Positions 1-64,000 of a stretch of DNA of 64,000 nucleotides are shown piece by piece. The notes below the pieces were generated by a model. That model was not told the DNA's origin. It made no database searches and saw only the letters and a list, made by a program, of their open reading frames with translations. The DNA is from a virus, in IMG/VR virus record IMGVR_UViG_3300046003_004989, positions 62,001-126,000 of that record; one strand, 5' to 3'. A program made the position numbers and the translations under genes. Numbering within the stretch: the stretch's first letter is position 1; each line of letters opens with the position of its first letter.

Positions 1-665
1 ATTAAAATGTTCAATTTAGAATCCTTCCATTTTGGTGTTGTCATAAGTTTATTTTCTTTTATGTTTTTTATCTTTTCGGAGATGTTTAGATAATTCACTT
101 CTTCTGGATTTCTAACTCTCAATATATGAGATTTGCTTCTAGAAGCAGCTAATAAACCATAAGGTGAATCTTCAACGATTAATGTTTCTTCGGGTAAGCA
201 ACTCATTTTGGATATTGCTTTCCAATACATTTCTGGATGTGGTTTAGAATTTTGAACGTCTTCGTTGGATACGATATAATCAAAGAATTCAATGATACCT
301 AATTTAGAAAGAACCGTTAGTACAGTCTTTCTAATACTATTTGAACAAACGGCTAATCTATAACCTTCTGTTGTTAAATTTTGCATAGTAGAGATTAGAT
401 TCTCATCAGCTTTTAAATTTCTTAAAGCTTGAAGAGTGTACATCTGTTTGTTGTCCCATACTTCTTTATGCATTTCTAAAGGAAGACCTTTATTTTGAGT
501 TAACATATCCAATTTCTGATTAGTCTTCAGACCGTCATAAATTGATAAATGTTCGTTCCATTCGATGGAGTATTCAGGACCTAAAGCATCATTTAATGCT
601 TCATAGTGTATTGTTTTAGCTTCAACTAAAACTCCGTCCAAATCGAATATGATTAGTTTTATCAT
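1..665 (-). CDS. HAD-family phosphatase (3' end outside window)
   Basis: The frame begins with ATG at 665 and runs off the left edge of the window, so only about 221 residues are seen. It is a haloacid-dehalogenase-type hydrolase of the beta-phosphoglucomutase-like subfamily. Motif I is FDLDGVLVE (residues 7-15, nucleophile Asp8 and acid/base Asp10). A helical cap follows, then motif II CSNS, motif III lysine in NSKPHPEMY, and motif IV VEDSPYGLLAA. It should dephosphorylate a small phosphorylated metabolite; the substrate cannot be read from sequence. Its ATG overlaps the stop of the upstream glycosyltransferase-like gene (ATGA), so the pair is probably translationally coupled and may act on a sugar. 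A further domain may follow beyond the edge. Confidence 0.85.
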   Translation of the reverse strand, partial: MIKLIIFDLDGVLVEAKTIHYEALNDALGPEYSIEWNEHLSIYDGLKTNQKLDMLTQNKGLPLEMHKEVWDNKQMYTLQALRNLKADENLISTMQNLTTEGYRLAVCSNSIRKTVLTVLSKLGIIEFFDYIVSNEDVQNSKPHPEMYWKAISKMSCLPEETLIVEDSPYGLLAASRSKSHILRVRNPEEVNYLNISEKIKNIKENKLMTTPKWKDSKLNIL

Positions 666-1324
666 GCTCTATAATTGATTATTTTTCGGAATTGTGTATA
701 TTGATCGTTAATCAATCGGTAATAATCATATGCGCCTTCTAGTGGATCGATATTAATTCCATACATATCGAAAAGAACACCCCAACCTCGTTCAAGACCC
801 ATTTGTAACATTTTATTTGTAGGCCAAACTAGGTGTTTTTTATCAATCTTTTGAGCATCTTCATTCATGATAGCAAACATAGGACCGAAAATTCCTTGAC
901 TAAATTCAGCTTTACCGAAGTTATTCAAGCAAAAGTCTATTTGTTCTTGACTATCATATGTGTTTGCTGGAAATGTTATGAGAGGAACTACAGTTCCCGG
1001 CTTTAATTTCGAATCGATATTTTTAAAGAAGTTCAATGTTTTTATACGAATCGAATCTTGTATAAAGTAAAAACGTTCAGCTTTTATATTATTTATCGCA
1101 TACATATATGCACCACTATCAAACCCACGATAAGGAGTTTGATGAATTTGTAATTTGAATCGATAAGGATTTTTTTCGTCTAGCTCATTAAGGAATTTTA
1201 TAGTTTCCTCATCATTAGATTGAGTGTCTATGATAGAAACTCCACAATCGGGGTTAATCACGTTTATAACCGAGAGTAGTTCGATCAAGTGATTCTTTCC
1301 ATTATTTGTTGCTATTACGATCAT
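662..1324 (-). CDS. Glycosyltransferase-like protein
   Basis: A 220-residue protein that looks like a compact GT-A type glycosyltransferase. It opens with a beta strand and Asn-rich loop (MIVIATNNGKNH), then a strand ending in IIDTQSNDEE, typical of the nucleotide-binding half of GT2-like folds. The motif RGFDSGAYMYAI near residue 66 and FIQDSI near 87 sit where such viral enzymes have the donor/metal site, although a clean DxD is absent. It overlaps the HAD phosphatase downstream by 4 bp, suggesting a joint sugar-related role such as modification of DNA or surface glycans. That role is inferred. A CATATAAT element lies 6 nt upstream of the start. Family assignment is by pattern only. Confidence 0.5.
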   Translation of the reverse strand: MIVIATNNGKNHLIELLSVINVINPDCGVSIIDTQSNDEETIKFLNELDEKNPYRFKLQIHQTPYRGFDSGAYMYAINNIKAERFYFIQDSIRIKTLNFFKNIDSKLKPGTVVPLITFPANTYDSQEQIDFCLNNFGKAEFSQGIFGPMFAIMNEDAQKIDKKHLVWPTNKMLQMGLERGWGVLFDMYGINIDPLEGAYDYYRLINDQYTQFRKIINYRA

Positions 1325-1356
1325 ATTTGATTATATGCTGATTAAACGGGTCAGTT

Positions 1357-2085
1357 TCAATTATTAGGGAACTTCTCATGATACGTTCGTAGATCTTTAT
1401 GGAATTCATTAAACCAGTGTTTGATTTCCTCTCTACCCATTTCAAAAAGCTGAACTTCACCAGTTTCACAACTGATCCAAATTTCACATGAATCTGGAAA
1501 GATTCCATGTCTTTCATGTAAAGCTACGGAATATGCTGCTGTTTGTTTCTTATATCCTCCAATCCATTCCTCTTTCTTCGGTTTTCTACTCGTTTTAAAG
1601 TCGATAACTCTAGGAGATTTCGGTTTACCCCAAATAGACAAGTCCATTCTACCTGCATATCCACCTCCAATAAAAGACCAAAGTGGAATTTCTTGAAACA
1701 TAACAGATTCAATTCTTTCATAGAAGTCTGAATTGTTATGAAATTGTAAGAACAGATTTTTACCACATTCGATTTCCTCTTTGGTCAGTGTATTACACTC
1801 TGCCATAGCCTTAATAAATGCTTGTTGTAGTGGTTTTGCTTCATTATATACGAAGCGAGAATTAAGATAGTGTTCGTGAAGTGCATGCATGAAAGTTCCT
1901 CGGTTTGCAGAGAAAGTAGATATTCTTTCTGCTTCAGCTTCACCTACTCGATTTTTCCACTCAATTAACCCAGACTTATCAGAAGTCTCGGTTAATATTG
2001 TTGTAACGGAAGGAAGTTTTATGCTCTTGTTTTCATCAACTACATAGTATCTTCCATAACCGTGATTTCCTACTGTAGTTTTCAA
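1357..2085 (-). CDS. PD-(D/E)XK exonuclease (RecB/Cas4-like)
   Basis: A 242-residue nuclease of the PD-(D/E)XK superfamily. Recognisable elements are PSVTTIL near residue 25, RGTFMHALHEHY (62-73), a glutamate in FQEIPLW (about 132), the metal ligand in AGRMDLS (Asp148), the catalytic IDFKTS (Asp162, Lys164) and the RecB-type QTAAYSVAL (Gln181, Tyr185). Phage members of this family are single-strand or end-processing nucleases used in recombination and DNA degradation; which applies here is not visible. The start is TTG at 2085, overlapping the stop of the upstream gene (TGA at 2082-2084), so translation is probably coupled. No in-frame ATG lies near the N-terminus. Confidence 0.8.
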   Translation of the reverse strand: MKTTVGNHGYGRYYVVDENKSIKLPSVTTILTETSDKSGLIEWKNRVGEAEAERISTFSANRGTFMHALHEHYLNSRFVYNEAKPLQQAFIKAMAECNTLTKEEIECGKNLFLQFHNNSDFYERIESVMFQEIPLWSFIGGGYAGRMDLSIWGKPKSPRVIDFKTSRKPKKEEWIGGYKKQTAAYSVALHERHGIFPDSCEIWISCETGEVQLFEMGREEIKHWFNEFHKDLRTYHEKFPNN

Positions 2086-2567
2086 ACGAATAGAGAGATT
2101 ACAAAGTCAATAATAGATTGATTGAATGCTTTTATGCAAATTTTATTTAACATCAAGAATGTTAAACTGACTACTCCTAGATTGAATAGCCAACGAAAGA
2201 ATTTACCCCAGCTTAGTGATTCCGATGAAGGAGCTAACACTACCAGATACGATGGTGCTGATTCAATTTTCTTTACTTCAGGATAGACTATTTCATTTAG
2301 CTGTCTAGACATAAGAAGTTCATCTAACTCCCTTAGTTGTTCAACCATCCAAGGCCAAACTTGATCTTGCTTTTCTAAAGGCCATAGTTCTTCAGGTACA
2401 TTAATTACCGTATAGATTCTGCCTAGCTTATCTATTCGAAGTTCATACTTGAAAGCCTTTAAAGCTTCTAAAGTTTCTGTTTCTTTTAATGCCGTTCTAA
2501 CAAGAAACCAGAGACGAATGTCTTCATAGATTTCTATCGGCCATTTCCAAATGTTATACCAAGTCAT
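2082..2567 (-). CDS. Hypothetical protein with C-terminal membrane segment
   Basis: A 161-residue protein starting MTWYNIWKWPIEIYEDIR. The frame is open further upstream, but those extra residues lie over the preceding coiled-coil gene and have low-complexity composition, so ATG at 2567, 4 nt after that gene's stop, is the better start. The N-terminal part is amphipathic and Trp-rich, and the centre is charged (VWPWMVEQLRELDELLM). The last 35 residues contain one or two hydrophobic segments (LGVVSLTFLML and IIDFVISLFV), suggesting membrane anchoring. I do not recognise the family. It sits between a coiled-coil protein and the RecB-type nuclease with overlapping ends, so it belongs to the same operon. 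Confidence 0.7.
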   Translation of the reverse strand: MTWYNIWKWPIEIYEDIRLWFLVRTALKETETLEALKAFKYELRIDKLGRIYTVINVPEELWPLEKQDQVWPWMVEQLRELDELLMSRQLNEIVYPEVKKIESAPSYLVVLAPSSESLSWGKFFRWLFNLGVVSLTFLMLNKICIKAFNQSIIDFVISLFV

Positions 2568-2571
2568 ACGT

Positions 2572-2871
2572 TTAAATTTCAAAATCGTCAATATCCTCGT
2601 CGCCCAATGCTTTGGAGAAGATTGCTTCTTTTTGTTTAACAATTTTATTTTGTGAGATAATTGCCTGTTTAAGCTCTTCTCTCTTAGTCGGATTTTCTTT
2701 TGCTGTTTTGACGAATTCATTCTGTAACTGTTGAAGTTTAAGTTGAGCATCATGATATTCTTCAGTAGCTTTTTGTAGCTTCTTTGAAGATTGTCCTGCT
2801 GCTTCATGGACTTTCTTTTCTTCGAATGTCTTGTGGAATTCGTTGAACGATGGTAAAAGTTCCTTTTTCAT
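2572..2871 (-). CDS. Small coiled-coil protein with CTS-like N-terminus
   Basis: A 99-residue, strongly helical, charged protein. Residues 15-90 are a probable coiled coil rich in Lys, Glu and Gln. The N-terminus MKKELLPSFNEFHKTFEE resembles the capsid-targeting leader shared by many proteins in the 35-53 kb region, but the spacing differs and the canonical x-N-E cleavage tripeptide is absent, so membership is uncertain. The C-terminus is acidic (GDEDIDDFEI). A UUCG-loop hairpin lies upstream, separating it from the ECF-like sigma gene, and a CATATAAT element overlaps its start codon. Function unknown. Confidence 0.7.
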   Translation of the reverse strand: MKKELLPSFNEFHKTFEEKKVHEAAGQSSKKLQKATEEYHDAQLKLQQLQNEFVKTAKENPTKREELKQAIISQNKIVKQKEAIFSKALGDEDIDDFEI

Positions 2872-2907
2872 TATATGCTTTTCTTTATTTTATATATACG
2901 CAGACAA

Positions 2908-2925
2908 GGCTGCCCGAAGGCAGCC
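2908..2925 (-). terminator. UUCG-tetraloop hairpin terminator
   Basis: On the minus strand a perfect 7-bp stem GGCTGCC / GGCAGCC closes a TTCG tetraloop 27 nt after the stop of the ECF-like sigma gene. The sequence after it (TTGTCT) is only weakly T-rich. T4 terminators often use a C(UUCG)G loop, so this is probably the terminator or attenuator of the sigma gene transcript. Confidence 0.6.
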
Positions 2926-2951
2926 AAGTTCTGGATCAAATTAAAACATTT

Positions 2952-3551
2952 TTACACTTCGTATTTTTCTGCGATAATACGTTTACCACGAGAAATACGA
3001 TTCTTAACAGTGTGAAGAGGGATTTCAAGTTTTTGTGCGATTTCTTCATACTTTAAATCATTGAAGAATTTTTCTTCGATAACTACTCGATATTCATCTG
3101 GTAAAGAACTTACAATCTTACGAAGACGTAAAGCATTTTCATCAGTTTCTGCTTTTTCTTCGGCTACAATAAGGTGATCGGTATAGTTTTCAATAGAATC
3201 GAATTCTATCTTAGACATCAAGTTCTTATTTTCAGAGCTTTCGATATCGGACATATGTGTTACTTTACGACCTTTTCTGTAACGTAATTCCATACAAGCA
3301 GATGTATATGCTATACGATAAATCCAAGTTGAAATATGCCATTTTGGATCGTACTTATCTATTTTATTATAGACGGTAGACATTACATAGGATATCAAGT
3401 TTTCTGTATCGTCATGATTCTTAACGACTTGATAGATGTAATTGTAAAGACCTGGTCGAATTCTTTCGTATAATTCGGTGAAAACCTTTTCGGAACGAGT
3501 TTGTTTGAATTTGTAACCCAAATCTTTAAGTGAATCTGCTTGTTTAGCCAT
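2952..3551 (-). CDS. ECF-like RNA polymerase sigma factor
   Basis: A 199-residue sigma-70-family protein with the two domains of extracytoplasmic-function sigmas. Region 2 lies around residues 25-95, with YNYIYQVVKNHDDTENL and the -10-recognition helix HISTWIYRIAYTSACMELR. Region 4 lies around 140-195, with LPDEYRVVIEEKFFNDLKYEEIA and the helix-turn-helix EIPLHTVKNRISRGKRII. It should bind host core RNA polymerase and redirect it to phage promoters. I chose ATG at 3551 because an earlier in-frame start lies between it and a strong TATATTTG promoter. That promoter carries the phage GTTAATAAGTTTTT upstream box, so the gene is likely expressed early. A separate gp55-like late sigma is encoded in the structural region, so this one may serve middle or a subset of late genes. 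Confidence 0.85.
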   Translation of the reverse strand: MAKQADSLKDLGYKFKQTRSEKVFTELYERIRPGLYNYIYQVVKNHDDTENLISYVMSTVYNKIDKYDPKWHISTWIYRIAYTSACMELRYRKGRKVTHMSDIESSENKNLMSKIEFDSIENYTDHLIVAEEKAETDENALRLRKIVSSLPDEYRVVIEEKFFNDLKYEEIAQKLEIPLHTVKNRISRGKRIIAEKYEV

Positions 3552-3572
3552 AGTTTGAATAATTTTATAGTA

Positions 3573-3627
3573 CAAATATAATCAATTTTTTTGAATAAGT
3601 AAACTGATTTGATAAAAACTTATTAAC
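3573..3627 (-). promoter_or_regulatory. Early-type bipartite promoter (ECF sigma gene)
   Basis: On the minus strand GTTAATAAGTTTTT (3627-3614) is followed after 33 bp by TATATTTGTACTATAA (element at 3580-3573), which fits the Bacteroidota -7 consensus TAnnTTTG. The start codon is 21 nt downstream. Five other copies with the same arrangement occur in the window. Confidence 0.75.
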
Positions 3628-3631
3628 AATT

Positions 3632-4018
3632 TTAGATCAGCTTCGTAGAGAAACGATTTTTCATTCTTTCTAAAGCTTCGGTAGGAACACCATGAACGTT
3701 AGTAGAACCATGACGGTTTTCAACAATAACAGTTGAGATTCGGTAGCCATAATCTTCTGCTAATTCGAAATATGTTTCCATTTCCCAATCTGTAGTGAAT
3801 GTGTTTGCAACTCCAATAGTTTCAACTTCATCTACCATTGCTTGTTCGACTTGTTCTTTACACCATTTATGTGCTTGTGGTAATTTTGTTGCATCAAAAT
3901 CATATCCACCGTTTTGTTCGAAGAACATATCTGCTGAAAATGTTGATTTGCAAAGTGTCTCGGATAAGGACGATTTTCCAGAACCTGGTAAGCCTCTAAA
4001 TAAGATTATGTTTTTCAT
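3632..4018 (-). CDS. P-loop kinase (AAA_33 / polynucleotide-kinase-like)
   Basis: A 128-residue P-loop NTPase with Walker A GLPGSGKS at residues 9-16. It is followed by the short lid and helical pattern of the NEDD4BP2-like / AAA_33 family (FSADMFFEQNGGYDFD near 27-42, then VANTFTTDWEMETYFELAEDY near 70-90). Relatives phosphorylate nucleic-acid ends or small molecules; T4 polynucleotide kinase belongs to the same broad group. There is no phosphatase domain as in T4 Pnk, so only the kinase role could apply. The TATATTTG element ends only 4 nt before the ATG, implying a leaderless or nearly leaderless early transcript. Confidence 0.75.
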   Translation of the reverse strand: MKNIILFRGLPGSGKSSLSETLCKSTFSADMFFEQNGGYDFDATKLPQAHKWCKEQVEQAMVDEVETIGVANTFTTDWEMETYFELAEDYGYRISTVIVENRHGSTNVHGVPTEALERMKNRFSTKLI

Positions 4019-4022
4019 AAGT

Positions 4023-4078
4023 CAAATATAAAACAAATTATTGAAAGAAAAAAATTTTTATGCAAAAAAGTGATGAAA
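4023..4078 (-). promoter_or_regulatory. Early-type promoter, degenerate upstream box
   Basis: TATATTTG lies on the minus strand at 4030-4023, immediately upstream of the P-loop kinase start. At the expected distance (34 bp) there is TTTCATCACTTTTT (4078-4065), matching the consensus box at 11 of 14 positions. That box lies inside the end of the upstream membrane-protein gene, so sequence constraint may explain the mismatches. Confidence 0.45.
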
Positions 4079-4387
4079 TAAATGTGCAGCTCCCCAGACG
4101 ATTAAGAATGATGTAGCATACATAACAAGTTTTAACCAACCGCTATAATCACCTTCTGCTTCTTTCTTAGGTAATTTAGACGAGAAGATTCCCCAAACGA
4201 TCGTCAATCCATATAATTGTATGAATGTTAATTCTTTCAAATGTGGAATATTGAATAAATTAGATAGATCTCCAATGATGTAAGCTTCTAAAGCACTAAT
4301 ACCAAAAATCATTGAGAATAAAATTACAATTCCAATTGAAATTGCGATGAAACCACCAAAGGCTTCTGCTGTTTTGTCTGTAGACAT
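4058..4387 (-). CDS. Small membrane protein, three predicted TM helices
   Basis: A 109-residue protein with three hydrophobic segments, at about residues 12-34 (FIAISIGIVILFSMIFGISA), 55-72 and 86-106 (LVMYATSFLIVWGAAHLF), joined by short charged loops such as SSKLPKKEAEGDYS. It ends in a histidine-containing tail (HHFFA). No family is recognised. It starts 2 nt after the stop of the 65-residue gene upstream and shares its early-type promoter, suggesting an early host-envelope function such as superinfection exclusion. That is inference from expression class and topology only. Confidence 0.65.
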   Translation of the reverse strand: MSTDKTAEAFGGFIAISIGIVILFSMIFGISALEAYIIGDLSNLFNIPHLKELTFIQLYGLTIVWGIFSSKLPKKEAEGDYSGWLKLVMYATSFLIVWGAAHLFHHFFA

Positions 4388-4389
4388 AT

Positions 4390-4587
4390 TTACGAGTTTA
4401 AAGGTTTTACTGTGATTGAATTTGAACCAAATCTTTCTTTTACCATTTGAATTGCCATTTTAACTTTAGGTGAATCTTGTACGATATAAGACGTAAGAGT
4501 ATTCGAATAAAAAGGAATATTGTTTGCTTTAAGATCTTTAAGAAAAGATTTGGAAGCTGTAAAAGTTAATGTGATGATTTGTTCCAT
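4390..4587 (-). CDS. Small hypothetical protein
   Basis: A 65-residue protein (start MEQIITLTFTASKSF) with an alternating strand-helix pattern suggestive of a small alpha/beta fold. It has no recognisable motif. It is the first gene behind a strong early-type promoter, directly ahead of a three-TM membrane protein, so it is probably an early host-interaction gene. Function unknown. Confidence 0.6.
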   Translation of the reverse strand: MEQIITLTFTASKSFLKDLKANNIPFYSNTLTSYIVQDSPKVKMAIQMVKERFGSNSITVKPLNS

Positions 4588-4606
4588 TTGTTTTAATTTT
4601 ATAGTA

Positions 4607-4661
4607 CAAATATAAACAAAAAACCCAACACTGAAAAATGCTGGGTTAAAAAGTTATTAAC
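4607..4661 (-). promoter_or_regulatory. Early-type bipartite promoter
   Basis: GTTAATAACTTTTT (minus strand, 4661-4648) is followed after 33 bp by TATATTTGTACTATAA (element 4614-4607). The start codon is 19 nt downstream. The 33-bp spacer contains the terminator of the previous gene, so only the spacing and the two end elements are conserved. Confidence 0.75.
4616..4647 (-). terminator. Rho-independent terminator
   Basis: The minus strand reads AACCCAGCA / TGTTGGGTT (one G-U pair) around a short T/C loop, followed by TTTTTTG. It lies directly after the 210-residue gene ending at 4664 and inside the spacer of the next promoter. Confidence 0.8.
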
Positions 4662-4663
4662 AA

Positions 4664-5296
4664 TTAATCGATGAATTCATCGAATTCTCCATTCTTTCGT
4701 TTAGATTCGAGAATCTTCCAAGTTTCATAAGCGTTTCTTCTTATTGTTTCGGTTCTTTCTCTTTCAGCAATTTCAGCAATTTTGATATTCTCTTCTAAAA
4801 TACCTTTAGCTCTTTCAACCATTGCTTGATATTTTGGATGGGCTTTAATCATATCGATTACTTCTTCTCCTTCAAGTACTACATCATTACTGATCCAATA
4901 TTCAGTTCGAAGATATTCGTCTGCTTCGTTAGTAGCTCCTTTAGTCATAACGACTTTTTCCTTCTTGACAATTTGAAATTTCATATTAGGATTGATAAAG
5001 CCTCGATTAGCAATTCCATCGTTTTCGAATTCTTTTTGATCTTCCATCCAATTGGTAACTGCATCTTGATCGTGTAAAAATTGTTCAATTAGAGAATCGA
5101 CATCTTCTCGATGTCTCTTAAATTGCCAATTAAGAGGAGTTTTCCCGAAATTAAAAGACATATATGGAGTAACCATTTCATACATGGTTTCGATCGGAAC
5201 CGAAAGGATTCCATCTTCAATTGTATAATTTTTGACTAAATCGGTAGCTTTACTTAAAGTTCGATAGTCCATTGTGTTTTCAAATACGTTGTACAT
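4664..5296 (-). CDS. Hypothetical protein
   Basis: A 210-residue acidic protein (start MYNVFENTMDYRTL). The first 130 residues look like a mixed fold; the last 70 (from VERAKGILEENIKIAEIAER onward) form a highly charged helix ending GEFDEFID. No family is recognised. It starts 1 nt after the stop of the phosphoesterase-like gene and ends before a rho-independent terminator, so it is the last gene of the transcription unit that includes the zinc-ribbon and phosphoesterase-like genes. Confidence 0.6.
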   Translation of the reverse strand: MYNVFENTMDYRTLSKATDLVKNYTIEDGILSVPIETMYEMVTPYMSFNFGKTPLNWQFKRHREDVDSLIEQFLHDQDAVTNWMEDQKEFENDGIANRGFINPNMKFQIVKKEKVVMTKGATNEADEYLRTEYWISNDVVLEGEEVIDMIKAHPKYQAMVERAKGILEENIKIAEIAERERTETIRRNAYETWKILESKRKNGEFDEFID

Positions 5297-5297
5297 G

Positions 5298-5804
5298 TTA
5301 TTGTTTATTAGATTCTATAAGTTCTTTGAAGAAGTCGAATTCGATCGGAGCGTTATTCCAATTTGAAACATTGGCATTGAATCGATAACCATCTTCTAAA
5401 TTAGTAGATTGAGTTCCTCCATGAACATGGATATAATCTTCTTCTTTACCGATCCAATCTAATAGAGGCCAATGAGATATAATGCAATTGATATTTGGTA
5501 TGATTGCTATCTGATGGCTTATAATCGAATGTCTTCCTAATTTAATGAGAGACATTTCTGGTAAATGAGAATCATATTGCCCTGACAAGAAATTGATTTT
5601 TCCATTTAGATGAATCATTGAGCTTTCACATGCAATTGGATCCCATGCAAAATTTCCTAAATGATAAACTATATCATTCTTACCGACTCTCTTATTCCAA
5701 TTTTCTATGTATGTATCGAACATCTCTTCATCTGAAGAGAATCCTCTTTCAATAGCCGTTAATTTACGACCGAAAAATGTGTCACTTGTAAAGAATATCT
5801 TCAT
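5298..5804 (-). CDS. Calcineurin-like phosphoesterase with degenerate active site
   Basis: A 168-residue protein with the layout of a short metallophosphoesterase (MKIFFTSDTFFGR, NDIVYHLGNFAWDP, GQYDSHL, CIISHWPL, IHVHGGTQ). In active family members these motifs read D-x-H, G-D, G-N-H-D, S-H and G-H-x-H. Here Asp8 and the His of ISHW survive, but D-x-H is DTF, GD is GN, GNHD is GQYD and the last motif is HGGT. Most metal ligands are therefore lost, and the protein is probably a catalytically dead or re-purposed relative. Its ATG overlaps the stop of the zinc-ribbon gene by 4 bp. Confidence 0.7.
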   Translation of the reverse strand: MKIFFTSDTFFGRKLTAIERGFSSDEEMFDTYIENWNKRVGKNDIVYHLGNFAWDPIACESSMIHLNGKINFLSGQYDSHLPEMSLIKLGRHSIISHQIAIIPNINCIISHWPLLDWIGKEEDYIHVHGGTQSTNLEDGYRFNANVSNWNNAPIEFDFFKELIESNKQ

Positions 5805-5980
5805 TCTACTTTTTTGGCTATTTCGTCATTAAAAATTACGTAGGTCGAACAACAAAACGAGCAAATCCATTGCTCGTCATGCCAAGGTTCATCGGCAGGA
5901 TTGTACTCTATTTCATCTCGTTTGCAATGCAAGCAAGACTGTACTTCGTATTTCTTTTCACCTACCTCTACTATCTTCAT
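5801..5980 (-). CDS. Small zinc-ribbon protein
   Basis: A 59-residue protein with two cysteine pairs: CLHC near residues 16-19 and CSFCC near 40-44, separated by an acidic loop (NPADEPWHDEQW). This is a typical zinc ribbon, which may contact nucleic acid or another protein. The frame is short but well supported: an ATG preceded by a CATATAAT element, and an ATGA overlap with the following phosphoesterase-like gene. No more specific family is evident. Confidence 0.7.
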   Translation of the reverse strand: MKIVEVGEKKYEVQSCLHCKRDEIEYNPADEPWHDEQWICSFCCSTYVIFNDEIAKKVE

Positions 5981-6016
5981 TTACATTATATGAAGATAGA
6001 GAGTAGATGTTTCAGT

Positions 6017-6775
6017 TTATTTCTTACGTTTTGCGATTTCTTCTGCTACTTCATCGAATACTTCTTCAATGATTTTAATGAGTGGATTTCTTACGATATC
6101 ATCTTCTGTGAATTGCATGATACCAAAGTCTTCTTTAGTAGAGAATTTTTCCATAATGATTGGAAGTGAGGAGATTTTAGTTCCTGTGAGGTCTTTCTGT
6201 TTTACGTCACCCAAGAATACTAGCTTACAATTAGAACCTAAACGAGTCATTATTGTATGCATATTATCAGGAGTAATGTTTTGACATTCGTCGATGAGTA
6301 CAATACAGTCATCAAAATTAATTCCACGTAAATAAGCAATTGGCATTACTTCAATTGACTTATTAGCTCTTAGGGATTGAGTAATAGATCTTCCTACGAT
6401 CTTCTCAAAATTATGAATGAATGAAAAAACGAAAGGTTCCATTTTCTCTTCTAGAGTTCCTTTAAGGAAACCTATCTCTTCATCTTTAAGTGTTGTAACA
6501 GATTTTACAATATATATGCGTTTATATTTTGCATCATCTTTGAAAAGTTTTAAAGCTTGAGCACAAGCTATATAGGTTTTTCCTGTACCTGCAGGTCCAG
6601 AACAAATAGTGACTTGTTTGTTCTCGATATGTTCAGCAAAAGTTTTTTGATTTTTGTTTTTGAACTTTAGCTCAATCTTTGTGTTTTTCAACGTATGATT
6701 GTGCGATTGGCTAACAATTGATTCGAGGATTTGTTGTTCTTCTTCCTCGGTGTACTTTTTGCGTCTACTACCCAT
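6017..6775 (-). CDS. phoH: PhoH-family ATPase
   Basis: A 252-residue PhoH-like ATPase (helicase-like P-loop fold). Walker A is GPAGTGKT (residues 60-67), followed by YIACAQALKLF. The sensor/DEAD-like region has IYIVKSVTTLKDEEIGFLKG and Walker B IVLIDECQN near 155-163, with CKLVFLGDVKQKDL downstream, which is characteristic of PhoH. PhoH genes are common in marine T4-like phages. The biochemical role is ATP hydrolysis linked to RNA or phosphate-stress functions, but the phage role is not settled. It follows the putative tape measure gene by 17 bp. Confidence 0.9.
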   Translation of the reverse strand: MGSRRKKYTEEEEQQILESIVSQSHNHTLKNTKIELKFKNKNQKTFAEHIENKQVTICSGPAGTGKTYIACAQALKLFKDDAKYKRIYIVKSVTTLKDEEIGFLKGTLEEKMEPFVFSFIHNFEKIVGRSITQSLRANKSIEVMPIAYLRGINFDDCIVLIDECQNITPDNMHTIMTRLGSNCKLVFLGDVKQKDLTGTKISSLPIIMEKFSTKEDFGIMQFTEDDIVRNPLIKIIEEVFDEVAEEIAKRKK

Positions 6776-6792
6776 GTGGATTTTTGTTTTTA

Positions 6793-9700
6793 TTAACTAC
6801 TAAACATTCCTTCGGATTTTGTTTTAATAGTTACAGAGGTTAATGCTTGAGTGAATGCTCTTTGTAGATCAGCTACTGATATTTGATTACCTTTAGCAGG
6901 TACTTGATTTGTAGGCGCATTGCCTTTTGGTGCTGGACCAGTTGCGGTAGGGGTTGCTGGAGCTGCTTGAGTTCCTGCAGTTTGAGCACCACCTCCACCA
7001 GCTCCATTTAATTCTTTTATAGCAGCTACGAGTTCCTCAAATGCGGATTTGATAGATTCATCTATTTGACTAGCGATTGCTTCAGGATTCTTAGCTAAGA
7101 TTGCTAAAGATTTCATCATAGAATCTGTCAATGTAAGTTTTTTCAAATCGAACGAATTAACGTGCTCTTTGAATAACTTCATCGATTTTTGAATCTTGTC
7201 AAAATTATCAGCTAATTTAGTCATTTGATCTGTAGTATCTGCCATTGTTTGTAGATTAGTAGCAAATGCCGAGAAGTAATAACTAATCTTAGGCATATTT
7301 GGATTGAGTTTTGGATCGAATGCATTATTTACTTGAGATAAGAATGCATTGATGGATTGTCCAGTTTTATCAACATCTTTTAATTTACCCCATGCTTCAA
7401 CTGGTTTAGCTGCATCAGCCAAAGCAGATGTCATATCAGGCAGAACATCTAAAGCAGAATCAACTGCTGATCGATTAGCTTCAACTAATCTTCCAGTGGA
7501 TGCAATTCCATGAACTAAAAGCGATAAGATAGTTTGAAGATTAAATGCAGCTTTCTTAAAGTCACTTGAGTTCATTTTTCTTGTTGAAACTGGAACTAAC
7601 TGACCTTTACTGTCAACCTTATATGTTGTGATTTCTGAATTTGCTAATTTAATAACTGCATCGGCAACTGATGATATATTTTGTCCTAGACCTTGAATCG
7701 CTTGAACACCTTTCTTAACATATCCATCCGAGAACCAACCTTCTGAATTGTCTTCCATTTCACCAATTTTAGCAATCTCTCTTGCAAGGAATCCTGTTAT
7801 CATTCCAATATTAACAGCTGCAGTAACGAAGTCTGTAGGATTCATTTTTCTAACAGATTTGATAACTAATTGTGGCTTACCGTCGATCATCTTAACTTCA
7901 TTTTCGACAAGTTCCATGTTTGCCATTTTCTGAATTACTTCAGCCATAGCAAGTAAGTTATCTCCAAGACCAGCAATAGATTCAACCCCTTTAGATACAA
8001 ATCCTCCTGAGAAGATACCAGAAGAATCTGATTCCATTTTACCGATTTTAGCTAATTCGTTAGCTAAGAAACCAGTTACCATTCCTATATTGAGAGATGC
8101 AGAAACAAAATCAGATGTAGACATTTTTCTAACTGATTTCGGAACGATCTTAGCATCTTTTGTACCAGCATTAACAACTTCATATTCGGTGATTTCCAAA
8201 TTAGCCCAAGCTTTAACTCCTTGAGCCAAATTAACGAGAGTATCACCTGAATTTTTAAGTGCATCAACACCTTCAGCAACTAAACCACCACCAAATATTG
8301 CATCGTATAGTGGATCTCCTGAAGATTTACCTCGATTAAGCATACCAACTTTTGCGAAAGGTGCAGCAATAGCTGAAATAACAAGTGCCATTCCGTTAGC
8401 TGCATTTTCAAAGTCAGACTTACCAAGTTTTCTCTTATTTTTAATTACAAGTTTTGCTTTTGCTGTTCCACCATTGATAACTTCCCATTCAGTTACTTCC
8501 AAATTAGCCCAAGCTTGAACACCTTCAGCTAATGAAGCAAGAACAGAACCAGCACCAGAAAGTGCTGCAACTCCAAGCATAAAGTCGAACCAATTAACAT
8601 TGATTCCCATTTTCTTTTGAGCTTCTTTATCTGTGATTATAGAGAATGCTCTAACAATTCCACCAATAGCATATTGTAGATTATCACTATCTCCTTGATT
8701 GAATCCAATTTTCTTAAATATTGCTAGACCAGCAGAAATTGATATTAGAGCAAGACCTGCAAGAATCATAGGTCCTACTGTGATAAGAAGTAAAGCGGCT
8801 CTAGCTGCTGCGGCTGCAGCAAATTTAAGTCCTTCAATAATTCCTCCTGGCATATCACCTCCAAGGAAACCAGAAACTACAGATCCTAAAGCATTCTTTA
8901 AACTCTCACCATCTTCATTCTTCCAACCGATAGCTTTAAATACTGCTAATCCACCAGAAAGAAGGAGAAGTGAGATACCTGCAACCATCATTGCGGCTGA
9001 ACCAGCAATAATAAATGGTGAAGCAAGACCTGCAAGACCCATTACAATACCTAATCCACCAATAGTTGCACCTAAAACTAGTGCATCATCCATTGTGAAT
9101 TTAGCTGCTTTGAATAGGACAAGACCTACAGAAATAAGAATTAATGAGATTGCAGCGATTGTCATACCAATAGCACCTTGAATAATTACTGAACCGAATG
9201 CTCCAGCAAGAGCCATTGCTACTGCCAATCCACCAACAGTAAGACCTAGAATGAGAGCATCATCCATTGTCATATTAGCTGCTTTATAGACCATTAAACC
9301 TACTCCTAAAAGAATAAGAGAGAATGAAACTATAAGAAGTGCTATAGCACCTTTAGCAATATCTTTCCAGAATTGACCTATAAAATAGAATACTGCTGCA
9401 AATCCAGCAATTGTAATAATTGCATATAGAGAATCTTGTGGAGTTACCATCATTGAAAATAGAACAATAGATAGACCGAACAAGATAATACCAAGTGAAG
9501 TATAGAGAAGTGATTTTACTCCATGTCTAACAGTGTCTGTTCCCATAACATAAAGTGCTATAGAAAGACCTAACATAGAAAGTGTAACTGCTAATGTACC
9601 CATAAGAATCATAGGTGCCATCATAGAAACGACTACCATCGTTAAAGCGTATAAAATTACACCTAATGCAATTTTAAGAGGAACTTTAGCTCTTGCTTCT

Positions 9701-10431
9701 GCTTCTTCCGGTTTCCCGAAAGTACCCATCGTTAAGAATAGAAGTCGTATGGTTAACCCAAATAGAACTGTACCTATCATAACAATTGGAGCCATGATAG
9801 TATAAAGAATCATAGTCAATCCAAAGATAAGAACACCTTTACCTAGTCCTGCGACTGCTGCCATACCTTTAGCAGAATCTTCATCTACAGTTCCAGCAGT
9901 AGTCATTAAAAGTCTTACAGTTAGTCCGAATAGAACTGCTCCTATCATTGCAAGAGGAGCCATAATAGAATAGAGTGTTAGGTATGCACCAAACTTAAGG
10001 ATATTCGAACCTAGACCATTGATGAGTAGACCCATAGCCTCAGCTTTTTTCGGATCTACATCAGCCATTGCATCATTTAGATTAGTGAAGAATTTTTTAA
10101 GTTTATCTCCAGCTTTATCATCTAACTTATTAACAGCTTTGATAATTTTTTCTAATCCGTTTGCTAGACCTCCGAGCAATTCTTTAAATGCTTTTGGATC
10201 TCCTCCAGTAGCATCATTCATCGCAGCATCTTTCATCTTAGCCTCAATAGACATTAAGATGTTAGTTTGCTTCTTTAGCTCGGCAGATACCTCCGTTTTT
10301 GTGACGGTATCTATCGAGCTTAGAAGTAATAGTGAATTTTCATTTGTAGTTTTAGCAGATTCCACCATGGCATCCATCTTCTTGAGGATACTCATCATAG
10401 AACTGTTTACATCTTCTTGCCTTACAGCCAT
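6793..10431 (-). CDS. Putative tail tape measure protein
   Basis: A 1212-residue protein, the longest in the window. It lies directly downstream of two genes that look like tail-assembly chaperones, the standard position of a tape measure. Residues 1-130 are helical and charged. Residues 140-560 are a series of long hydrophobic helices with internal duplications (for example NMTMDDALILG and KFTMDDALVLG, and two copies of IMAPxxMIGxVLFGLT). Residues 640-1010 hold about four divergent repeats of 100 residues, each with a [LM]AN[LM]E or LANSE block, an SxRKM segment and a phenylalanine-rich helix. The C-terminus is Pro/Gly/Thr-rich. At roughly 1.5 angstrom per residue the length would fit a tail near 180 nm, which is an inference. 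Confidence 0.7.
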   Translation of the reverse strand: MAVRQEDVNSSMMSILKKMDAMVESAKTTNENSLLLLSSIDTVTKTEVSAELKKQTNILMSIEAKMKDAAMNDATGGDPKAFKELLGGLANGLEKIIKAVNKLDDKAGDKLKKFFTNLNDAMADVDPKKAEAMGLLINGLGSNILKFGAYLTLYSIMAPLAMIGAVLFGLTVRLLMTTAGTVDEDSAKGMAAVAGLGKGVLIFGLTMILYTIMAPIVMIGTVLFGLTIRLLFLTMGTFGKPEEAEARAKVPLKIALGVILYALTMVVVSMMAPMILMGTLAVTLSMLGLSIALYVMGTDTVRHGVKSLLYTSLGIILFGLSIVLFSMMVTPQDSLYAIITIAGFAAVFYFIGQFWKDIAKGAIALLIVSFSLILLGVGLMVYKAANMTMDDALILGLTVGGLAVAMALAGAFGSVIIQGAIGMTIAAISLILISVGLVLFKAAKFTMDDALVLGATIGGLGIVMGLAGLASPFIIAGSAAMMVAGISLLLLSGGLAVFKAIGWKNEDGESLKNALGSVVSGFLGGDMPGGIIEGLKFAAAAAARAALLLITVGPMILAGLALISISAGLAIFKKIGFNQGDSDNLQYAIGGIVRAFSIITDKEAQKKMGINVNWFDFMLGVAALSGAGSVLASLAEGVQAWANLEVTEWEVINGGTAKAKLVIKNKRKLGKSDFENAANGMALVISAIAAPFAKVGMLNRGKSSGDPLYDAIFGGGLVAEGVDALKNSGDTLVNLAQGVKAWANLEITEYEVVNAGTKDAKIVPKSVRKMSTSDFVSASLNIGMVTGFLANELAKIGKMESDSSGIFSGGFVSKGVESIAGLGDNLLAMAEVIQKMANMELVENEVKMIDGKPQLVIKSVRKMNPTDFVTAAVNIGMITGFLAREIAKIGEMEDNSEGWFSDGYVKKGVQAIQGLGQNISSVADAVIKLANSEITTYKVDSKGQLVPVSTRKMNSSDFKKAAFNLQTILSLLVHGIASTGRLVEANRSAVDSALDVLPDMTSALADAAKPVEAWGKLKDVDKTGQSINAFLSQVNNAFDPKLNPNMPKISYYFSAFATNLQTMADTTDQMTKLADNFDKIQKSMKLFKEHVNSFDLKKLTLTDSMMKSLAILAKNPEAIASQIDESIKSAFEELVAAIKELNGAGGGGAQTAGTQAAPATPTATGPAPKGNAPTNQVPAKGNQISVADLQRAFTQALTSVTIKTKSEGMFSS

Positions 10432-10440
10432 TTATTTAGA

Positions 10441-10758
10441 CTATATTTTTAAAGAAGAGGGGATCCCAGGGAAAGATGCCGGTGAATAAGTATTCATATT
10501 TGGCATTTTCGGTGTTTTCATACCTCCAGGAAGATTACGGCTTGCATCTTTCATTAACTGTCCAGGTGACATATCTTTATATTGCTTAGATTGGCCTTCT
10601 TCTGCTTCCTGTTTTTCTTTTAGTATATCTATCAGGTTTTGTACGATAAATTCGTATTCATAGAAAGGAAGTTGTTCAACTTCCGAAGGTTGCAATCTAA
10701 GATGGTATAGAAGATACGTCTTAGTCTTAAAGAAGTTCTCCAGAGATATCTGAAACAA
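10441..10758 (-). CDS. Tail-assembly chaperone C-terminal frame (frameshift partner)
   Basis: A 105-codon frame that overlaps the end of the gp26-like gene in a different register. The only independent start is TTG at 10758, with no ribosome site at a good distance and no ATG until residue 63. The upstream gene ends CTT TAA G preceded by GGAGAA; a +1 slip at CTT would enter this frame at KTKTYLLYHLRLQP, giving a fused product, as in lambda G/GT-type chaperones. The product contains EVEQLPFYEYEFIVQNLIDIL and a Pro/Met-rich tail (PGGMKTPKMPNMN). It is placed between the gp26-like gene and the tape measure, as T4 gp51 is near gp26, but homology to gp51 is not claimed. Confidence 0.6.
   Translation of the reverse strand: MFQISLENFFKTKTYLLYHLRLQPSEVEQLPFYEYEFIVQNLIDILKEKQEAEEGQSKQYKDMSPGQLMKDASRNLPGGMKTPKMPNMNTYSPASFPGIPSSLKI
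10727..10741 (-). other. Candidate +1 programmed frameshift site (CTT TAA G)
   Basis: The minus strand reads GGAGAA CTT CTT TAA G. The layout matches the bacterial prfB site: a purine-rich Shine-Dalgarno-like stretch, a CTT P-site codon and a stop. Skipping one T moves the ribosome into the 105-codon frame, which is open across the site. Confidence 0.5.
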
Positions 10759-11692
10759 CGAAAAGACTTTTGATGCCTCCGGGAAAGCTAATGGGAGTGG
10801 TTACCTCGGAACCACATTTTTCGCATTCTTTCTTTAAAATTTCTTTAACACCAATTCTACACATATCTGTTAATGAATACATTGTTTGATATTTAGTAGA
10901 ACTCCAAGACATAAATTCAATCTCTAAGTTATTGATTGCTGCTTCATTGAAACCTCTCCATTCTAATTGTAAGTATGGAAGAACTTTGATAAATGATTGG
11001 TCAAGTTTCTTTCCTTCTTGTTGACGTTTTTGGATGTATTTTGTTACTTCCATCATAACACCAATTGAAGGTGGAGTCATGATAATTGTACCATTTGACT
11101 TCGTTTGAATTTCAAATCTACGAGTTTCTTCATTGTAGTATTTTTCCATTTTTTGGTCTACTTCATTATGCTCGAAAGATTCGTTAGTTATTTTAACTTC
11201 ATTTTCATGATTACACTCTTTACAAGGAGTTTTGATAATCAATTGATTTTCACCTTTAGGGAATGTCAAATCTCTTACCGCAAGAATCAAGTGGATTCTG
11301 TCTTCTTCTCGTAAGTCTTTAAATGACATTTGTCTATTAGGTTGTCTAATCATTAAACAAGATTTCAAGATTTCATTTAATGCTTCATCAATAGAAAATG
11401 GATCTTGTTCATTAATGGTAGAAAAGTGTCTTACTTCTCGAACTTCTGCTGAACGGATAAAAAATCTAGTTCCAGTAGGATAGAAAAGTCCTTTTGATGG
11501 GAAGTTCTCTGACCAAGTTTCGATGTAGCCAGGAAGTAAAGCTGGTTCATCACGTCCTTCATTTTCATAGCCTGTTGCTTTTCCAAGTGAAGTAATTTTT
11601 GGTTGTTCTTGTTGTGTTTCTTCAGTCTGATTTGCATTGAATTCTCTTGATTCCATGTCTCTTTCAGCTGCGTTTTCAAATTCTTTACTCAT
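10727..11692 (-). CDS. T4 gp26-like baseplate hub / tail-assembly chaperone
   Basis: A 321-residue protein of the T4 gp26 baseplate family (Pfam T4_baseplate type). After a variable N-terminus, it has FPSKGLFYPTGTRFFIRSAEVREVRHF (near residues 68-95), a helical block with DEALNEILKSCLM, and LREEDRIHLILAVRDLTFP. A zinc-ribbon insertion CKECNHENEV and a second pair CEKCGSEVTTP near the C-terminus frame the domain. Longer than T4 gp26 (about 208 aa). Position before the tape measure and a possible frameshift at its stop codon indicate a chaperone role in tail assembly. It starts inside the end of the ribbon-helix-helix gene (8-bp overlap). Confidence 0.7.
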   Translation of the reverse strand: MSKEFENAAERDMESREFNANQTEETQQEQPKITSLGKATGYENEGRDEPALLPGYIETWSENFPSKGLFYPTGTRFFIRSAEVREVRHFSTINEQDPFSIDEALNEILKSCLMIRQPNRQMSFKDLREEDRIHLILAVRDLTFPKGENQLIIKTPCKECNHENEVKITNESFEHNEVDQKMEKYYNEETRRFEIQTKSNGTIIMTPPSIGVMMEVTKYIQKRQQEGKKLDQSFIKVLPYLQLEWRGFNEAAINNLEIEFMSWSSTKYQTMYSLTDMCRIGVKEILKKECEKCGSEVTTPISFPGGIKSLFVVSDISGELL

Positions 11693-11942
11693 GTTCTATT
11701 TGATTTGTTTGATTTTCAAATTTTGTTTGTTTGATAATTTCTTTTACTTTGTCGTTAACAAAGGATGTTTGTTCCCCTTCATACTCTTTTATGTGATTAA
11801 GTATGAGCTCTCGAACATAGGCTGAGCTTGTCATTAGTTTGCCTTTCTGTAAAGACCAATTTAGAATGATGTTTTTTAGCTTATGATGGTCCGAGCTGGA
11901 GAGGAGAACTTGAATCTTTTCGTCTTTGTTCTCTTTACTCAT
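11685..11942 (-). CDS. Ribbon-helix-helix-like small protein
   Basis: An 85-residue protein. Residues 9-60 (KIQVLLSSSDHHKLKNIILN followed by SSAYVRELILNHIKEYE) fit a beta strand followed by two helices, as in MetJ/Arc-type DNA-binding proteins. The rest is a charged tail. It is the first gene of the tail-chaperone unit and has a late-type promoter embedded between the arms of an inverted repeat, which would suit autoregulation. The fold assignment is by pattern only. Confidence 0.5.
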   Translation of the reverse strand: MSKENKDEKIQVLLSSSDHHKLKNIILNWSLQKGKLMTSSAYVRELILNHIKEYEGEQTSFVNDKVKEIIKQTKFENQTNQIEHE

Positions 11943-11977
11943 AGATCGAATTTTATTGTATATATCTCAGATCTATG
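11940..11977. repeat. Inverted repeat around late-type promoter
   Basis: Perfect 8-bp arms CATAGATC (11940-11947) and GATCTATG (11970-11977) flank the late-type element of the ribbon-helix-helix gene, and one arm includes its start codon. Because the distal arm lies upstream of the expected transcript start, a DNA operator is more likely than an RNA hairpin. Confidence 0.45.
11957..11968 (-). promoter_or_regulatory. Late-type promoter element (RHH / gp26 unit)
   Basis: Minus strand GAGATATATACA, 15 nt upstream of the start codon. It matches the GATAWATAWW element found at the same distance from portal, sheath, tube and other structural genes. Confidence 0.6.
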
Positions 11978-12080
11978 ATAAAATAATCAAGTAACAATAT
12001 ATTATTTTATTCAAAAAGACAAACCAATAGAGGCCATCTGAGGAACTTTGGGTAGTTGTATTGATGAACTAATATAACAC

Positions 12081-12115
12081 AAAAAAGGGACTATCAGTAT
12101 TACACTGAGAGTCCC
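12081..12115 (-). terminator. Rho-independent terminator after topoisomerase gene
   Basis: The minus strand forms GGGACT / AGTCCC plus TCAGT / ACTGA stems with a small bulge, followed by TTTTTT. It lies 47 nt after the stop of the gp52-like gene. Confidence 0.9.
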
Positions 12116-12161
12116 TTGCATCAAATTAAAACTATATGATAATGGAATTTCTTCCGTTTGT

Positions 12162-13544
12162 TTATTTAGCTATTTTCTTACGTAGCTCTTTCAAATCTGA
12201 TTGATACCAATCCGTTGGAATAATTGCTTGAACTCGTTTAGTTTCAGCTTCATTTTCACCGATTTGTTTAAGTAGCTCTTCATATTTTTCTTTCGTTAAA
12301 GAGTGAATAGCCATACTTAAAAGGTAGTCGTAAGAATCTTCTGTCTTATCGAATTTTGCTTTCTCTAAATCTGTGATGATATCTGCTTTTGGTCGATTGT
12401 TAACTTTCAATTTTCCATCAATAATCATCTTAATGAACTTAGCTCGATTTGACATCTTGCTATTTTGTTCTTCTAATTGATTAACTAAATAGCTTTTACG
12501 CTTATCGTAGAAGGTTAAACGGAATTTAACAAAATGATTGATTAACTCAGTAACGGATTTGAAGATAATCAGCTTACCGTTTTCGTCAAGACATGTAATA
12601 TTTTCTGTTTCATTTTCAACTAATTTCAAAGTGCTTTCTAAATTGTCTTTAGCAATTCGATTTGCTAATTCTTGTCTAGAGAATTTGATTGTATAGCTAA
12701 TATCAGTTTTTGTAGAATTGTCATCGTAATATGAGATGATGTTTTTCTCTTGCAACCAATTCAAATGAGCTTCATATTTTTGATATGTCATAGACGGTGG
12801 CAATTCAGTAACTTTTACGGTTGTAGTGTTTTGAACTTCATATCTTCCTTTGATTTGAAATGAACTTGTTGCTACATCAGATTTTGTAACTATTCCATTG
12901 AAACCATTCCACCAAGGAAGTGGCTCTTGGAATTTTTTTCCTTCTAATGATTTGAGAGATGCATCGATTAAGTCAACTGCATTTCGATTCAAGATGTTTG
13001 TCGAGAAACCTACAGCGATACCAGAAGAACCGTTAAGCAGAACTGCTGGAATAATCGGTAAGAAGAATGTTGGTTCAATTTCATAACCTTCTTCGTATTG
13101 AGATTCGAGTAACTCGAAGTCTTTATAAAGTAGTCGGAAATTACCATTCAATTTAGTTGATATGTATCGAGCAGCACCTGGTTCTGGAGAACGAAGTGAA
13201 CCGAATTGACCGATACCGTCAAGAAGTGGCATCGAATTCTTAAATGTTTGAGCCATACCGATGATAGCTGAATTCAGTGAAGTATCACCGTGATGATATT
13301 GTGCATCGGATGCAATTTTACCACCGAATTGAAATACTTTAAGTGGTTTGTCATTTCCACCTTTCCAAACTCTATTGGCTACAAAAATAATCTTTCTTTG
13401 TGTTGGTTTGAATCCGTCAATTGCAGAAGGGATAGCTCGATTTTCAATAGTGTACATACCATAGGCTGCATACTCGTTATCAAGATATTCTGTTATTGTT
13501 CTTTGTGGAACTTCGTTCTTAGTAGATTGTGATATCTTCGACAT
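12162..13544 (-). CDS. 52: DNA topoisomerase II subunit, T4 gp52-like
   Basis: A 460-residue GyrA/ParC-like cleavage subunit (T4 gp52, 442 aa). The N-terminal breakage-reunion domain has AIPSAIDGFKPTQRKIIF, FQFGGKIASDAQYHHGDTSL, GQFGSLRSPEPGAARYIST (the active-site tyrosine follows AAR) and PIIPAVLLNGSSGIAVGFST. A coiled-coil arm follows (residues 330-430), with no C-terminal DNA-wrapping beta-pinwheel, as in T4. It pairs with the gp39-like ATPase encoded three genes upstream to form the phage topoisomerase used in replication. It overlaps the preceding 114-residue gene by 26 bp and ends at a strong terminator. Confidence 0.95.
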   Translation of the reverse strand: MSKISQSTKNEVPQRTITEYLDNEYAAYGMYTIENRAIPSAIDGFKPTQRKIIFVANRVWKGGNDKPLKVFQFGGKIASDAQYHHGDTSLNSAIIGMAQTFKNSMPLLDGIGQFGSLRSPEPGAARYISTKLNGNFRLLYKDFELLESQYEEGYEIEPTFFLPIIPAVLLNGSSGIAVGFSTNILNRNAVDLIDASLKSLEGKKFQEPLPWWNGFNGIVTKSDVATSSFQIKGRYEVQNTTTVKVTELPPSMTYQKYEAHLNWLQEKNIISYYDDNSTKTDISYTIKFSRQELANRIAKDNLESTLKLVENETENITCLDENGKLIIFKSVTELINHFVKFRLTFYDKRKSYLVNQLEEQNSKMSNRAKFIKMIIDGKLKVNNRPKADIITDLEKAKFDKTEDSYDYLLSMAIHSLTKEKYEELLKQIGENEAETKRVQAIIPTDWYQSDLKELRKKIAK

Positions 13545-13863
13545 TGTCTAATTGTTTTGCTTTGTAAGTATTTTTTATGAAAGTGTACAAATCGTTATCT
13601 TTCAAAATTTGTTTATGCTGCTTCTTCAATTCTTTTGAAGGAGTCTTACCTTCAGGTTGAAGTGATTTATCCATGATGACTTCTGGCCAATGTGGATTGA
13701 CGACTAAACCGATGGATTCGCATATTTTAGTTATATGTGCTTTATGTTCTTTGTCTATCTTATCGGCTGTAAGACCTTTTCGATTGATTTGAAAAACCCC
13801 TGAGATGTATTCGTGGTAGTCTTCATAAGATTCACCATTTCCTTGTTTGATTACGAGTATCAT
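13519..13863 (-). CDS. Hypothetical protein between topoisomerase genes
   Basis: A 114-residue basic, helical protein (start MILVIKQGNGESYEDYHEYI). The N-terminal part may form a small beta domain; the C-terminal half is Lys-rich (GKTPSKELKKQHKQILKDND). It overlaps the gp52-like gene by 26 bp and shares one base with the 50-residue gene upstream, so all three are expressed together. Function unknown; a topoisomerase accessory role is conceivable from context only. Confidence 0.65.
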   Translation of the reverse strand: MILVIKQGNGESYEDYHEYISGVFQINRKGLTADKIDKEHKAHITKICESIGLVVNPHWPEVIMDKSLQPEGKTPSKELKKQHKQILKDNDLYTFIKNTYKAKQLDNVEDITIY

Positions 13864-14015
13864 TATTTAGCGTATTGTAAGTTTAACAATTTGTCTGCTT
13901 TTTTAAGCTCTTTCTTAGCCGATTTGATGTTTCCTGCGAGGGTAAGTTTTAGAGCTTTAATCATTGCTATTCTAGCAGGTGTAGTTTCTTTAGATGATTG
14001 AGATTGCTTACTCAT
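13863..14015 (-). CDS. Small basic protein (50 aa)
   Basis: A 50-residue Lys-rich protein (MSKQSQSSKETTPARIAMIK at the start, ending LLNLQYAK) that is almost all helix after residue 13. The frame is supported by an early-type promoter 23 nt upstream of its ATG and by a TAATG junction with the next gene. Function unknown. Confidence 0.6.
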   Translation of the reverse strand: MSKQSQSSKETTPARIAMIKALKLTLAGNIKSAKKELKKADKLLNLQYAK

Positions 14016-14038
14016 ATTGATGTTTTAATTGTGATATA

Positions 14039-14093
14039 CAAATATAAAACAAAAGTTTCAAATTAAAAAATTTTTATTCAAAAAGTTATTAAC
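14039..14093 (-). promoter_or_regulatory. Early-type bipartite promoter
   Basis: GTTAATAACTTTTT (minus, 14093-14080), 33 bp, then TATATTTGTATATC (element 14046-14039). It lies between the two topoisomerase subunit genes and drives the 50-residue gene and the genes downstream through gp52. Confidence 0.75.
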
Positions 14094-14097
14094 AATT

Positions 14098-15933
14098 TTA
14101 GAACTTCAATAATCTGTCTTTACGAGGTTGAGAGTCACCACCAAACCAAGCTTTAAGAGATTCTCGATAAATTGCATCGTTTCTCATTTGTATCGTTTTT
14201 GGATTCGTAATGATTTCCTGATACTCATCATCTTCAAGAGCGGCAAGACCCTTTTTGTATTCTACGTTCCAAGTCTTAGTGTTCGTTTTAGATTCCCATT
14301 CTGCATATTCGTCTTTAGTGTAGAATGAAAGAACTTCCTTACCTTTCTTAGCAACAACCAGTGGAGTAAGAACTCGATAGACAAGACCTTGATCGAATAA
14401 CTCTGGCCAGAACTTGTTAAAGAAATTCATCAATAGACCAGCAATTGCATCACCATCAGGATCGGCATCGGTATAGATTAAAATTTTACCGTATCGAAGA
14501 TTTGCAGGTTCTTCACCTAATCGAAGACCAAGAGAACCCATCAAATTAACAACCTCGTCGTTTTTAATGATTTCTGTGTTCTTCATTTCAGATACGTTCA
14601 AGAACTTACCTTTCAAAGGGAAGGCACCAAATACTTGTGGATCTCGGAATTGTCTTACAGCTGATTTAGCCGAATCACCCTCGAAGATACCGAGAGTACA
14701 CAAATGTCTGTTATCTCTAGCTTTGGCATCAATTAACTTTAAAATCTTGTTTGCATTCAAGTCTTTATTAAGTTTTCTCAATTGTGCTCGTTCATCTGCC
14801 ATTGCTTTCTTTTCAATCCAATCCAAAATAGATGCAACGATCTCTGATCCAAATATTTGTTTAGCAAACCTATCAGAAATTTCATGAAGAGAACCGAATT
14901 CTTTTGGTTCGGTAATAAGTTTCTCTTTAGTTTGAGAAGAGAATGCTGGATTGATTACCGTACAATTGATGAAAATCATCATGTGATTTCTGATATCTGA
15001 AGGTTTGATATCGACTTTATGTTTCTTTTTGATTAATTGTCGTAACTTATCTACGATTTGATTAACGATATAATTAACATGAGTACCACCATCTTTAGTT
15101 TCGACCGAATTGACAAATGAAATTGCTTGGAATCCACCGTTTGTAGGTGATATTGCAATTTCCCAATTTTCAGATCTTTCATAGAAAGCTGATTCGATAT
15201 ACAGCTCTGCATATTCTTTGAATGTACGGAATTTGAATTTCTCTTTATTGAATTGAACTTTCAAATTAGGGTTACATGCAGCGATATCAATTAATCTCTT
15301 ACGAATCATATTGATATGTTCTTCATTAATAGATTGCATATCGAAACGTGAAAGATCTGGAACGTAACTGATTTCTGTGAACTTCCTATCTGATGCTTGT
15401 ACTTTAGCTTCAGATTTCTTACCCATATTATCCGTGAAAGTTTGAACGAAATTATTTTTACCGTCTGCAGTTTTTACTGTGAATTTTTTAGAGAAGATAT
15501 TTGTAAGTGTAGAACCTACACCATTTGTACCTGCAACTGTTCGGTCTTCATCGTCGTTGAAATTTGAACCAGCTCTAAGGTTAGAGAATATCATTTCAGG
15601 AATCCATTGTTTCTGTGTATCATGTATGATTACAGGAATTCCACCATTATCTTGAATTGAGATTTCGTTAGTTTTCTCGTTTATTGATACGGTTACTTGA
15701 TTAAGATTTTGATTACGTTTCGATTCATCGACTGAGTTAGAAACGATTTCGTCGAATAATTTCAGAAAACCTGGATTGTATTGAATTTTCTGCTTTTCGA
15801 ATTTTTGTCCATTGAATAAGTATTCTTCGGAATCATGTGGCTTAGTAGAACCGATATACATTCCAGGTCGTTTGAGAACGTGTTGGATTTCGTCTAGCAG
15901 TTCGTACTTTTTACTGATTTCGGATGTCTTCAT
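14098..15933 (-). CDS. 39: DNA topoisomerase II large subunit, T4 gp39/gp60-like
   Basis: A 611-residue GyrB/ParE-like subunit. The GHKL ATPase domain occupies about residues 1-230 (LKRPGMYIGST, FDEIVSNSVDES, IQDNGGIPV, GTNGVGSTLTNIFS), followed by the transducer domain. The TOPRIM domain has GIFEGDSAKSAVRQ (near 418) and the metal-binding ILIYTDADPDGDAIAG (near 500). In T4 the equivalent is split into gp39 and gp60; here a single uninterrupted frame covers both. It supplies ATP-driven strand passage with the gp52-like subunit. It stands alone between two early-type promoters. Confidence 0.95.
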   Translation of the reverse strand: MKTSEISKKYELLDEIQHVLKRPGMYIGSTKPHDSEEYLFNGQKFEKQKIQYNPGFLKLFDEIVSNSVDESKRNQNLNQVTVSINEKTNEISIQDNGGIPVIIHDTQKQWIPEMIFSNLRAGSNFNDDEDRTVAGTNGVGSTLTNIFSKKFTVKTADGKNNFVQTFTDNMGKKSEAKVQASDRKFTEISYVPDLSRFDMQSINEEHINMIRKRLIDIAACNPNLKVQFNKEKFKFRTFKEYAELYIESAFYERSENWEIAISPTNGGFQAISFVNSVETKDGGTHVNYIVNQIVDKLRQLIKKKHKVDIKPSDIRNHMMIFINCTVINPAFSSQTKEKLITEPKEFGSLHEISDRFAKQIFGSEIVASILDWIEKKAMADERAQLRKLNKDLNANKILKLIDAKARDNRHLCTLGIFEGDSAKSAVRQFRDPQVFGAFPLKGKFLNVSEMKNTEIIKNDEVVNLMGSLGLRLGEEPANLRYGKILIYTDADPDGDAIAGLLMNFFNKFWPELFDQGLVYRVLTPLVVAKKGKEVLSFYTKDEYAEWESKTNTKTWNVEYKKGLAALEDDEYQEIITNPKTIQMRNDAIYRESLKAWFGGDSQPRKDRLLKF

Positions 15934-15987
15934 ATATGACTTTTTAGATATTTTGTTGTTTTATGACGTATTATGTATCGTGGTTTT

Positions 15988-16341
15988 TTAAGAGACTTTA
16001 GTAATGCTAAGGTAACCGTTATAACCTTTACATTTACCTGTACTACAAGTTACATAGTGCATTGCATATGTTTCAGTAGCTTCTTTAAGTGTTTTTCGTT
16101 CGTCCGAAACAGCCCATTCATCTACTAATGTGATAAATGCAGAAACATTTTTACCAGTAGAGTAGTTATGTTGTTTTCTGTATTGTTTATCACCATACAT
16201 AGTGAAAAGCATTTTTGCTAGTTTCCAATTTGAATCGTTTTTACGAACCGGAACACCGAAGTCGCAAGCATCGTCATAGATTTGAATTGATTCAGATTGA
16301 ATTTGATTTAATGCGTGGTAACCTTCTCTGTAAATTGCCAT
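15988..16341 (-). CDS. Hypothetical protein behind early promoter
   Basis: A 117-residue protein (start MAIYREGYHALNQIQSESIQ). I chose the ATG at 16341 because the earlier in-frame start lies within the promoter spacer. It is compact, mixed charge, with a Cys pair near the C-terminus (CSTGKCKGYNGYLS). No family is recognised. It has its own early-type promoter 24 nt upstream and is followed by the topoisomerase large subunit gene, so it is likely an early gene. Confidence 0.6.
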   Translation of the reverse strand: MAIYREGYHALNQIQSESIQIYDDACDFGVPVRKNDSNWKLAKMLFTMYGDKQYRKQHNYSTGKNVSAFITLVDEWAVSDERKTLKEATETYAMHYVTCSTGKCKGYNGYLSITKVS

Positions 16342-16365
16342 ATTGTAATTGATTAATTTGATATA

Positions 16366-16420
16366 CAAATATAAAACAATTATTTGTAAATAAAAAATAA
16401 AGTTTCAAAAAGTTATTAAC
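16366..16420 (-). promoter_or_regulatory. Early-type bipartite promoter
   Basis: GTTAATAACTTTTT (minus, 16420-16407), 33 bp, then TATATTTGTATATC (element 16373-16366), upstream of the 117-residue gene. It directly follows the terminator of the tail tube gene, separating late structural from early transcription. Confidence 0.75.
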
Positions 16421-16432
16421 AATTTCTCTACA

Positions 16433-16461
16433 CAAAAAGGGACCCAAATATGAGTCCCTTT
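16433..16461 (-). terminator. Rho-independent terminator after tail tube gene
   Basis: The minus strand forms AAAGGGAC / GTCCCTTT with a 10-nt loop, running into TTTTTGTG. It lies 26 nt after the tube gene stop. Confidence 0.85.
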
Positions 16462-16486
16462 GAAATTCTTTAAAAGTTGATGAAGA

Positions 16487-17038
16487 TTAAACGATGTTTT
16501 CTTCCCACCAATCAGAGTTAAATTTAACCTCCATTGCTAGAGCATCAGATGATTGATAATCTAAAGCGAATTCAGGCAAATCTCCTGTTGGGAAACAGTC
16601 ATGGAAAGTTCTTTGCCAAAAGATATCACCTTTACGGTTGTAGTTAGTAACGATAATCGTTCCTATGTAGTCTTTCTTAAGACCTTGTTCTCCTGTAAGA
16701 GGATTGAAGATAATTCTAGACCAATTACGTAAAGTTTTGTACACATATAATTCGTTAGCGTCGTTCAAGTTAAGAGAAAAATCTATACTTAATGTATTGA
16801 CAGTATCTGTCGGCAGTCCACCTGCGTAAGAACGTTTTGCGAATTTGTATGATTGTGTGATTGCTTCTGTACCTCTATCTTGAGTAAGACCACCGATTTT
16901 ATTAACGTGCTCTAGTAAAATAGATCCTCCACTAACAGTAGCAGGAGGCATCAGCGTTACTTCAAACAAGTTGCCATAAAATGGCTCAAACCATCTAGAC
17001 GAAGCTTTTGCATTTTGATAATGTGGTAAACCTGGCAT
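16487..17038 (-). CDS. 19: Tail tube protein, T4 gp19-like
   Basis: A 183-residue protein matching the T4 gp19 tube family (163 aa in T4). Typical features are the N-terminal SSRWFEPFYGNLFEVTLMPP, LEHVNKIGG, the strand pair FAKRSYAGGLPTDTVNTLSI, and the C-terminal GDIFWQRTFHDCFPTGDLPE followed by LAMEVKFNSDWW. It polymerises into the inner tube around which the sheath contracts. It lies immediately after the sheath gene, in the T4 order 16-17-18-19, and has its own late-type promoter and terminators on both sides. Confidence 0.92.
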   Translation of the reverse strand: MPGLPHYQNAKASSRWFEPFYGNLFEVTLMPPATVSGGSILLEHVNKIGGLTQDRGTEAITQSYKFAKRSYAGGLPTDTVNTLSIDFSLNLNDANELYVYKTLRNWSRIIFNPLTGEQGLKKDYIGTIIVTNYNRKGDIFWQRTFHDCFPTGDLPEFALDYQSSDALAMEVKFNSDWWEENIV

Positions 17039-17057
17039 TGTATATTTTCTTATTTTT

Positions 17058-17067
17058 ATTATTTATC
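17058..17067 (-). promoter_or_regulatory. Late-type promoter element (tail tube)
   Basis: Minus strand GATAAATAAT, 20 nt before the tube start codon. This copy contains ATAAATA, very close to the T4 late box TATAAATA. Confidence 0.65.
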
Positions 17068-17085
17068 ACGATTTGAGAAAAAGAG

Positions 17086-17112
17086 AAAGCCGACCGATTA
17101 AAATCGGCTTTT
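17086..17112 (-). terminator. Rho-independent terminator after sheath gene
   Basis: AAAGCCGA / TCGGCTTT stem on the minus strand with a 10-nt loop, then a T/C-rich run (CTCTTTTTC). It lies 12 nt after the sheath stop, between sheath and tube. Confidence 0.75.
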
Positions 17113-17123
17113 CTTTATATTTC

Positions 17124-20100
17124 TTACAAGAAGTTACCTGTAGCGATAGTACCAGTTCTTAGAATTGTAGTTCTGTGAACTAAGATACCCATACCTCTAA
17201 CTGGTTCGATGTAAGTATCTAAGATACCAATGTTATTATCGATTACTTCGTTAGTGTTATTTGTGCTATCCATGATATTTTGGAAGTCGTAAACTCCACC
17301 GTCAGCTAAAACTTGAGATAAGAAGTTATCTGCTAAAGTTTTGATTTCTAAACGATTTTGAGCAGTATTGAATTCCCAACGGTAATTTTTAAGAATTGCT
17401 TCTATACCATCTTGGATGTAAATTAGCAATTCACGAACGTGTACTTGTGAAAGTGCTGATTTAACAGTTTGTTGAGCAGTTTGGTTAGCGTTGATAGTTA
17501 AACCAAAACCTCTCTTATTTACAATTGCATTGTAACCAAATGGTTCAATCCAATCTAGATCAGTTCTATCGAAGTTATATTCAACCCCTACTAGACCAGC
17601 CCCAGTTACTACTCCTCTACGAGGACCTGCAACGATTGAGTATGGAAGAGCTAGAGTATACTTATCGATGAATAAGTTAGATACGTGACCAGCAGGTGGT
17701 ACAGAAACATTAGATCCATTTTCACGGATAACTAAGTTAGGACCATAGAATCCGGCATAATTAGCACCATCAGCAATACCTGGAAGGTTGAAGATATTTG
17801 AAGGGTTTAAGTTCAAGTTACCACCAGTAGGTACATATTGAGTATCAAATGATTGAGTTGTATCAAATTTGAATAATGGGTTAGTACTATCTTTAAATTG
17901 TTTTACAGAAGGCATGTTACAGATTGCCAATGCTGATTGACGATTCTTAGCAAGCTTAGTAAGACGTATTTTAGATGCAGGTTCAATTAAACCTTGGAAT
18001 GAATCCACGATATAACGGAATGTAATAACTTCACGATCTTCTAAAGCTTGAGCGATATTAGAATTGTACATTACATCTAGAATTGCATTCTGACGATCAC
18101 CTGTACCATTCGGCATTTGTGCGTCTCTTAAGGCATAACCATTAAGTGAAGAGAAACGGTAGTGTTCTACAAAGTTTCTAATGTCTTGATATCTTTCAAC
18201 TTCAGCGATTCCACCACTTACATTAACGTAGATTGGATCGTTAGTTGTTACTTTAATTTTTTGATATGTAGCAGCATCTAATGGATTCGAGTATTGAACT
18301 ACTGAAATAATTCTAGTTAAACGAGATTTTCCAGTTAGAGGGCTTATATTAGTTGGAGTTGAAGTTCCACCAAAGTTTTGTACCAAGTACTGTCCTTTGA
18401 TAATTTTTCCATTGTAGCCATTCAATCCTAAAGGACCGTTAGCTGAGTTATCCAACCAAATTGTAGTTGTAGGATCTGCAGGAGTTAATGTCGCATCAAC
18501 TTCTAAAGATTCATTGATATTACCAGTGTAAGATCTGAATGCGAATGTTGTTCCAGCAGGAATAGTTTGTGCTGAACCTGTCAATCCTGGGAAAAGGAAT
18601 GAAGAAACAGTTGAGAAGTTAATTATTCTATTGAAGATTGGGTTAACTCCATTGAATTGTGTAGTATAACCTGATGAGAAGTTATTTGTACCACCTCTTG
18701 TAAATTCAACATAAGTGAATGTAGCACCAGTTCCATTGAAACCTGTTGCAGAGAATGCTATTCTATCTCCATCAGTAATAAGACCATTCAAGTTTGCTTG
18801 ATAGATATCTGAATCTTGTCCAGCTAAAATACCAGCAGTAGCACCTGTATCGTTATATTTCCATGCATTTGAACGGATAATAGTTGCAGTTGCAGTTCCA
18901 CCACCATTTGTAACACCAGCACCACCAATATAATACCAACCTAAGCTAGTAGAAGTAGGACCAGCAACTGTAGATGTAGAATCTTGAGTTAAAGGAATTT
19001 TAACTGTTAGTGTGTTAGTTGTAAGGTTAAGTTCTTTAGAATTAATTCCAATGTAATTAGCATTACCAGTTGCACCTCCAACAGCAAATACTGAACCTGG
19101 AAGGAATGATTTTCCAACAGCTATTGTAGCAGCAAAAGCTTCGAATTGAGCTTGTGATGTAAAGTATGAAGTAAACAATGGAGGCATAGCTGATGAAGCA
19201 GGACCGTAGATTGTTAATGTATCATAATAACCTGTACCACCAACTGAAGTCCAACCTGTACCACCAGAAGTTAAAGCGGTAGAAGCAGTATATAAAGCTT
19301 GAGCACCTGTAGTTCCAGCAGTTGCAGAAACTATGAAAGGGATCGTAATAGCTGTAGCACCATTAGAAGCTCTATAAACTAAGTCTTCTTGAATCGAACC
19401 GTAATAAGAAAGGAATTCAATAATACCTTCTGGGTTTGATTCTAAAGTATGACCTACTGTATCAATTAAGTCACCAGAAACTCTACGAGATTCACCAGCA
19501 ATACTGAATGGATCATCGTCAAAAGCATCAGGGTTAAGAGCCATAAGTAAACCTGTTTTAGATGTTTCTAAGTTTACTAGGTCTTGAATATAGATATTGT
19601 TACCATTTTTATCTTGGAATTCTGGAATCATAGCACCAGTATAAACTCCAAGTACATTAACTTGAGGTAAAGCAAGGAAAGAAGTAAGACCGTCTCTTTC
19701 GAAACCGAATTGGTCGATGATAGTCTTTTTAACTCCTGTAGCATCGAAATAAGGTCCGAAGATTGGATCGATTGCTAATGTTGTGTAAGATGAGAAGTCA
19801 CCTTCAACTACTATTACGTCGATCATATAATCAGTAACGTAATCATTTTCATTCATCCAGAAAGGAACTTTACCAACACCGAACCAGTCTTTTGCAAGAA
19901 CATCAAATCCAAGAACATCGGATTTACGAGTAATTACAGAGATAGGTTTTCTACCAACGTTAGAGAAGTTAAGTAGTCTGTTTTGAGAAAGTGATTGGTT
20001 TGCTGCAGCTGAAGTGATTAAAGCTGCTGGATCTGTGAACCAGAATTTATCTTTATTGAAGAACGAAGATACTGGAGCAGAATCTACAACACCGTTAACA

Positions 20101-20441
20101 TCTGTTGCACATGTTGAAATTGATTGAAAGTTTGAAGTATCTAGTACGTCATCTAAATTTAAAAGGTTTAGAACGATCACTGGTCCTCTGTCTAAGCAAG
20201 TTAATGCTGTTCTGTGGAAGAATGAACCTTTACGCTCTAATGTCGTATCAATGTCTCCAAAGATATCCTTGAAGAAAACATTGTCTTGTACAAACACTGG
20301 AGTGTTGAATGGTCCTTTCTTTGAGAATCCAATAATTAAACGGATAGTCTCAGAGGGGATGTTAGTGATTTGGCTCTTATCAAATTCTAGACGGTAAACA
20401 CCACTAGATTTGAATTGTTGTAAGCTTGGTGATAGTGCCAT
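17124..20441 (-). CDS. 18: Tail sheath protein, T4 gp18-like, oversized
   Basis: A 1105-residue contractile tail sheath protein (T4 gp18 is 659 aa). The N-terminal part (MALSPSLQQFKSSGVYRLEF, IIGFSKKGPFNTPVFV) and the C-terminal domain (ELLIYIQDGIEAILKNYRWE, YIEPVRGMGILVHRT) are typical of sheath proteins and form the inner, conserved ring. The centre, roughly residues 350-690, is a Gly/Thr/Ser/Ala-rich beta-type insertion (for example GGTATATIIRS and NGTGATFTYVEF) that should be displayed on the tail surface. It follows the large terminase gene and has a late-type promoter 18 nt before its ATG. Confidence 0.92.
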   Translation of the reverse strand: MALSPSLQQFKSSGVYRLEFDKSQITNIPSETIRLIIGFSKKGPFNTPVFVQDNVFFKDIFGDIDTTLERKGSFFHRTALTCLDRGPVIVLNLLNLDDVLDTSNFQSISTCATDVNGVVDSAPVSSFFNKDKFWFTDPAALITSAAANQSLSQNRLLNFSNVGRKPISVITRKSDVLGFDVLAKDWFGVGKVPFWMNENDYVTDYMIDVIVVEGDFSSYTTLAIDPIFGPYFDATGVKKTIIDQFGFERDGLTSFLALPQVNVLGVYTGAMIPEFQDKNGNNIYIQDLVNLETSKTGLLMALNPDAFDDDPFSIAGESRRVSGDLIDTVGHTLESNPEGIIEFLSYYGSIQEDLVYRASNGATAITIPFIVSATAGTTGAQALYTASTALTSGGTGWTSVGGTGYYDTLTIYGPASSAMPPLFTSYFTSQAQFEAFAATIAVGKSFLPGSVFAVGGATGNANYIGINSKELNLTTNTLTVKIPLTQDSTSTVAGPTSTSLGWYYIGGAGVTNGGGTATATIIRSNAWKYNDTGATAGILAGQDSDIYQANLNGLITDGDRIAFSATGFNGTGATFTYVEFTRGGTNNFSSGYTTQFNGVNPIFNRIINFSTVSSFLFPGLTGSAQTIPAGTTFAFRSYTGNINESLEVDATLTPADPTTTIWLDNSANGPLGLNGYNGKIIKGQYLVQNFGGTSTPTNISPLTGKSRLTRIISVVQYSNPLDAATYQKIKVTTNDPIYVNVSGGIAEVERYQDIRNFVEHYRFSSLNGYALRDAQMPNGTGDRQNAILDVMYNSNIAQALEDREVITFRYIVDSFQGLIEPASKIRLTKLAKNRQSALAICNMPSVKQFKDSTNPLFKFDTTQSFDTQYVPTGGNLNLNPSNIFNLPGIADGANYAGFYGPNLVIRENGSNVSVPPAGHVSNLFIDKYTLALPYSIVAGPRRGVVTGAGLVGVEYNFDRTDLDWIEPFGYNAIVNKRGFGLTINANQTAQQTVKSALSQVHVRELLIYIQDGIEAILKNYRWEFNTAQNRLEIKTLADNFLSQVLADGGVYDFQNIMDSTNNTNEVIDNNIGILDTYIEPVRGMGILVHRTTILRTGTIATGNFL

Positions 20442-20458
20442 TTGACTCTAATTTTTTT

Positions 20459-20468
20459 ATTATATATC
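20459..20468 (-). promoter_or_regulatory. Late-type promoter element (sheath)
   Basis: Minus strand GATATATAAT within CTGAGATATATAATAA, 18 nt before the sheath start codon. Confidence 0.65.
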
Positions 20469-20486
20469 TCAGACTCTATAGCATAT

Positions 20487-22280
20487 TTAGAATAGTCCGC
20501 TATAAATGTCGTCATCGTCCGATGTCATTTCGATAGTCTTATCGATTTTCTTTTGTATGTTTTGATCGAGGTGATCGAATAGTTCTTCTACTGTTTCTGT
20601 AAAGTCTAAAGTGTCAAATATTGATGCTGCTGTTACGCAAGTCATCATACAGTCATCATTACCTGATTGAGCTGAGTACGTACCATTAGGATTTCTAGAG
20701 AAAGCCTTCGCTTCTTCTATAGTTCTCGGTTCTGTGAGTATTAGTTGACCTCCACCGACACATTTTTTCATCTTTTCACAGAATAGAATTTTATTGTCTT
20801 TATTGATTCTGATACCTTGATTCTTCACTTTCGTACCAACTCGATGATGATATCTTACAATAGTTTCTTCATCAAAATCATTACTTGCAGGGAATAGCGT
20901 AGTCAAATTTTTGATTAATTCTGAACCGTATGTATTGTATTCGATAACTAATCGTAGGTTTTCCTGATCAAATACTTTCACACATAGAGTGTAGAGTATT
21001 TTAGAGAAGTCTTCTAAGTTATGTATATTGGAACGGAATAAACCCACTTGCTTAAGTCCGAAAAACTCTGTAATCGAACCGGGTGAGTTCATCATATCCA
21101 TATCGGATTCAGCAATTGCTACTACTTTAAATATATTGACTACTGTAAAATCTCTACCGATACCTTCGGCTAGATCTATCGATAGAACAAAGAAATTCTT
21201 CGGATCTTCAACTTCTTCAATGTCAAAATCTTCAGCCCATTTAAGTGCTGAATAATCAATACAAAGGTCATCTAGAGGATCGATTTCTCTAAATGAGAAT
21301 TCTTGTTGATTCTTTTCTAAACGAAGAATTTGTTCTGATGTAAGGAGAAGTGATGATGCATTAAGGAATTGACATCCATATTGCTGATTAAATGCTTCTT
21401 CCGATCCAAGATTAGCTATCTCTCGAGCTCTCCATGCTTCGTCTCTTCCGGGAACTTCCCACCAGTCCACACGAAGGGCAGTATATTCATTAGCACCATC
21501 TACAGATCCTTGATACAGATCATGGAATAAGTCATATCCATTTGGTGTAGATGTGATAATTACACGTGATATTTTAGAAGATGATAGCGTTGGATAAACG
21601 TTTTCATAGAATGGCTTCTTAATATTAGTTGGAATGTGAGCAAACTCATCAAGGAATAGTAAGTGAATCGTAAAACCAATACCACCTGTTTTTGTAGTAT
21701 TTTGACCAATGATTCTACAACGATTGTCGTATATCATTGTCATTACATCTTTCTTAGCTGTTCCAGGTTTTAAGAAGAACGGCAGACCTTCCATAATGGC
21801 TTTAATCTTGTCCATAATCTCTTTGGTAGTAGCACCCTTATTCGACATAAGCAGTACGTTTTTATCAAAGTGAAATAGGAGATACCAAGTCAGGAATACT
21901 GATGATGTGATCGTCTTACCAACCTGTCTAGGTGCTAGGAAGATATTCCATCTATTGTCTTGATATGATCGAAGAACTCGTTCTTGATAAGGACGAAGAC
22001 GGATTTTTTGATATCCATCATCCGTCATTACTTGACAGTAATTATTTGCAAAGTGAACGATATCCTTTGCACATTTTTTAACCTCGGCATACTCCTCTTC
22101 GGTATACTCGAATACGATATTTGCTCTTTTATAAGACGGATCACCTTCAAAGAATGGATGTTGTGGTGGATCGTAACCCTCTTCCATTGCTTGTAGTAGC
22201 TTTTCAACCTTTTCGGTATTCCAAACTACTTTCTTGTCATCATTCTTATTTTCGTCTTTATATTCTTTTACCTTAAACAC
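20487..22280 (-). CDS. 17: Terminase large subunit, T4 gp17-like
   Basis: A 597-residue packaging motor (T4 gp17, 610 aa). The ATPase domain has RLRPYQERVL, Walker A APRQVGKT (residues 116-123) and Walker B LLFLDEFAHI (near 210), then a coupling motif in ITSTPNG. The RNase H-like nuclease domain begins with FFVLSIDLAEGIGRDFTVV (near 350) and includes LVIEYNTYG and the late acidic GNDDCMMTCVTA. The start is GTG at 22280; an ATG one base upstream is out of frame. It follows the small terminase gene by 14 bp. Confidence 0.95.
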   Translation of the reverse strand: MFKVKEYKDENKNDDKKVVWNTEKVEKLLQAMEEGYDPPQHPFFEGDPSYKRANIVFEYTEEEYAEVKKCAKDIVHFANNYCQVMTDDGYQKIRLRPYQERVLRSYQDNRWNIFLAPRQVGKTITSSVFLTWYLLFHFDKNVLLMSNKGATTKEIMDKIKAIMEGLPFFLKPGTAKKDVMTMIYDNRCRIIGQNTTKTGGIGFTIHLLFLDEFAHIPTNIKKPFYENVYPTLSSSKISRVIITSTPNGYDLFHDLYQGSVDGANEYTALRVDWWEVPGRDEAWRAREIANLGSEEAFNQQYGCQFLNASSLLLTSEQILRLEKNQQEFSFREIDPLDDLCIDYSALKWAEDFDIEEVEDPKNFFVLSIDLAEGIGRDFTVVNIFKVVAIAESDMDMMNSPGSITEFFGLKQVGLFRSNIHNLEDFSKILYTLCVKVFDQENLRLVIEYNTYGSELIKNLTTLFPASNDFDEETIVRYHHRVGTKVKNQGIRINKDNKILFCEKMKKCVGGGQLILTEPRTIEEAKAFSRNPNGTYSAQSGNDDCMMTCVTAASIFDTLDFTETVEELFDHLDQNIQKKIDKTIEMTSDDDDIYSGLF

Positions 22281-22294
22281 ATATTCAGATATTT

Positions 22295-22933
22295 TTAAAG
22301 CTCAGTCTGATTGTCTGAGTCGAAGTCTGTAGGATCTTCTTCTGGCTCTTCATTACCTAATTCTGCTTGAATTTCTTTCATTAGGTTTCTAGTTCCTCTA
22401 GCAACATTTCCGCTTTCTAGCTTCTTAGTTGGTTTTGCTTCACCTCCACCTCTTGCATCATCTGCATAGATATCGATGTCACGTTTAAGTTTTTTCATAT
22501 TCTCTTCGGATGCCATCATATGAAGTGTTTGATGTTTCATAATATCTAACATTGTCTTTTGAAGACCTGCTAGAACCTCAAACATACGAGGAGTAACTTC
22601 ACCTGTATCAATGGTTCTCATTAATGTAGTGATAGCTCGCTCAGAGTATTGCATTTGTTGAATCAAATTAGATAGCGTTAGCATTTCTAATTTCGCCTTA
22701 GCTTGAATGTACTCGTTATTGTCTATCAGCTCTTGTGAAAGATAGAATTTAAGTAGTGAGTTCATCATCTTCTTAGATTTATTCATAGAAGAAGCTTTCA
22801 TCTCGTCATAGTCGATAGGCTCATTCAATTGGAATGCTGGAAGACCACCTCCACTTGTTGCAGGAACGTTATCGTCGTTCAAAAGGTCCTCGACTGATCT
22901 CCTTGCTGGATTGTCTTGTTTATCGTTTTCCAT
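22295..22933 (-). CDS. 16: Terminase small subunit, T4 gp16-like
   Basis: A 212-residue protein with disordered acidic ends and a central helical region (NKSKKMMNSLLKFYLSQELI through VLAGLQKTMLDIMKHQ, about residues 50-140) expected to oligomerise into the gp16-type ring. It is larger than T4 gp16 (164 aa). Identification rests on length, helical layout and its place immediately before the large terminase; sequence similarity is modest. It should recognise packaging sites on phage DNA. An unusual GC-rich noncoding segment lies just upstream and could be the target. Confidence 0.7.
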   Translation of the reverse strand: MENDKQDNPARRSVEDLLNDDNVPATSGGGLPAFQLNEPIDYDEMKASSMNKSKKMMNSLLKFYLSQELIDNNEYIQAKAKLEMLTLSNLIQQMQYSERAITTLMRTIDTGEVTPRMFEVLAGLQKTMLDIMKHQTLHMMASEENMKKLKRDIDIYADDARGGGEAKPTKKLESGNVARGTRNLMKEIQAELGNEEPEEDPTDFDSDNQTEL

Positions 22934-22951
22934 ATTATTGTATTCTTATAG

Positions 22952-22961
22952 TATATGTATC
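22952..22961 (-). promoter_or_regulatory. Late-type promoter element (terminase)
   Basis: Minus strand GATACATATA, 19 nt before the small terminase start codon. One position departs from the GATAWATAWW consensus, but the distance fits the other copies. Confidence 0.45.
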
Positions 22962-23079
22962 TCTGTACGTCGGAGCGGAACCTCGACTTGACAGCCTCCT
23001 CGTGTTTTACTGTATTCCCTTTACCTGAAACCCAGTAAGGGTTATATGTTACCGAGCCGAGCTGTGTTTCAGAATCAAT
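22962..23079. other. GC-rich structured noncoding segment next to terminase genes
   Basis: A 118-bp segment with no reading frame, between the terminator of the upstream gene and the terminase late promoter. Hand counting gives about 47% G+C overall and 60% in the first 40 bp, in a very AT-rich genome. It contains inverted repeats CTGAAAC/GTTTCAG and, overlapping them, AACCC/GGGTT, plus an imperfect GTCGGAG/CCTCGAC pair. It could be a packaging (pac-like) site or a small RNA gene; neither is shown. Confidence 0.45.
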
Positions 23080-23116
23080 AAAAAAATGCGATAAACCTTT
23101 CGAGATTCATCGCATA
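23080..23116 (-). terminator. Rho-independent terminator
   Basis: The minus strand reads ATGCGATGAA, loop, TTTATCGCAT (one mismatch), then TTTTTTATTG. It lies shortly after the stop of the 113-residue CTS protein gene. Confidence 0.85.
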
Positions 23117-23134
23117 TAATTAAGTTAGGGATTA

Positions 23135-23476
23135 TTATTTCTTGTAAGTAAAAGCATAGGAACCATCTCTAGTATAGCTCTTATTAATCTTGCTTTTATG
23201 TGAAGCGAAAACTTTAGCTACTAAGTCCTTAGCAAATTTTTCATCTTCTTTTAATTCGGAACCTAGCTTAGAAGTGCTAACTACCAAAGTTTCTTTTTTG
23301 AAGCCAAATCCACCCACAGTATCTAATAAAATACCCTGAGATCCATCTAATTCAAATTTACTATGCTTCTTGCAAGCATCTACTAAGTCTTTCATAAAGT
23401 TCTCTAGGTCTGTGTATGAGCCTTCATTAATAGAAGATTCATTTAGGAACTCTTCAAATGTTGGAATGTGTTTCAT
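23135..23476 (-). CDS. CTS-bearing putative internal head protein
   Basis: A 113-residue protein beginning MKHIPTFEEFLNESSINE, a clear example of the capsid-targeting leader with a gp21-type site after LNE (residue 13). A second possible site, INE, follows five residues later. The mature part is basic and small (FKKETLVVSTSKLGSELKED in the centre, ending YAFTYKK), consistent with a T4-like internal protein that lies with the DNA. It is separated from the main CTS cluster, sitting between the neck-like gene and the terminase genes. Function of the mature domain unknown. Confidence 0.65.
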   Translation of the reverse strand: MKHIPTFEEFLNESSINEGSYTDLENFMKDLVDACKKHSKFELDGSQGILLDTVGGFGFKKETLVVSTSKLGSELKEDEKFAKDLVAKVFASHKSKINKSYTRDGSYAFTYKK

Positions 23477-23491
23477 GATTATATTTTGTGT

Positions 23492-25348
23492 TTATCTTAC
23501 GTATTCTTTTACCATTCTCAAAGGTGGAATAGCATTATCGATCATTAAAGCTTGATCTTGATCTCTTACTACAAATTGATTAAGAGTTATAGGTTGAACC
23601 TCTTCTTCCATTGATTCTTTCCATATTCTAATATTAGTTAGAAGTGTAGTTCCAGCTCTTAACATGAAAGATGTATCGGTTGGAGTTATCGCTTCAGGAG
23701 TCATATTAGAATTTTGAGTAAACAGAAGTCTAAGATTAGTAGTTTTAATTTGTCCATTTGGTGGTAAAGATGAATCGTATCTCATACCCCAAATATGAAC
23801 TGATGTTTGAGAGAATTCATTCATATGATTAACTACAATTCCATACCAATCATTAGGATTCAATTCAGGGAAATTCTGATCAAAAACCATTGTTTGAGTG
23901 TTTCTAACAACAGTTATCGATTTTGTTTTTCCTGTGATAGGATCGTAATCTAAAGTGATTCCAATACCTTTATTTTCTGATGGATTGTAACCATCAATTA
24001 GAATATCTGATCCATTTCCAGTAGGCTTAAACCAAGCAGAAAATGCAGTATTCACTTTGTCATCTCGATTTACCGCTAATTTATACTTAACCGCAATATC
24101 ATTTTTAGTCATACCTACAGGTAAGTTGTAGAAGTACTTACCAACTACCGTAAAGTAATTTGTTAGATCTTTTGTTTCGATAACTAGCTTATCGTGAATA
24201 TGACTTCTTACGTGATCGAATCCACCGATAGAAATTGTACGATACTGTAAGGGTTTCGTAATCTCTTCATATTCTCTTTGGATTTCTCCACCAAGAACTT
24301 CGTCTAATGAAACATGAAGATCGTTAACGTACTGATCGATTTCAGGGATGTTACGCATAACATTTAGTTTATCTTGCCATTTGAATAGATTGACTCTGTA
24401 ATAAGCTTCAGTAGCCATAAAATCACGTCTCAAATATGCCGAGTTAACTTCATATATACGATCAATTAGAGGGAAATACAAATAATCTCTTTGTTCAGGA
24501 AGATCGTCTTGTCCGAATGCTCTTTCGAAATGTTCTTTGACGATATGCACTTCTAGACCATCACCAAAATCCATATCATAAGGTAAGAATGCGATAGCAT
24601 TGTCTGGGAATTGATTGTCAGGAATCATAATCTTGATATCCTTCACTTCCGTTACCTCATATAGTGAAAACTCTTTTAGAACTGGATCAGCAGATTCAGC
24701 TTTAACTTGAGTTTTGAAATATCGAACACAATGACCAAACATTTCCGAAACTGCACATGACATTTCGTGATAGATCTTAATAGCTGGACTCATTACATCA
24801 TAAGGACGGAATAGAGCACCATCACAATTAATTGTAATTCCAGAAGAGAAATTTGTAGTAGGACAAGCATTAGCTTTACAGCCGTCTTGCGTGATTATTT
24901 TCGGAGCAACTCCTGTAGGTGTAACACCTTCTTCGAAATTGATAACAATTCTTTCAATCATTCTTGCTCCAGTTTCTGGACCTTTTCTGACTAATCTAAA
25001 TTGTAAGTCAAATGAATCAGAAATTTTATGCGGATTAGGATCAGTTGGACGAATAATGCCATTCAATGTAGATCGTAAACTTTCTAATTGCTGACCATTC
25101 TCTGCAATTTTAACCCAAGCTGACCAAATAACATGAGGCTTTCCGGTAGCTCTATCTATTGTTGCAATATCATAACTCCATCTAATGTAAATGTCATGAT
25201 AATTCTCCGCAGTCTCTAAAGGAGAGAAGTCAAATTCAATATTTTGTATTGATTTGATATAATAGAAAGCATTCGAAAAGTCCACAAGCAGGGTATCACC
25301 TGCATTGTAAGTTATGTTATTATTGGTTATTTGATAATCGAAACGCAT
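23492..25348 (-). CDS. Virion structural protein, possible neck protein (gp14-like segment)
   Basis: A 618-residue structural protein. Residues 1-160 form a beta-rich domain (WSAWVKIAENGQQL). The centre, about 195-340, contains FRPYDVMSPAIKIYHEMS and a stretch HIVKEHFERAFG then DYLYFPLIDRIYEVNSAYL, which resembles the metal- or interface-binding part of T4 gp14 neck proteins. Residues 430-590 look like a concanavalin/LamG-type jelly roll (FSAWFKPTGNG, NDWYGIVVNHMNEFSQTSVH). Its place just before gp16/gp17 matches T4 genes 13-15. The neck assignment is tentative; a virion role is well supported by context. Confidence 0.45.
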   Translation of the reverse strand: MRFDYQITNNNITYNAGDTLLVDFSNAFYYIKSIQNIEFDFSPLETAENYHDIYIRWSYDIATIDRATGKPHVIWSAWVKIAENGQQLESLRSTLNGIIRPTDPNPHKISDSFDLQFRLVRKGPETGARMIERIVINFEEGVTPTGVAPKIITQDGCKANACPTTNFSSGITINCDGALFRPYDVMSPAIKIYHEMSCAVSEMFGHCVRYFKTQVKAESADPVLKEFSLYEVTEVKDIKIMIPDNQFPDNAIAFLPYDMDFGDGLEVHIVKEHFERAFGQDDLPEQRDYLYFPLIDRIYEVNSAYLRRDFMATEAYYRVNLFKWQDKLNVMRNIPEIDQYVNDLHVSLDEVLGGEIQREYEEITKPLQYRTISIGGFDHVRSHIHDKLVIETKDLTNYFTVVGKYFYNLPVGMTKNDIAVKYKLAVNRDDKVNTAFSAWFKPTGNGSDILIDGYNPSENKGIGITLDYDPITGKTKSITVVRNTQTMVFDQNFPELNPNDWYGIVVNHMNEFSQTSVHIWGMRYDSSLPPNGQIKTTNLRLLFTQNSNMTPEAITPTDTSFMLRAGTTLLTNIRIWKESMEEEVQPITLNQFVVRDQDQALMIDNAIPPLRMVKEYVR

Positions 25349-25366
25349 TAAGCATTATTCGTATTT

Positions 25367-25750
25367 TTAGTGCTTTGTCATCATTTGGAAGATTAGTGCA
25401 ATAGTTAAACCTGCAACTGTAGTGAAAATAAACCAAAGAGCTTTATTAACACCTTCTTGCCATTTTTCCAAATTATCTAAACGATTTCTTAGATCCGGAA
25501 TTTCTTCTATTTGATCTTCAAATCTTAGGATAGAATCCGTATTCTTGTTTATTCTAACAATAACACCATCATCTGGATTGAAGAGTCTTTTTTTGAAGTA
25601 TTCCAAATCCTCTTTAATAGATTTTTGGTCTTGACTAAGAGACTCAATCGAGCGTTTTATACTCTCAAGTTCTCCGTTTGGAAGTTTGGTCTTGATGATA
25701 TCAAGGGCTTTAAGAATATCTTCTATTCTTGGATCTGAGGTAGTAGCCAT
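25367..25750 (-). CDS. Coiled-coil protein with C-terminal membrane anchor
   Basis: A 127-residue protein: a long charged helix (about residues 8-95, with LESIKRSIESLSQDQKSIKE) and one C-terminal transmembrane segment (LWFIFTTVAGLTIALIFQ, about 104-121). This is the layout of XhlA-type or spanin-like membrane-associated phage proteins, so a lysis or envelope function is possible. It has a late-type promoter 19 nt upstream of its ATG and lies ahead of the neck-like gene. No lysis enzyme is found nearby, so the role stays open. Confidence 0.6.
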   Translation of the reverse strand: MATTSDPRIEDILKALDIIKTKLPNGELESIKRSIESLSQDQKSIKEDLEYFKKRLFNPDDGVIVRINKNTDSILRFEDQIEEIPDLRNRLDNLEKWQEGVNKALWFIFTTVAGLTIALIFQMMTKH

Positions 25751-25768
25751 CTATAATTCTCTTGTTTT

Positions 25769-25778
25769 TATATTTATC
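25769..25778 (-). promoter_or_regulatory. Late-type promoter element
   Basis: Minus strand GATAAATATA (extended GGATAAATATAAAAAC), 19 nt before the start of the coiled-coil membrane protein gene. Confidence 0.6.
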
Positions 25779-25793
25779 CGTGAACCAAGAGAA

Positions 25794-26447
25794 TCATTTC
25801 TTCATGATTACAAGTGCAGTAGAATTATCTCGTTCCAATTTATGACCAAAAGCAGCCATTATATTTACAACATTAAGATATTCGTCGTCTTCTTTTTCGA
25901 ATTGATAAGAATAATTTTGAAGACGTACGAAAAGGTCACGGACAGCAACCTCAAAATAAGGTTTGGGATTGTATATTGTAGGTTGATAGACTCCAATATG
26001 TTTGAAGATTCTCTCACAATCTACTAAAAATTCAGGAAGAACTTTATTAGCGAGATCTATCCTAGAATGCATAATTTTATACTCAAATTTTTTGTTCTCG
26101 GATGATTCTGTAGTTTCGGATACATGAACTCTAAAGTATTTGAGTTTTTTAAATTCTCTCATAGCCGCCTCTAAATAATAAATAGAGTTAGCATTAGCTT
26201 GGAAATTTGAAGGTGAAACCGAATCAAAATTTGTGATATCTTTACGATATTTCTCCCAAAGGATCTCTTCTACCTCATGCACTTTCACGAAGAAAGAAGA
26301 ACTATCATAGTCAGGGACTGTAACAATCTGTGCTTTCTTTTTGAAGTCATTTATCAATAAACGGTCTTTGTAATTGTTCTTATTGAGATAGATCTCTAGA
26401 ATTAGAGGTTCAATCATAAAATTAGTATCTTCAAAGTTATCGATCAT
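25794..26447 (-). CDS. Hypothetical protein
   Basis: A 217-residue protein (start MIDNFEDTNFMIEPLILEIY), mixed alpha/beta, without recognisable motifs. A central segment SIYYLEAAMREFKKLKYFRV and the C-terminal EYLNVVNIMAAFGHKLERD are probable helices. It overlaps the end of the clamp-loader-small-subunit-like gene by 11 bp and is the last gene of that operon before a late promoter begins the structural genes. Function unknown. Confidence 0.55.
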   Translation of the reverse strand: MIDNFEDTNFMIEPLILEIYLNKNNYKDRLLINDFKKKAQIVTVPDYDSSSFFVKVHEVEEILWEKYRKDITNFDSVSPSNFQANANSIYYLEAAMREFKKLKYFRVHVSETTESSENKKFEYKIMHSRIDLANKVLPEFLVDCERIFKHIGVYQPTIYNPKPYFEVAVRDLFVRLQNYSYQFEKEDDEYLNVVNIMAAFGHKLERDNSTALVIMKK

Positions 26448-26853
26448 ACATTTCGATTTGTTTTTCTAATGCAGAAAAACTCTTCTTCATACCTTCTGGA
26501 TTGTATTTGATAGCTTCATGTAATTCTCTTTCGCCTATCTGATTTCTTTCCATCCAAAGTTTTGCAACTTCTGGATTAGGTTTCCAGACTTTTTCGGTTG
26601 AAGATGTAGTCCTCTTAGTCTTTGTATATATCCAACCAGGGACTCTTTGGAACCTTGATGCTACGATTTGCCATAAGTCGACGACCGCTGATCCATTGAT
26701 TCCATTTCGATTTAATTGTTGTGCAGTTGCAGGATGTTTAATCGACATGAATCGATTGACCATAAAGAAGTGTTTACCTTTCTCTGCACTTTTTTGTTCT
26801 GCGTATTGTTTTGGGTTCGTGAACATTACACGAACGAAGTCAAATAGTTCCAT
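26437..26853 (-). CDS. Clamp-loader small subunit candidate (gp62-like)
   Basis: A 138-residue protein starting MELFDFVRVMFTNPKQYAEQ. The motif FFMVNRFMSIKHP near residue 27 resembles the [FI]-x-[IV]-N-[RK]-x-[LM]-S hallmark of the short gp62 clamp-loader subunits of marine T4-like phages. The C-terminal helix pattern (KLWMERNQIGERELHEAIKY) also fits. It would pair with the gp44-like ATPase to load the sliding clamp. ATG at 26853 is preferred over an upstream TTG; a CATATAA element lies 5 nt before it. The match is by pattern only, and it is not adjacent to the gp44 gene. Confidence 0.45.
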   Translation of the reverse strand: MELFDFVRVMFTNPKQYAEQKSAEKGKHFFMVNRFMSIKHPATAQQLNRNGINGSAVVDLWQIVASRFQRVPGWIYTKTKRTTSSTEKVWKPNPEVAKLWMERNQIGERELHEAIKYNPEGMKKSFSALEKQIEMYDR

Positions 26854-26868
26854 GTTAGTTATATGCAA

Positions 26869-27174
26869 TTAAAGTTTATCGTAATCAGTCAAATCTATTT
26901 CTGTTCCGTCCCAACTTTTAGCACTGACCATATTTCCTATGCCAGTTAAAGTGAAACATATCGTAGTTCCACCTCCAATAGCACCTAAATACTTCTTTGG
27001 TTTAGATCTTTCCCATGCACGTAATTTTCTGATTTGTACTTCATCTAATTCGAATTGCCAAGACTCAGAAGTATACACTCCTTCAGGAACGACATTCCAT
27101 TCTTTTGGTAAACATTTCTCCGTACACCTTCCATTTTTCTTGATGCATTTTTTGCAAAGGATTTCTTTACTCAT
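26869..27174 (-). CDS. Hypothetical Cys-rich protein
   Basis: A 101-residue protein with an N-terminal cysteine cluster CKKCIKKNGRCTEKC (residues 7-21), likely zinc binding, followed by a beta-rich region (YLGAIGGGTTICFTLTGIGN). The ATG at 27174 is used; a TTG two codons earlier is possible. It overlaps the end of the upstream gene by 8 bp. Function unknown. Confidence 0.55.
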   Translation of the reverse strand: MSKEILCKKCIKKNGRCTEKCLPKEWNVVPEGVYTSESWQFELDEVQIRKLRAWERSKPKKYLGAIGGGTTICFTLTGIGNMVSAKSWDGTEIDLTDYDKL

Positions 27175-27481
27175 TTTCAAATTCTTTTTTAAGACGTAGA
27201 TAGCTTTCTCGTCTACGATTCTTCATTTCAATTTCGCTTCGTTTATTCCTTTCAATTCGTTTTTCAAATTCTTCATCAGACTCTTCAACCATCCGAGTAA
27301 TTTGATTATGCCAATATCCATGATAGTCGAAGTTATCATCATCAACCCAACCAGAATGAATGATGTCATCGTCTTCTAATTGTAAATTTTTGATATGAGA
27401 CCATTTCATTGGGCCGTTATTATATCCATGGAATATTTGTTTTTCCTTTAAGATTTTCTTTGGTGATTTTGTATCTTCCAT
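27167..27481 (-). CDS. Hypothetical acidic/basic protein
   Basis: A 104-residue protein starting MEDTKSPKKILKEKQIFHGY. The centre is rich in Asp, Trp and Tyr (HSGWVDDDNFDYHGYWHN) and the C-terminus is a charged helix (EFEKRIERNKRSEIEMKNRR). The start is the ATG of the TAATG junction with the glycosylase gene. No family recognised. Confidence 0.55.
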   Translation of the reverse strand: MEDTKSPKKILKEKQIFHGYNNGPMKWSHIKNLQLEDDDIIHSGWVDDDNFDYHGYWHNQITRMVEESDEEFEKRIERNKRSEIEMKNRRRESYLRLKKEFENE

Positions 27482-28299
27482 TATTTTTGTATTTGTGGTA
27501 CCCAATGTGTCATTCTGCCTTCTCTCGTTACTTCTTTAACGACTGGATATCCTTGTTCGCAAATGTTTCTTCCGTAAACTTTAAATGAGAAAACGAAATC
27601 TCCATCTTCTCCGTCCATACCTTTATATGTGCTAATACTTGCTCCTCGATTAGCAAAAGAAGATTTGATTACTTCTTCAGTTGCTTTATTCAGTTTAGAG
27701 AATTCGGAATCTGTGATAGATTTTACTACTCTATGTGGTGAAACTCCAGCTCTATAGAGAACTTCTGCTTTGATGTAATTTCCGATTCCACCGATCAGTG
27801 ATTGATTCATTAAAACTTCTGGCATCGTAGCTTCAGGGAATTTCATTAGCCTTTCTTTGAATAGCTCATCAGATATGATATCTGCTAGATGATTAGGTCC
27901 GATAGACTTTATTTTCTTTTTAGTCTGTTCGATATCATCTATGAATTTCATAGTTCCAAAGTTTCTAGCATCAGTAAAAAAGACCGAATTATCTTCAGTC
28001 TTAAATTCTATATGGCCATGTTTTGTATGATCGGCTCTCCAACCGCCAGACATTCCGAGAGTATTCCAAGCCCACCATTTTTTTCCGCTTTTCCCTGTGA
28101 ACTGAAATAAAATCAGCTTTCCACAGAAAGTTACTTCATCTACTTTTGCAGGCAATTCTTCTCTAAATGCAGATAGACCGACTGGATCTCCATGTCTGAC
28201 ATATCTACCAGAGTGAATGATAACTTCGGTTAGTAATTTACCGTTGATTCTTTGATTAATCGACAGTGCTGTCCTCGCTACTTCTGGTAATTCTGGCAT
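27481..28299 (-). CDS. Fpg/Nei-family DNA glycosylase with degenerate zinc finger
   Basis: A 272-residue base-excision repair glycosylase/AP lyase. The N-terminal catalytic proline and glutamate (MPELPEV), the conserved lysine in FCGKLILF (Lys61), and the helix-two-turn-helix region with NQSLIGGIGNYIKAEVLYRA are all present. In the C-terminal finger, three of four zinc-binding cysteines are replaced: the first pair reads C-E-Q-G and the last reads VPQIQ instead of CPxCQ, while the DNA-contacting GRMTHW is kept. It may therefore use a zinc-independent finger, as in NEIL1-type enzymes. It should remove oxidised bases from phage or host DNA. Confidence 0.88.
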   Translation of the reverse strand: MPELPEVARTALSINQRINGKLLTEVIIHSGRYVRHGDPVGLSAFREELPAKVDEVTFCGKLILFQFTGKSGKKWWAWNTLGMSGGWRADHTKHGHIEFKTEDNSVFFTDARNFGTMKFIDDIEQTKKKIKSIGPNHLADIISDELFKERLMKFPEATMPEVLMNQSLIGGIGNYIKAEVLYRAGVSPHRVVKSITDSEFSKLNKATEEVIKSSFANRGASISTYKGMDGEDGDFVFSFKVYGRNICEQGYPVVKEVTREGRMTHWVPQIQK

Positions 28300-28468
28300 T
28301 TTCGTTTTTTTCGTTAATGAATCTTTTTTGTTCTATTAGCAATTTTTTCCCTTCGATTTTATTTGATTCGTTTAGGGCTTCGGTTAGCTTTCCTAGAACG
28401 TCTACTAATTTAGGTAGATCGTGTTCTAAGAATTTTTTACCTACTCTTGATGATGCAAAGTCTTCCAT
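28256..28468 (-). CDS. Small helical hypothetical protein
   Basis: A 70-residue charged protein (start MEDFASSRVGKKFLEHDLPK), mostly helical. It overlaps the start of the glycosylase gene by 44 bp, a larger overlap than its neighbours, but its start lies 4 nt after the upstream stop and its composition is protein-like. Function unknown. Confidence 0.5.
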   Translation of the reverse strand: MEDFASSRVGKKFLEHDLPKLVDVLGKLTEALNESNKIEGKKLLIEQKRFINEKNENARITRSSEDSTVD

Positions 28469-28472
28469 TTGT

Positions 28473-28889
28473 TTAATTTATTTGTTCACGATTCCAAGTG
28501 TATTCTTTCACTTCACCGTTAATGTATTCTTTCCAAGTCTTCTTCCAAGGACCTGCTATTAATAATGTGACACAACCTCTAGGGGATTCACCTATGCAAT
28601 GATAGGAATCTCGAGGAAAGTATCGTATAAATTGTGTTCTTTCTATTGTTGTAATTTCTCCAGTGGATTCATCATCCAATACATATTCTCTGTATCTCCC
28701 AAAAAGTTTGAAACTTAAAGCATTAAATGCATGAGTATGAAACCTATCTTGAAAATTATCACTTTTAACGAAATGAAAGATGACTATACTAAAGAGCCAC
28801 TTACATTCGAAAATAACATATTGGTGAATCTTCCGATTACCGAAGTTAAATGTGTTCTTATGTAAAAAACTTATTGCGTTACTCTTCAT
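28473..28889 (-). CDS. Cupin-like hypothetical protein
   Basis: A 138-residue protein whose centre, DRFHTHAFNALSFKLFGRY followed later by RDSYHCIGESPRGCVTLLI, has the two histidine-containing motifs and beta layout of a cupin-type barrel. Metal binding by His residues is plausible. Overlaps its upstream neighbour by 11 bp. No substrate is apparent. Confidence 0.5.
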   Translation of the reverse strand: MKSNAISFLHKNTFNFGNRKIHQYVIFECKWLFSIVIFHFVKSDNFQDRFHTHAFNALSFKLFGRYREYVLDDESTGEITTIERTQFIRYFPRDSYHCIGESPRGCVTLLIAGPWKKTWKEYINGEVKEYTWNREQIN

Positions 28890-29271
28890 GGTTTTCTAAG
28901 TCCCAACAGATGTCAGTCAAAAAGTTTTCATCTGTTAGAGTTTTCATTAATTCGTTTTTATGTTGTCTATTGAATTGTTCAGCTTCTTCTAGCGTTTTAT
29001 TTCCCCAAACCGTAACTTGATCGAAATGATTCAATCTAGCTAATCTGACTAATTCATTATAGTCTTCTTTTCTCAAATGCCCTTTAAGTGGCATAAGCCT
29101 ACCTACGCAGGTATTCCACTTAAATTTTCTACCGTCGTAAGTAACCCAATAATAGTCCATATCATCTTCACCTACTGCTACTAATCTTTCGATATCCCAA
29201 CTGCAATTAATGACGAATTGTCCTTTTAGTTCTTCAAACTTCCGAATGATGAGTGTTTTATTATCTTCCAT
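28879..29271 (-). CDS. Hypothetical protein
   Basis: A 130-residue acidic protein (start MEDNKTLIIRKFEELKGQFV) with Trp-rich beta segments (YYWVTYDGRKFKW) and a C-terminal helix. It overlaps both neighbours by about 11 bp, as most genes in this operon do. No family recognised. Confidence 0.55.
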   Translation of the reverse strand: MEDNKTLIIRKFEELKGQFVINCSWDIERLVAVGEDDMDYYWVTYDGRKFKWNTCVGRLMPLKGHLRKEDYNELVRLARLNHFDQVTVWGNKTLEEAEQFNRQHKNELMKTLTDENFLTDICWDLENHEE

Positions 29272-29641
29272 ATTCGTATCTAGATGCTGTTTTATCTTTA
29301 TATGTGATAGATTTGATCTCGTTTGGAGTAGACTTCTTGTACACTTCTTCTACAATATAAAGATTTTCCCATTCAACATTAGTGTTTTGCATAACCCATT
29401 GAGTGCTTTCATCCCATGTCATTTGACGAGTTTCGATAACTATACCCCATTGATCTGAGAATGATTGATCTGACTCAGCCATCGCTTCAAACATCTCGAT
29501 TGAAGGTTTTCTATAAGAAGTTTTACCGTCAGTTCGAGATACTAAGAGAGTTAACCCTATCGAATTATCTCTCTCGTAAGCATCGGAATAATCTTTGTAA
29601 GCTTTCTCAAGTAGATGATTGTATTGCATTTCAGTATTCAT
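29261..29641 (-). CDS. Hypothetical protein
   Basis: A 126-residue protein (start MNTEMQYNHLLEKAYKDYSD) with an N-terminal helix followed by a strand-rich centre (GIVIETRQMTWDESTQWVM). Overlaps neighbouring genes by 11 bp on each side. Function unknown. Confidence 0.55.
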   Translation of the reverse strand: MNTEMQYNHLLEKAYKDYSDAYERDNSIGLTLLVSRTDGKTSYRKPSIEMFEAMAESDQSFSDQWGIVIETRQMTWDESTQWVMQNTNVEWENLYIVEEVYKKSTPNEIKSITYKDKTASRYEYGR

Positions 29642-30005
29642 TTATCTTCAAATTAAATTTTTCAAATATTTTTAGAGCTTCTTCGATACGGACTTTTATC
29701 CAAATAAAGACTTCACCGTAAGAATTGCTACCGATATTACATCCACCAAATTCCCAATAATCTTCTTCATTGCTTACATAAGATGCATTACGGAATGAAA
29801 TGACCCAATGAGGTTTATTCGATTGTATAAGCTCATAAGCCTCTTCGTAAGTTAGCTTACTCGGTCTTCTTGTAGCATATCCAGGATTGTCTATTGTGCT
29901 CTTTTCATCGACCCAAGAATCGAAAGATTTACTTAGAGCATAATCAAAAATCTCCTTCGGATCACTAGGGAGATTTTGAATATTTGCATGTTTGTAAAGT
30001 CCCAT
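29631..30005 (-). CDS. Hypothetical protein
   Basis: A 124-residue protein (start MGLYKHANIQNLPSDPKEIF) with an aromatic-rich core (HWVISFRNASYVSNEEDYWE) and C-terminal helix EALKIFEKFNL. It begins 1 nt after the exonuclease stop, so it is the first of the small genes co-transcribed with it. Function unknown. Confidence 0.55.
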   Translation of the reverse strand: MGLYKHANIQNLPSDPKEIFDYALSKSFDSWVDEKSTIDNPGYATRRPSKLTYEEAYELIQSNKPHWVISFRNASYVSNEEDYWEFGGCNIGSNSYGEVFIWIKVRIEEALKIFEKFNLKINEY

Positions 30006-30006
30006 C

Positions 30007-31284
30007 TTACTTTAATAAGTCTTTCCAAAATTCATCGTCGAAACCTTTGTCAGTTTCTGATGTCGATGTGATAATTACTTCACCTACAGGTTTTTCTGCA
30101 GAAGCTTTAGGTATTGCTGCTTTGAACAATCCAGATTCATTGAATGATTCTGCTTTGTCTTTTGTATATGTCGTACCTTCAAGAATTTTGTCTTTATTCA
30201 TGATGGTATGTAACTCCATTGCAGAGAATGAATGCAATTTATTTGGAGTGATAGTCATAAACATTGCTTCGAGAATTTCTGCAGGAATACAATTTTTATG
30301 TAAGAAAACAAGATCTCGATTAAGTAACCATTTAGTACGAATTTCTGCAGGTTCTTTTTCAATTTTAATTACTCGTTTAGCAATTGAAACGATTTGATCG
30401 ATGTATTCGTCGTTGAAAAAATGTGATTGATTAACGAAAACCTTATCATCCTTGAATTCGTTTAGAATTGTATTTGCGTGATTATCAGTAACACCAAAAC
30501 GTCTAGGACCTCCTTTAGTTTCTTTGATTACGACATGTAAAGGAGAAACGTTATCGCCCATATCCCCTATAAGAACTTTTCGGAATAAAAATTCATTAGT
30601 ATTGACTTCGTCAAGTTTCATCTTATTCATTTTGATGATGTCCTTAAGGTGTTGTTTTGAGTTTGAAACGAGGTCGATAGGTAGATTGAAGATATCGTTT
30701 GTTGTATTGAAGTCTTCTTGATCTAACCAATTTTTAAAGCCAGGGAATACGTGCAAATCCTTATCGAATTTATTGTAGTAAAGTGTGTTTGCACCTGAGG
30801 AATTGTCTTTATTTACTAATTGAAGTAAGTCGTTATCTCCTGAGATAATCATTGCATTTTGACCTTGTTGATTAAGGTGAGCAGACCAAGCGAAGATTAA
30901 GTCATCGGCTTCGGCACCACGAACTCGAGAAACAATGATACCAAGTTTTTCGAGACCTGCAACGAATTCGTTATGAACTTCATAGATTTTATTCCAATCG
31001 ATTTCAGAAGATTTTGTACGATTAGCTTTATACGTTTCGCCACCTGCATAGGTTTTTCGCCAAGATGATGAGTCGATAGTATAGACGATTCGATTTGTAA
31101 TTCCTTCGAATCTTTTAATTTCAGAAGCAAAGTCTACTGAAAGTTTCCAAAGAAGTAAGTTTTTATCTTCTTCAGGTTCGTCGATAAAATTGAATGGCTT
31201 GCCTTGCTTGATTTTTTGACCAATGAAGAAAGTTTTATGTAGCCAGAAGTTACCGTCGAAAATTAATGTGTATTTACCAGTCAT
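30007..31284 (-). CDS. rnh: 5'-3' exonuclease, T4 RNase H / FEN-like
   Basis: A 425-residue flap/RNase H-type nuclease of the T4 RNase H family (T4 protein is 305 aa). Acidic metal-site motifs are IFDGNFWLHK (residues 8-17), RGAEADDLIFAWS and SGDNDLLQLV, then the helix-hairpin-helix region IGDMGDNVSPLH. It should remove RNA primers and 5' flaps on the lagging strand. The extra C-terminal 60 residues end in FDDEFWKDLL, a hydrophobic/acidic peptide that could dock on the sliding clamp; that is inference from position and composition. Confidence 0.88.
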   Translation of the reverse strand: MTGKYTLIFDGNFWLHKTFFIGQKIKQGKPFNFIDEPEEDKNLLLWKLSVDFASEIKRFEGITNRIVYTIDSSSWRKTYAGGETYKANRTKSSEIDWNKIYEVHNEFVAGLEKLGIIVSRVRGAEADDLIFAWSAHLNQQGQNAMIISGDNDLLQLVNKDNSSGANTLYYNKFDKDLHVFPGFKNWLDQEDFNTTNDIFNLPIDLVSNSKQHLKDIIKMNKMKLDEVNTNEFLFRKVLIGDMGDNVSPLHVVIKETKGGPRRFGVTDNHANTILNEFKDDKVFVNQSHFFNDEYIDQIVSIAKRVIKIEKEPAEIRTKWLLNRDLVFLHKNCIPAEILEAMFMTITPNKLHSFSAMELHTIMNKDKILEGTTYTKDKAESFNESGLFKAAIPKASAEKPVGEVIITSTSETDKGFDDEFWKDLLK

Positions 31285-31328
31285 ATGTATACGATTTTTT
31301 AGTTTTATGCAGAATTTGATTCGTGGTT

Positions 31329-31472
31329 TTATCTGTCTGCTAATCTTTTGAAGACATCGATATTTTGATCGATCTTAACGAACAATTCTTTCATTTTGTC
31401 ATCTAAGAATTTTTTGTACTCAGCGTCGTTTTTGAAACGGCTTTTATCGTAGTTTAATTTTTGTTTTGCCAT
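31329..31472 (-). CDS. Small basic helical protein (47 aa)
   Basis: A 47-residue, Lys/Asp-rich, fully helical protein (MAKQKLNYDKSRFKNDAEYK at the start, ending FKRLADR). Its start overlaps the end of the 108-residue gene by 29 bp. Short frame, but composition and operon fit support it. Function unknown. Confidence 0.5.
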   Translation of the reverse strand: MAKQKLNYDKSRFKNDAEYKKFLDDKMKELFVKIDQNIDVFKRLADR

Positions 31473-31770
31473 TGTTCGTTGGAGTTGAAGTTATTGTTTG
31501 AACGTTTTTCGGAGTATAGTAGAATTGTAGATTTGAATCCATTGTTACGAAGTCTTCTGGAAACATATTAAAGTCGTAAAGATTATTTTTGTTGTTTTCT
31601 ACTAACTTATTGAAGTATCTTAAGTACATAAAACCGTAACGATGTTGAGGAATACAAAATACAAAAACACATAGAGCATTTTTATGAGAACCTTTAGTAA
31701 CTTTTACAATGTCACCTAATTCGATTTGATTGTTGTTTTGATCAGTAAAATGTAATGGATTGAATTGCAT
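31444..31770 (-). CDS. Hypothetical protein with SH3-like N-terminus
   Basis: A 108-residue protein. NNQIELGDIVKVTKGSHKNA near residues 13-32 is a KOW/SH3-like beginning (x-x-G-D-x-V-x-V). The rest is aromatic-rich and ends with a basic tail KTKIKLR. It is the first gene behind an early-type promoter and leads into the exonuclease operon. Confidence 0.55.
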   Translation of the reverse strand: MQFNPLHFTDQNNNQIELGDIVKVTKGSHKNALCVFVFCIPQHRYGFMYLRYFNKLVENNKNNLYDFNMFPEDFVTMDSNLQFYYTPKNVQTITSTPTNNGKTKIKLR

Positions 31771-31795
31771 AATTGAATTGTTTTAATTTGATATA

Positions 31796-31860
31796 CAAAT
31801 ATAATACAAAAACTCGACATTAAAAAATGCCGAGTCAATTATTTTCAAAAAGTTATTAAC
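31796..31860 (-). promoter_or_regulatory. Early-type bipartite promoter, 43-bp spacer
   Basis: GTTAATAACTTTTT (minus, 31860-31847) and TATATTTGTATATC (element 31803-31796) are 43 bp apart instead of 33. The extra 10 bp equals one helical turn, keeping both elements on the same DNA face; a terminator hairpin occupies the spacer. Confidence 0.7.
31807..31836 (-). terminator. Rho-independent terminator
   Basis: Minus strand stem AACTCGACAT / ATGCCGAGT (one G-U pair) with T-rich loop, followed by TTTTTG. It ends transcription after the 75-residue gene whose stop is at 31864. Confidence 0.8.
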
Positions 31861-31863
31861 AAT

Positions 31864-32091
31864 TTAAGCCCAAAAGTTATCATATCCGTTTTGATATGAT
31901 TCCTGAAGCTGAGGTGTAATTGTTATGTGAGTGTATGCTTTTGGTACATTTAGATGCTCACAAGCTCTATCGATTGCTCCTTCATAATAGGCACAATCTA
32001 ATAAGAAGTGAGAATCTCTAAACCAATTAGCTACTCCGTTTTTGTAGACTTCAATTACTCTGTCTAGTCTTTCTTGTGTGATGTTTTCCAT
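31864..32091 (-). CDS. Small hypothetical protein
   Basis: A 75-residue protein (start MENITQERLDRVIEVYKNGV), mainly helical with an aromatic patch (FRDSHFLLDCAYYEG) and a C-terminal QNGYDNFWA. It lies 5 nt after the collagen-like gene and before a terminator. Function unknown. Confidence 0.55.
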   Translation of the reverse strand: MENITQERLDRVIEVYKNGVANWFRDSHFLLDCAYYEGAIDRACEHLNVPKAYTHITITPQLQESYQNGYDNFWA

Positions 32092-32096
32092 ATTCT

Positions 32097-32618
32097 TTAT
32101 ATGATGATTATAACTCTTATTCTTTGACCTATAATAGCTCCACCGTACTTATAATCAATTTCAATATCTCCATTTGAAACATTTACTCTTGTATTATTTG
32201 ATGGTACTCCAGTTGAAACTATAGAACCTTCAGTCATAATATGATTCCATTGTGTAGCACCGGCAATAAATGACCACATTGATATACTCATATCAGGAAA
32301 CTGTGGAATATCATTACCTGCTAATCCACCTGCTGGAGGAGTTAGTATAATTCCAGGATTCAAACCATCAGGAGAAACAGCAGCTAATAATTCAGATCGA
32401 GTAATTGTCAAAGTTGTAGGTCCTAAAGGGAAAAACTCTTTTACGAATTTAATTGGAGAAGAAGTTGAACCTGCAGATCCAGCAGATCCAGCTGGTCCGG
32501 TTGGACCGATAGAACCTGTAGGACCGACTAGACCTAGGGTTGATATGTCTATCGGATTTCCGAAATAATCTACGAATCTACCGTTTTCGATAAAAACTGC
32601 GTTGGAACTTGATGGCAT
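32097..32618 (-). CDS. Collagen-like virion or adhesion protein
   Basis: A 173-residue protein with a short collagen-type Gly-X-Y block (GPTGSIGPTGPAGSAGSAGS, residues 32-51), flanked by a 31-residue N-terminal segment and a beta-rich C-terminal domain (about 55-173) ending in RIRVIIII. This is the layout of trimeric head-decoration or tail-fibre-associated phage proteins. It is out of place beside the clamp-loader gene, whose stop it overlaps by one base. It has no late-type promoter of its own that I can see. Confidence 0.6.
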   Translation of the reverse strand: MPSSSNAVFIENGRFVDYFGNPIDISTLGLVGPTGSIGPTGPAGSAGSAGSTSSPIKFVKEFFPLGPTTLTITRSELLAAVSPDGLNPGIILTPPAGGLAGNDIPQFPDMSISMWSFIAGATQWNHIMTEGSIVSTGVPSNNTRVNVSNGDIEIDYKYGGAIIGQRIRVIIII

Positions 32619-33574
32619 TAATTTGTACGAACTATATTTTGTATTTTATATATCAGTGATAGCATCGTTACTACTGGATCGATTACGAAACGAAGTTCGT
32701 ATGAATGCTTATTTACTTCATAGCAAATTTCACCTGCTTTACGCATTAATTGAGGTCTTTCTAATTGTACATATTCAATGAAGTCAGTTCCCATTGCTTG
32801 AATTACGTCATCTACTTTTGATGAGTAATTTGAAACGAGATATTGATAGTTTTTTACTTCATCGTTTTGTGGATTGAAAACATGTTCGTAAAGATCTTTG
32901 AATACTCCATGAAATTTCTTAACGTCATCGGCAGTAATTTTAGTCTTACCTTCGGCATGATAGCCTTGCAAAACATTAATTGTCGAACGTAAGTCTGGGA
33001 ATTTTCTACGAACAAGTTCAATTAAAGCATCTTTTTCGATATCCATGCCTTCACCTTTAATGATGTCATAGACACGTTTAAAGTATTTCTTTTCAATTTC
33101 TGCTTCTTCTGCTTCGGAAAAATCGAAGTTAAAGCATTCAAAACGAGATTGGATGTTATCAGGAATCTTATTGATGTAATTACAAGTTGCAACGAATCTA
33201 GCAGTTTTTTCAAATTGCTCGATAGTTCCACGAAGTGCTTTCATATATTGATCAGATACTCCATCGAACTCATCTAATATGACAACCTTAAGTTTCTTTT
33301 CGCCATCAATAACAGACAACGTAGAACAAAATTCCATAATCTTAGTACGAACAGTATCAACTCCTGTTTCAACTGAACAGTTAATGTACATATATGGATT
33401 GTCACCTGCAATAACTTTAGCAGTTGATGTTTTTCCAGTTCCTGGAGATCCATGGAATAAGAAGTTCATATACAAACCATTGCTTAGTTTGGTTGCGATT
33501 CTTTCTGGAAGAATCAATTCATCTAAAGTAGAAGGACGATATCTTTCAGTCCACAGAGCTTTTTTTGGATTCAT
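32618..33574 (-). CDS. 44: Clamp-loader ATPase, T4 gp44-like
   Basis: A 318-residue AAA+ clamp-loader subunit (T4 gp44, 319 aa). It opens ALWTERYRPSTLDELILPE, then Walker A HGSPGTGKTS (around 42-49), Walker B VVILDEFDGVS, sensor I FVATCNYI and the arginine-finger SRFECF. It should form the pentameric loader with the gp62-type subunit and place the gp45-like clamp on DNA. A CATATAAT element is found 24 nt upstream of the ATG. Confidence 0.93.
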   Translation of the reverse strand: MNPKKALWTERYRPSTLDELILPERIATKLSNGLYMNFLFHGSPGTGKTSTAKVIAGDNPYMYINCSVETGVDTVRTKIMEFCSTLSVIDGEKKLKVVILDEFDGVSDQYMKALRGTIEQFEKTARFVATCNYINKIPDNIQSRFECFNFDFSEAEEAEIEKKYFKRVYDIIKGEGMDIEKDALIELVRRKFPDLRSTINVLQGYHAEGKTKITADDVKKFHGVFKDLYEHVFNPQNDEVKNYQYLVSNYSSKVDDVIQAMGTDFIEYVQLERPQLMRKAGEICYEVNKHSYELRFVIDPVVTMLSLIYKIQNIVRTN

Positions 33575-33632
33575 GCTTAAATTGTCTTTTTTAATTATAT
33601 GTCGGAAATTGCTTTATAGATCACAAATGACA

Positions 33633-34046
33633 TTACTTGAGTGTAATGTCATTTTCTATTTGTTGAAGATTGAGAACCGTTCGGCTATCATACTTGGATT
33701 CTATTACGGTAGTTCGTTTTTCTAAAGCTCTATCAAAAGCTTCTTTAATTGAATCCATTCTACCGTTCGGTAGCCAGACGTAATATGAGAATTTACCATT
33801 AGTGATGGTAACCGCATTACCTGAGAATCGGATAAGGTAATTGCTGTTTTCTATGTAATTTGTACCTGAAAGAGGTGCAGGAACTAGAAGAGAATTCGGA
33901 TGAGCGATTAGCTTCCTCGTAATTGAAAAGGCTTTTAGTTGAACTTCTGATAGCTTTTCTTCTTTCGAATCCATTATTGATTTTAGCTTTCTTCGAAACT
34001 TTCGAAGAAACAGAAAGAAACGATTGCTGGTTTTAGATGATTTCAT
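33633..34046 (-). CDS. Hypothetical protein
   Basis: A 137-residue protein with a very basic first 24 residues (FFLFLRKFRRKLKS), then a small beta domain (NYLIRFSGNAVTITNGKFSY) and a C-terminal helix. An internal ATG at residue 25 is an alternative start that would omit the basic segment. No family recognised. Confidence 0.5.
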   Translation of the reverse strand: MKSSKTSNRFFLFLRKFRRKLKSIMDSKEEKLSEVQLKAFSITRKLIAHPNSLLVPAPLSGTNYIENSNYLIRFSGNAVTITNGKFSYYVWLPNGRMDSIKEAFDRALEKRTTVIESKYDSRTVLNLQQIENDITLK

Positions 34047-34061
34047 ATGAGAGATTTGAGA

Positions 34062-34262
34062 TTATTCGATACAAGTTAGGATAGCAAAAATTAAGGTTAA
34101 GACACTTGCCATCATGAAGAATCCTATTTCGTTAAGAGTTCCAGCAAAGTGAATGTGACTCTGTAAGTCACCAGTAAGAGTAGTGTAGGTTATGATAGCA
34201 CATAAGAATGTTGCTAATAAATAACCGAATCTTTTGATTGATTTTGTTGTTTGAATTGTCAT
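34062..34262 (-). CDS. Small membrane protein, two predicted TM helices
   Basis: A 66-residue protein with hydrophobic segments at about residues 12-29 (FGYLLATFLCAIITYTTL) and 47-64 (GFFMMASVLTLIFAILTC), a short loop and a basic N-terminus. It is the first gene behind an early-type promoter 28 nt upstream, which argues for an early envelope function rather than a late holin. Function unknown. Confidence 0.6.
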   Translation of the reverse strand: MTIQTTKSIKRFGYLLATFLCAIITYTTLTGDLQSHIHFAGTLNEIGFFMMASVLTLIFAILTCIE

Positions 34263-34290
34263 AGTTTTACCTTTTGATTAATTTGATATA

Positions 34291-34344
34291 CAAATATAAT
34301 ACATTTTTTTGAAATAAAAAAATTTTTACAAAAAAGTTATTAAC
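34291..34344 (-). promoter_or_regulatory. Early-type bipartite promoter
   Basis: GTTAATAACTTTTT (minus, 34344-34331), 32 bp, then TATATTTGTATATC (element 34298-34291). It occupies most of the divergent gap shared with the only plus-strand gene. Confidence 0.75.
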
Positions 34345-34408
34345 AATTTTTCAACACTGCCAAAAATGCGAAGAATCCAAATAAATAAACAAAAAACTTA
34401 ACACAGAC

Positions 34409-34870
34409 ATGGCATTTGTTCCTTATCATCAACATCTCCTCATTAAAGCTTACTGTAAGAATCCTATTCGTTCGGCAGCTGTATTAAATGAGTGGTTCAA
34501 GCAATTGGTAAACAAAGTCGGTATGGTTGTAGTTGCAGGTCCCACCTCAGTATACGTGGATGAACCTGGAAACGAAGGACTAACCGGTACAGTAACCCTT
34601 GCAACTTCGCATGCATCGATCCATATTTGGGACGAATCTCAACCAGCAATGCTACAATTTGACATCTATTCTTGTAAGAAGTATGACATTCAAATTGTTA
34701 TCGATCACTTAAATGAAATGGATTTAATTTCGTTCGATTGGATGACTATTGATAGAAATGACGGTATTGAAGTATCAGATTTTGGTACAGGTATCGAATC
34801 TACTTACACGTCAACATCAGCTCTTAAAAGATTAGACAATCTAACAGAGTACCATCAAGATGAAGAGTAA
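34409..34870 (+). CDS. speD: S-adenosylmethionine decarboxylase-like protein (SpeD/SpeH)
   Basis: The only plus-strand gene. The 153-residue product has the fold signature of prokaryotic AdoMet decarboxylase: HLLIKAYCKNP, then TLATSHASIHIWDE and QFDIYSCKKYD. Residues equivalent to the self-cleavage serine, the processing histidine and the catalytic cysteine are present (Ser67, His72, Cys89). The residue before the serine is Thr, where the family normally has Glu, so autoprocessing to the pyruvoyl form may differ. An active enzyme would supply decarboxylated AdoMet for spermidine synthesis; polyamines help condense phage DNA. Similar genes are known in cyanophages. No plus-strand promoter is obvious. 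Confidence 0.75.
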   Translation: MAFVPYHQHLLIKAYCKNPIRSAAVLNEWFKQLVNKVGMVVVAGPTSVYVDEPGNEGLTGTVTLATSHASIHIWDESQPAMLQFDIYSCKKYDIQIVIDHLNEMDLISFDWMTIDRNDGIEVSDFGTGIESTYTSTSALKRLDNLTEYHQDEE

Positions 34871-34888
34871 TTTTTTAACTATACACGA

Positions 34889-34914
34889 AAAGGTCAGTAT
34901 TTCTACTGACCTTT
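34889..34914. terminator. Bidirectional terminator hairpin
   Basis: An 11-bp stem, AAAGGTCAGTA (34889-34899) / TACTGACCTTT (34904-34914) around TTTC, between the convergent ends of the plus-strand gene and the minus-strand gene. A TTTT run follows on the plus side. Confidence 0.8.
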
Positions 34915-34934
34915 CGTTTTGAAGTATTTCTCGA

Positions 34935-35435
34935 TTAGCTAAATTTTGTCTCTCTAGCTTTTCTTTCTTTGATATTTGTTACAGCCTTTTGAAGTTTCAT
35001 AACTGTTTGTTTTGCTTGTAGCAAATCAATTTCTGCTTTAGTTACATCAGCGTCTTCAGGTTTTTCTTTCAGTTTTGTATATAGCTTAGCCATATTTTCT
35101 TTCATCTTAGCTTCTGCTTCTTTCTCTCTTCTCATTTTTTCCTCTTTAGTAGCATTTTCATTTACTGTTGATTCTGTAGTATTAGTGAAAAAATGAGTAA
35201 CTTGATCTAAATTTTCATTAGCAACTGAAATGTGATCTTCTGCCCAATCATGTCCATTTTTAAGTATTTCATCCATTTTATTAGGATCCATAGCTAAAAG
35301 AGTTTCAACATTTTTCTTGATGCTTTTTAGATTTCCGAAAACCATGTAGTTTTCTGGTTTTCCTCCGATCGGAGCTTGTAAAGCTGCTTCATTAACGTAT
35401 TCGTCGAATGAGTATATGTTTTTAAGTGTTTTCAT
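34935..35435 (-). CDS. CTS-bearing putative internal head protein
   Basis: A 166-residue protein starting MKTLKNIYSFDEYVNEAALQ: capsid-targeting leader with a predicted protease cut after VNE (residue 16). The mature part is helical, with a short coiled coil (about residues 100-160, EEKMRREKEAEAKMKENMAK) and a basic C-terminus (KERKARETKFS). It is the last gene of the block headed by the capsid gene's downstream region. Probable T4-like internal protein; molecular function unknown. Confidence 0.65.
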   Translation of the reverse strand: MKTLKNIYSFDEYVNEAALQAPIGGKPENYMVFGNLKSIKKNVETLLAMDPNKMDEILKNGHDWAEDHISVANENLDQVTHFFTNTTESTVNENATKEEKMRREKEAEAKMKENMAKLYTKLKEKPEDADVTKAEIDLLQAKQTVMKLQKAVTNIKERKARETKFS

Positions 35436-35440
35436 TTTGA

Positions 35441-36934
35441 TTATTTCTTTTCTGATTCAAATTTGATACCTGCATGACTAACTCCTTTAGATTTACCTGC
35501 ATGATATTCGCCATCAAATGATGTTACCATGAAAGTTTTGTAAGGAGAAACTGAACAACCGATTCTTTCCATGAATTTACGATTAGCAAGGAATTTAGTA
35601 GATTTTTCTTTTCTGTCTACTAGAGAAACGTGTACATCTTTATAAGTTTTACCACCGAAAGAAACTTCCATTTCGATGATGGGACGATTATGAATATCAT
35701 CACCTACTTCGGTATTTGCAAAGCCTATAACTTTTGATTCGAATGAATTATTACCAAGTTTCCACTTTACAGTTTTTTCATCTTCAGATAATTTAACTTC
35801 GTCATATGTTAGAGAACAAGACATAGAGCCATTACCAGTGTCGAATTTAGCAACAATATCACCAATTCCAGGGATTGTGATAACTTCTCGGAAACCAATA
35901 ACTCTCTTAGAACGAATCCAATTTGCTTTATCTGATATGAAGTCTATTACATCAGAAACAACATCAATACCTGTAGCTTTTTTCAAACCGTGAGTTCCTG
36001 GAGAAGCATTAACTTCTAGAACATAGTTTTTACCGGTTTTCTTATCAACAATAATGTCAACTCCACACCAGTTACAACCTACTGCTTTAGCTGATTCGAT
36101 TGCTATTCTTTCTTGTTCAGGAGTAACTTTAGTTTTTTCTACGGTACCACCTAAAGAATAATTTGTACGGAAGTCTTTCTTAACTCGATTTCTTCTCATA
36201 TATCCAAGAAGAACCGAATCAGTGTCTTGTGGAGTAGGAGAATTGAAACGTCTAGTTAAAACGTGAATACGTAAGTCATATTCAGAGTCTATTTTTTCTT
36301 GAATAAGAGTTTCAATATTTGGTTGTACTTTCCAAAGAGTTTGAAGTACAGATTTCAAAGAAGCGAGAGAATCAACGATTGATACACCAATACCTTGAGA
36401 TCCAGAAAGTAATTTGAGGACTACTGGAAATTGTCCACCAATTGCTTTAACAGCTCCATCAATCGATTCTTCGGAATCAACAATTGCCATTTTAGGGACA
36501 GGAATACCTGCATCCATTAGAATTTTAGAAGTAACGTATTTGTTTTCACAAGCAAGAACTGATTCTAATGTGTTAACTACGAAGAAGTTTGCATCTTCCA
36601 ATTGAGAAACCAAATCTCTTGTGAAAGTACTTCTTACAATACCACGTCTAGTTAGGATTGCTGTGTCTTCAGAATCTATCTTAAATGGTTTTTTAGTTTT
36701 GTCAACTATTATGAATCCATTACCATCTTTGTCAGGTACTAGATTTGCAGTATTGATGTCAATTATACGGAATTGTACACCTCTCTTTTTACATTCAGCT
36801 TCAACTGCTGGAACTGTGTAAGATTCTTCACTAATATTAGATAGAAGAACAAGTTTTACTTTTTGTTTCTTCGCTGAGGTTTTAACTGCCTCATTGATTA
36901 CGAATTCATCAAAGTATGCTAGACGATTTTTCAT
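35441..36934 (-). CDS. RimK-type ATP-grasp ligase fused to retropepsin-like protease, with CTS leader
   Basis: A 497-residue multidomain enzyme. Residues 1-15 (MKNRLAYFDEFVINE) form a capsid-targeting leader with a predicted cut after INE. A RimK-like pre-ATP-grasp domain spans about 25-125. The ATP-grasp domain spans about 126-335, with nucleotide lysine in VVLKLLSGSQGIGV (Lys173), DLRIHVL, NYSLGGTVE and the Mg-binding VLEVNASPG (Glu307, Asn309). The C-terminal domain (about 345-475) resembles the aspartic/zinc protease domain often linked to RimK, with the DTG motif in AKFDTGNGSMS (365-367). RimK enzymes add glutamates to protein C-termini. Location in the head and substrate are inferred. 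Confidence 0.8.
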   Translation of the reverse strand: MKNRLAYFDEFVINEAVKTSAKKQKVKLVLLSNISEESYTVPAVEAECKKRGVQFRIIDINTANLVPDKDGNGFIIVDKTKKPFKIDSEDTAILTRRGIVRSTFTRDLVSQLEDANFFVVNTLESVLACENKYVTSKILMDAGIPVPKMAIVDSEESIDGAVKAIGGQFPVVLKLLSGSQGIGVSIVDSLASLKSVLQTLWKVQPNIETLIQEKIDSEYDLRIHVLTRRFNSPTPQDTDSVLLGYMRRNRVKKDFRTNYSLGGTVEKTKVTPEQERIAIESAKAVGCNWCGVDIIVDKKTGKNYVLEVNASPGTHGLKKATGIDVVSDVIDFISDKANWIRSKRVIGFREVITIPGIGDIVAKFDTGNGSMSCSLTYDEVKLSEDEKTVKWKLGNNSFESKVIGFANTEVGDDIHNRPIIEMEVSFGGKTYKDVHVSLVDRKEKSTKFLANRKFMERIGCSVSPYKTFMVTSFDGEYHAGKSKGVSHAGIKFESEKK

Positions 36935-37418
36935 TTTTGCGTATATATTTTAGGAATGATTTCTGATTATCTATCATCATCCTCTTGCAATTTTCTGTGA
37001 AAGCCAAAGATGATTCAATTACTCTCTGATCGATTCTTTCCGAACCTTTAAGATAGTATTTGAAGCACTTTTCGCAAGTAAAATTACTAGGAACGAATGT
37101 GTCAATTCTGGATTTTATTGGAGTAGTACAATAAGCACAATGCCAAGAAAAAATCCTATATGAATCTTTCACTGCATTATACTGTTGGACCTCTCTTGAC
37201 TCTGGTTGAATCGAAGGACGGGTAGAATGAGATACACTTATCCTCCCATCTTCCAATCTAAAAATGGCCTGTAAGAACCTGTCATCATCAGCGTACTTCT
37301 TAATGACTGGATTTTCTTTCAAAACCTTTTGATATCTAGGAGCAAGACCTCTCAAAACAATTCCATGCTTTGTAGGAGTCTTGCCTTTATTTTGTCTTTT
37401 TATTTCAATCTTAGCCAT
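36909..37418 (-). CDS. Zinc-finger hypothetical protein
   Basis: A 169-residue basic protein. A probable zinc finger uses HCAYC (about residue 92) and CEKC (about 116). The N-terminus is Lys/Arg-rich (MAKIEIKRQNKGKTPTKHG) and the C-terminal third helical. Overlaps the RimK-type gene by 26 bp and the upstream 675-residue gene by 8 bp, so it is co-translated with them. No capsid-targeting leader. Function unknown. Confidence 0.6.
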   Translation of the reverse strand: MAKIEIKRQNKGKTPTKHGIVLRGLAPRYQKVLKENPVIKKYADDDRFLQAIFRLEDGRISVSHSTRPSIQPESREVQQYNAVKDSYRIFSWHCAYCTTPIKSRIDTFVPSNFTCEKCFKYYLKGSERIDQRVIESSLAFTENCKRMMIDNQKSFLKYIRKNEKSSSIL

Positions 37419-39438
37419 AGATTAAGTAGTTGTCTATCTCAGAAGATAGTGCTTCTATAAGAACATCAATTGCCCAAACTTCATTTTCGAAAGATGTGAA
37501 AGATTCACCTAAAGCTTCTTTTCTTTTCTTAAGTTCAGCAATAGCTTTCTCTAGTTTTTCGACGTTAACAGAAGCTTGTTCTTTTCTTTTCGGATCTTCA
37601 ATCTTAGAAACTGCTGCTTTAATTTTAGCAAGTTTATCTGCTTGAGGTTTTAAAACATCATCGATAGCTTTTATCTTCGCTTCTTTATCGCTAGGTTTTT
37701 CTTCCGATTGTTTGTTTTTCAACTTATCTTTTCTTTCAGCTTCAGCTTTTTTCTTATCTTGAGCTTTCTCGTACTCAACAGTTCCAGGAATTAAAGCTCC
37801 TTCAGAATCATCTTCTTTCTTATCTTCTTTCCCTTTAGGTTCTTCGGATTTTGAATCTTCTGTACTCTCAGATTCAGCTTTAGCCTTTTCTAATTTCTTA
37901 GGATCAGTTTCTTCTGCTGATTCTTCTCCACGTTTCTCAGCATCTTTCATCTGATCTTCGTGTTTCTTAAGAGCTTCTTGAGCTTTCTTAATTTGATCGT
38001 CAAGATTTTTCTTAGCTTCTGGACTAGGAATAAGTTTCATAAGTTGTTCAAGGAATTCAACTCTATTTCTGTTGCGTTCTTTCATAATGAATAACCAACA
38101 AAAGAAGTTTGCTTTCCCGAGTGCACCACCTACGAGTCCGTTCGTATTTTCTTTTTGAGATTTGATAGATTTATCAATATCTTCGAGGAATGCTTCATAT
38201 GATTTTTCAGCTTTATCAATTTGATCTCTTAAAGCTTGTTCTTTGTCTTGATCTTCAATTGCTTTATCTTCGGCAGATGTATCATTATCTTCTTCTTTAT
38301 AATCGTCAGGCATATCAGCTTCTTTAGCTTTATCAACAGCACTTTTAGCATCTGTTATTTGAGCCTTGATTACATCTTTTTTGTCTGGATCTGTTTCGTC
38401 TTTTAGAGAAGATTTAAGACTGTCAAGTTTGGACTTAGCAGCTTGAAGTTTTTCAAGATTAGCAGCTTTTGCTTTATCATCTTCTGCTTTCTTATTAGTT
38501 TCTTTCTCTTTCTCTTTTCCGATTTCAGTATTGACTTCATCTTCTGCTTCTTTAGAATTTCCTTTAAGGTCATCTAATTCCTTTGCTAATACACCTTTAT
38601 CGGATTTAGCACGTTCAATATTAGCCTTGATTTCTGCTTTCTTTTCAGAATCCTCTTCATTTTCATATTCATCTTGAAGCTTATGAATTTCTCTAATCTT
38701 AGTATGAAGTTCAGCTTTCTTGGTAATGATCGGCTCAAGATTTGCTAACCTTTCTTGTCTTTCATCGTCTTCTTCTGCTTTAGCTACTTTTTTATCGATA
38801 GCTAACTTTTCTTTATTCAATTCATCAATTGATTTAATGATTGCATCTGAAGCAATTTTATTATTAGGATCAGCCTTTTCGAGCTCTGTATTTTTAGCGA
38901 TAATCTTGTCTTTAATCTCTTTCGCTTGAGCTCTTAATTTTTCAATCTCTTCATTTTTAGATTTACCTTTCTTTTCAGGTTTAGGCGCATCACCGTCTTT
39001 AGTTTCCGGTTTTTTAGTGTCATCACCTTTAAGACCAGGAGCTTCTAACTTTTGAGGTTTTATCATGTCCGGTTTCGGAGCTTCTTTAGGACCAGTAGAA
39101 GATGCATTTGAATCAGGAGCTTTAGAAGGAGCTTCTTTCTTTTTTACTACAGCTTTTTTATTAGTGTTTGTTGGAGTAGATCTTTTCTGATTCTTATTCG
39201 GTTTTGATTGTCTTCTCTTTTGATTTTTGTTTGCTTCAACTAATTCAGCGTACATTGAATTTCCTTCAAAATCAAATTGAGATAGTTCTTCCATCAAATC
39301 TTCATATGAACAATCATCTGACATAGCAACCTCAAAATTTTCTGATATGCTAATCAAGAAATTCTCAAGGAGTTCTAAAAATCTTTGTTCTTCGTATGAT
39401 TCAAGAATGAACTGTTGTAGTTTGTTATTTTCCATCAT
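37411..39438 (-). CDS. Large charged coiled-coil protein with CTS-like start
   Basis: A 675-residue highly charged protein. The start MMENNKLQQFILESYEE contains a plausible cleavable leader (cut after ILE). Residues 65-160 form a basic Pro/Ala/Lys-rich linker (PKEAPKPDMIKPQKLEAP). Residues 160-640 are coiled coil and acidic/basic low complexity (Lys, Glu, Asp and Ala dominate), with one hydrophobic interruption near 435 (GKANFFCWLFIMKERN). Composition and position directly downstream of the capsid gene suggest a prohead core or internal scaffold protein, perhaps a functional counterpart of T4 gp67/gp68, but there is no sequence match to them. Confidence 0.6.
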   Translation of the reverse strand: MMENNKLQQFILESYEEQRFLELLENFLISISENFEVAMSDDCSYEDLMEELSQFDFEGNSMYAELVEANKNQKRRQSKPNKNQKRSTPTNTNKKAVVKKKEAPSKAPDSNASSTGPKEAPKPDMIKPQKLEAPGLKGDDTKKPETKDGDAPKPEKKGKSKNEEIEKLRAQAKEIKDKIIAKNTELEKADPNNKIASDAIIKSIDELNKEKLAIDKKVAKAEEDDERQERLANLEPIITKKAELHTKIREIHKLQDEYENEEDSEKKAEIKANIERAKSDKGVLAKELDDLKGNSKEAEDEVNTEIGKEKEKETNKKAEDDKAKAANLEKLQAAKSKLDSLKSSLKDETDPDKKDVIKAQITDAKSAVDKAKEADMPDDYKEEDNDTSAEDKAIEDQDKEQALRDQIDKAEKSYEAFLEDIDKSIKSQKENTNGLVGGALGKANFFCWLFIMKERNRNRVEFLEQLMKLIPSPEAKKNLDDQIKKAQEALKKHEDQMKDAEKRGEESAEETDPKKLEKAKAESESTEDSKSEEPKGKEDKKEDDSEGALIPGTVEYEKAQDKKKAEAERKDKLKNKQSEEKPSDKEAKIKAIDDVLKPQADKLAKIKAAVSKIEDPKRKEQASVNVEKLEKAIAELKKRKEALGESFTSFENEVWAIDVLIEALSSEIDNYLIYG

Positions 39439-39446
39439 ATTTAGTA

Positions 39447-40019
39447 TTATTCGTCTCCAGGTTTTGAAGGTTTTTCCATCTCAGGACCTTCAGACATCGA
39501 AGGTATTTGAGCAGACATTTTAGGCATTTCTTTACCTGTCATTTCAGCGTATTGAGTTTTCAATTTAGCTAATTCCCCAAACTGATCAAGTTTCTTCATT
39601 TCTAAAGCTTGTTCTTGTTTCAGAGATGACTTGATTTTACCTCTTTTAAAAAGGAATGCAATATATAATGCTGTTAGTGCAGCACCTACAACTAACCCTT
39701 TTGTTATTTTTTTGGCAGTACCTACAGTTGCGTTAACTGCACTGTCCCATTCTTCTGAACCAGTATTTTCTAGATGTCCTCCAGCTTCATTAAGTGATTC
39801 ATTAAACGATTCATATAGGTATGTTAAAGTTGATTCGTTAACGTCTTCAATTGATTTGATTGATTCATTAATTCCATCACCACTATGCAGTAGAATGAAA
39901 TTTACGATATCTTCAAATTCCTGTTTTGCAGGAGAGTGATTGTAGGCGTTACAAAGCTTTCTATATTCTTTCAATTCGTCTTGAATTCGAAGAACATTCA
40001 TTGGCAATATAAAACTCAT
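39447..40019 (-). CDS. Putative prohead/internal protein with membrane-like segment
   Basis: A 190-residue protein. The N-terminal 55 residues are helical. Residues 50-85 contain four closely spaced x-N-E-[SA] sites (INES, VNES, FNES, LNEA), matching the protease preference suggested by the leaders of neighbours. A hydrophobic segment (GLVVGAALTALYIAFLF, about 108-125) is followed by a basic/acidic helical tail with PKMSAQIPSMSEGPEMEKP. It has a late-type promoter 33 nt upstream and follows the capsid gene's terminator. It may be cut into several pieces in the prohead; function otherwise unknown. Confidence 0.55.
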   Translation of the reverse strand: MSFILPMNVLRIQDELKEYRKLCNAYNHSPAKQEFEDIVNFILLHSGDGINESIKSIEDVNESTLTYLYESFNESLNEAGGHLENTGSEEWDSAVNATVGTAKKITKGLVVGAALTALYIAFLFKRGKIKSSLKQEQALEMKKLDQFGELAKLKTQYAEMTGKEMPKMSAQIPSMSEGPEMEKPSKPGDE

Positions 40020-40051
40020 AGTTATTGTATGTTGTTAGTCTTTACGATTTA

Positions 40052-40061
40052 ATTATATATC
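40052..40061 (-). promoter_or_regulatory. Late-type promoter element
   Basis: Minus strand GATATATAAT within CTGAGGATATATAATTAAA, 33 nt before the start of the 190-residue gene, just after the capsid terminator. Confidence 0.6.
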
Positions 40062-40079
40062 CTCAGCTTAAAGGTCGGC

Positions 40080-40110
40080 AAAAAAAAAGCTCTTCCGAAG
40101 AAGAGCTTTT
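40080..40110 (-). terminator. UUCG-loop terminator after capsid gene
   Basis: Minus strand AAAGCTCTTC-TTCG-GAAGAGCTTT, a 10-bp stem with a UUCG-type loop, followed by a run of nine T. It is the strongest terminator in the window and isolates the highly expressed capsid transcript. Confidence 0.93.
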
Positions 40111-40131
40111 GTATGGGTTGGTTGTATAAGA

Positions 40132-41742
40132 TTATACTAAAGAACCTAAGTTTGGATGCATGAAAACACCTGAAGTTAAGTACATAGTTTCTGGGTGGAA
40201 ACCAGCTTCTACTAAAGCATAACGAGATTTAACCGCAACTTTAGGAGCCATAGTACCTTCAGCAATTGTTTGTACGCTTTCAGCCATTAAGTAAGGCATG
40301 AATACTAAACCAGGAGAATTACCATCACCTTTACGTCCTACCAAGAAACGTGTATCACCCCAAGCCATGTTAGGATCGTTGTAGATCGCTAGACCAGCAA
40401 GAGTACCGATTGGGTAAAGTGAACCAGACATTTGGTTGATAGTGTTTGCCATTGGAGCAGGTACGAAACCAGCAACGTCTTGAAGAGCAGAACATACTTG
40501 ACCGTTAGTTACAACGAAAGTAGCTGGTCCACGACGACCTCTAATAGCAATAAGGTTAGCGATAGCTAATACCTTAGACATGATTTTTCTTTGACGAGTT
40601 GACATGTTCTCTGAAGCAGAGTTAAGTACCTCATTTTTAACAGCTGTAGCACCTGTAAGTGTAGAGTTGTATAAGTAAGATCCGAAGTTAGTCAACGGGT
40701 TAGTTGTAGTACCAGAAACTAATACGTCAGTAGCACCAATATTCAAGAAGAAGTTGATTGCTTGTGACTTAATTACGTTAGCGTGGTTAGTTTCACCTAA
40801 GAAGAATAATCTAGTTAAGATGTTTTTGTTGATTGATTGAGTCAATTCGTTAATCAATACTGATTCTACTTGAGATACAGCATCTACTCCGAATTGTTTC
40901 AAATCTTGAACTTGCTCACGAGTTACAGCAGCAGCAACTTGGAAAGTTTTAGCTTCTACTGATTTGTTGAACAATGAAAGGTTCATGATGTTATCCATCG
41001 TACCTTCACCAGTTTCTCTTGAGTAAGGATCGTTGATTGTTTCGTTTGTTGGATAAGAAGCAGCAGCAAGAGCATTACCAGAGAATCCAGTGATGTGATC
41101 TTCAAGAGCTTTTACTAATTCAACAGAAGTAAATGATGTTGCAGTAACACCACCGATAAGAATACCAGAGATTGCAGCAGCAACAGTTGCAGTACCTGTA
41201 GTACCAGCTACTTTGAAGATTGGGTAACCATCAAGACGTGATCCACCGATGTAAGTAAATGTGTAACCAGCAGATGAACCAACAGCACCAGCAGTAAAGC
41301 CAGGTGATGGAGTAGCACCGTAGTTTAATTTAATTAAAAGTGGAGCATTACCTAAAGTACCAGCAGTTTTACCACCACCGTATACGAAGTCTAAATAAGT
41401 AAGAACACCCATTGGACCAGGCATTGGTACAACTGGAACTAAGTCAAGACCAATTGTTTGAGCAGCAACTTGCATAGCAAGAGGCAATAATGTGTGTGCT
41501 TTGTCACCTGAACCAGTCGTTTGGCTATCAAAACCAGACTGAGTAGTCGGAGAATCAGGGAAACGGGTAGCACCCATACCGTTAACAGCGCCTAATTGAG
41601 CTAAGTTGTTGTTTTCGTACAATTCATGGTAATGACAGTATTTAGACATCCACTCAACTTTAGAACGCTCAGTGATTCCAGTATTAGACTCTACGATAGA
41701 AGCCCATTTACCAAAAATTTCTTGTTCGTTAATAAGATACAT
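40132..41742 (-). CDS. 23: Major capsid protein, T4 gp23-like
   Basis: A 536-residue capsid protein of the T4 gp23 family (521 aa in T4). The N-terminal propeptide-like segment (MYLINEQEIFGKWASIVE) and about 25 further residues would be removed; candidate protease sites are IVE (residue 18) and LYE (residue 43). The HK97-fold body has LLPLAMQVAAQTIGLDLVPVVPM, GVLTYLDFVYGGG, the Gly/Ala-rich insertion and, near the C-terminus, GRRGPATFVVTNGQVCSAL and SRYALVEAGFHPETMYL. It assembles around the scaffold domain fused to the protease. It has an unusually long (about 80-nt) leader behind its late promoter. Confidence 0.95.
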   Translation of the reverse strand: MYLINEQEIFGKWASIVESNTGITERSKVEWMSKYCHYHELYENNNLAQLGAVNGMGATRFPDSPTTQSGFDSQTTGSGDKAHTLLPLAMQVAAQTIGLDLVPVVPMPGPMGVLTYLDFVYGGGKTAGTLGNAPLLIKLNYGATPSPGFTAGAVGSSAGYTFTYIGGSRLDGYPIFKVAGTTGTATVAAAISGILIGGVTATSFTSVELVKALEDHITGFSGNALAAASYPTNETINDPYSRETGEGTMDNIMNLSLFNKSVEAKTFQVAAAVTREQVQDLKQFGVDAVSQVESVLINELTQSINKNILTRLFFLGETNHANVIKSQAINFFLNIGATDVLVSGTTTNPLTNFGSYLYNSTLTGATAVKNEVLNSASENMSTRQRKIMSKVLAIANLIAIRGRRGPATFVVTNGQVCSALQDVAGFVPAPMANTINQMSGSLYPIGTLAGLAIYNDPNMAWGDTRFLVGRKGDGNSPGLVFMPYLMAESVQTIAEGTMAPKVAVKSRYALVEAGFHPETMYLTSGVFMHPNLGSLV

Positions 41743-41775
41743 TTTGTGTATTTTGTTTTTTATTTGAGTTATGCT

Positions 41776-41798
41776 TCTGCTTTTTGTGTTTTAGCAGA
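41776..41798 (-). promoter_or_regulatory. Hairpin in capsid gene leader
   Basis: TCTGCT / AGCAGA, 6 bp with an A-rich 11-nt loop, in the transcript between the late promoter and the capsid start. A 25-codon upstream frame beginning ATGCAAAATCTG overlaps it and the capsid start in another register. Either could tune capsid translation or mRNA stability. Confidence 0.4.
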
Positions 41799-41821
41799 TT
41801 TTGCATTTTGTTTTATTATTG

Positions 41822-41831
41822 ATTATATATC
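41822..41831 (-). promoter_or_regulatory. Late-type promoter element (capsid)
   Basis: Minus strand GATATATAAT, 80 nt before the capsid start codon, in contrast to the 15-21 nt seen for most other late genes. Confidence 0.6.
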
Positions 41832-41860
41832 AGGGAGACTGAGATATTTTTTCTAGAAGT

Positions 41861-41886
41861 CAAACTAGCCAATTAAGACTAGTTTG
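41861..41886 (-). terminator. Possible attenuator between protease-scaffold and capsid genes
   Basis: Perfect 8-bp stem CAAACTAG / CTAGTTTG with a 10-nt loop after the protease-scaffold stop. It lacks a T-run, so partial termination or mRNA processing is more likely than full termination. Confidence 0.35.
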
Positions 41887-41908
41887 CTTTAAATTATAAT
41901 GTGATAGA

Positions 41909-43813
41909 TTAGTAGCCTCTACCGAAACGTTTTTTAAGACCTGCATGAACAGCTTCCATATAAGCGTCTGGAGTTTGATATGCTGCTGTTTCATTAATAG
42001 GAGCAGAAGCATTTTCATTGATAGGTGCATCTAATTTAGAAGGACGTAAATCTCTTGTAGACCAGAAGTTATCAACTGCATATTGATTATCTAAAACTTT
42101 CACAGAAGCTTGAGCTTTGATAGCATTCTTTTGTGATTCGTTAAGACCATTCCAAGATTCTTTGTATTTAGCTGGCATATTAGTCAACCAATTGAAAGAT
42201 GGAGCAGCAATAATAAATGCTGATTCATAAAGTCTTTCAGCATCTACTGAACCATAGAATTTATTGTTTTCAAAGATAGTGATTACTTCGTCTTTCTTTT
42301 CAGGTGTTAAAGAAGCAAATTGATTTCTTTTAGTTTCAGTTAAGAAGTTTAAGAAATGTAATTTGTTAGAGTTATTAGCTTCATTTACTGCTTTAGCTGA
42401 TTCTAAAATAGAATTCAATTTATCAGTAAGATTTTTCTCATAATTATCAGAACCTGCATCAATAGTAACATCGATTGCGGCTGGAGTAGCAGTAGGTTCA
42501 GAACCTTCATTTACTGGTTCAGCATTTGCATCAATAACAACTTTACCTTCATTGATTTCTTTAACGATGTGATTTAAGTAACCGCTTAAGTTTTCTGTTT
42601 GTTCTTTCAAATATTCAGTGTATTCAATGATAGATGATGTACCTTCAACGATATAATCGTTATGAGAAATTACGTTATCTAATTGTTCATTGATATGATT
42701 TTGATAAGACCAACGGTTATTAGATTCGTTAGCTACATATTTAGTGAATTCAATACCTTGATCAGCTTTTTCAGCTACAACTTTAGTATATTCAATTCCT
42801 TCATCAGCTTTCTTAGCTACAACTTTAGTGTATTCGATTAAGTGGTCAACTGATTCAGCAAGTTTTTCTGAATAGTTAATTCCTTGATTAGATCTTTCAC
42901 CAACAAGTTCAGCGTAATTTTTAACTTTCTCTAGGTTTTCGATGATGTAGTCATTATGTGAAATAAGACCATCAACAGACTCAGCAAGTTTTCCAATGTA
43001 TTCTTGAATTTGGTTAACTCTTTTAGCTGTTTCTTCAGTGTACTTAACAAGTCCTTCATTTACAGAAGTATTGTTATTTGCATTTTGGGATTCAGTTAAA
43101 GCTTTTTTAAGATTGTCAACCTCATTTTTTACATGTTTTGAGTACTCATTAAAGTCTTCAACTGTAATGTATTTTTTAGAATCCATTTCGTTGATTTTTG
43201 TTTCTTTGTTTGATTCAGTATATTTATCTTCTTCCGTAGATTTGATAGTAGACTCATCCAATGTGAAGTCAGTTTCATAGATAGAAATTAGGCTATCTTC
43301 ACCGAAACCGAAAGATTCATTTACTCTTTTTAATTCAGCATTAGCAAATCCGGGATCTGCTACTAAATCGTAAGTAAACATTTTTTTGATCTTAACATGT
43401 CCATTAGATTCAACAACACCTGCTGCTCTAGATGAAATATGAAGTGGAACTCCAGCATCAACTAATGCCATAGCTTGTTTACCTGCATCTGTATTAAGAA
43501 GTCTAATACGACCAGTTACTTTTTTAGATTTTGGATCGTATGAAAGGTCCTCAATGATATGAGAAGCATTTTTTAGGGAGATGTCAAAAGACTTAGGATG
43601 GTCAAGTTCACCAAGAAGTTTATTACCTTGCAATTTAGCTTGGAGTTCTTGGATGTGAGGCATTAACTCTTTTTCGTCGTAGATTCTATTGTTTTTGTTT
43701 CTAACGCCGATTTCAGTAAATGTACCTTCTAGCACATACTTATCTCCGTCTTTAGAAGATTGAAGATTCCCTTCGGATCTTTCTAATACGAGTAGATATT
43801 TGTTATTGCTCAT
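41909..43813 (-). CDS. 21: Prohead protease fused to scaffold-like coiled coil (gp21-gp22)
   Basis: A 634-residue protein. Residues 1-165 are a T4 gp21-type prohead protease: VLEGTFTEIGVRNKNNRIYD, the histidine in LLGELDHP (His72), the serine in PLHISSRAAG (127/128) and YDLVADPGF (about 149-155). From about residue 165 it becomes a long acidic coiled-coil region with tandem 14-residue repeats (IEYTKVVAKKADEG repeated with variations) and a helical C-terminus, the expected character of a gp22 scaffold. In T4 these are separate proteins. A possible self-cleavage site VNE lies at the domain junction (residue 166). It sits between portal and capsid genes as in T4. Confidence 0.85.
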   Translation of the reverse strand: MSNNKYLLVLERSEGNLQSSKDGDKYVLEGTFTEIGVRNKNNRIYDEKELMPHIQELQAKLQGNKLLGELDHPKSFDISLKNASHIIEDLSYDPKSKKVTGRIRLLNTDAGKQAMALVDAGVPLHISSRAAGVVESNGHVKIKKMFTYDLVADPGFANAELKRVNESFGFGEDSLISIYETDFTLDESTIKSTEEDKYTESNKETKINEMDSKKYITVEDFNEYSKHVKNEVDNLKKALTESQNANNNTSVNEGLVKYTEETAKRVNQIQEYIGKLAESVDGLISHNDYIIENLEKVKNYAELVGERSNQGINYSEKLAESVDHLIEYTKVVAKKADEGIEYTKVVAEKADQGIEFTKYVANESNNRWSYQNHINEQLDNVISHNDYIVEGTSSIIEYTEYLKEQTENLSGYLNHIVKEINEGKVVIDANAEPVNEGSEPTATPAAIDVTIDAGSDNYEKNLTDKLNSILESAKAVNEANNSNKLHFLNFLTETKRNQFASLTPEKKDEVITIFENNKFYGSVDAERLYESAFIIAAPSFNWLTNMPAKYKESWNGLNESQKNAIKAQASVKVLDNQYAVDNFWSTRDLRPSKLDAPINENASAPINETAAYQTPDAYMEAVHAGLKKRFGRGY

Positions 43814-43830
43814 TTGGGCTACTATTTTTT

Positions 43831-43840
43831 ATTATATATC
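43831..43840 (-). promoter_or_regulatory. Late-type promoter element (protease-scaffold)
   Basis: Minus strand GATATATAAT followed by AAAAAATAG, 18 nt before the start codon. Confidence 0.65.
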
Positions 43841-43866
43841 AATGGTATAAAGGAATTGTTTGACTA

Positions 43867-45480
43867 TTACATACCCGTAACTTCAGCATCTTTCTTAGCT
43901 GCTTCACGTTTTGCTTCGTCTTCTAATTCTTTTAATTTTTTGTTTAATCTTAGATCTTCTGCTGATAAACCGAGGAATCTTTGTATCAAGAATTCGGATG
44001 AGAAGTATTTAATTTCGTTCATATTAGCATCTGTTTCAACTAGACCATCTTTCATAGATTGTACGAAGTCTAATCGTTTTTGTAAGATTTCTATCTCTTT
44101 CATTTCTTCGAAGATATTGTATCTGTGATATTTGATACCAATTTGTGCTTTGAATGCATCATCTTCTTTTAATTCAGGGAAGTCAAGACACATCTGAATC
44201 CAAAGAGGTTTAACAAGAATTTCTTGGAAAACTGAACGAAGACGAGTAACAAAACGACCGAATTTAATTTCATCTCGAGTCATACCTTCGGCATTCATCT
44301 CCCATGAAGGAGGTGATTCCATATCAAAACGAGAAAGAGGAATTTTAGATACTTTGATTAACTTCTCACGGAAGTATTTAAGTGCATCAGTATCAGACAA
44401 GTCTGGACCATCATTACCAATTGTTTCAATTGTTGGTTCACCTGCATCACCTGAAGGAAACCAATATTCTTTATTGAACGGCATCATCGCTTTACCATTA
44501 ACTTTCAATTCACCTGAATCGGTATCGAAGTCAATTTGTTCACGGTAGTTTTGCATCAAAACACCAAGAGATTGTTTTGCTCTAGTTTTTGATTTACCAC
44601 CGACTGGTATAACGAATTTAGTTTTGAATGATGCATTTACTGTTGCCCAAATAACTCTTGAGTGCTCCATAATTCGGAGTAAGTTAAATGAACGGATAAG
44701 ACGCTCAACATAAGAAACACGATTAACTGTGTTAACGTTGGCATATGATATGTAAATTACTTGAGAATCGTAAATTACACGTTCTTTATTAGGTTGACCT
44801 TTGAACTGTTTCCAAAGTTTTTTACCTTCTTTGTCAAGACCTGGCTCTAATGAGATAGGATCTAATTCTTTGAAACCGATAATTCTGGTTTGCTCTTTAT
44901 TATAAATTATCTCAAATGCGAGATAACCATCAACTAACCATTTTCTAAAGTATGACCAAGCTGCGATATCATTATTGAATCCGAAGTATTGGTAAACTCT
45001 TTTAAAGTTAGTCTCTAATGCGATTTTTATTGCTTCTAATGTGCCAGGTTCTAATGTTTCATCATCAAATGCTAGCGGATAACAAAAATAATTTTTATCA
45101 TCAAATACAATACACTCATCACACAGAGTGTCTAGAATATCTTCAATTTCATCTTGTATAGCGAATTTACGAAGGTCTTCTCGTTTCTTTGGATATGATT
45201 TATCAAAAATTGAAATTGATTTTCTTAAATTGATATCTGTCATTGATAGGTTTGCAAATAGAGCATAATCGTCATATTCACCACCTGCAACGTTTCTTGG
45301 ATCCATTGTCCAACCGTAACGATCTTCGTTTATACCAATAGCCTTAGAGTTCTTCAACACCATATCGTCATACATCATACCGAATGATGATAACGACTTA
45401 AGAGCTTTACTAACGAGGTTTCTAGATGCTGGATTTGGTTTTCCAGCTGAAGTTTCGTCTCTGTTTACGAATCCTGCCAT
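43867..45480 (-). CDS. 20: Portal protein, T4 gp20-like
   Basis: A 537-residue portal protein of the T4 gp20 family (524 aa). Recognisable parts include DLRKFAIQDEIEDILDTLCDE, the wing region YFRKWLVDGYLAFEIIYNKE, IYISYANVNT, SFNLLRIMEHSRVIW and the clip/stem region KVSKIPLSRFDMESP and WIQMCLDFPELKED. The C-terminus is helical and charged (crown). It forms the dodecameric gateway that nucleates prohead assembly and docks terminase. It starts the head module after the gp4-like gene and has its own late-type promoter. Confidence 0.95.
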   Translation of the reverse strand: MAGFVNRDETSAGKPNPASRNLVSKALKSLSSFGMMYDDMVLKNSKAIGINEDRYGWTMDPRNVAGGEYDDYALFANLSMTDINLRKSISIFDKSYPKKREDLRKFAIQDEIEDILDTLCDECIVFDDKNYFCYPLAFDDETLEPGTLEAIKIALETNFKRVYQYFGFNNDIAAWSYFRKWLVDGYLAFEIIYNKEQTRIIGFKELDPISLEPGLDKEGKKLWKQFKGQPNKERVIYDSQVIYISYANVNTVNRVSYVERLIRSFNLLRIMEHSRVIWATVNASFKTKFVIPVGGKSKTRAKQSLGVLMQNYREQIDFDTDSGELKVNGKAMMPFNKEYWFPSGDAGEPTIETIGNDGPDLSDTDALKYFREKLIKVSKIPLSRFDMESPPSWEMNAEGMTRDEIKFGRFVTRLRSVFQEILVKPLWIQMCLDFPELKEDDAFKAQIGIKYHRYNIFEEMKEIEILQKRLDFVQSMKDGLVETDANMNEIKYFSSEFLIQRFLGLSAEDLRLNKKLKELEDEAKREAAKKDAEVTGM

Positions 45481-45500
45481 GTTTTTATATTTTGAGTTAT

Positions 45501-45510
45501 AGTATATATC
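45501..45510 (-). promoter_or_regulatory. Late-type promoter element (portal)
   Basis: Minus strand GATATATACT, 21 nt before the portal start codon. Confidence 0.6.
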
Positions 45511-45521
45511 CGATCTAAAAA

Positions 45522-46271
45522 TCAGTTATCGAACTTATATTTACCTTTCATTTTTGCTGCATCTCGCTTTAAACGAGCTTCTCCTCTATTATCCCTTTGA
45601 TATTGTACATGAAGTTTAAAACTTTCATAAATATTTTGTAACGAATAATAAGGATTGTTTATTTGAAGTTCTGGGAATATTTTAGGCTGATCTAATTTAA
45701 CAGCTTTGTCCCAATCTTCATAACAAATACACACCTTTGGTGTTTGCATTCTACTAGGAATGTATTGTCTTAAAGCGAAAGAAAATCCTAGCGTATCTAA
45801 AGCAGTTTTTAAATTATATAGATCCATCACTACAGATTTCTGTTCTATGGCTTTATTACTACTTTTCACAATAGCTGCTTTATAACTTGCAGCATACATC
45901 TTACGTATTTGTTCTACGATAAATTTTCTTGCTTCTGGTGGATACCAACTAATATTAAGTCCTAAACAATTTTTACCGTTTGCTCCTTGAACGTTACCTA
46001 GAGCTAGAACAATAGGATGTTGGTCCCAGTAGTCTAATTCGTTTTTGTAAAGTGGAGTGTATTTAAAGACGTATATTTTGCCAGGTTCTAAATATGGCTG
46101 TTTAACTTGTTGAACTCTCGTACTATTCTTGTTTTCAATTTCCGACATCAACCAAGCATAAGCATCTTTAGCATCCTTAGTAGTCTTTTCATCTTCCTTA
46201 GATGTAGGAGCAGATGATTGTAATGTGAGGAGTTTAATTACTTCCCCTAAAAAGTCTAATAGTGATTTCAT
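45522..46271 (-). CDS. Structural-cluster protein of unknown function
   Basis: A 249-residue protein. Residues 65-105 have a compact barrel-like pattern (GKIYVFKYTPLYKNELDYWD followed by HPIVLALG) and the C-terminal half is helical and basic (YQRDNRGEARLKRDAAKMKG). I do not recognise a named family. It starts in a one-base overlap with the gp4-like stop and precedes the portal gene, so it likely acts in head completion or DNA protection. In T4 the end-protector gp2 lies near this function, but no similarity is claimed. Confidence 0.55.
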   Translation of the reverse strand: MKSLLDFLGEVIKLLTLQSSAPTSKEDEKTTKDAKDAYAWLMSEIENKNSTRVQQVKQPYLEPGKIYVFKYTPLYKNELDYWDQHPIVLALGNVQGANGKNCLGLNISWYPPEARKFIVEQIRKMYAASYKAAIVKSSNKAIEQKSVVMDLYNLKTALDTLGFSFALRQYIPSRMQTPKVCICYEDWDKAVKLDQPKIFPELQINNPYYSLQNIYESFKLHVQYQRDNRGEARLKRDAAKMKGKYKFDN

Positions 46272-46750
46272 TATTCAGTTTTAACTTTAAAGAAGTCTTC
46301 TGTTACTAGTAAGAATTGCCAACCTTTGGCTTTTGCAAATTCTTCAGCTGCTGATTTCTTACACATATTAGTGACCCATGTTTCATAAGCCCATTTGTAA
46401 GATTTCATAGACTTTTCAGTTTTTCGTTTAGGTGGTTCGGGTTTAAGCAATTGAGCTTTAGGTTTTACCTCTACGATATAGACTGATCCATTTTTAAGAC
46501 TGACAAGATAATCAGGAAAGTAGTTATGATATTTATTGTCCAAAGGACTAAAATACTTAATGGAAAAAGATTCCGAAGACCATGAAACGATCTCCGGATT
46601 CCTTTCGCAGTATAAGCAAAATTTTCTTTCCCATGAGGAACGATATATGATAGGACCGTTTCCTCTATACTTTTTGCATTCATTAATAGGGAAATATCCC
46701 TGAATAAACCCCGACTTTTTAGACGGTTTGTTACTTTTTATTGAATGCAT
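46271..46750 (-). CDS. 4: Head completion nuclease, T4 gp4-like
   Basis: A 159-residue protein with the restriction-endonuclease-like motif set of T4 gp4 (TnsA_N type): YRSSWERKFCLYCERNPEIV, SIKYFSPLDNKYHNYFPDYL with the catalytic aspartate, and VYIVEVKPKAQLL with the E-x-K pair. A C-terminal helix EEFAKAKGWQFLLVTEDFF completes the domain. In T4 gp4/gp50 is needed to complete packaged heads. It lies between the CTS cluster and the portal gene. Confidence 0.8.
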   Translation of the reverse strand: MHSIKSNKPSKKSGFIQGYFPINECKKYRGNGPIIYRSSWERKFCLYCERNPEIVSWSSESFSIKYFSPLDNKYHNYFPDYLVSLKNGSVYIVEVKPKAQLLKPEPPKRKTEKSMKSYKWAYETWVTNMCKKSAAEEFAKAKGWQFLLVTEDFFKVKTE

Positions 46751-46768
46751 ACATTGACTTTTTAAATG

Positions 46769-47122
46769 TTATTCTTCGTCTTCGTCTTCAGTAGAAGCAC
46801 CTTCTTGAACTTGTGCGATTCCACCTTTACCGATCAAAGCAGAAATTTCTTCTTCTGTGAATTGAACGTCATTAGCTTTGTCTTCACCATTAAAGATATA
46901 AACACCATTAGTAACACCTTGATAGATCATATCTGTATGTTTGTCAGCATCAACAGTTAAAACGTACTCTTTACCAGGAGTAAGATCTGCAACAGTTGCA
47001 AGAGCTCCACCTACTGGATCAGCATCCGTTGTGTTAGTTGGGTTGAATCCGTCAGCATCATTAGCTTCTTGAACGTTATAATGTTCGTTTACGAATTCAT
47101 CAAATGATAGTAAATTTTTCAT
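46769..47122 (-). CDS. CTS protein with small beta domain shared with the 554-aa protein
   Basis: A 117-residue protein: leader MKNLLSFDEFVNEHYNVQEA (cut expected after VNE, residue 13, or VQE, residue 18), then a domain with DLTPGKEYVLTV, YQGVTNGVYIFNGED and FTEEEISALIGKGGIAQ. The same block order occurs at the C-terminus of the 554-residue protein upstream (DLVAGQEYTV, FQGEADGSYMFNQ, IKESEVEELISAGEITQ), so the two are paralogous. It ends acidic (STEDEDEE), like T4 gp67. It has its own late-type promoter. Likely packaged in the head; function unknown. Confidence 0.65.
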   Translation of the reverse strand: MKNLLSFDEFVNEHYNVQEANDADGFNPTNTTDADPVGGALATVADLTPGKEYVLTVDADKHTDMIYQGVTNGVYIFNGEDKANDVQFTEEEISALIGKGGIAQVQEGASTEDEDEE

Positions 47123-47141
47123 TTTAGTAATTTTTCTTTTT

Positions 47142-47151
47142 TATATTTATC
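47142..47151 (-). promoter_or_regulatory. Late-type promoter element
   Basis: Minus strand GATAAATATA within CTGAGATAAATATAAAAAAG, 20 nt before the start of the 117-residue CTS gene. Confidence 0.6.
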
Positions 47152-47173
47152 TCAGAACATACTGAGAGGTTTG

Positions 47174-47989
47174 TTAGTATACTGGATGACTACCAGCAGA
47201 AGCTGAATCAGTCGAATTCGTATATCCTTTAGTGTTTACATTTTGATCAGGTCCAGATGTAGGAGTGAGAGTACCCGTACCTACCATCGTAGCTTCTTCC
47301 TCTAATTTCTTACCTTGGTCATCTGTTAGAGGTTTATCTCTAAGAACTTTGTTTATTTCTACAAAGAATTGAGATTCTTCTGGTGTTAGATTAGCTTTAA
47401 CATATTTGGAAATATCTCTCATAATTTTTGAGCGCATATTATTGTTAGTTTTAATCTTTTCGTAAGATGAACCTTTCTTAAAAGTACCGTCAATGTAAGG
47501 ATATTTTTGAAGGTCCGCTAGTAGAGAATTTAATTTTGCGTCTGCATTAAATTTAGCAGCTATATTTTCTGCTTCATCTCTCATTTTAGCATAAGCTTTA
47601 TCAGATTTTATCTTTGAAAGTTTAGCAACAATGGATTGTCTCCAATTAGAAAAAATATAACCTGCAATAATCAGACCACCTCCAGCTAAAGCAGCTCCAG
47701 CTTTAATTAGATCTGCTGCAAGAATACCTTTTGTTACTTCCCACCATTGCAAATCCTCATTAATCATTTCATCAACTACAATTTCTTGAGATTCACATAT
47801 ATGAATTGTTCCTTTATTATCACGGAATTGAACTCTTCCGTTTGAAGTTTCTTTTGATACGATTACACCAGAAAATCCATCCAAAGATGTAACATAATCA
47901 CCGACTTCTAATTGACATCCGTCAAATGAATATACAGGACTAGGATAATTTTCGTTTAGGTATTGATCGTAAGATGGTAGATTTTTCAT
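47174..47989 (-). CDS. CTS protein with SH3-like domain and membrane-like helix
   Basis: A 271-residue protein. Leader MKNLPSYDQYLNENYPS, cut expected after LNE (residue 13). Next is an SH3/KOW-like stretch (CQLEVGDYVTSLDGFSGVIV, about residues 25-44), a second INE site at 78, and a hydrophobic segment (LIKAGAALAGGGLIIAGYIF, about 91-110). The rest is a basic helical region and a Gly/Thr/Ser tail. It shares the ATG/TAA junction with the upstream 387-residue CTS gene. Probably an internal head protein; the hydrophobic helix hints at membrane interaction on delivery. Confidence 0.6.
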   Translation of the reverse strand: MKNLPSYDQYLNENYPSPVYSFDGCQLEVGDYVTSLDGFSGVIVSKETSNGRVQFRDNKGTIHICESQEIVVDEMINEDLQWWEVTKGILAADLIKAGAALAGGGLIIAGYIFSNWRQSIVAKLSKIKSDKAYAKMRDEAENIAAKFNADAKLNSLLADLQKYPYIDGTFKKGSSYEKIKTNNNMRSKIMRDISKYVKANLTPEESQFFVEINKVLRDKPLTDDQGKKLEEEATMVGTGTLTPTSGPDQNVNTKGYTNSTDSASAGSHPVY

Positions 47990-49152
47990 TACTCTTCTTC
48001 GTTTTCTTTTTGTTTATCTTCTGGTTTGTCTTCTTCGTCGTGCTTATCGTCATGTTTATCATCACCTTTGGTGACCATTCCAATAGCTGTTTCACAAATA
48101 CCTACAACCCAAAGACCTTTTGCAGTATATTTCATACACATTAAAATAACTCCAATTCCTGGAAGTGCTGTCATTATCATAGTTCCAATAGCAGAAACGC
48201 CCATTTCTTTTATTAAACTTGTAACTCCAGCTTTAATAGCATATCCAGTAACAAGTGCAAATACTGCTCCAACTATAGTGAATTCAAATGGACCAGGAGC
48301 TTTAGCTACTTTTGAAAGGAATGACGAGATTCCAGAAAGACCCTTATTGGCAGCTGAACCAGCGGCATGTTCAGTAGAATGTAAAGCTTTAAATGGTTGA
48401 AACTCTGCAACTTTATGTACTAAAGCTGAAAGGAAAGGAATTTTAATTCCTCCATGATCAGAACTTTCTTTTAGGTATTGAACAAAGTCATAACTTTCAA
48501 CGATCAAATCAGAAGCAGCTAAATAAAGAGCTGTTTCTAACATTTCCGAATAACCTTCATTTGTAGAGGCAGCTTGATTTAAACCTGCACCCATTTCACT
48601 TGAGATACCACCAAACCATTTAGCAGTTGCTTTTGCCATAGATCCGAGATTTTTAACCTCTTCTTTTGCGACATCAGCTTTACCTTTAAATTTTCCTTTA
48701 GCAGCTTCTGTTATTTTTTCTTTCGATTTAGCGTAACCAGATTCTACCTGTCCTTTAATATAGTCCCAAGCTTTTTGAATGAAAGCTTTAACGATACCGA
48801 GGATTTTTTGTATTAAAGCAGAAACAGATCCACCAATTTTCATGATAGCTTCTTGAGTACCTGAAAGATATTCTTTACCCTTTTCTTTTGCTACTTGTAT
48901 AGCAGCTTTAGCTTTAGCTTTTAATTTATCTGCAATCGATTCTTCATTGAGAGTACCTTCAAAGATCGAATCCCATTGTTCAGTTTCAATGATTGCTTCA
49001 GATAGAAGACGTTCTTCTTCTGAAATATGTGGAGATTTAGATAGAGCCTCAAATAGATATTTTTTAGCGTCTATTGATTGAGATTTGAATTCAGAATAAA
49101 TTCTTTGAGCTTCAAATATCATATACTCTTCGTAAGATAATATTCTTTTCAT
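47989..49152 (-). CDS. CTS protein rich in amphipathic and hydrophobic helices
   Basis: A 387-residue protein. The leader MKRILSYEEYMIFEAQRI departs slightly from the group consensus (cut likely after IFE, residue 14). Further candidate sites are IFE and LNE near 65-70. Residues 75-180 are amphipathic, Lys/Ala-rich helices (KAKAKAAIQVAKEKGKEYLS); residues 290-350 contain two or three hydrophobic segments (FTIVGAVFALVTGYAIKAG, MIMTALPGIGVILMCM). The tail is His/Asp/Glu/Lys (DDKHDDKHDEEDKPEDKQ). The combination of a head-targeting leader with membrane-active helices suggests a delivered protein that acts on the host envelope; this is inference. Confidence 0.6.
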   Translation of the reverse strand: MKRILSYEEYMIFEAQRIYSEFKSQSIDAKKYLFEALSKSPHISEEERLLSEAIIETEQWDSIFEGTLNEESIADKLKAKAKAAIQVAKEKGKEYLSGTQEAIMKIGGSVSALIQKILGIVKAFIQKAWDYIKGQVESGYAKSKEKITEAAKGKFKGKADVAKEEVKNLGSMAKATAKWFGGISSEMGAGLNQAASTNEGYSEMLETALYLAASDLIVESYDFVQYLKESSDHGGIKIPFLSALVHKVAEFQPFKALHSTEHAAGSAANKGLSGISSFLSKVAKAPGPFEFTIVGAVFALVTGYAIKAGVTSLIKEMGVSAIGTMIMTALPGIGVILMCMKYTAKGLWVVGICETAIGMVTKGDDKHDDKHDEEDKPEDKQKENEEE

Positions 49153-49154
49153 GT

Positions 49155-49631
49155 TTATATCTTAAATTCGTCGTCTTCTTCAGAATCTTCTTCGTCACTT
49201 GCAGCTTCTTTCTCTCCAGCTTTATCAGCCTTTTCTTCTCCAGTTTCTTTCTTAGCGTCTGGATCTTCAACATCCACTTCTTTGAATTTTTCTAGATCTT
49301 CAGGAGATACTTCTTGTTTAAGAATGAATATAGAAGGAGCTTCGTTTGTAAAGATTTTATAGCGACCATAGTCATAAACAAAGAGAACTGTTCCATCTTT
49401 GCTTATTTCGTAAGTTTTTGTAAATGCATCTTGTTTGATCTGATAACCCTTTTCTGCATTTTCTTTTCTCCATGCTGTCCACCAAGTAGGAGACATAGCA
49501 TAAAGACGATGGAAGTCAGATAGCTTAGTTTTCTTACCATCATTTTCTTTGGCATCATCTAAAGCTTGCTTCACACCGAAATAAGGCAAATATTGCTCGT
49601 TAAATTGTTCGTATGACGGTAGATTTTTCAA
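49155..49631 (-). CDS. CTS protein with acidic tail (TTG start)
   Basis: A 158-residue protein when started at TTG 49631, which gives MKNLPSYEQFNEQYLPYFGV and aligns the N-terminus exactly with the capsid-targeting leader of its neighbours. An ATG 18 codons earlier is in frame but would overlap the gp55-like gene and bury the leader. The centre has LYAMSPTWWTAWRKENAEKG, and the C-terminal 40 residues are strongly acidic (EEDSEEDDEFKI). Acidic internal tails resemble T4 gp67. Cut expected after FNE. Function unknown. Confidence 0.65.
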   Translation of the reverse strand: MKNLPSYEQFNEQYLPYFGVKQALDDAKENDGKKTKLSDFHRLYAMSPTWWTAWRKENAEKGYQIKQDAFTKTYEISKDGTVLFVYDYGRYKIFTNEAPSIFILKQEVSPEDLEKFKEVDVEDPDAKKETGEEKADKAGEKEAASDEEDSEEDDEFKI

Positions 49632-49641
49632 TTTAAGTTCT

Positions 49642-49998
49642 TTATATTGAATAGATTCCTTCGGAATCTGATGAACCTTTTCCACTTAGTGAAATGGTTC
49701 CTTTGTATTTTCCTGGATGTATTTTATTCCAACCTTTAGCATAACCATTTTTTGCGATCTGTGTAAAATATGAGAAAGCATTAGTGGTTTTTTCTGGTTT
49801 GAAAGATCTCCAGTATTTAAACAAATCCAAAAGAGCAAAAGATATGCAATCTTCTCGATCCATCGGATTCTCATACGACAATCTCGTATTAGCTCGATAG
49901 GCAATTAGGATTAGCATTTCCTCTGCTCTTTTAGTCAGTTTATCTTGTTTCTGTGAGAGACAAATCTCTTCATAGAATTCTTTTGGTTTTACGTACAT
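49642..49998 (-). CDS. 55: Late-transcription sigma factor, T4 gp55-like
   Basis: A 118-residue protein matching the core of T4 gp55, a divergent sigma with only a region-2-like domain. The signature is MDREDCISFALLDLFKYWRS, FKPEKTTNAFSYFTQIAKNG and a basic stretch after it (YAKGWNKIHPGKYKG). It lacks region 4, as gp55 does, and is shorter than the T4 protein (185 aa). It should bind RNA polymerase core and recognise the late TATAAATA-like element, with a gp33-type coactivator and the sliding clamp. It is embedded in the CTS/structural cluster, unlike in T4. Confidence 0.75.
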   Translation of the reverse strand: MYVKPKEFYEEICLSQKQDKLTKRAEEMLILIAYRANTRLSYENPMDREDCISFALLDLFKYWRSFKPEKTTNAFSYFTQIAKNGYAKGWNKIHPGKYKGTISLSGKGSSDSEGIYSI

Positions 49999-50018
49999 GT
50001 TAATGTGTTTTAGAAAGT

Positions 50019-50243
50019 TTAGAACTTCACATCTAAAAATTTCTTTTCTACCATGTCTGATTTTCCATTCGATAGGATAACTTCAACTTTGTCGTTGTTA
50101 CCACCTTTTGTATACTGAAGAGCATCAACTTTCACAGTATCACCTTTTTTAAGGGATTTTGTAGAAGCATTAACTGTTGCATTGACATGAGTGTCAGAGG
50201 TCTTTGCTTCATTTAGCCATTCTTCAAATGTAGTAAGTTTCAT
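50019..50243 (-). CDS. Small CTS protein with SH3/KOW-like domain
   Basis: A 74-residue protein: leader MKLTTFEEWLNEAKTSDTHV (cut after LNE, residue 12), then SLKKGDTVKVDALQYTKGGN and VEVILSNGKSDMVEKKFLDV, a short KOW/SH3-like barrel. The mature protein would be about 62 residues, basic and small, like T4 internal proteins. It lies 11 nt after the 554-residue gene. Confidence 0.65.
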   Translation of the reverse strand: MKLTTFEEWLNEAKTSDTHVNATVNASTKSLKKGDTVKVDALQYTKGGNNDKVEVILSNGKSDMVEKKFLDVKF

Positions 50244-50254
50244 AGAAAAGTTTT

Positions 50255-51919
50255 TTATTGTGTGATTTCACCTGCAGAGATCAATTCTTCGACCTCGCTT
50301 TCTTTTATATGAATAGGTTGTGCAGAAGTTTCAAGATCTTTCTGATTAAACATATAAGAACCATCAGCTTCACCTTGGAATACATAACCAGTTGTTCCTT
50401 TTACAGTGTACTCTTGACCAGCAACTAGATCTTTACAAGATGTAAGTTTTGTATCACCTGAAGTAGGTAATTCAGCAGTTGCAGGATCGAATGTATCAGC
50501 TGCTGCTTCAACAATTTCACCTTTTAATTTAGAAAGTGCATCATTTTGTTCTTTCAATTGAGACTCAAGAAGAGATTTAGCTTGATCGATAAATTCTGAT
50601 TTACCTAAAGTCTTTTCAGCAGCTTCAATATCAGCAAGTTTCTCGATAATGAATTTAACTCTACTTTCTACTTTATTTAATTCAGCAGTTTTTCTTTCAA
50701 CTTCAGCTTTTTCATTTTCTAATAAATGATTAAGTGATTCTGAAATATCATAGTTCATGAAAGTTTTAACGATATCAACAGCTTCAGTTGCATTAGCAGC
50801 TTCAACGATTGAATTTTCTTGCATACCCTTGTTTACTTTTTGAATGAAAATACGATCATTAGTATTGAAAATTGTAGCAGAAAGACCTTCAAAAATAGAA
50901 GATGTTACTTTATAACCGAAGTCAATTTCTTTAATTTTAGATCCTTCATTGATAGCTCTTCCGATCATAGCAAGTTTTTCTTGTTCATTCATACGAACGA
51001 TACCAGAAGCCATTAATTGAGATGTAATATTAGAAGATTCTACTAATTTACCATTCAATGATACTTTAGTTTCTTCACCGAAAGCGATATCTAAAACTGA
51101 ATTAGGGTTTGGATAAACTCTCATTGTATTATTTGCAAATTTAGCAGATTCAGCTAAACGAACTAATGAAGTAAAGTCATCAGATGCAGGATTCGTAGAT
51201 TCAGTGATAGCTCCACCTTCGGAAACTACTAAGAATTTACCGCTTGATGCGAAAGCGAAAGTGTTTTCGTCGATAGCTTCAACTGGAGAATAAATTTTAG
51301 AAACTTTAAAGTTAGGATTCTGTCCGTTAATTGCACCTTTTTGAGTATTGCAATATTCGTATAATCTCTTAACTAAAGGAATCCAAACTTCAGATTCCAT
51401 AGTATCAACTACTGCAAATACTGGATTTTCTGAGTTAGATGCTTCACGTAAAGCAGTAATAGCTTTAGTGTAGTATGATTTGTTACGATCAACTTCTAAG
51501 TCACGAATTACAGATTCAATAAGAATGTAAGTTTGGTTAGATTTGATAAAGTCTTCACCTTCTGTGATGAAAGTTTTAACTTGTGGCATCCAAGAATAAG
51601 CTTTAAGTTCTTTAATAGCTGATTCAAGAATAGCAACTCTACCTAAAAGGTATGAGTCAGCAATAGTTGTTTTTGCTTCAGAAAGTGTAGAAGCTGTTGC
51701 AAGGTGACGAGCTTGATTTTGCTCAACGCCTTTACCAAGCAATTCTGTATAAGCATCTTTTGCTGTGATAGTTCCTTCAGCAATTTCCAATGAAGCTAGT
51801 TTACCGTAGTATCTTTCAACAATCATTTTAGATGTATTGTTTCTGTCGATACTTTCAAGTAATTCTGAAAACTTCACTTTAAGTGACGCTGAATCAAATT
51901 TTGATTTTAGTTGTGACAT
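50255..51919 (-). CDS. Large structural/internal protein sharing a beta domain with a CTS protein
   Basis: A 554-residue protein. The N-terminus is not a canonical leader, but FSELLESIDRN (about residues 17-27) contains an L-x-E site. Residues 1-240 are mostly helical, the middle has beta segments (ENTFAFASSGKFLVVSEGG), and 395-480 is a coiled coil (ENEKAEVERKTAELNKVESR). The last 60 residues repeat the small domain of the 117-residue CTS protein (KDLVAGQEYTVKGTTGYVFQ). Placement in the middle of the CTS cluster suggests a major internal or scaffold-associated protein. Function unknown. Confidence 0.55.
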   Translation of the reverse strand: MSQLKSKFDSASLKVKFSELLESIDRNNTSKMIVERYYGKLASLEIAEGTITAKDAYTELLGKGVEQNQARHLATASTLSEAKTTIADSYLLGRVAILESAIKELKAYSWMPQVKTFITEGEDFIKSNQTYILIESVIRDLEVDRNKSYYTKAITALREASNSENPVFAVVDTMESEVWIPLVKRLYEYCNTQKGAINGQNPNFKVSKIYSPVEAIDENTFAFASSGKFLVVSEGGAITESTNPASDDFTSLVRLAESAKFANNTMRVYPNPNSVLDIAFGEETKVSLNGKLVESSNITSQLMASGIVRMNEQEKLAMIGRAINEGSKIKEIDFGYKVTSSIFEGLSATIFNTNDRIFIQKVNKGMQENSIVEAANATEAVDIVKTFMNYDISESLNHLLENEKAEVERKTAELNKVESRVKFIIEKLADIEAAEKTLGKSEFIDQAKSLLESQLKEQNDALSKLKGEIVEAAADTFDPATAELPTSGDTKLTSCKDLVAGQEYTVKGTTGYVFQGEADGSYMFNQKDLETSAQPIHIKESEVEELISAGEITQ

Positions 51920-51951
51920 TTTTATGTTCGTTTTTTTACGTTTTTCTTTTA

Positions 51952-52632
51952 TTATTTATACACGTAACAAGGAATTGATTTCCCATATAGTGGAATAAGT
52001 TCTTCTGAATGTGGTGCTTCGATATAATCGATCATAGTACCATCAAACATAGGTCTTCCTGTTTGATCGTGTGCAAAATAACCTTTAGTTCCTATCTGCC
52101 AAATTGGAGTAGAACCAGAAGTAATGACTGCTCTATAAACTTTATAACCTACTTCCCATATTTCGATAGTAGAGTTAACTTGATATGTGTCTCTTAAAGA
52201 GAAGTACTTATTTTGACCTGTTTTAAGATTCAATGAACCGCAAGGTAAAATAGCAGCACCTCTTCCTTGATATCCACCAGTGAATTTTCTAGTAGTTTTG
52301 AATTGTTCTCCAGAAGATCTTTTAGAACCTGGAAGAACTTTTACTTGAGTTGCTTTACCAGCAACGTCCATTCCAAGAGCTTCTGCTCTAGAAAAGAAAG
52401 CTTTAGTTACTTCATGGTCAGCTCCAAGAATTTGATCAGCTGCAACTCCACGGTCATAAGCTTTATCTTTATCAGTGATTAACTTACACATAGTATTCGC
52501 TAATGTAAGCATTTTGTTTGTATCACCTTTAGATTTGGTTACGATATCTTGAACTCTTTGAACATCTTTTTGAGATGCTTCAAGAACTAGACTCTCTAGG
52601 ATAAAATCGTCGTAAGAAGGTATATTGTTCAT
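51952..52632 (-). CDS. CTS-bearing protein of unknown fold
   Basis: A 226-residue protein: leader MNNIPSYDDFILESLVLEAS with L-x-E type sites after ILE (residue 13) and VLE (residue 17). Residues 25-105 are helical; 105-226 form a beta-rich domain with many Gly, Tyr and Trp residues (TIEIWEVGYKVYRAVITSGS). Resembles no family I know. It lies 10 nt after the next CTS gene upstream. Confidence 0.6.
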   Translation of the reverse strand: MNNIPSYDDFILESLVLEASQKDVQRVQDIVTKSKGDTNKMLTLANTMCKLITDKDKAYDRGVAADQILGADHEVTKAFFSRAEALGMDVAGKATQVKVLPGSKRSSGEQFKTTRKFTGGYQGRGAAILPCGSLNLKTGQNKYFSLRDTYQVNSTIEIWEVGYKVYRAVITSGSTPIWQIGTKGYFAHDQTGRPMFDGTMIDYIEAPHSEELIPLYGKSIPCYVYK

Positions 52633-52641
52633 GTTGTTATA

Positions 52642-53412
52642 TTATTTAGCAGCACCAACCCCTTTTAATTGAGGATATTTCTTAAGAACGGCAGCAACTA
52701 CTTCTTTTTTAATGTCTTTGTATTGTGGCCATGTAGCCCAAACTAATGCAGTTTTTGCATGTTTTTCGTCATGTATTGGCCAAGATCTTTTATCAGGGAA
52801 TATGAAGTCTTCTGGTTTTAATTTTTCTTTCTCTGCTGGAGAAAGACCTTCAAGAACTTTATGATAATCTAAAACGCTTTCAAGAACTTCATCTTCAATA
52901 CCTTCGATATCGAATTCTAAAGATTCAGAAAGAATTTTCTTGATTTTCTCTAATTTTTGAGCATCTTTTAAAGCCGATTGAAGAGCTTGTACCTTAGCTG
53001 ATTCTTCATCTTCTTCAGGTTTTTTAGTTTCTTCTTCGTCTTTTTCTGGCTCAGTTTCACCTTTCTTAAGCTTATCTAATGCAGCTTTAACATCTACATC
53101 TGGTTTTGCTTTTGAAGGATCTATACCTTTTGCTAGATCTGATGCGTCTGCTTTAAGGATATCGTCAGCTTCATCTAATGATTGAAGTGCTTCGAAGTCA
53201 ATTGATTCACCTAAAAATACTTTTGACATAACTCGAACTTTACGTTCTTCGTCAATGCCTATAGTAGTTAAAAATAGATAAATTTGTTCAGGTGTTTTTC
53301 CTTCAGAAGCTAATTTGCTAACGATAGGGAAAAGAGATCCTGCACCGTAGTATGAATACTGTCCAGCTAGATTCTCGTTCACAAATTCTGTGTATGATTT
53401 AATAAGTCCCAT
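52642..53412 (-). CDS. CTS-bearing protein with charged middle
   Basis: A 256-residue protein: leader MGLIKSYTEFVNENLAGQYS (cut after VNE, residue 13), a short helical region, a very acidic Glu/Lys/Pro stretch (EPEKDEEETKKPEEDEESAK, about 120-142), and a compact C-terminal domain with Trp residues (FPDKRSWPIHDEKHAKTALV, then WATWPQYKDIKKE). It is first in the late transcription unit after a GATATATAAA element. Likely internal head protein; function unknown. Confidence 0.6.
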   Translation of the reverse strand: MGLIKSYTEFVNENLAGQYSYYGAGSLFPIVSKLASEGKTPEQIYLFLTTIGIDEERKVRVMSKVFLGESIDFEALQSLDEADDILKADASDLAKGIDPSKAKPDVDVKAALDKLKKGETEPEKDEEETKKPEEDEESAKVQALQSALKDAQKLEKIKKILSESLEFDIEGIEDEVLESVLDYHKVLEGLSPAEKEKLKPEDFIFPDKRSWPIHDEKHAKTALVWATWPQYKDIKKEVVAAVLKKYPQLKGVGAAK

Positions 53413-53426
53413 CGACTAAATTTTTA

Positions 53427-53436
53427 TTTATATATC
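53427..53436 (-). promoter_or_regulatory. Late-type promoter element
   Basis: Minus strand GATATATAAA followed by TAAAAAT, 15 nt before the first gene of the CTS cluster. Confidence 0.6.
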
Positions 53437-53454
53437 TCTCCTAATAGTTATCGA

Positions 53455-54378
53455 TTAACTAGTTGGACCAGTTTCGGTAGGAGGAAGGTTTGTACTTGGA
53501 TTTATTGGCCAAAATGGACCGTTTAGTGTTGGATCGTCATAAGCTGCATTCAACATAGGATTGTAACCGACTGTATTTGAGGCTCCTGTTGTACCTGATG
53601 CTCCAGGAACACCGATATTTCCGAGGAGTGCAGAAGCACCTCCACCCGAAGGACCCATCATAAGTGGCGGTATGAAAGTTGTTGCTTGGAATGAAGCCAT
53701 ATTCGTACCAGCAAATATTGTAGTTTCTGGTTTGAAGACTGGTATATGAGATTTAATTTGAACCGAGAAAGTTACTTTATACTCTTTTTTATCAGAGAAT
53801 GAGAATTCTACAGTTCTCTCTTGTGTATAATCATCAGGGAATGTGATTAAGCAAGGGATTCTCGTATAAGCTATATCGACTTGATATGCTTTTGCTTTAT
53901 AGAATGTTCGAATGATTGCTTCCGAACATTTTAACTGATCCAAAATTGAATCGACTGTTATTTCAACAGAAAGATCCATGGTGATAGGCACCATGAAAGC
54001 TTCTGTATTATATGTGTTTAGAGTTCCATCGTCTTCTTGCTTTAAGTGTTGCATTCGGACGTATTTATTAACAATAGCTTGAGTTTCTATAGAAAATGAT
54101 TCAAAATTAACTACTCCTCTCGGGATTTGATTATAGAATGCTTCTGCATGTAAATTTTCTGGATCGAAGTCTATGTTATTCAAGAAGTTATCTTGCAAAT
54201 ATCTCTCAGAACCTGTAGTAGAAAAGTAAAAAGGGACGTTTATTTTTCTCTTATCGGCAACAGCTATTCCAATTTGATTGTTCCAGTTAATGTTATCCGA
54301 AAGGGTAGCCAAACATCCAATCAGAATGTTTCTAATAGATACGTCGTCTTTATTAAAATGTAAGTCATATACAGACAT
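53455..54378 (-). CDS. 15: Tail sheath stabilizer, T4 gp15-like
   Basis: A 307-residue protein whose pattern matches the T4 gp15 tail terminator family (272 aa): an N-terminal helix, then RKINVPFYFSTTGSERYLQD, PRGVVNFESFSIETQAIVNK, VPITMDLSVEITVDSILDQL and RTVEFSFSDKKEYKVTFSV. The C-terminal 80 residues are Gly/Pro/Asn-rich (NIGVPGASGTTGASNTVGYN). gp15 caps the tail and joins it to the head. Assignment is by pattern and virion context, not a strict motif. It has its own late-type promoter. Confidence 0.6.
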   Translation of the reverse strand: MSVYDLHFNKDDVSIRNILIGCLATLSDNINWNNQIGIAVADKRKINVPFYFSTTGSERYLQDNFLNNIDFDPENLHAEAFYNQIPRGVVNFESFSIETQAIVNKYVRMQHLKQEDDGTLNTYNTEAFMVPITMDLSVEITVDSILDQLKCSEAIIRTFYKAKAYQVDIAYTRIPCLITFPDDYTQERTVEFSFSDKKEYKVTFSVQIKSHIPVFKPETTIFAGTNMASFQATTFIPPLMMGPSGGGASALLGNIGVPGASGTTGASNTVGYNPMLNAAYDDPTLNGPFWPINPSTNLPPTETGPTS

Positions 54379-54396
54379 TGATCGCTAATTTGTTTA

Positions 54397-54406
54397 GTTA
54401 TATATC
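54397..54406 (-). promoter_or_regulatory. Late-type promoter element (gp15-like)
   Basis: Minus strand GATATATAAC, 19 nt before the start codon; marks the switch from recombination genes to structural genes. Confidence 0.6.
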
Positions 54407-54414
54407 ATCACTAA

Positions 54415-56085
54415 TTACGTGATGTTTTCTATGATTAGCTTAGAGAATCCGCCTTCTTTTACAGCTTCTACTTTCTTATCGAAAAGTTCGGTTGGTAATT
54501 CTGTATGATTGATAACCCAAGTGTTTAGGTGATTTTCTTTCGATACTTCACTTAAGATTTTGATAATCTCATAAACTCCTGCAGAATCTACGGATGAGAA
54601 AATTTCATCCAAGAATAAAATGTTGAGTGAAGGATAACGAATTTTAAGCATCTTTAGAAGAGCAATAATAATGATAAAGTCAGCTTTCTTTCTTTCACCT
54701 GTAGACATACTACGAGGATTGATTTCTTCACCGAGAGCATTGATTACACAATCAAACTTGTCATTGAATTTTACTGAATAAGGAAGATGCATTTGTTTGC
54801 TCATATTAGCTATCGATTGATTCAATGACGGTAGAATCGTTTTCATAGCTAAGTTCTTTACTCCGTCATCACCTAAAACCGATTCAACAGTTTCGAGGAA
54901 TGCATCATCGATTGCTTTTTCTGAATGGGATTTTCTCTTCTCTTCTTTTTTTCCTACGTTTTCAATAACTAATTGTTGTAGATATTCAGAGTCCAATTCT
55001 TTCGATTCATTAACAGCTTTATCAACTTCTCGTTTGTATTGATTTATCATCATATTCACACGAACAATTGAAGACTCAAGTTCTTTTACTTTAGTTCCGA
55101 TAGTTTTAACCTTTTCGGTTCCATCTTTTAGTTCAGTTCGTAAAGTATCGAATTTACTCTTTTTAGAGGTTTTCTGTTCTTCTAGTTCTGATTTGTGATG
55201 ATGGTGTTCATCGGTATCTAGAGATGAACCACATGTAGGACATTGTGAATTTTCATATAGGTTGATTTTTTCATCTATCGATTTCAATTCATAACCTAGC
55301 TTAGAGAATTCTTGTTTCTTTGATTCGAAATTAGTTGTTACTCGAGTTTCAAGTTCTTTGATTTTGACTAAGTCACCTTCTACTTTTTTCTTATTTTCGA
55401 TTAGCTCTTCAATCTTTTCTTTGAACTCTTGAATCAATTTAGTTTTATCCTCTTTCTTAGCTTCTTCTAGATTTTTAATCTTTTCTGATACTGAAGTAAT
55501 TGTATCTTCAATAATTCCTAACTCATCGGACAAAGTCTTAATTGCATCTTTGATTTCTTTTCTTTCATGTCGGATAGAATCTTTCATTTGATTGATTACT
55601 GTGAATCCGAAAAGGCGATCTATGATGTTACGTTTGTCACCTGGAGACATCGTAAGGAATGAACGGAAGTCATTAATAGATAACACAATGATGTTCTTGA
55701 AAACCTGATACGGGATGTCGAAAAGCTCAATTTCTAGATAGTCTTGAACGTTCGAGTTTCCTGCAGTTTCGTAAGGTACGCCATCGATAATTACTTCAAA
55801 TAGACCTGGCGATACACCACGTACAATTTCTATTTTCTTATTACGGCTTTTAATTACGATTCTACACCAAAGGTTTTTATTGATACGATTAGGTAGATCC
55901 GATTTATTCTTTCTTTCAATTCTTCCATAAAGAGCAAATGTAATAACCTCGGCAATCGTAGATTTACCATGGCCATTACCACCGAGAAGCAAGTACAAGT
56001 CTCCCTGATCATTTTCAAATTCTACGTGAGATATAGAATTTCCATAGGAGTTGAAATTCCTCCATTCAATTGATTGTATTTTCAT
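54415..56085 (-). CDS. 46: Recombination exonuclease ATPase, T4 gp46 (SbcC/Rad50-like)
   Basis: A 556-residue SMC-like ATPase (T4 gp46, 560 aa). Walker A LLLGGNGHGKST (residues 33-43), long coiled-coil arms interrupted by the zinc hook CPTCG near residue 285, and a C-terminal half with the signature NPRSMSTGERKKADF and Walker B ILFLDEIFSSVD. With gp47 it resects DNA ends and drives recombination-dependent replication and host DNA breakdown. Its start shares a base with the gp47 stop. Confidence 0.95.
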   Translation of the reverse strand: MKIQSIEWRNFNSYGNSISHVEFENDQGDLYLLLGGNGHGKSTIAEVITFALYGRIERKNKSDLPNRINKNLWCRIVIKSRNKKIEIVRGVSPGLFEVIIDGVPYETAGNSNVQDYLEIELFDIPYQVFKNIIVLSINDFRSFLTMSPGDKRNIIDRLFGFTVINQMKDSIRHERKEIKDAIKTLSDELGIIEDTITSVSEKIKNLEEAKKEDKTKLIQEFKEKIEELIENKKKVEGDLVKIKELETRVTTNFESKKQEFSKLGYELKSIDEKINLYENSQCPTCGSSLDTDEHHHHKSELEEQKTSKKSKFDTLRTELKDGTEKVKTIGTKVKELESSIVRVNMMINQYKREVDKAVNESKELDSEYLQQLVIENVGKKEEKRKSHSEKAIDDAFLETVESVLGDDGVKNLAMKTILPSLNQSIANMSKQMHLPYSVKFNDKFDCVINALGEEINPRSMSTGERKKADFIIIIALLKMLKIRYPSLNILFLDEIFSSVDSAGVYEIIKILSEVSKENHLNTWVINHTELPTELFDKKVEAVKEGGFSKLIIENIT

Positions 56086-57179
56086 TAGTCTCTTACTTCT
56101 TTAATTACTGAGGTGTAAAGGTTATTAATTTTATGCATAACTTTATCTTTAGTACTGTCATCCAATGTTGAGATACGTCTAACATATTTTTCACACAACC
56201 CATAAATGTTAAATGATTCATCTTCCAATTCATCGAATAGATCTCCTTCTGAATTTGATTCATCTTCAAATGGAATTACCTCTAATTTCTTTGTTATTTC
56301 GCTTAGAATATCAATGATAGGATTGATCTGAAATTTCAACAGGAAGCTAGAAGGGACATACAGGTCAACTCGATTGTTCGTACAGATATCCTTTAGTTCT
56401 CCAACAGATTTGTCCAAGAATTTATTCAGATAGACTCTGATGAACTTCGGAGAGTATGTATTTTCGATAAATTCTTCCGTTCCTTCGTTTATGTCTAGGA
56501 TATACCAACCTTTCTGATTACCTGCATCAGACCTAGTCATTTGATAAGGGTTACCTACCATTGTAACATTCCCTCGGTGTTGACCCCAGTGAATGTGTCC
56601 CGAATAAACTCTACGGAAATTAACTAAGTCAGATATTCCAAGACCTTCTTCAACGTTTCTACCGTTATCGAATTTTAAATTTCGGATATTCGTATGACAG
56701 AAGAGATAGTGCAATTCTTGTACTTTATACTCTTCTAAACATCTTAATTCCTCTTCTTCGTTAGTTCTCCAAGGCATAAAAAGTGCTTTAGTTTCACCAA
56801 AATCAGCAACTACTGGTTCTTTGATGATATGCACTTTAGGGATGTACTTTAAACAATCAAGAGAAGAAACATCATTAGTTGTCTTTCTCATGACATCGTG
56901 ATTTCCAGCAATAACATAGATTCCGTCTACGAAGATTTTTGATAGCTCTTCGAATAATCTAATTCCTTCATGTAATACAAGTAGATTTACAGATTGTCTA
57001 TTATCAAATACGTCTCCACAATGAATGAGGATGTCTCCAGGTCTGTAATTTTCTTTAGCTTTAGGTATGAAGTCTTGATAGAACCAATCTCTCATTACGT
57101 CTAGCCATTCTACGGAATTTGAACGAGCACCTAAATGTGTGTCCGATACTATAAATGCGCGTTTAGCTTCAATTTTCAT
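56085..57179 (-). CDS. 47: Recombination exonuclease, T4 gp47 (Mre11/SbcD-like)
   Basis: A 364-residue metallophosphoesterase nuclease (T4 gp47, 339 aa). All metal-site motifs are intact: IVSDTHLGARS, ILIHCGDVFDNRQS, YVIAGNHDV, FCHTNI and YSGHIHWGQ. It forms the nuclease half of the gp46/gp47 complex. The gene lies 1 nt after the gp33-like candidate. Confidence 0.95.
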   Translation of the reverse strand: MKIEAKRAFIVSDTHLGARSNSVEWLDVMRDWFYQDFIPKAKENYRPGDILIHCGDVFDNRQSVNLLVLHEGIRLFEELSKIFVDGIYVIAGNHDVMRKTTNDVSSLDCLKYIPKVHIIKEPVVADFGETKALFMPWRTNEEEELRCLEEYKVQELHYLFCHTNIRNLKFDNGRNVEEGLGISDLVNFRRVYSGHIHWGQHRGNVTMVGNPYQMTRSDAGNQKGWYILDINEGTEEFIENTYSPKFIRVYLNKFLDKSVGELKDICTNNRVDLYVPSSFLLKFQINPIIDILSEITKKLEVIPFEDESNSEGDLFDELEDESFNIYGLCEKYVRRISTLDDSTKDKVMHKINNLYTSVIKEVRD

Positions 57180-57180
57180 A

Positions 57181-57654
57181 TTAGAACAGGGTTTTACTCT
57201 TTTTGAGATAGCCTCTACTTTTCAATTCTGTTATCAATTCTGTCTTAAATAGATTTGATAGAGATTCATAAAATTTGTCTGCGTTTACGTCAAACATTGA
57301 TGAAATGATAGAGAAAATTTCAATTCGAGGTTCATTTGCTAAGTGAGTTGTTACGTAAGAATAAACATCATTAATGTCACTCTTATTCATTTTTTTGAAG
57401 TTACCTGCTTCATCAGCTTTTAAAAAACGATCAAATCGTCTTTCGTTTGAGATTAAAGATTCAACTTTAACCAGTATGAGTTTTTCATCTAATGTATATT
57501 CGTAAGATTTCTGTTCCATTGAAGGATCGACTTTAAATTCGATCGCTGTTGTGTCAATTTCTATTTCGTCATATGTATTGTCAAAGATTTTATCTCTCTT
57601 AACTACTGGTTCGTCGTCTTCAAAATTTTCTATTTCGTCATTTTGATTAAACAT
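57181..57654 (-). CDS. Candidate late-transcription coactivator (gp33-like)
   Basis: A 157-residue acidic protein between helicase and gp47 genes. The first 60 residues are acidic and probably disordered. The C-terminal 60 form helices with FDVNADKFYESLSNLFKTEL, ending LKSRGYLKKSKTLF. T4 and cyanophage gp33 have the same layout (helix, short connector, helix ending in a hydrophobic clamp-binding tip). The similarity is weak, so this is a tentative call. If right, it would bridge the gp55-like sigma on RNA polymerase and the sliding clamp. Confidence 0.35.
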   Translation of the reverse strand: MFNQNDEIENFEDDEPVVKRDKIFDNTYDEIEIDTTAIEFKVDPSMEQKSYEYTLDEKLILVKVESLISNERRFDRFLKADEAGNFKKMNKSDINDVYSYVTTHLANEPRIEIFSIISSMFDVNADKFYESLSNLFKTELITELKSRGYLKKSKTLF

Positions 57655-57658
57655 GTCT

Positions 57659-58957
57659 TTATATTGTTGAGTTTACAATAGTGTCTGTTTCTAGTAGTCG
57701 CATATATGTGTAGTCTATACGATAGAGACATCTACTGTTTTTACCTGTACCGTTACGTACTTTCAGGATTTTTAACCAATACTCGTTATTCATGTGCATT
57801 GATGAATCTTGAATGATACCGTAAATGATATCGGCAGTGTGTGATAAACCGGCAGATTCTGCGATATGTCCCATTGTTAATTCAGTTGAGTCATATCCAC
57901 CACGGTTAATTTGAGTTGCGGTGATAACTACCCATTCGTTTCGAACAGCCATAGCTCGAAGATCTTCTGCAATTTGCTTGATCTTCATATATGTGTTTTC
58001 AGTGTTGGGATTTCTGTGATTAGCTAAGATGTTAATGTAGTCAATAACAATTGCTTTCAACTTAATTCCATTTACTGCTTCCAATTCTTTCAAATAAGAT
58101 TCAATATCTGGAACTGATGCTTGTGATGTTGGATATTCTTTTACGAAAAGATTTCCTGGTGGAATTACACCATTAGTCAATTGGCCTAATCTACTCTTAA
58201 TAAAGTTAGGTTGTTTTGATAGCTTTTCGTATTCCGAAACTTTAACATTCAATAAGTTAGCACCTATACGATGAATGAAGTCGATATCCGCCATTTCCGC
58301 AGTGATTACTGCTACGTCATAACCTGCTTTAACGTAATTTACGGCATCGTTTGCCAACCAAATAGATTTACCGATGTTTTGTTCACCTGCATAAACAACT
58401 AGGGATTTTGTACGATATCCACCTGTGGATTGATCGATCCAATTATGACCTGTTGTTATTTTGGAATTTGATTCTGGTATATGTGATTCAGCTTCAAAGA
58501 AATTCTTACCTAGGTTTTGATTGAAGGTAATTGAATTTCTATCGTTGATAAGGTTTTTAACCGTATTGATGACGTCTTTAACATTGTTAGGATTTACTTT
58601 TACCGTTTTAACGTATTCAAGAGTATCGATCAATGATCGGTCTAATGATTTCCAAAGAATCCATGATTGACAAGTTTCTTGTACCCATTCTGAATCATAA
58701 GCACTTATTGGTTCGTCAAACACTAAGTCAATGACTGAATCAGTGACTTTTTCTTTGAATTTTTCTTGTTTGGAAACTATTTTAAGCTGTTCTTCTGAAG
58801 GGACTTGATTGAATCTATCATAGAATTGCTTGGTGATTGTATGTAAAGTTCCGATCTGATCATTCTCGTAAAATGAGTCATTTATGTTTTTGAGGTATTT
58901 TGGATTTTCTCTCGTATAGAGATAGAAGACTTTTTCAAATTCTGCGGAACCTATCAT
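57659..58957 (-). CDS. 41: Replicative DnaB-type helicase, T4 gp41-like
   Basis: A 432-residue hexameric helicase (T4 gp41, 475 aa). The N-terminal domain is helical. The RecA core starts at HNWIDQSTGGYRTKSLVVYA, with Walker A GEQNIGKS (191-198), Walker B in IVIDYINILA, and VVITATQINRGGYD and the arginine-finger region at the C-terminus. It unwinds the lagging strand with a primase not present in this window. Confidence 0.93.
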   Translation of the reverse strand: MIGSAEFEKVFYLYTRENPKYLKNINDSFYENDQIGTLHTITKQFYDRFNQVPSEEQLKIVSKQEKFKEKVTDSVIDLVFDEPISAYDSEWVQETCQSWILWKSLDRSLIDTLEYVKTVKVNPNNVKDVINTVKNLINDRNSITFNQNLGKNFFEAESHIPESNSKITTGHNWIDQSTGGYRTKSLVVYAGEQNIGKSIWLANDAVNYVKAGYDVAVITAEMADIDFIHRIGANLLNVKVSEYEKLSKQPNFIKSRLGQLTNGVIPPGNLFVKEYPTSQASVPDIESYLKELEAVNGIKLKAIVIDYINILANHRNPNTENTYMKIKQIAEDLRAMAVRNEWVVITATQINRGGYDSTELTMGHIAESAGLSHTADIIYGIIQDSSMHMNNEYWLKILKVRNGTGKNSRCLYRIDYTYMRLLETDTIVNSTI

Positions 58958-58967
58958 GTTTATTTTT

Positions 58968-59294
58968 TTATATGAGTTCTTTACTATTTAGTATTTCGTA
59001 GTATGTGGTAAAACGTGTATTTTTAACTACTTTGATTGTGTCAGAAGCGAGAAGAGATTCGAGAAGACTTTTAGTCGTCTTCTCGTCTCCGTTTAATTTC
59101 TCTTTAAGAACAACGTCAGTAAAACAAGTATTGCCGGTTTCATCAACCGCTCGATATTCATGAATGAAGTGCTTACCACCTTCATTATAGAACCAATTCG
59201 ACATCAAATAGACGAAGTCTTCAGTTGTCGGATATCCTGGTTCATCTCTAAATGAGCCTATCAAATACTTGATTTTGATATTGTTGTTATTCAT
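58968..59294 (-). CDS. Hypothetical protein between UvsX and helicase genes
   Basis: A 108-residue protein, starting MNNNNIKIKYLIGSFRDEPG (ATG at 59294, overlapping the UvsX stop by 8 bp; a GTG slightly earlier is less likely). It appears alpha/beta with FIHEYRAVDETGNTCFTDVV in the middle. No family recognised. Context suggests a replication/recombination accessory. Confidence 0.55.
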   Translation of the reverse strand: MNNNNIKIKYLIGSFRDEPGYPTTEDFVYLMSNWFYNEGGKHFIHEYRAVDETGNTCFTDVVLKEKLNGDEKTTKSLLESLLASDTIKVVKNTRFTTYYEILNSKELI

Positions 59295-60474
59295 CTTCGT
59301 CATTTCCAATTAAGAATTGTTCAACTTCTTCGGCTTCATTAGCATCGATACCATAGCTGAACTTCGCTTTAATTTTCTTATCGTTGATTTGTGAAAGAAC
59401 ATCATGATTGAATACTTCAGCAGTGAATAATTCATAAGGAGAAACTCCTCTGCCTAAGTGTTTTACGATGAAGTTACGAGCTGTTTCTTTCCCAACGAAA
59501 TATTTAGTCTCACCTTCAACTTGGAATGGATGAGCACTTGCTTGATCTTTCTCAGATAGCTTATCATAATCTTTCTGATTAATGATATTACCTTTTTGAA
59601 TTCCACAAGTTTCCCAATCGATGTATTCTTCCATACCGATGTAAGGATTCATACCTCTGTCCCAACGAATATGGAACTTGATTGGAATAGGTTTACCGAA
59701 ACGATTTTTCAAAGTCTTAACCGAGACAATGATACCTGTTTGAACTGTACCTTCTTTAATTTGAGCTTTTGAAAGAGCTAGAATTACAGAAGCAGAATAA
59801 ACAAGACCTCCACCACCTGAAAGGTTAATCGTCGGGAACATACCAGTAGATGCGTATGTGTGATTGGTGAATAGGAATGGTATTCCAAGACCTGTTAAAT
59901 CGGAAGTGATAATACGGAATAGTGAACGAACCATTTTAGCACGAGTCATATCGGCTGCTGTGTTTCCACTTTGTGCATCATCAATTTCTTTCGTAGTTGC
60001 AAGCATCCCTAATGAATCTAAACAGATTGCAATTTTAGGAGTTTTGAAACCTTTCTCTTTAGCTTCCATCATTCTCTTACAAAGAGTTGTAATAGATGTA
60101 CGGAATCTAGCAAGGTCAGACATCGGTTGATGATCGAAACGATCTGGATCAACACCAAAGTTTTGAATGTTATCCACGTCTACAGCACCTTCTGTATCAT
60201 AATAGATGACATAATAACCTTTAGCTTGTAATTCTCGACACATATTTAGCATCAAGAAAGTCTTTCCTGTACCTGATTCACCTGCTAAACAGATAGTACG
60301 GTTGTTTGGAATACCACCAAATAGATCTCCAGAGAATACCGCATTTAAGTGATAGTTACCTGTGTCAATCCACTCGGTGATTTTTGAGAAGTCATTTTTA
60401 CTAATGACATCTCCAAAAGGGTTGATTTTCTTTAACTCCTTTTGTAGTTCTAGGATTGAATACTCTTTACTCAT
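59287..60474 (-). CDS. uvsX: Recombinase, T4 UvsX (RecA-like)
   Basis: A 395-residue RecA-family recombinase (T4 UvsX, 391 aa). Walker A GESGTGKT (residues 65-72), the acidic sensor YYDTEGAVD, Walker B IAICLDSLGML, loop regions with NLSGGGGLVYSASVI, and the acidic C-terminus GNDEDE. It forms filaments on ssDNA for strand invasion and replication restart. Confidence 0.95.
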   Translation of the reverse strand: MSKEYSILELQKELKKINPFGDVISKNDFSKITEWIDTGNYHLNAVFSGDLFGGIPNNRTICLAGESGTGKTFLMLNMCRELQAKGYYVIYYDTEGAVDVDNIQNFGVDPDRFDHQPMSDLARFRTSITTLCKRMMEAKEKGFKTPKIAICLDSLGMLATTKEIDDAQSGNTAADMTRAKMVRSLFRIITSDLTGLGIPFLFTNHTYASTGMFPTINLSGGGGLVYSASVILALSKAQIKEGTVQTGIIVSVKTLKNRFGKPIPIKFHIRWDRGMNPYIGMEEYIDWETCGIQKGNIINQKDYDKLSEKDQASAHPFQVEGETKYFVGKETARNFIVKHLGRGVSPYELFTAEVFNHDVLSQINDKKIKAKFSYGIDANEAEEVEQFLIGNDEDE

Positions 60475-60504
60475 TTTTACTTACTTTTTTTCTTTAGTTG
60501 TTAT

Positions 60505-61701
60505 TTAGAATAGTCCACCAACCGTATAAGCGAGAGAAGGATGCAAAGGTGGCAAGCCTGCTGGTACGATAATTCGGTTAAGAGGATCTAAAATTGTTTT
60601 TTGGAATTGAACTTCGAGATTCATTTTTGGTGCAAATTCAATTGGATAATTTCCAGCTTTATAAGCGAAAACATCACAAAATTGATCAGATGAATGATAC
60701 CATTTTACTTTGTCACCACCACGAATAAGTTCATATTTACCTTTCAATCTATCTTCTTGATTAAGTAGATAGTTATGATAACCACCTGCTCGAACATGGA
60801 TAGGTGTTCCTGATTTCAATTCTAATCTATCTTGGTCATTTAAGATAAATTTATTGTATTCAGATATACCACGAGTCATCGAGATTTTTTCGATATTGGA
60901 AAGCTTGAATTCAGTTTTGATTTCTTTAATTAGCTTAACCAAATCTTGATTGTCTTTTGATGTGATTTTTGTTTTCGAAAAGATGTACTTTACGGCATCA
61001 ATTAACTTTTGTCTACAGAAAGGTGGTGTAGACGATTGGATAATTTCTAGTCCTGTAGTTTTGATGTATGTTAGATTGTCATAATCTTTACCATCTTTCC
61101 AAATGATATTTTGAATGTATTTCTTTTTAGCTACCCAAATAGCATTCTCTGCAATTGTTTCTAACTCGAAATCTAAGTGATTATCTGTGTGTCTAGATTC
61201 TGCATAATCATCAAGTACTTTCTTAATATAAGCAGCTAAACGATTTGCATTTAGAGTTAAAACGAATTCCTTTACAGTTCCTTGCCAATTAACAGCTTCC
61301 ATTACTTCTTCAAAAATTAAGTAACCTGAATCAGTATCGGTATATTTCCATACTTGACCTTTGATAGGACGAACTTCCCAATCTGGTTTAACGAGTAATT
61401 TTTCATGAAGAGCTTTGTCTTTATGAAAGAATTCTTTGAAATATCGATCAACCATTTTTTCGGTGAATCGGATTGCATCTTGTCCTTGTAAAGTTACAGT
61501 TTCAGCGATTGCAATGTTATAGAAGTGAAAATACTCATTGGCGAAGGCACCATAAATTGAGTTAATGATTAATTTGATTGCTTGCTCTGAAGAATAACAT
61601 CTCAAAGATTCGGTCTTTAATGCATCAATATCTTCTGGTGATAGAGTAGAAAAGTCTAATTCGTTAATTTTTTCTACTGTTAGAGAGCTTGTATTAATCA
61701 T
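60505..61701 (-). CDS. 43: Family B DNA polymerase, C-terminal fragment (gp43B-like)
   Basis: A 398-residue protein covering only the C-terminal half of a T4 gp43-type polymerase (898 aa). It starts about 40 residues before motif B (IKLIINSIYGAFAN) and includes motif C YTDTDSGYL, the palm end and thumb, finishing at LHPSLAYTVGGLF. The 3'-5' exonuclease domain and motif A are missing. The immediate upstream gene is a 58-residue protein, then the sliding clamp, so the N-terminal half must be encoded elsewhere. No frameshift is seen at its start, and the ATG overlaps the upstream stop by 8 bp, so it is a genuine separate gene rather than a broken one. Confidence 0.9.
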   Translation of the reverse strand: MINTSSLTVEKINELDFSTLSPEDIDALKTESLRCYSSEQAIKLIINSIYGAFANEYFHFYNIAIAETVTLQGQDAIRFTEKMVDRYFKEFFHKDKALHEKLLVKPDWEVRPIKGQVWKYTDTDSGYLIFEEVMEAVNWQGTVKEFVLTLNANRLAAYIKKVLDDYAESRHTDNHLDFELETIAENAIWVAKKKYIQNIIWKDGKDYDNLTYIKTTGLEIIQSSTPPFCRQKLIDAVKYIFSKTKITSKDNQDLVKLIKEIKTEFKLSNIEKISMTRGISEYNKFILNDQDRLELKSGTPIHVRAGGYHNYLLNQEDRLKGKYELIRGGDKVKWYHSSDQFCDVFAYKAGNYPIEFAPKMNLEVQFQKTILDPLNRIIVPAGLPPLHPSLAYTVGGLF

Positions 61702-61870
61702 GTTTTTCTATTTTATGAGCTTCTAATAATTCTTCGATTGTATCATAAGTCTCTAGAGTTTTCATCTTTGATCTATCGTTTAGATAGAGACCTTGTTCTG
61801 ATCTTTCGAAAGCATTCCAAGTCTTATCGTATTCATTAAAATGAATGTATTTACTATAGAGTTTGTACAT
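61694..61870 (-). CDS. Small hypothetical protein (58 aa)
   Basis: A 58-residue protein (MYKLYSKYIHFNEYDKTWNA at the start, then LNDRSKMKTLETYDTIEELL). It starts 1 nt after the sliding clamp stop and its end overlaps the polymerase start by 8 bp, a tight arrangement that supports it as real. Function unknown; its invariant position next to the clamp and a split polymerase makes a replisome role possible. Confidence 0.55.
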   Translation of the reverse strand: MYKLYSKYIHFNEYDKTWNAFERSEQGLYLNDRSKMKTLETYDTIEELLEAHKIEKHD

Positions 61871-61871
61871 A

Positions 61872-62618
61872 TTATTCGGTGATTGCTAAATTTAAAGCGA
61901 TTGATGTATTTGATTCTTCGGAAACAAGGATCATTTTGTTTTCACAAACAGAAACGTTATAAGTTTCTTTGTCTACTCTTTGTAAGAAAGATTTGAAGAT
62001 AGAAGTTGCTGCATGTGTTTCTTTTTTATTATCGTCAATTACGATATCGAAAGATTCAGAACTAACATGAACACCTGCAGTATCAGAATAAATTTTGAAT
62101 AATTCGCTTTTGTCTAAAGTTTGTAGAGAAGTTACTTTAGCGAAGTCTTCAGATGACAATTTAAAGTCATAAAGTTTTGTAGTTACATCGAATGCTCTGC
62201 TTACTTGTTCAGATGTCATTGATGTGAAACCTAAAGAGATGTCTTGACAGTGCAATTCAATTTTCAATTGATTGTCTTTAAATACGATTTTTTCGGCATA
62301 AAGGATGCCATCGTCTTCATCTTTAAATACGTTGATTTCCGCTGATAAATTATGCGGATCAAAATAACCTAAACAAGAAAGCAACCTTTGTCCTGAAAAG
62401 AACGATAACTTAATTGTTTCTGTTTGTGGTTTTTCAAACTGTAATACGTCGTTTACAGGAAGTGAAACTGATTTAACTACGTCTTTTGTTGGAGTATAAA
62501 CATCCGACCAAATACGTTCACCGTCTACGTTTAGATAGACAGAAGTGTCCATAAGTAACATTCTTTTAATCAGAGAAGTTAAATACGGTACTGATACTTT
62601 CTTTACTTGAATTTTCAT
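61872..62618 (-). CDS. 45: Sliding clamp, T4 gp45-like
   Basis: A 248-residue protein with the two-domain PCNA/gp45 fold pattern (T4 gp45, 228 aa). Typical stretches are LFFSG-like ETIKLSFFSGQRLLSCLGYF, LKIELHCQDISLGFTSMT and the C-terminal ENKMILVSEESNTSIALNLA. It encircles DNA as a processivity factor and, in T4-type phages, also activates late transcription. It heads the replication gene group and has a CATATAAT element 22 nt upstream. Confidence 0.75.
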   Translation of the reverse strand: MKIQVKKVSVPYLTSLIKRMLLMDTSVYLNVDGERIWSDVYTPTKDVVKSVSLPVNDVLQFEKPQTETIKLSFFSGQRLLSCLGYFDPHNLSAEINVFKDEDDGILYAEKIVFKDNQLKIELHCQDISLGFTSMTSEQVSRAFDVTTKLYDFKLSSEDFAKVTSLQTLDKSELFKIYSDTAGVHVSSESFDIVIDDNKKETHAATSIFKSFLQRVDKETYNVSVCENKMILVSEESNTSIALNLAITE

Positions 62619-62657
62619 TTGCTTGATTTAGTTTTGATTATTATATGTGATTTTTGG

Positions 62658-62906
62658 CTATTTGGATACCGATTCAACAAACGTATAGCCTTCATTTAGA
62701 TAGCTATCTAACCAAGTCTGCATGTTGCTTTCACAAATACAGCTTTCATGTTTATATTCCGGTTTTTTCTTATTGGTATGTCGGACAGTAATAAACCATC
62801 CATCGTCTGCCATTCCGAGATCTTCTACGAAGATAATTTCTCTACGGCCTTTCTTTATATGATGCAGGATTTTACCGTCTACCTGCTGATAGTCATTATA
62901 CTTCAT
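62658..62906 (-). CDS. Small hypothetical protein
   Basis: An 82-residue protein (start MKYNDYQQVDGKILHHIKKG) with a beta-type pattern and two cysteines (HESCICESN). It overlaps the upstream gene by 11 bp. Function unknown. Confidence 0.55.
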   Translation of the reverse strand: MKYNDYQQVDGKILHHIKKGRREIIFVEDLGMADDGWFITVRHTNKKKPEYKHESCICESNMQTWLDSYLNEGYTFVESVSK

Positions 62907-63135
62907 AGTGATTTAATGATTTTACGAAACCTTCGTTAGTTGCTAATCTCATGAAATATCGATAGCTTTCAGGAGTTCCTTCTATTTGAAATGTATAATA
63001 GCCATCAGGATCATCAAATTCTGATAGGACTCTGACTGCATATTTCCAATCGCCTATTTCGTTTAGATGTTCTACATGTCTTTCAAATTCTTCACGTTCT
63101 TCAGGCAAAATGCCTAGATAGTACTCAAATTTCAT
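62896..63135 (-). CDS. Small acidic hypothetical protein
   Basis: A 79-residue protein (start MKFEYYLGILPEEREEFERH) with helix then strands (YYTFQIEGTPESYRYFMRLA), a ferredoxin-like alpha/beta pattern. It overlaps neighbours by 11 bp each side. Function unknown. Confidence 0.55.
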   Translation of the reverse strand: MKFEYYLGILPEEREEFERHVEHLNEIGDWKYAVRVLSEFDDPDGYYTFQIEGTPESYRYFMRLATNEGFVKSLNHYEV

Positions 63136-63553
63136 TTTTTTCTTGATTTAATTCTGTGATGTAATGTACAAGAGCAAGCCAAACAGCTTCTTTAGTGGAT
63201 TTGGAATTAGATGCATTATAATTGCAAACTACTGCTTTATCAGCAGGCCAATTATGATTTATCATATGAGAGATTTCACATCTTCTTCCACAAATTTCTA
63301 TGAAAGGACTATGAGGGTCTTGTTCAATTTTATCAATAACTGACATCAGTTCATTCCAATCGGAATCATACTTAAAAATACCTATTCGAGCATATTCGTC
63401 TCTAGAATGAGAATAGCTATCGAATTCCCAATGTTCAATAGTTCCTGTTGAATGTGAACCATGTGGCATTTCGTACTCTTCAGTACGAACAATTCTTCCG
63501 CCCATGAACTTAGCGAGAATTTTATTGCCTTCTGTTTTATTAATCTTCGTCAT
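63125..63553 (-). CDS. Hypothetical protein
   Basis: A 142-residue protein starting MTKINKTEGNKILAKFMGGR. I prefer ATG 63553, which has a GGGAGAG purine stretch 6-12 nt upstream, over a GTG six codons earlier that would use that stretch as coding. It contains His-rich (PHGSHSTGTIEHWEFDSYSH) and later Cys-containing segments. The fold is unknown; similar small proteins of this type are common in T4-like phage genomes. Confidence 0.55.
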   Translation of the reverse strand: MTKINKTEGNKILAKFMGGRIVRTEEYEMPHGSHSTGTIEHWEFDSYSHSRDEYARIGIFKYDSDWNELMSVIDKIEQDPHSPFIEICGRRCEISHMINHNWPADKAVVCNYNASNSKSTKEAVWLALVHYITELNQEKNEI

Positions 63554-63932
63554 AATGATCTCTCCCTTCACCTGATTTTAAACGTAGATATTCATCATCT
63601 GAATGATCGTCTTCTTCGATTTCAAAACCTTCTTCATCGAATTCATATTCACAACAAGGCCATCTTCTACCTCTACTGTCGATATTAGCCCATGAAGTTT
63701 TTTCTTCATTAGTCCATATCCAATCAACTCCTTCTTTACCATCTTCTTCGTCAGGACTAATTCCTCCTGGCGGATGATAATGTTCAGCAACTACTGAGTA
63801 TTCGTTACATGAACAACCTCGATGAACGCATTCATCACAGAAATAAGGACTGCATCCACTTGAATAACCTGGCATGTATATCCAAGTTGCTTTTTGACCA
63901 CAGTCACATTTTTCGAATTGTTTATCTTCCAT
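63540..63932 (-). CDS. Cysteine-rich putative zinc-binding protein
   Basis: A 130-residue acidic protein. The N-terminal 45 residues contain a cysteine cluster, CDCGQKATWIYMPGYSSGC and CDECVHRGCSCNEY, likely binding one or two zinc ions. The rest is Asp/Glu-rich with Trp residues (GVDWIWTNEEKTSWANIDS). Function unknown. It lies at the start of the operon whose upstream terminator is at the window edge. Confidence 0.6.
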   Translation of the reverse strand: MEDKQFEKCDCGQKATWIYMPGYSSGCSPYFCDECVHRGCSCNEYSVVAEHYHPPGGISPDEEDGKEGVDWIWTNEEKTSWANIDSRGRRWPCCEYEFDEEGFEIEEDDHSDDEYLRLKSGEGRDHYDED

Positions 63933-63950
63933 AGTCTTTTTATGTCTAAA

Positions 63951-63980
63951 ACAAAAGCGAGATTCAATTAAGAATCTCGC
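63951..63980 (-). terminator. Rho-independent terminator of an upstream gene outside the window
   Basis: Minus strand GCGAGATTC / GAATCTCGC, a 9-bp perfect stem with a 6-nt loop, followed by TTTTGTTTT. It ends a transcript that enters from beyond the right edge. Confidence 0.85.
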
Positions 63981-64000
63981 TAGAGTTGAGTTTCGGGTAT

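Follow-up and report, generated by a model that had tools for sequence, protein, structure and literature searches.

Results

A short and a long reading frame upstream of a presumed tape measure gene

The window analysed here is a 64 kb stretch of a 144,480-bp virus record. On its minus strand, a short ORF and an overlapping ORF in another phase lie directly upstream of a presumed tape measure gene (Table 1), which is a G/GT-type arrangement. The short, gp26-like ORF ends ...GAT ATC TCT GGA GAA CTT CTT TAA G, with its stop codon at 10729-10727. The frame that follows is offset by +1, or equivalently by -2. It is open from 10800 to a TAG at 10441. Near its beginning, the sole ATG, GTG or TTG is the TTG at 10758, which lacks a ribosome site at normal spacing. 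A library search with the 1212-aa protein encoded downstream gave no match, and we presume from its size and position that it is the tape measure.

A preliminary description of the locus had given the same junction, with the +1 frame open across the stop and no ATG near the start of the downstream frame, where it had rightly found the TTG unconvincing for want of a suitable ribosome site. It had also taken the gene for a tail-assembly chaperone preceding the tape measure, an assignment borne out by a near-match to PF12322, by homology to gp51 and by position.

Table 1. Features of the chaperone locus in the window
Feature	Position	Strand	Basis
gp26-like gene, short tail-assembly chaperone (TAC-N), 321 aa	10727..11692	minus	PF12322 near-match; adjoins presumed tape measure
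+1-frame segment of the long form (SLFQISLENFFK...SSLKI), T-like C-terminal domain	10444..10761	minus	homology to gp51 C-terminus; phrog_634
Overlap, both frames read (frame 0 FVVSDISGELL*; +1 frame SLFQISLENFFK)	10727..10762	minus	substitution classes
CTT CTT TAA, shift site of the preliminary description, here the ordinary short-form end	10727..10735	minus	dual coding
Proposed slip site T-CTT-TTC (frame 0: AGT CTT TTC GTT)	10760..10766	minus	conservation beyond coding
RNA hairpin GTGGTT-CCGAGGT-AACCAC, GAGG in loop, candidate stimulatory element	10797..10815	minus	energy and compensatory changes
Presumed tape measure, 1212 aa, hydrophobic repeats	6793..10431	minus	size and position

The two frames encode a homologue of the T4 gp26/gp51 pair

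The gp26-like protein gave a near-match to PF12322, T4_baseplate (E 4e-5, 23.9 bits; cut-off 24.5), a family matched by both T4 gp26 and T4 gp51. It also shares phrog_13792 with T4 gp26. T4 gp51 consists of a gp26-like protein and a C-terminal extension, and the extension matches phrog_634. The +1 frames of the window and its relatives matched phrog_634, 'baseplate hub assembly catalyst', weakly (five of eight members, best E 0.0027). When the +1-frame profile was compared by hhalign with a profile of -1-frame gp51 from cyanophages and others plus the T4 gp51 C-terminus, the match had a probability of 92.8% (E 3.9e-7). These comparisons indicate that a real domain is encoded in the +1 frame, a homologue of the C-terminal extension in T4 gp51. 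Together, the near-match to PF12322 and the phrog_634 and hhalign matches identify the gp26-like ORF and the +1 frame, by homology, as the short/long tail-assembly-chaperone pair of T4-like phages.

The +1 phase is conserved among relatives

We gathered 80 contigs with the +1-frame protein and further loci with the gp26 protein. The gp26 stop lies exactly 29 nt past the same reference codon, in the same phase, in 79 of the 80 contigs. Loci gathered by the gp26 protein alone also have the +1 phase (L001-L003, L022, L029, L033, L005/L023 and L116). Among 54 non-redundant relatives, the final gp26 codon is CTT in 53, and in most of them G follows the stop. More distant phages also have the +1 arrangement, but their gp26 genes end in ATT TAA, TTA TGA, TTA TAA, TCT TAA, GAG TAA or GAA TAA. 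In the huge phage L012 (around 2284), the FSVFTVSWEN part of the long domain is displaced downstream of the gp26 stop, and no standard start codon was found before it. This may reflect an insertion inside the shifted region.

The +1 frame is selected upstream of the gp26 stop

Codon statistics were obtained from 52-54 non-redundant relatives. Across 54 sequences, synonymous diversity in the gp26 frame matches that of the whole gene as far as the Gly preceding the site. Closer to the site, one Ile is low (0.18), and Lys and Ser are normal. Diversity is 0.16 of expectation at the slip codon CTT and 0.31 at TTC. Past TTC it is zero at all codons but two (0.24 and 0.52), and changes at these two only turn Gln/Lys into Arg or Phe into Tyr in the +1 frame.

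Substitutions placed on a tree gave a similar picture. In the overlap, 46 changes are nonsynonymous in gp26 and synonymous in the +1 frame against 17 expected, and 11 are of the opposite class against 16.4 expected; since most relatives were gathered by a +1-frame peptide pattern (ISLENFFK), counts in the second half of the overlap are biased. The search pattern does not reach the first four overlap codons, where 22 changes of the first class were observed against 3 expected. Upstream of the overlap the pattern is reversed, with 147 changes of the first class (226 expected) and 406 of the second (225 expected). Changes in the loci collected by gp26 are of this kind too: GTT to ATT in gp26 is TTG to TTA in the +1 frame, TCT to ACT is TCT to TCA, and GAT to AAT is CAG to CAA.

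These data indicate that selection acts on the protein encoded by the +1 frame already upstream of the gp26 stop, and that this frame is translated from about 10762. Because it is selected there, the frame change would already have taken place some 30 nt before CTT CTT TAA. Stop codons in the +1 frame of eight relatives, just before offset -30, leave only the 30 nt preceding the reference codon for the shift. They rule out a shift farther upstream, near the hairpin.

A conserved candidate slip site

At the slip position, 47 of the 49 Leu codons are CTT, compared with 22% gene-wide. The T at 10766 is kept in 51 of 52 sequences, though it is synonymous in frame 0 for most. Both observations indicate that T-CTT-TTC is conserved beyond coding needs. 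Re-pairing of the Phe tRNA from UUC to UUU two bases back fits 50 of the 54 relatives, L072, L100, L058 and L068 being the ones that do not fit. Several lineages have ATT TTC at the slip site, where after a -2 shift Phe would re-pair and Ile would not. The +1 arrangement is also found without a good slip site under either direction of shift, at TTG TTC (L072/L075), TTA TTC (L100/L101) and ATC TTT (L058/L068). The codons before CTT-TTC are ATC AAA AGT/TCT, with no Shine-Dalgarno (SD) sequence at 3 nt. The Ile codon three codons upstream of CTT is fixed as ATC (46 of 48), which our model leaves unexplained.

A hairpin with a GAGG loop upstream of the slip site

A hairpin whose loop contains GAGG or GAGGAGG is located 31 nt upstream of CTT-TTC; its centre is some 41 nt from the slip codon. 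In 30-nt windows, the mean minimum free energy is -9.1 kcal/mol at the hairpin and -2.1 kcal/mol across the gene (z -6.3). A codon-shuffle test across the relatives gave a mean z of -2.2. The 52 sequences contain 40 distinct stems, and several pairs are changed on both sides; stem registers were picked by best stem, so that pair counts lean towards pairing. The loop holds GAGG or GGAG in 41 of 52, and its Glu codon is invariably GAG (45 of 45), a codon used for 17% of Glu in the whole gene. Taken by itself, the window's hairpin (-7.0 kcal/mol) is unremarkable against shuffles (z -1.3), and the support is comparative. RNAalifold on ungapped columns returned no structure. The stem register moves by a few bases between lineages, which hampers RNAalifold, and energy-based and register-wise tests were therefore used. 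Rfam contained no match for the hairpin. It is found at the same spacing in the huge phages L007, L009 and L012; the same scan did not show it at this place in other distant relatives such as PAU, PTm1 and Lak. Taken together, the comparisons indicate a hairpin conserved with compensatory changes.

We propose that the hairpin probably helps to set the efficiency of the shift. Its distance of 31 nt from the slip site is far from where known stimulators act. GAGG lies 39 nt from the slip site, too far for an SD-type action, which was therefore rejected. We also considered a pseudoknot of the GAGG loop with the downstream CTTCTTT, on which covariation is uninformative because the downstream side is fixed by dual coding.

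L024, L025 and L047 provide a natural control. In these phages gp26 ends separately, and the long domain lies downstream with an ATG aligned to TTG 10758 and the peptide MFKINLENFFKAK. The slip-site position reads TCA TTA TTT, and no GAGG hairpin was found. The retention of MFKINLENFFKAK in this decoupled lineage shows, at the level of sequence comparison, that the peptide encoded in the overlap matters. The overlap has been resolved here (L024 4069-5323, L025, L047), apparently via partial duplication; the long domain has gained its own ATG, and slip site and hairpin have been lost.

Proposed mechanism

We propose, with a probability of roughly 0.8, that a programmed shift at U-CUU-UUC, with -2 as the favoured direction, gives the long chaperone, and that the upstream GAGG-loop hairpin probably helps. 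Some ribosomes translating gp26 would switch frame at U-CUU-UUC (10766-10760) and continue in the +1 phase. Most likely they would slip back by two bases, the P-site Leu tRNA moving from CUU onto NUC and the Phe tRNA from UUC onto UUU. A forward slip by one base, from CUU onto UUU, is less likely. The long form (TAC-NC) would have about 417 residues after a -2 shift, or 416 after a +1 shift. Ribosomes that do not shift would stop 10 codons past TTC, at CTT CTT TAA, and release the short form. By analogy with lambda G/GT, the short form would coat the tape measure and the T-like extension would recruit the tail tube.

A more specific version is put forward tentatively. Here a bacterial -2 shift would take place at U-CUU-UUC, and a hairpin 31 nt 5' of the slip codon, with GAGG in its loop, would stimulate it from the upstream side of the ribosome. 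The shift would occur in a large T4-like group, whose named relatives mostly infect Bacteroidota, and the site would have evolved from a -1 site at that codon position.

Alternative explanations

That recoding in the +1 phase joins the two frames, as the preliminary description had suggested, is very probable. The phase is indeed +1, but it fits a -2 shift as well as the single +1 slip envisaged there. At U-CUU-UUC, we favour -2 over +1, by about 2:1, because the tandem slip would use exactly the conserved bases. A forward +1 slip of Leu from CUU to UUU would act at the same place and give a product one residue shorter (..GGIKSLSLFQ..), with the predicted junction peptide SLSLFQISLENFFK. For the -2 shift, the predicted tryptic junction peptide is SLFSLFQISLENFFK, with an extra Phe. 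Among the +1 slippery codons of bacteria, CUU-U, from prfB, is the best known, and the near-invariance of CTT would suit a forward slip. However, such a slip needs no preceding T, would require a mismatch in the ATT-TTC lineages and would lack a stop codon in the A site. In sister phages, the slip at this position appears to be backward. We therefore regard the forward slip as less likely. The preliminary description had instead placed a prfB-like slip at CTT-TAA, where the Leu tRNA would move from CUU to UUU at the stop and yield a product ...SGELLKTKTYLL with the predicted junction peptide SLFVVSDISGELLK. The geometry permits this, most relatives have G after the stop, and GGAG stands 5 nt upstream of that CTT. 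The prfB site has its shift codon directly before the zero-frame stop and an SD-like sequence at 3 nt, but here selection begins about 30 nt before the stop, at T-CTT-TTC, and the GGAG spacing differs. Protein-level selection on the +1 frame upstream of the stop would be unnecessary if that stretch were untranslated, and the LENFFK kept by the decoupled lineage would not be made. Conservation of CTT-TAA had been suggested as a check. It does hold among the close relatives (53/54), but CTT-TAA is absent from distant phages with the same phase. Its conservation is explained by dual coding: frame 0 needs Leu, the +1 frame needs Phe, and no Leu codon other than CTT serves both. A shift at the stop is thus highly improbable.

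The long-form domain (gp51C) might also be started independently, or by coupling, from TTG 10758 or a different weak start. Of the 54 relatives, 29 have a start codon at the position of that TTG, and it is nearly always TTG. The decoupled L024 has its ATG exactly there, and PAU has a plausible ATG past its gp26 stop. However, the choice of TTG or TTA merely tracks Val (GTT) or Ile (ATT) in frame 0, and nearly half of the relatives have TTA. Start codons in the +1 frame of relatives have no universal offset. In five lineages (L022/L039, L029/L040, L041, L005 and L033), the open +1 stretch contains no ATG, GTG or TTG through the codon equivalent to 10758. Because these lineages lack any such codon before the constrained +1 codons, independent initiation appears very unlikely. 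A sequencing error, an indel or a decaying gene might be suspected in a window that is a single uncultivated virus record, but 80 other contigs, and isolated phages too, have the same phase, which refutes this and leaves it a negligible probability.

Other genes in the window

At least seven minus-strand ORFs between 34935 and 53412 share an N-terminal motif like MKNLPSYDQYLNE / MNNIPSYDDFILE / MGLIKSYTEFVNE, which we take to resemble the T4 capsid-targeting sequence. They may encode internal head proteins that are packaged and processed with the prohead. The product of one of them (35441-36934, minus) belongs to the RimK-like ATP-grasp proteins (PF08443, E 2.7e-34), and its C-terminal part matches Zn_protease weakly. 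Were it packaged, this protein could modify proteins of the host during infection. A plus-strand gene among minus-strand genes (34409-34870) encodes S-adenosylmethionine decarboxylase (PF02675, E 5.1e-13), a polyamine gene. Polyamines affect frameshifting in other systems.

Discussion

Phage lambda reportedly makes its tail-assembly chaperones gpG and gpGT by a frameshift (Xu, Hendrix and Duda 2004; reviewed in PMC5009743). The window resembles lambda in having a short chaperone and a probably frameshifted long form upstream of the presumed tape measure; this likeness is one of arrangement. Unlike lambda, where the shift is -1, the window has a +1/-2 phase at U CUU UUC and a conserved upstream hairpin. 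The prfB site is similar in its CUU followed by U and its +1 phase, but selection places the shift in the window away from the stop, and no SD sequence lies 3 nt before the proposed slip codon. Tail-chaperone frameshifts of -1, -2 and +1 occur in different phages, and that of phage Mu is -2 (PMC5009743). If the -2 direction is right, Mu and the window share the same net phase, a likeness in phase and kind of gene. A recoding site is very probable, in a kind of system known from many tailed phages, of which it would be an unusual form. If the -2 shift and the role of the GAGG hairpin are true, this would be a rare yet widespread bacterial -2 site with a stimulator on an unusual side of the ribosome.

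Our search of open-licence papers found no description of a +1 or -2 shift in gp26/gp51, and no earlier account of this phase, slip sequence and RNA element. The chaperones of T4-like phages are the subject of Vladimirov et al. 2022, as relayed in PMC10885494 and PMC12846349. PMC10885494, citing that work, describes some T4-like phages with one short and one long gene and no frameshift. In T4, gp26 and gp51 are homologous, both match PF12322 and gp51 bears a C-terminal extension, as in the window. However, in T4 each form has a gene of its own, 26 and 51 being duplicates, whereas the window would use one gene and a change of frame.

The closest likeness is to the gp26/gp51 of cyanophages and other T4-like phages. 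In P-SSM2, P-TIM68, S-M1, S-MS29, ACG-2014a, S-N03, Vibrio phi-Grn1 and Desulfovibrio phage 7757, the long form lies in the -1 frame at U UUU UUC, at the homologous place. The GAGG hairpin was not found in P-SSM2, the one -1 phage scanned. In cyanophages and others (L035, L117-L122 and L124), gp51 is unannotated or annotated with an arbitrary start past the gp26 stop. Its frame is open upstream to the U UUU UUC site, and their gp51 is therefore probably made by a -1 frameshift. In isolated phages, too, the long-form domain is annotated as a separate small gene whose start is arbitrary, an annotation that can now be corrected. P-SSM2, P-TIM68, S-N03, phi-Grn1 and Desulfovibrio phage 7757 share with the window the gene, the position of the shift and a homologous long domain. 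They differ in that the cyanophage type has a -1 phase at U UUU UUC with a stop 0-1 codons later, whereas the clade of the window would shift by +1/-2 at U CUU UUC with a longer overlap. The window clade would represent a third solution at the same homologous codon position, beside the two reported in T4-like phages, a -1 frameshift and the two genes of T4, which makes it possible to trace how a recoding signal evolves from one phase to another.
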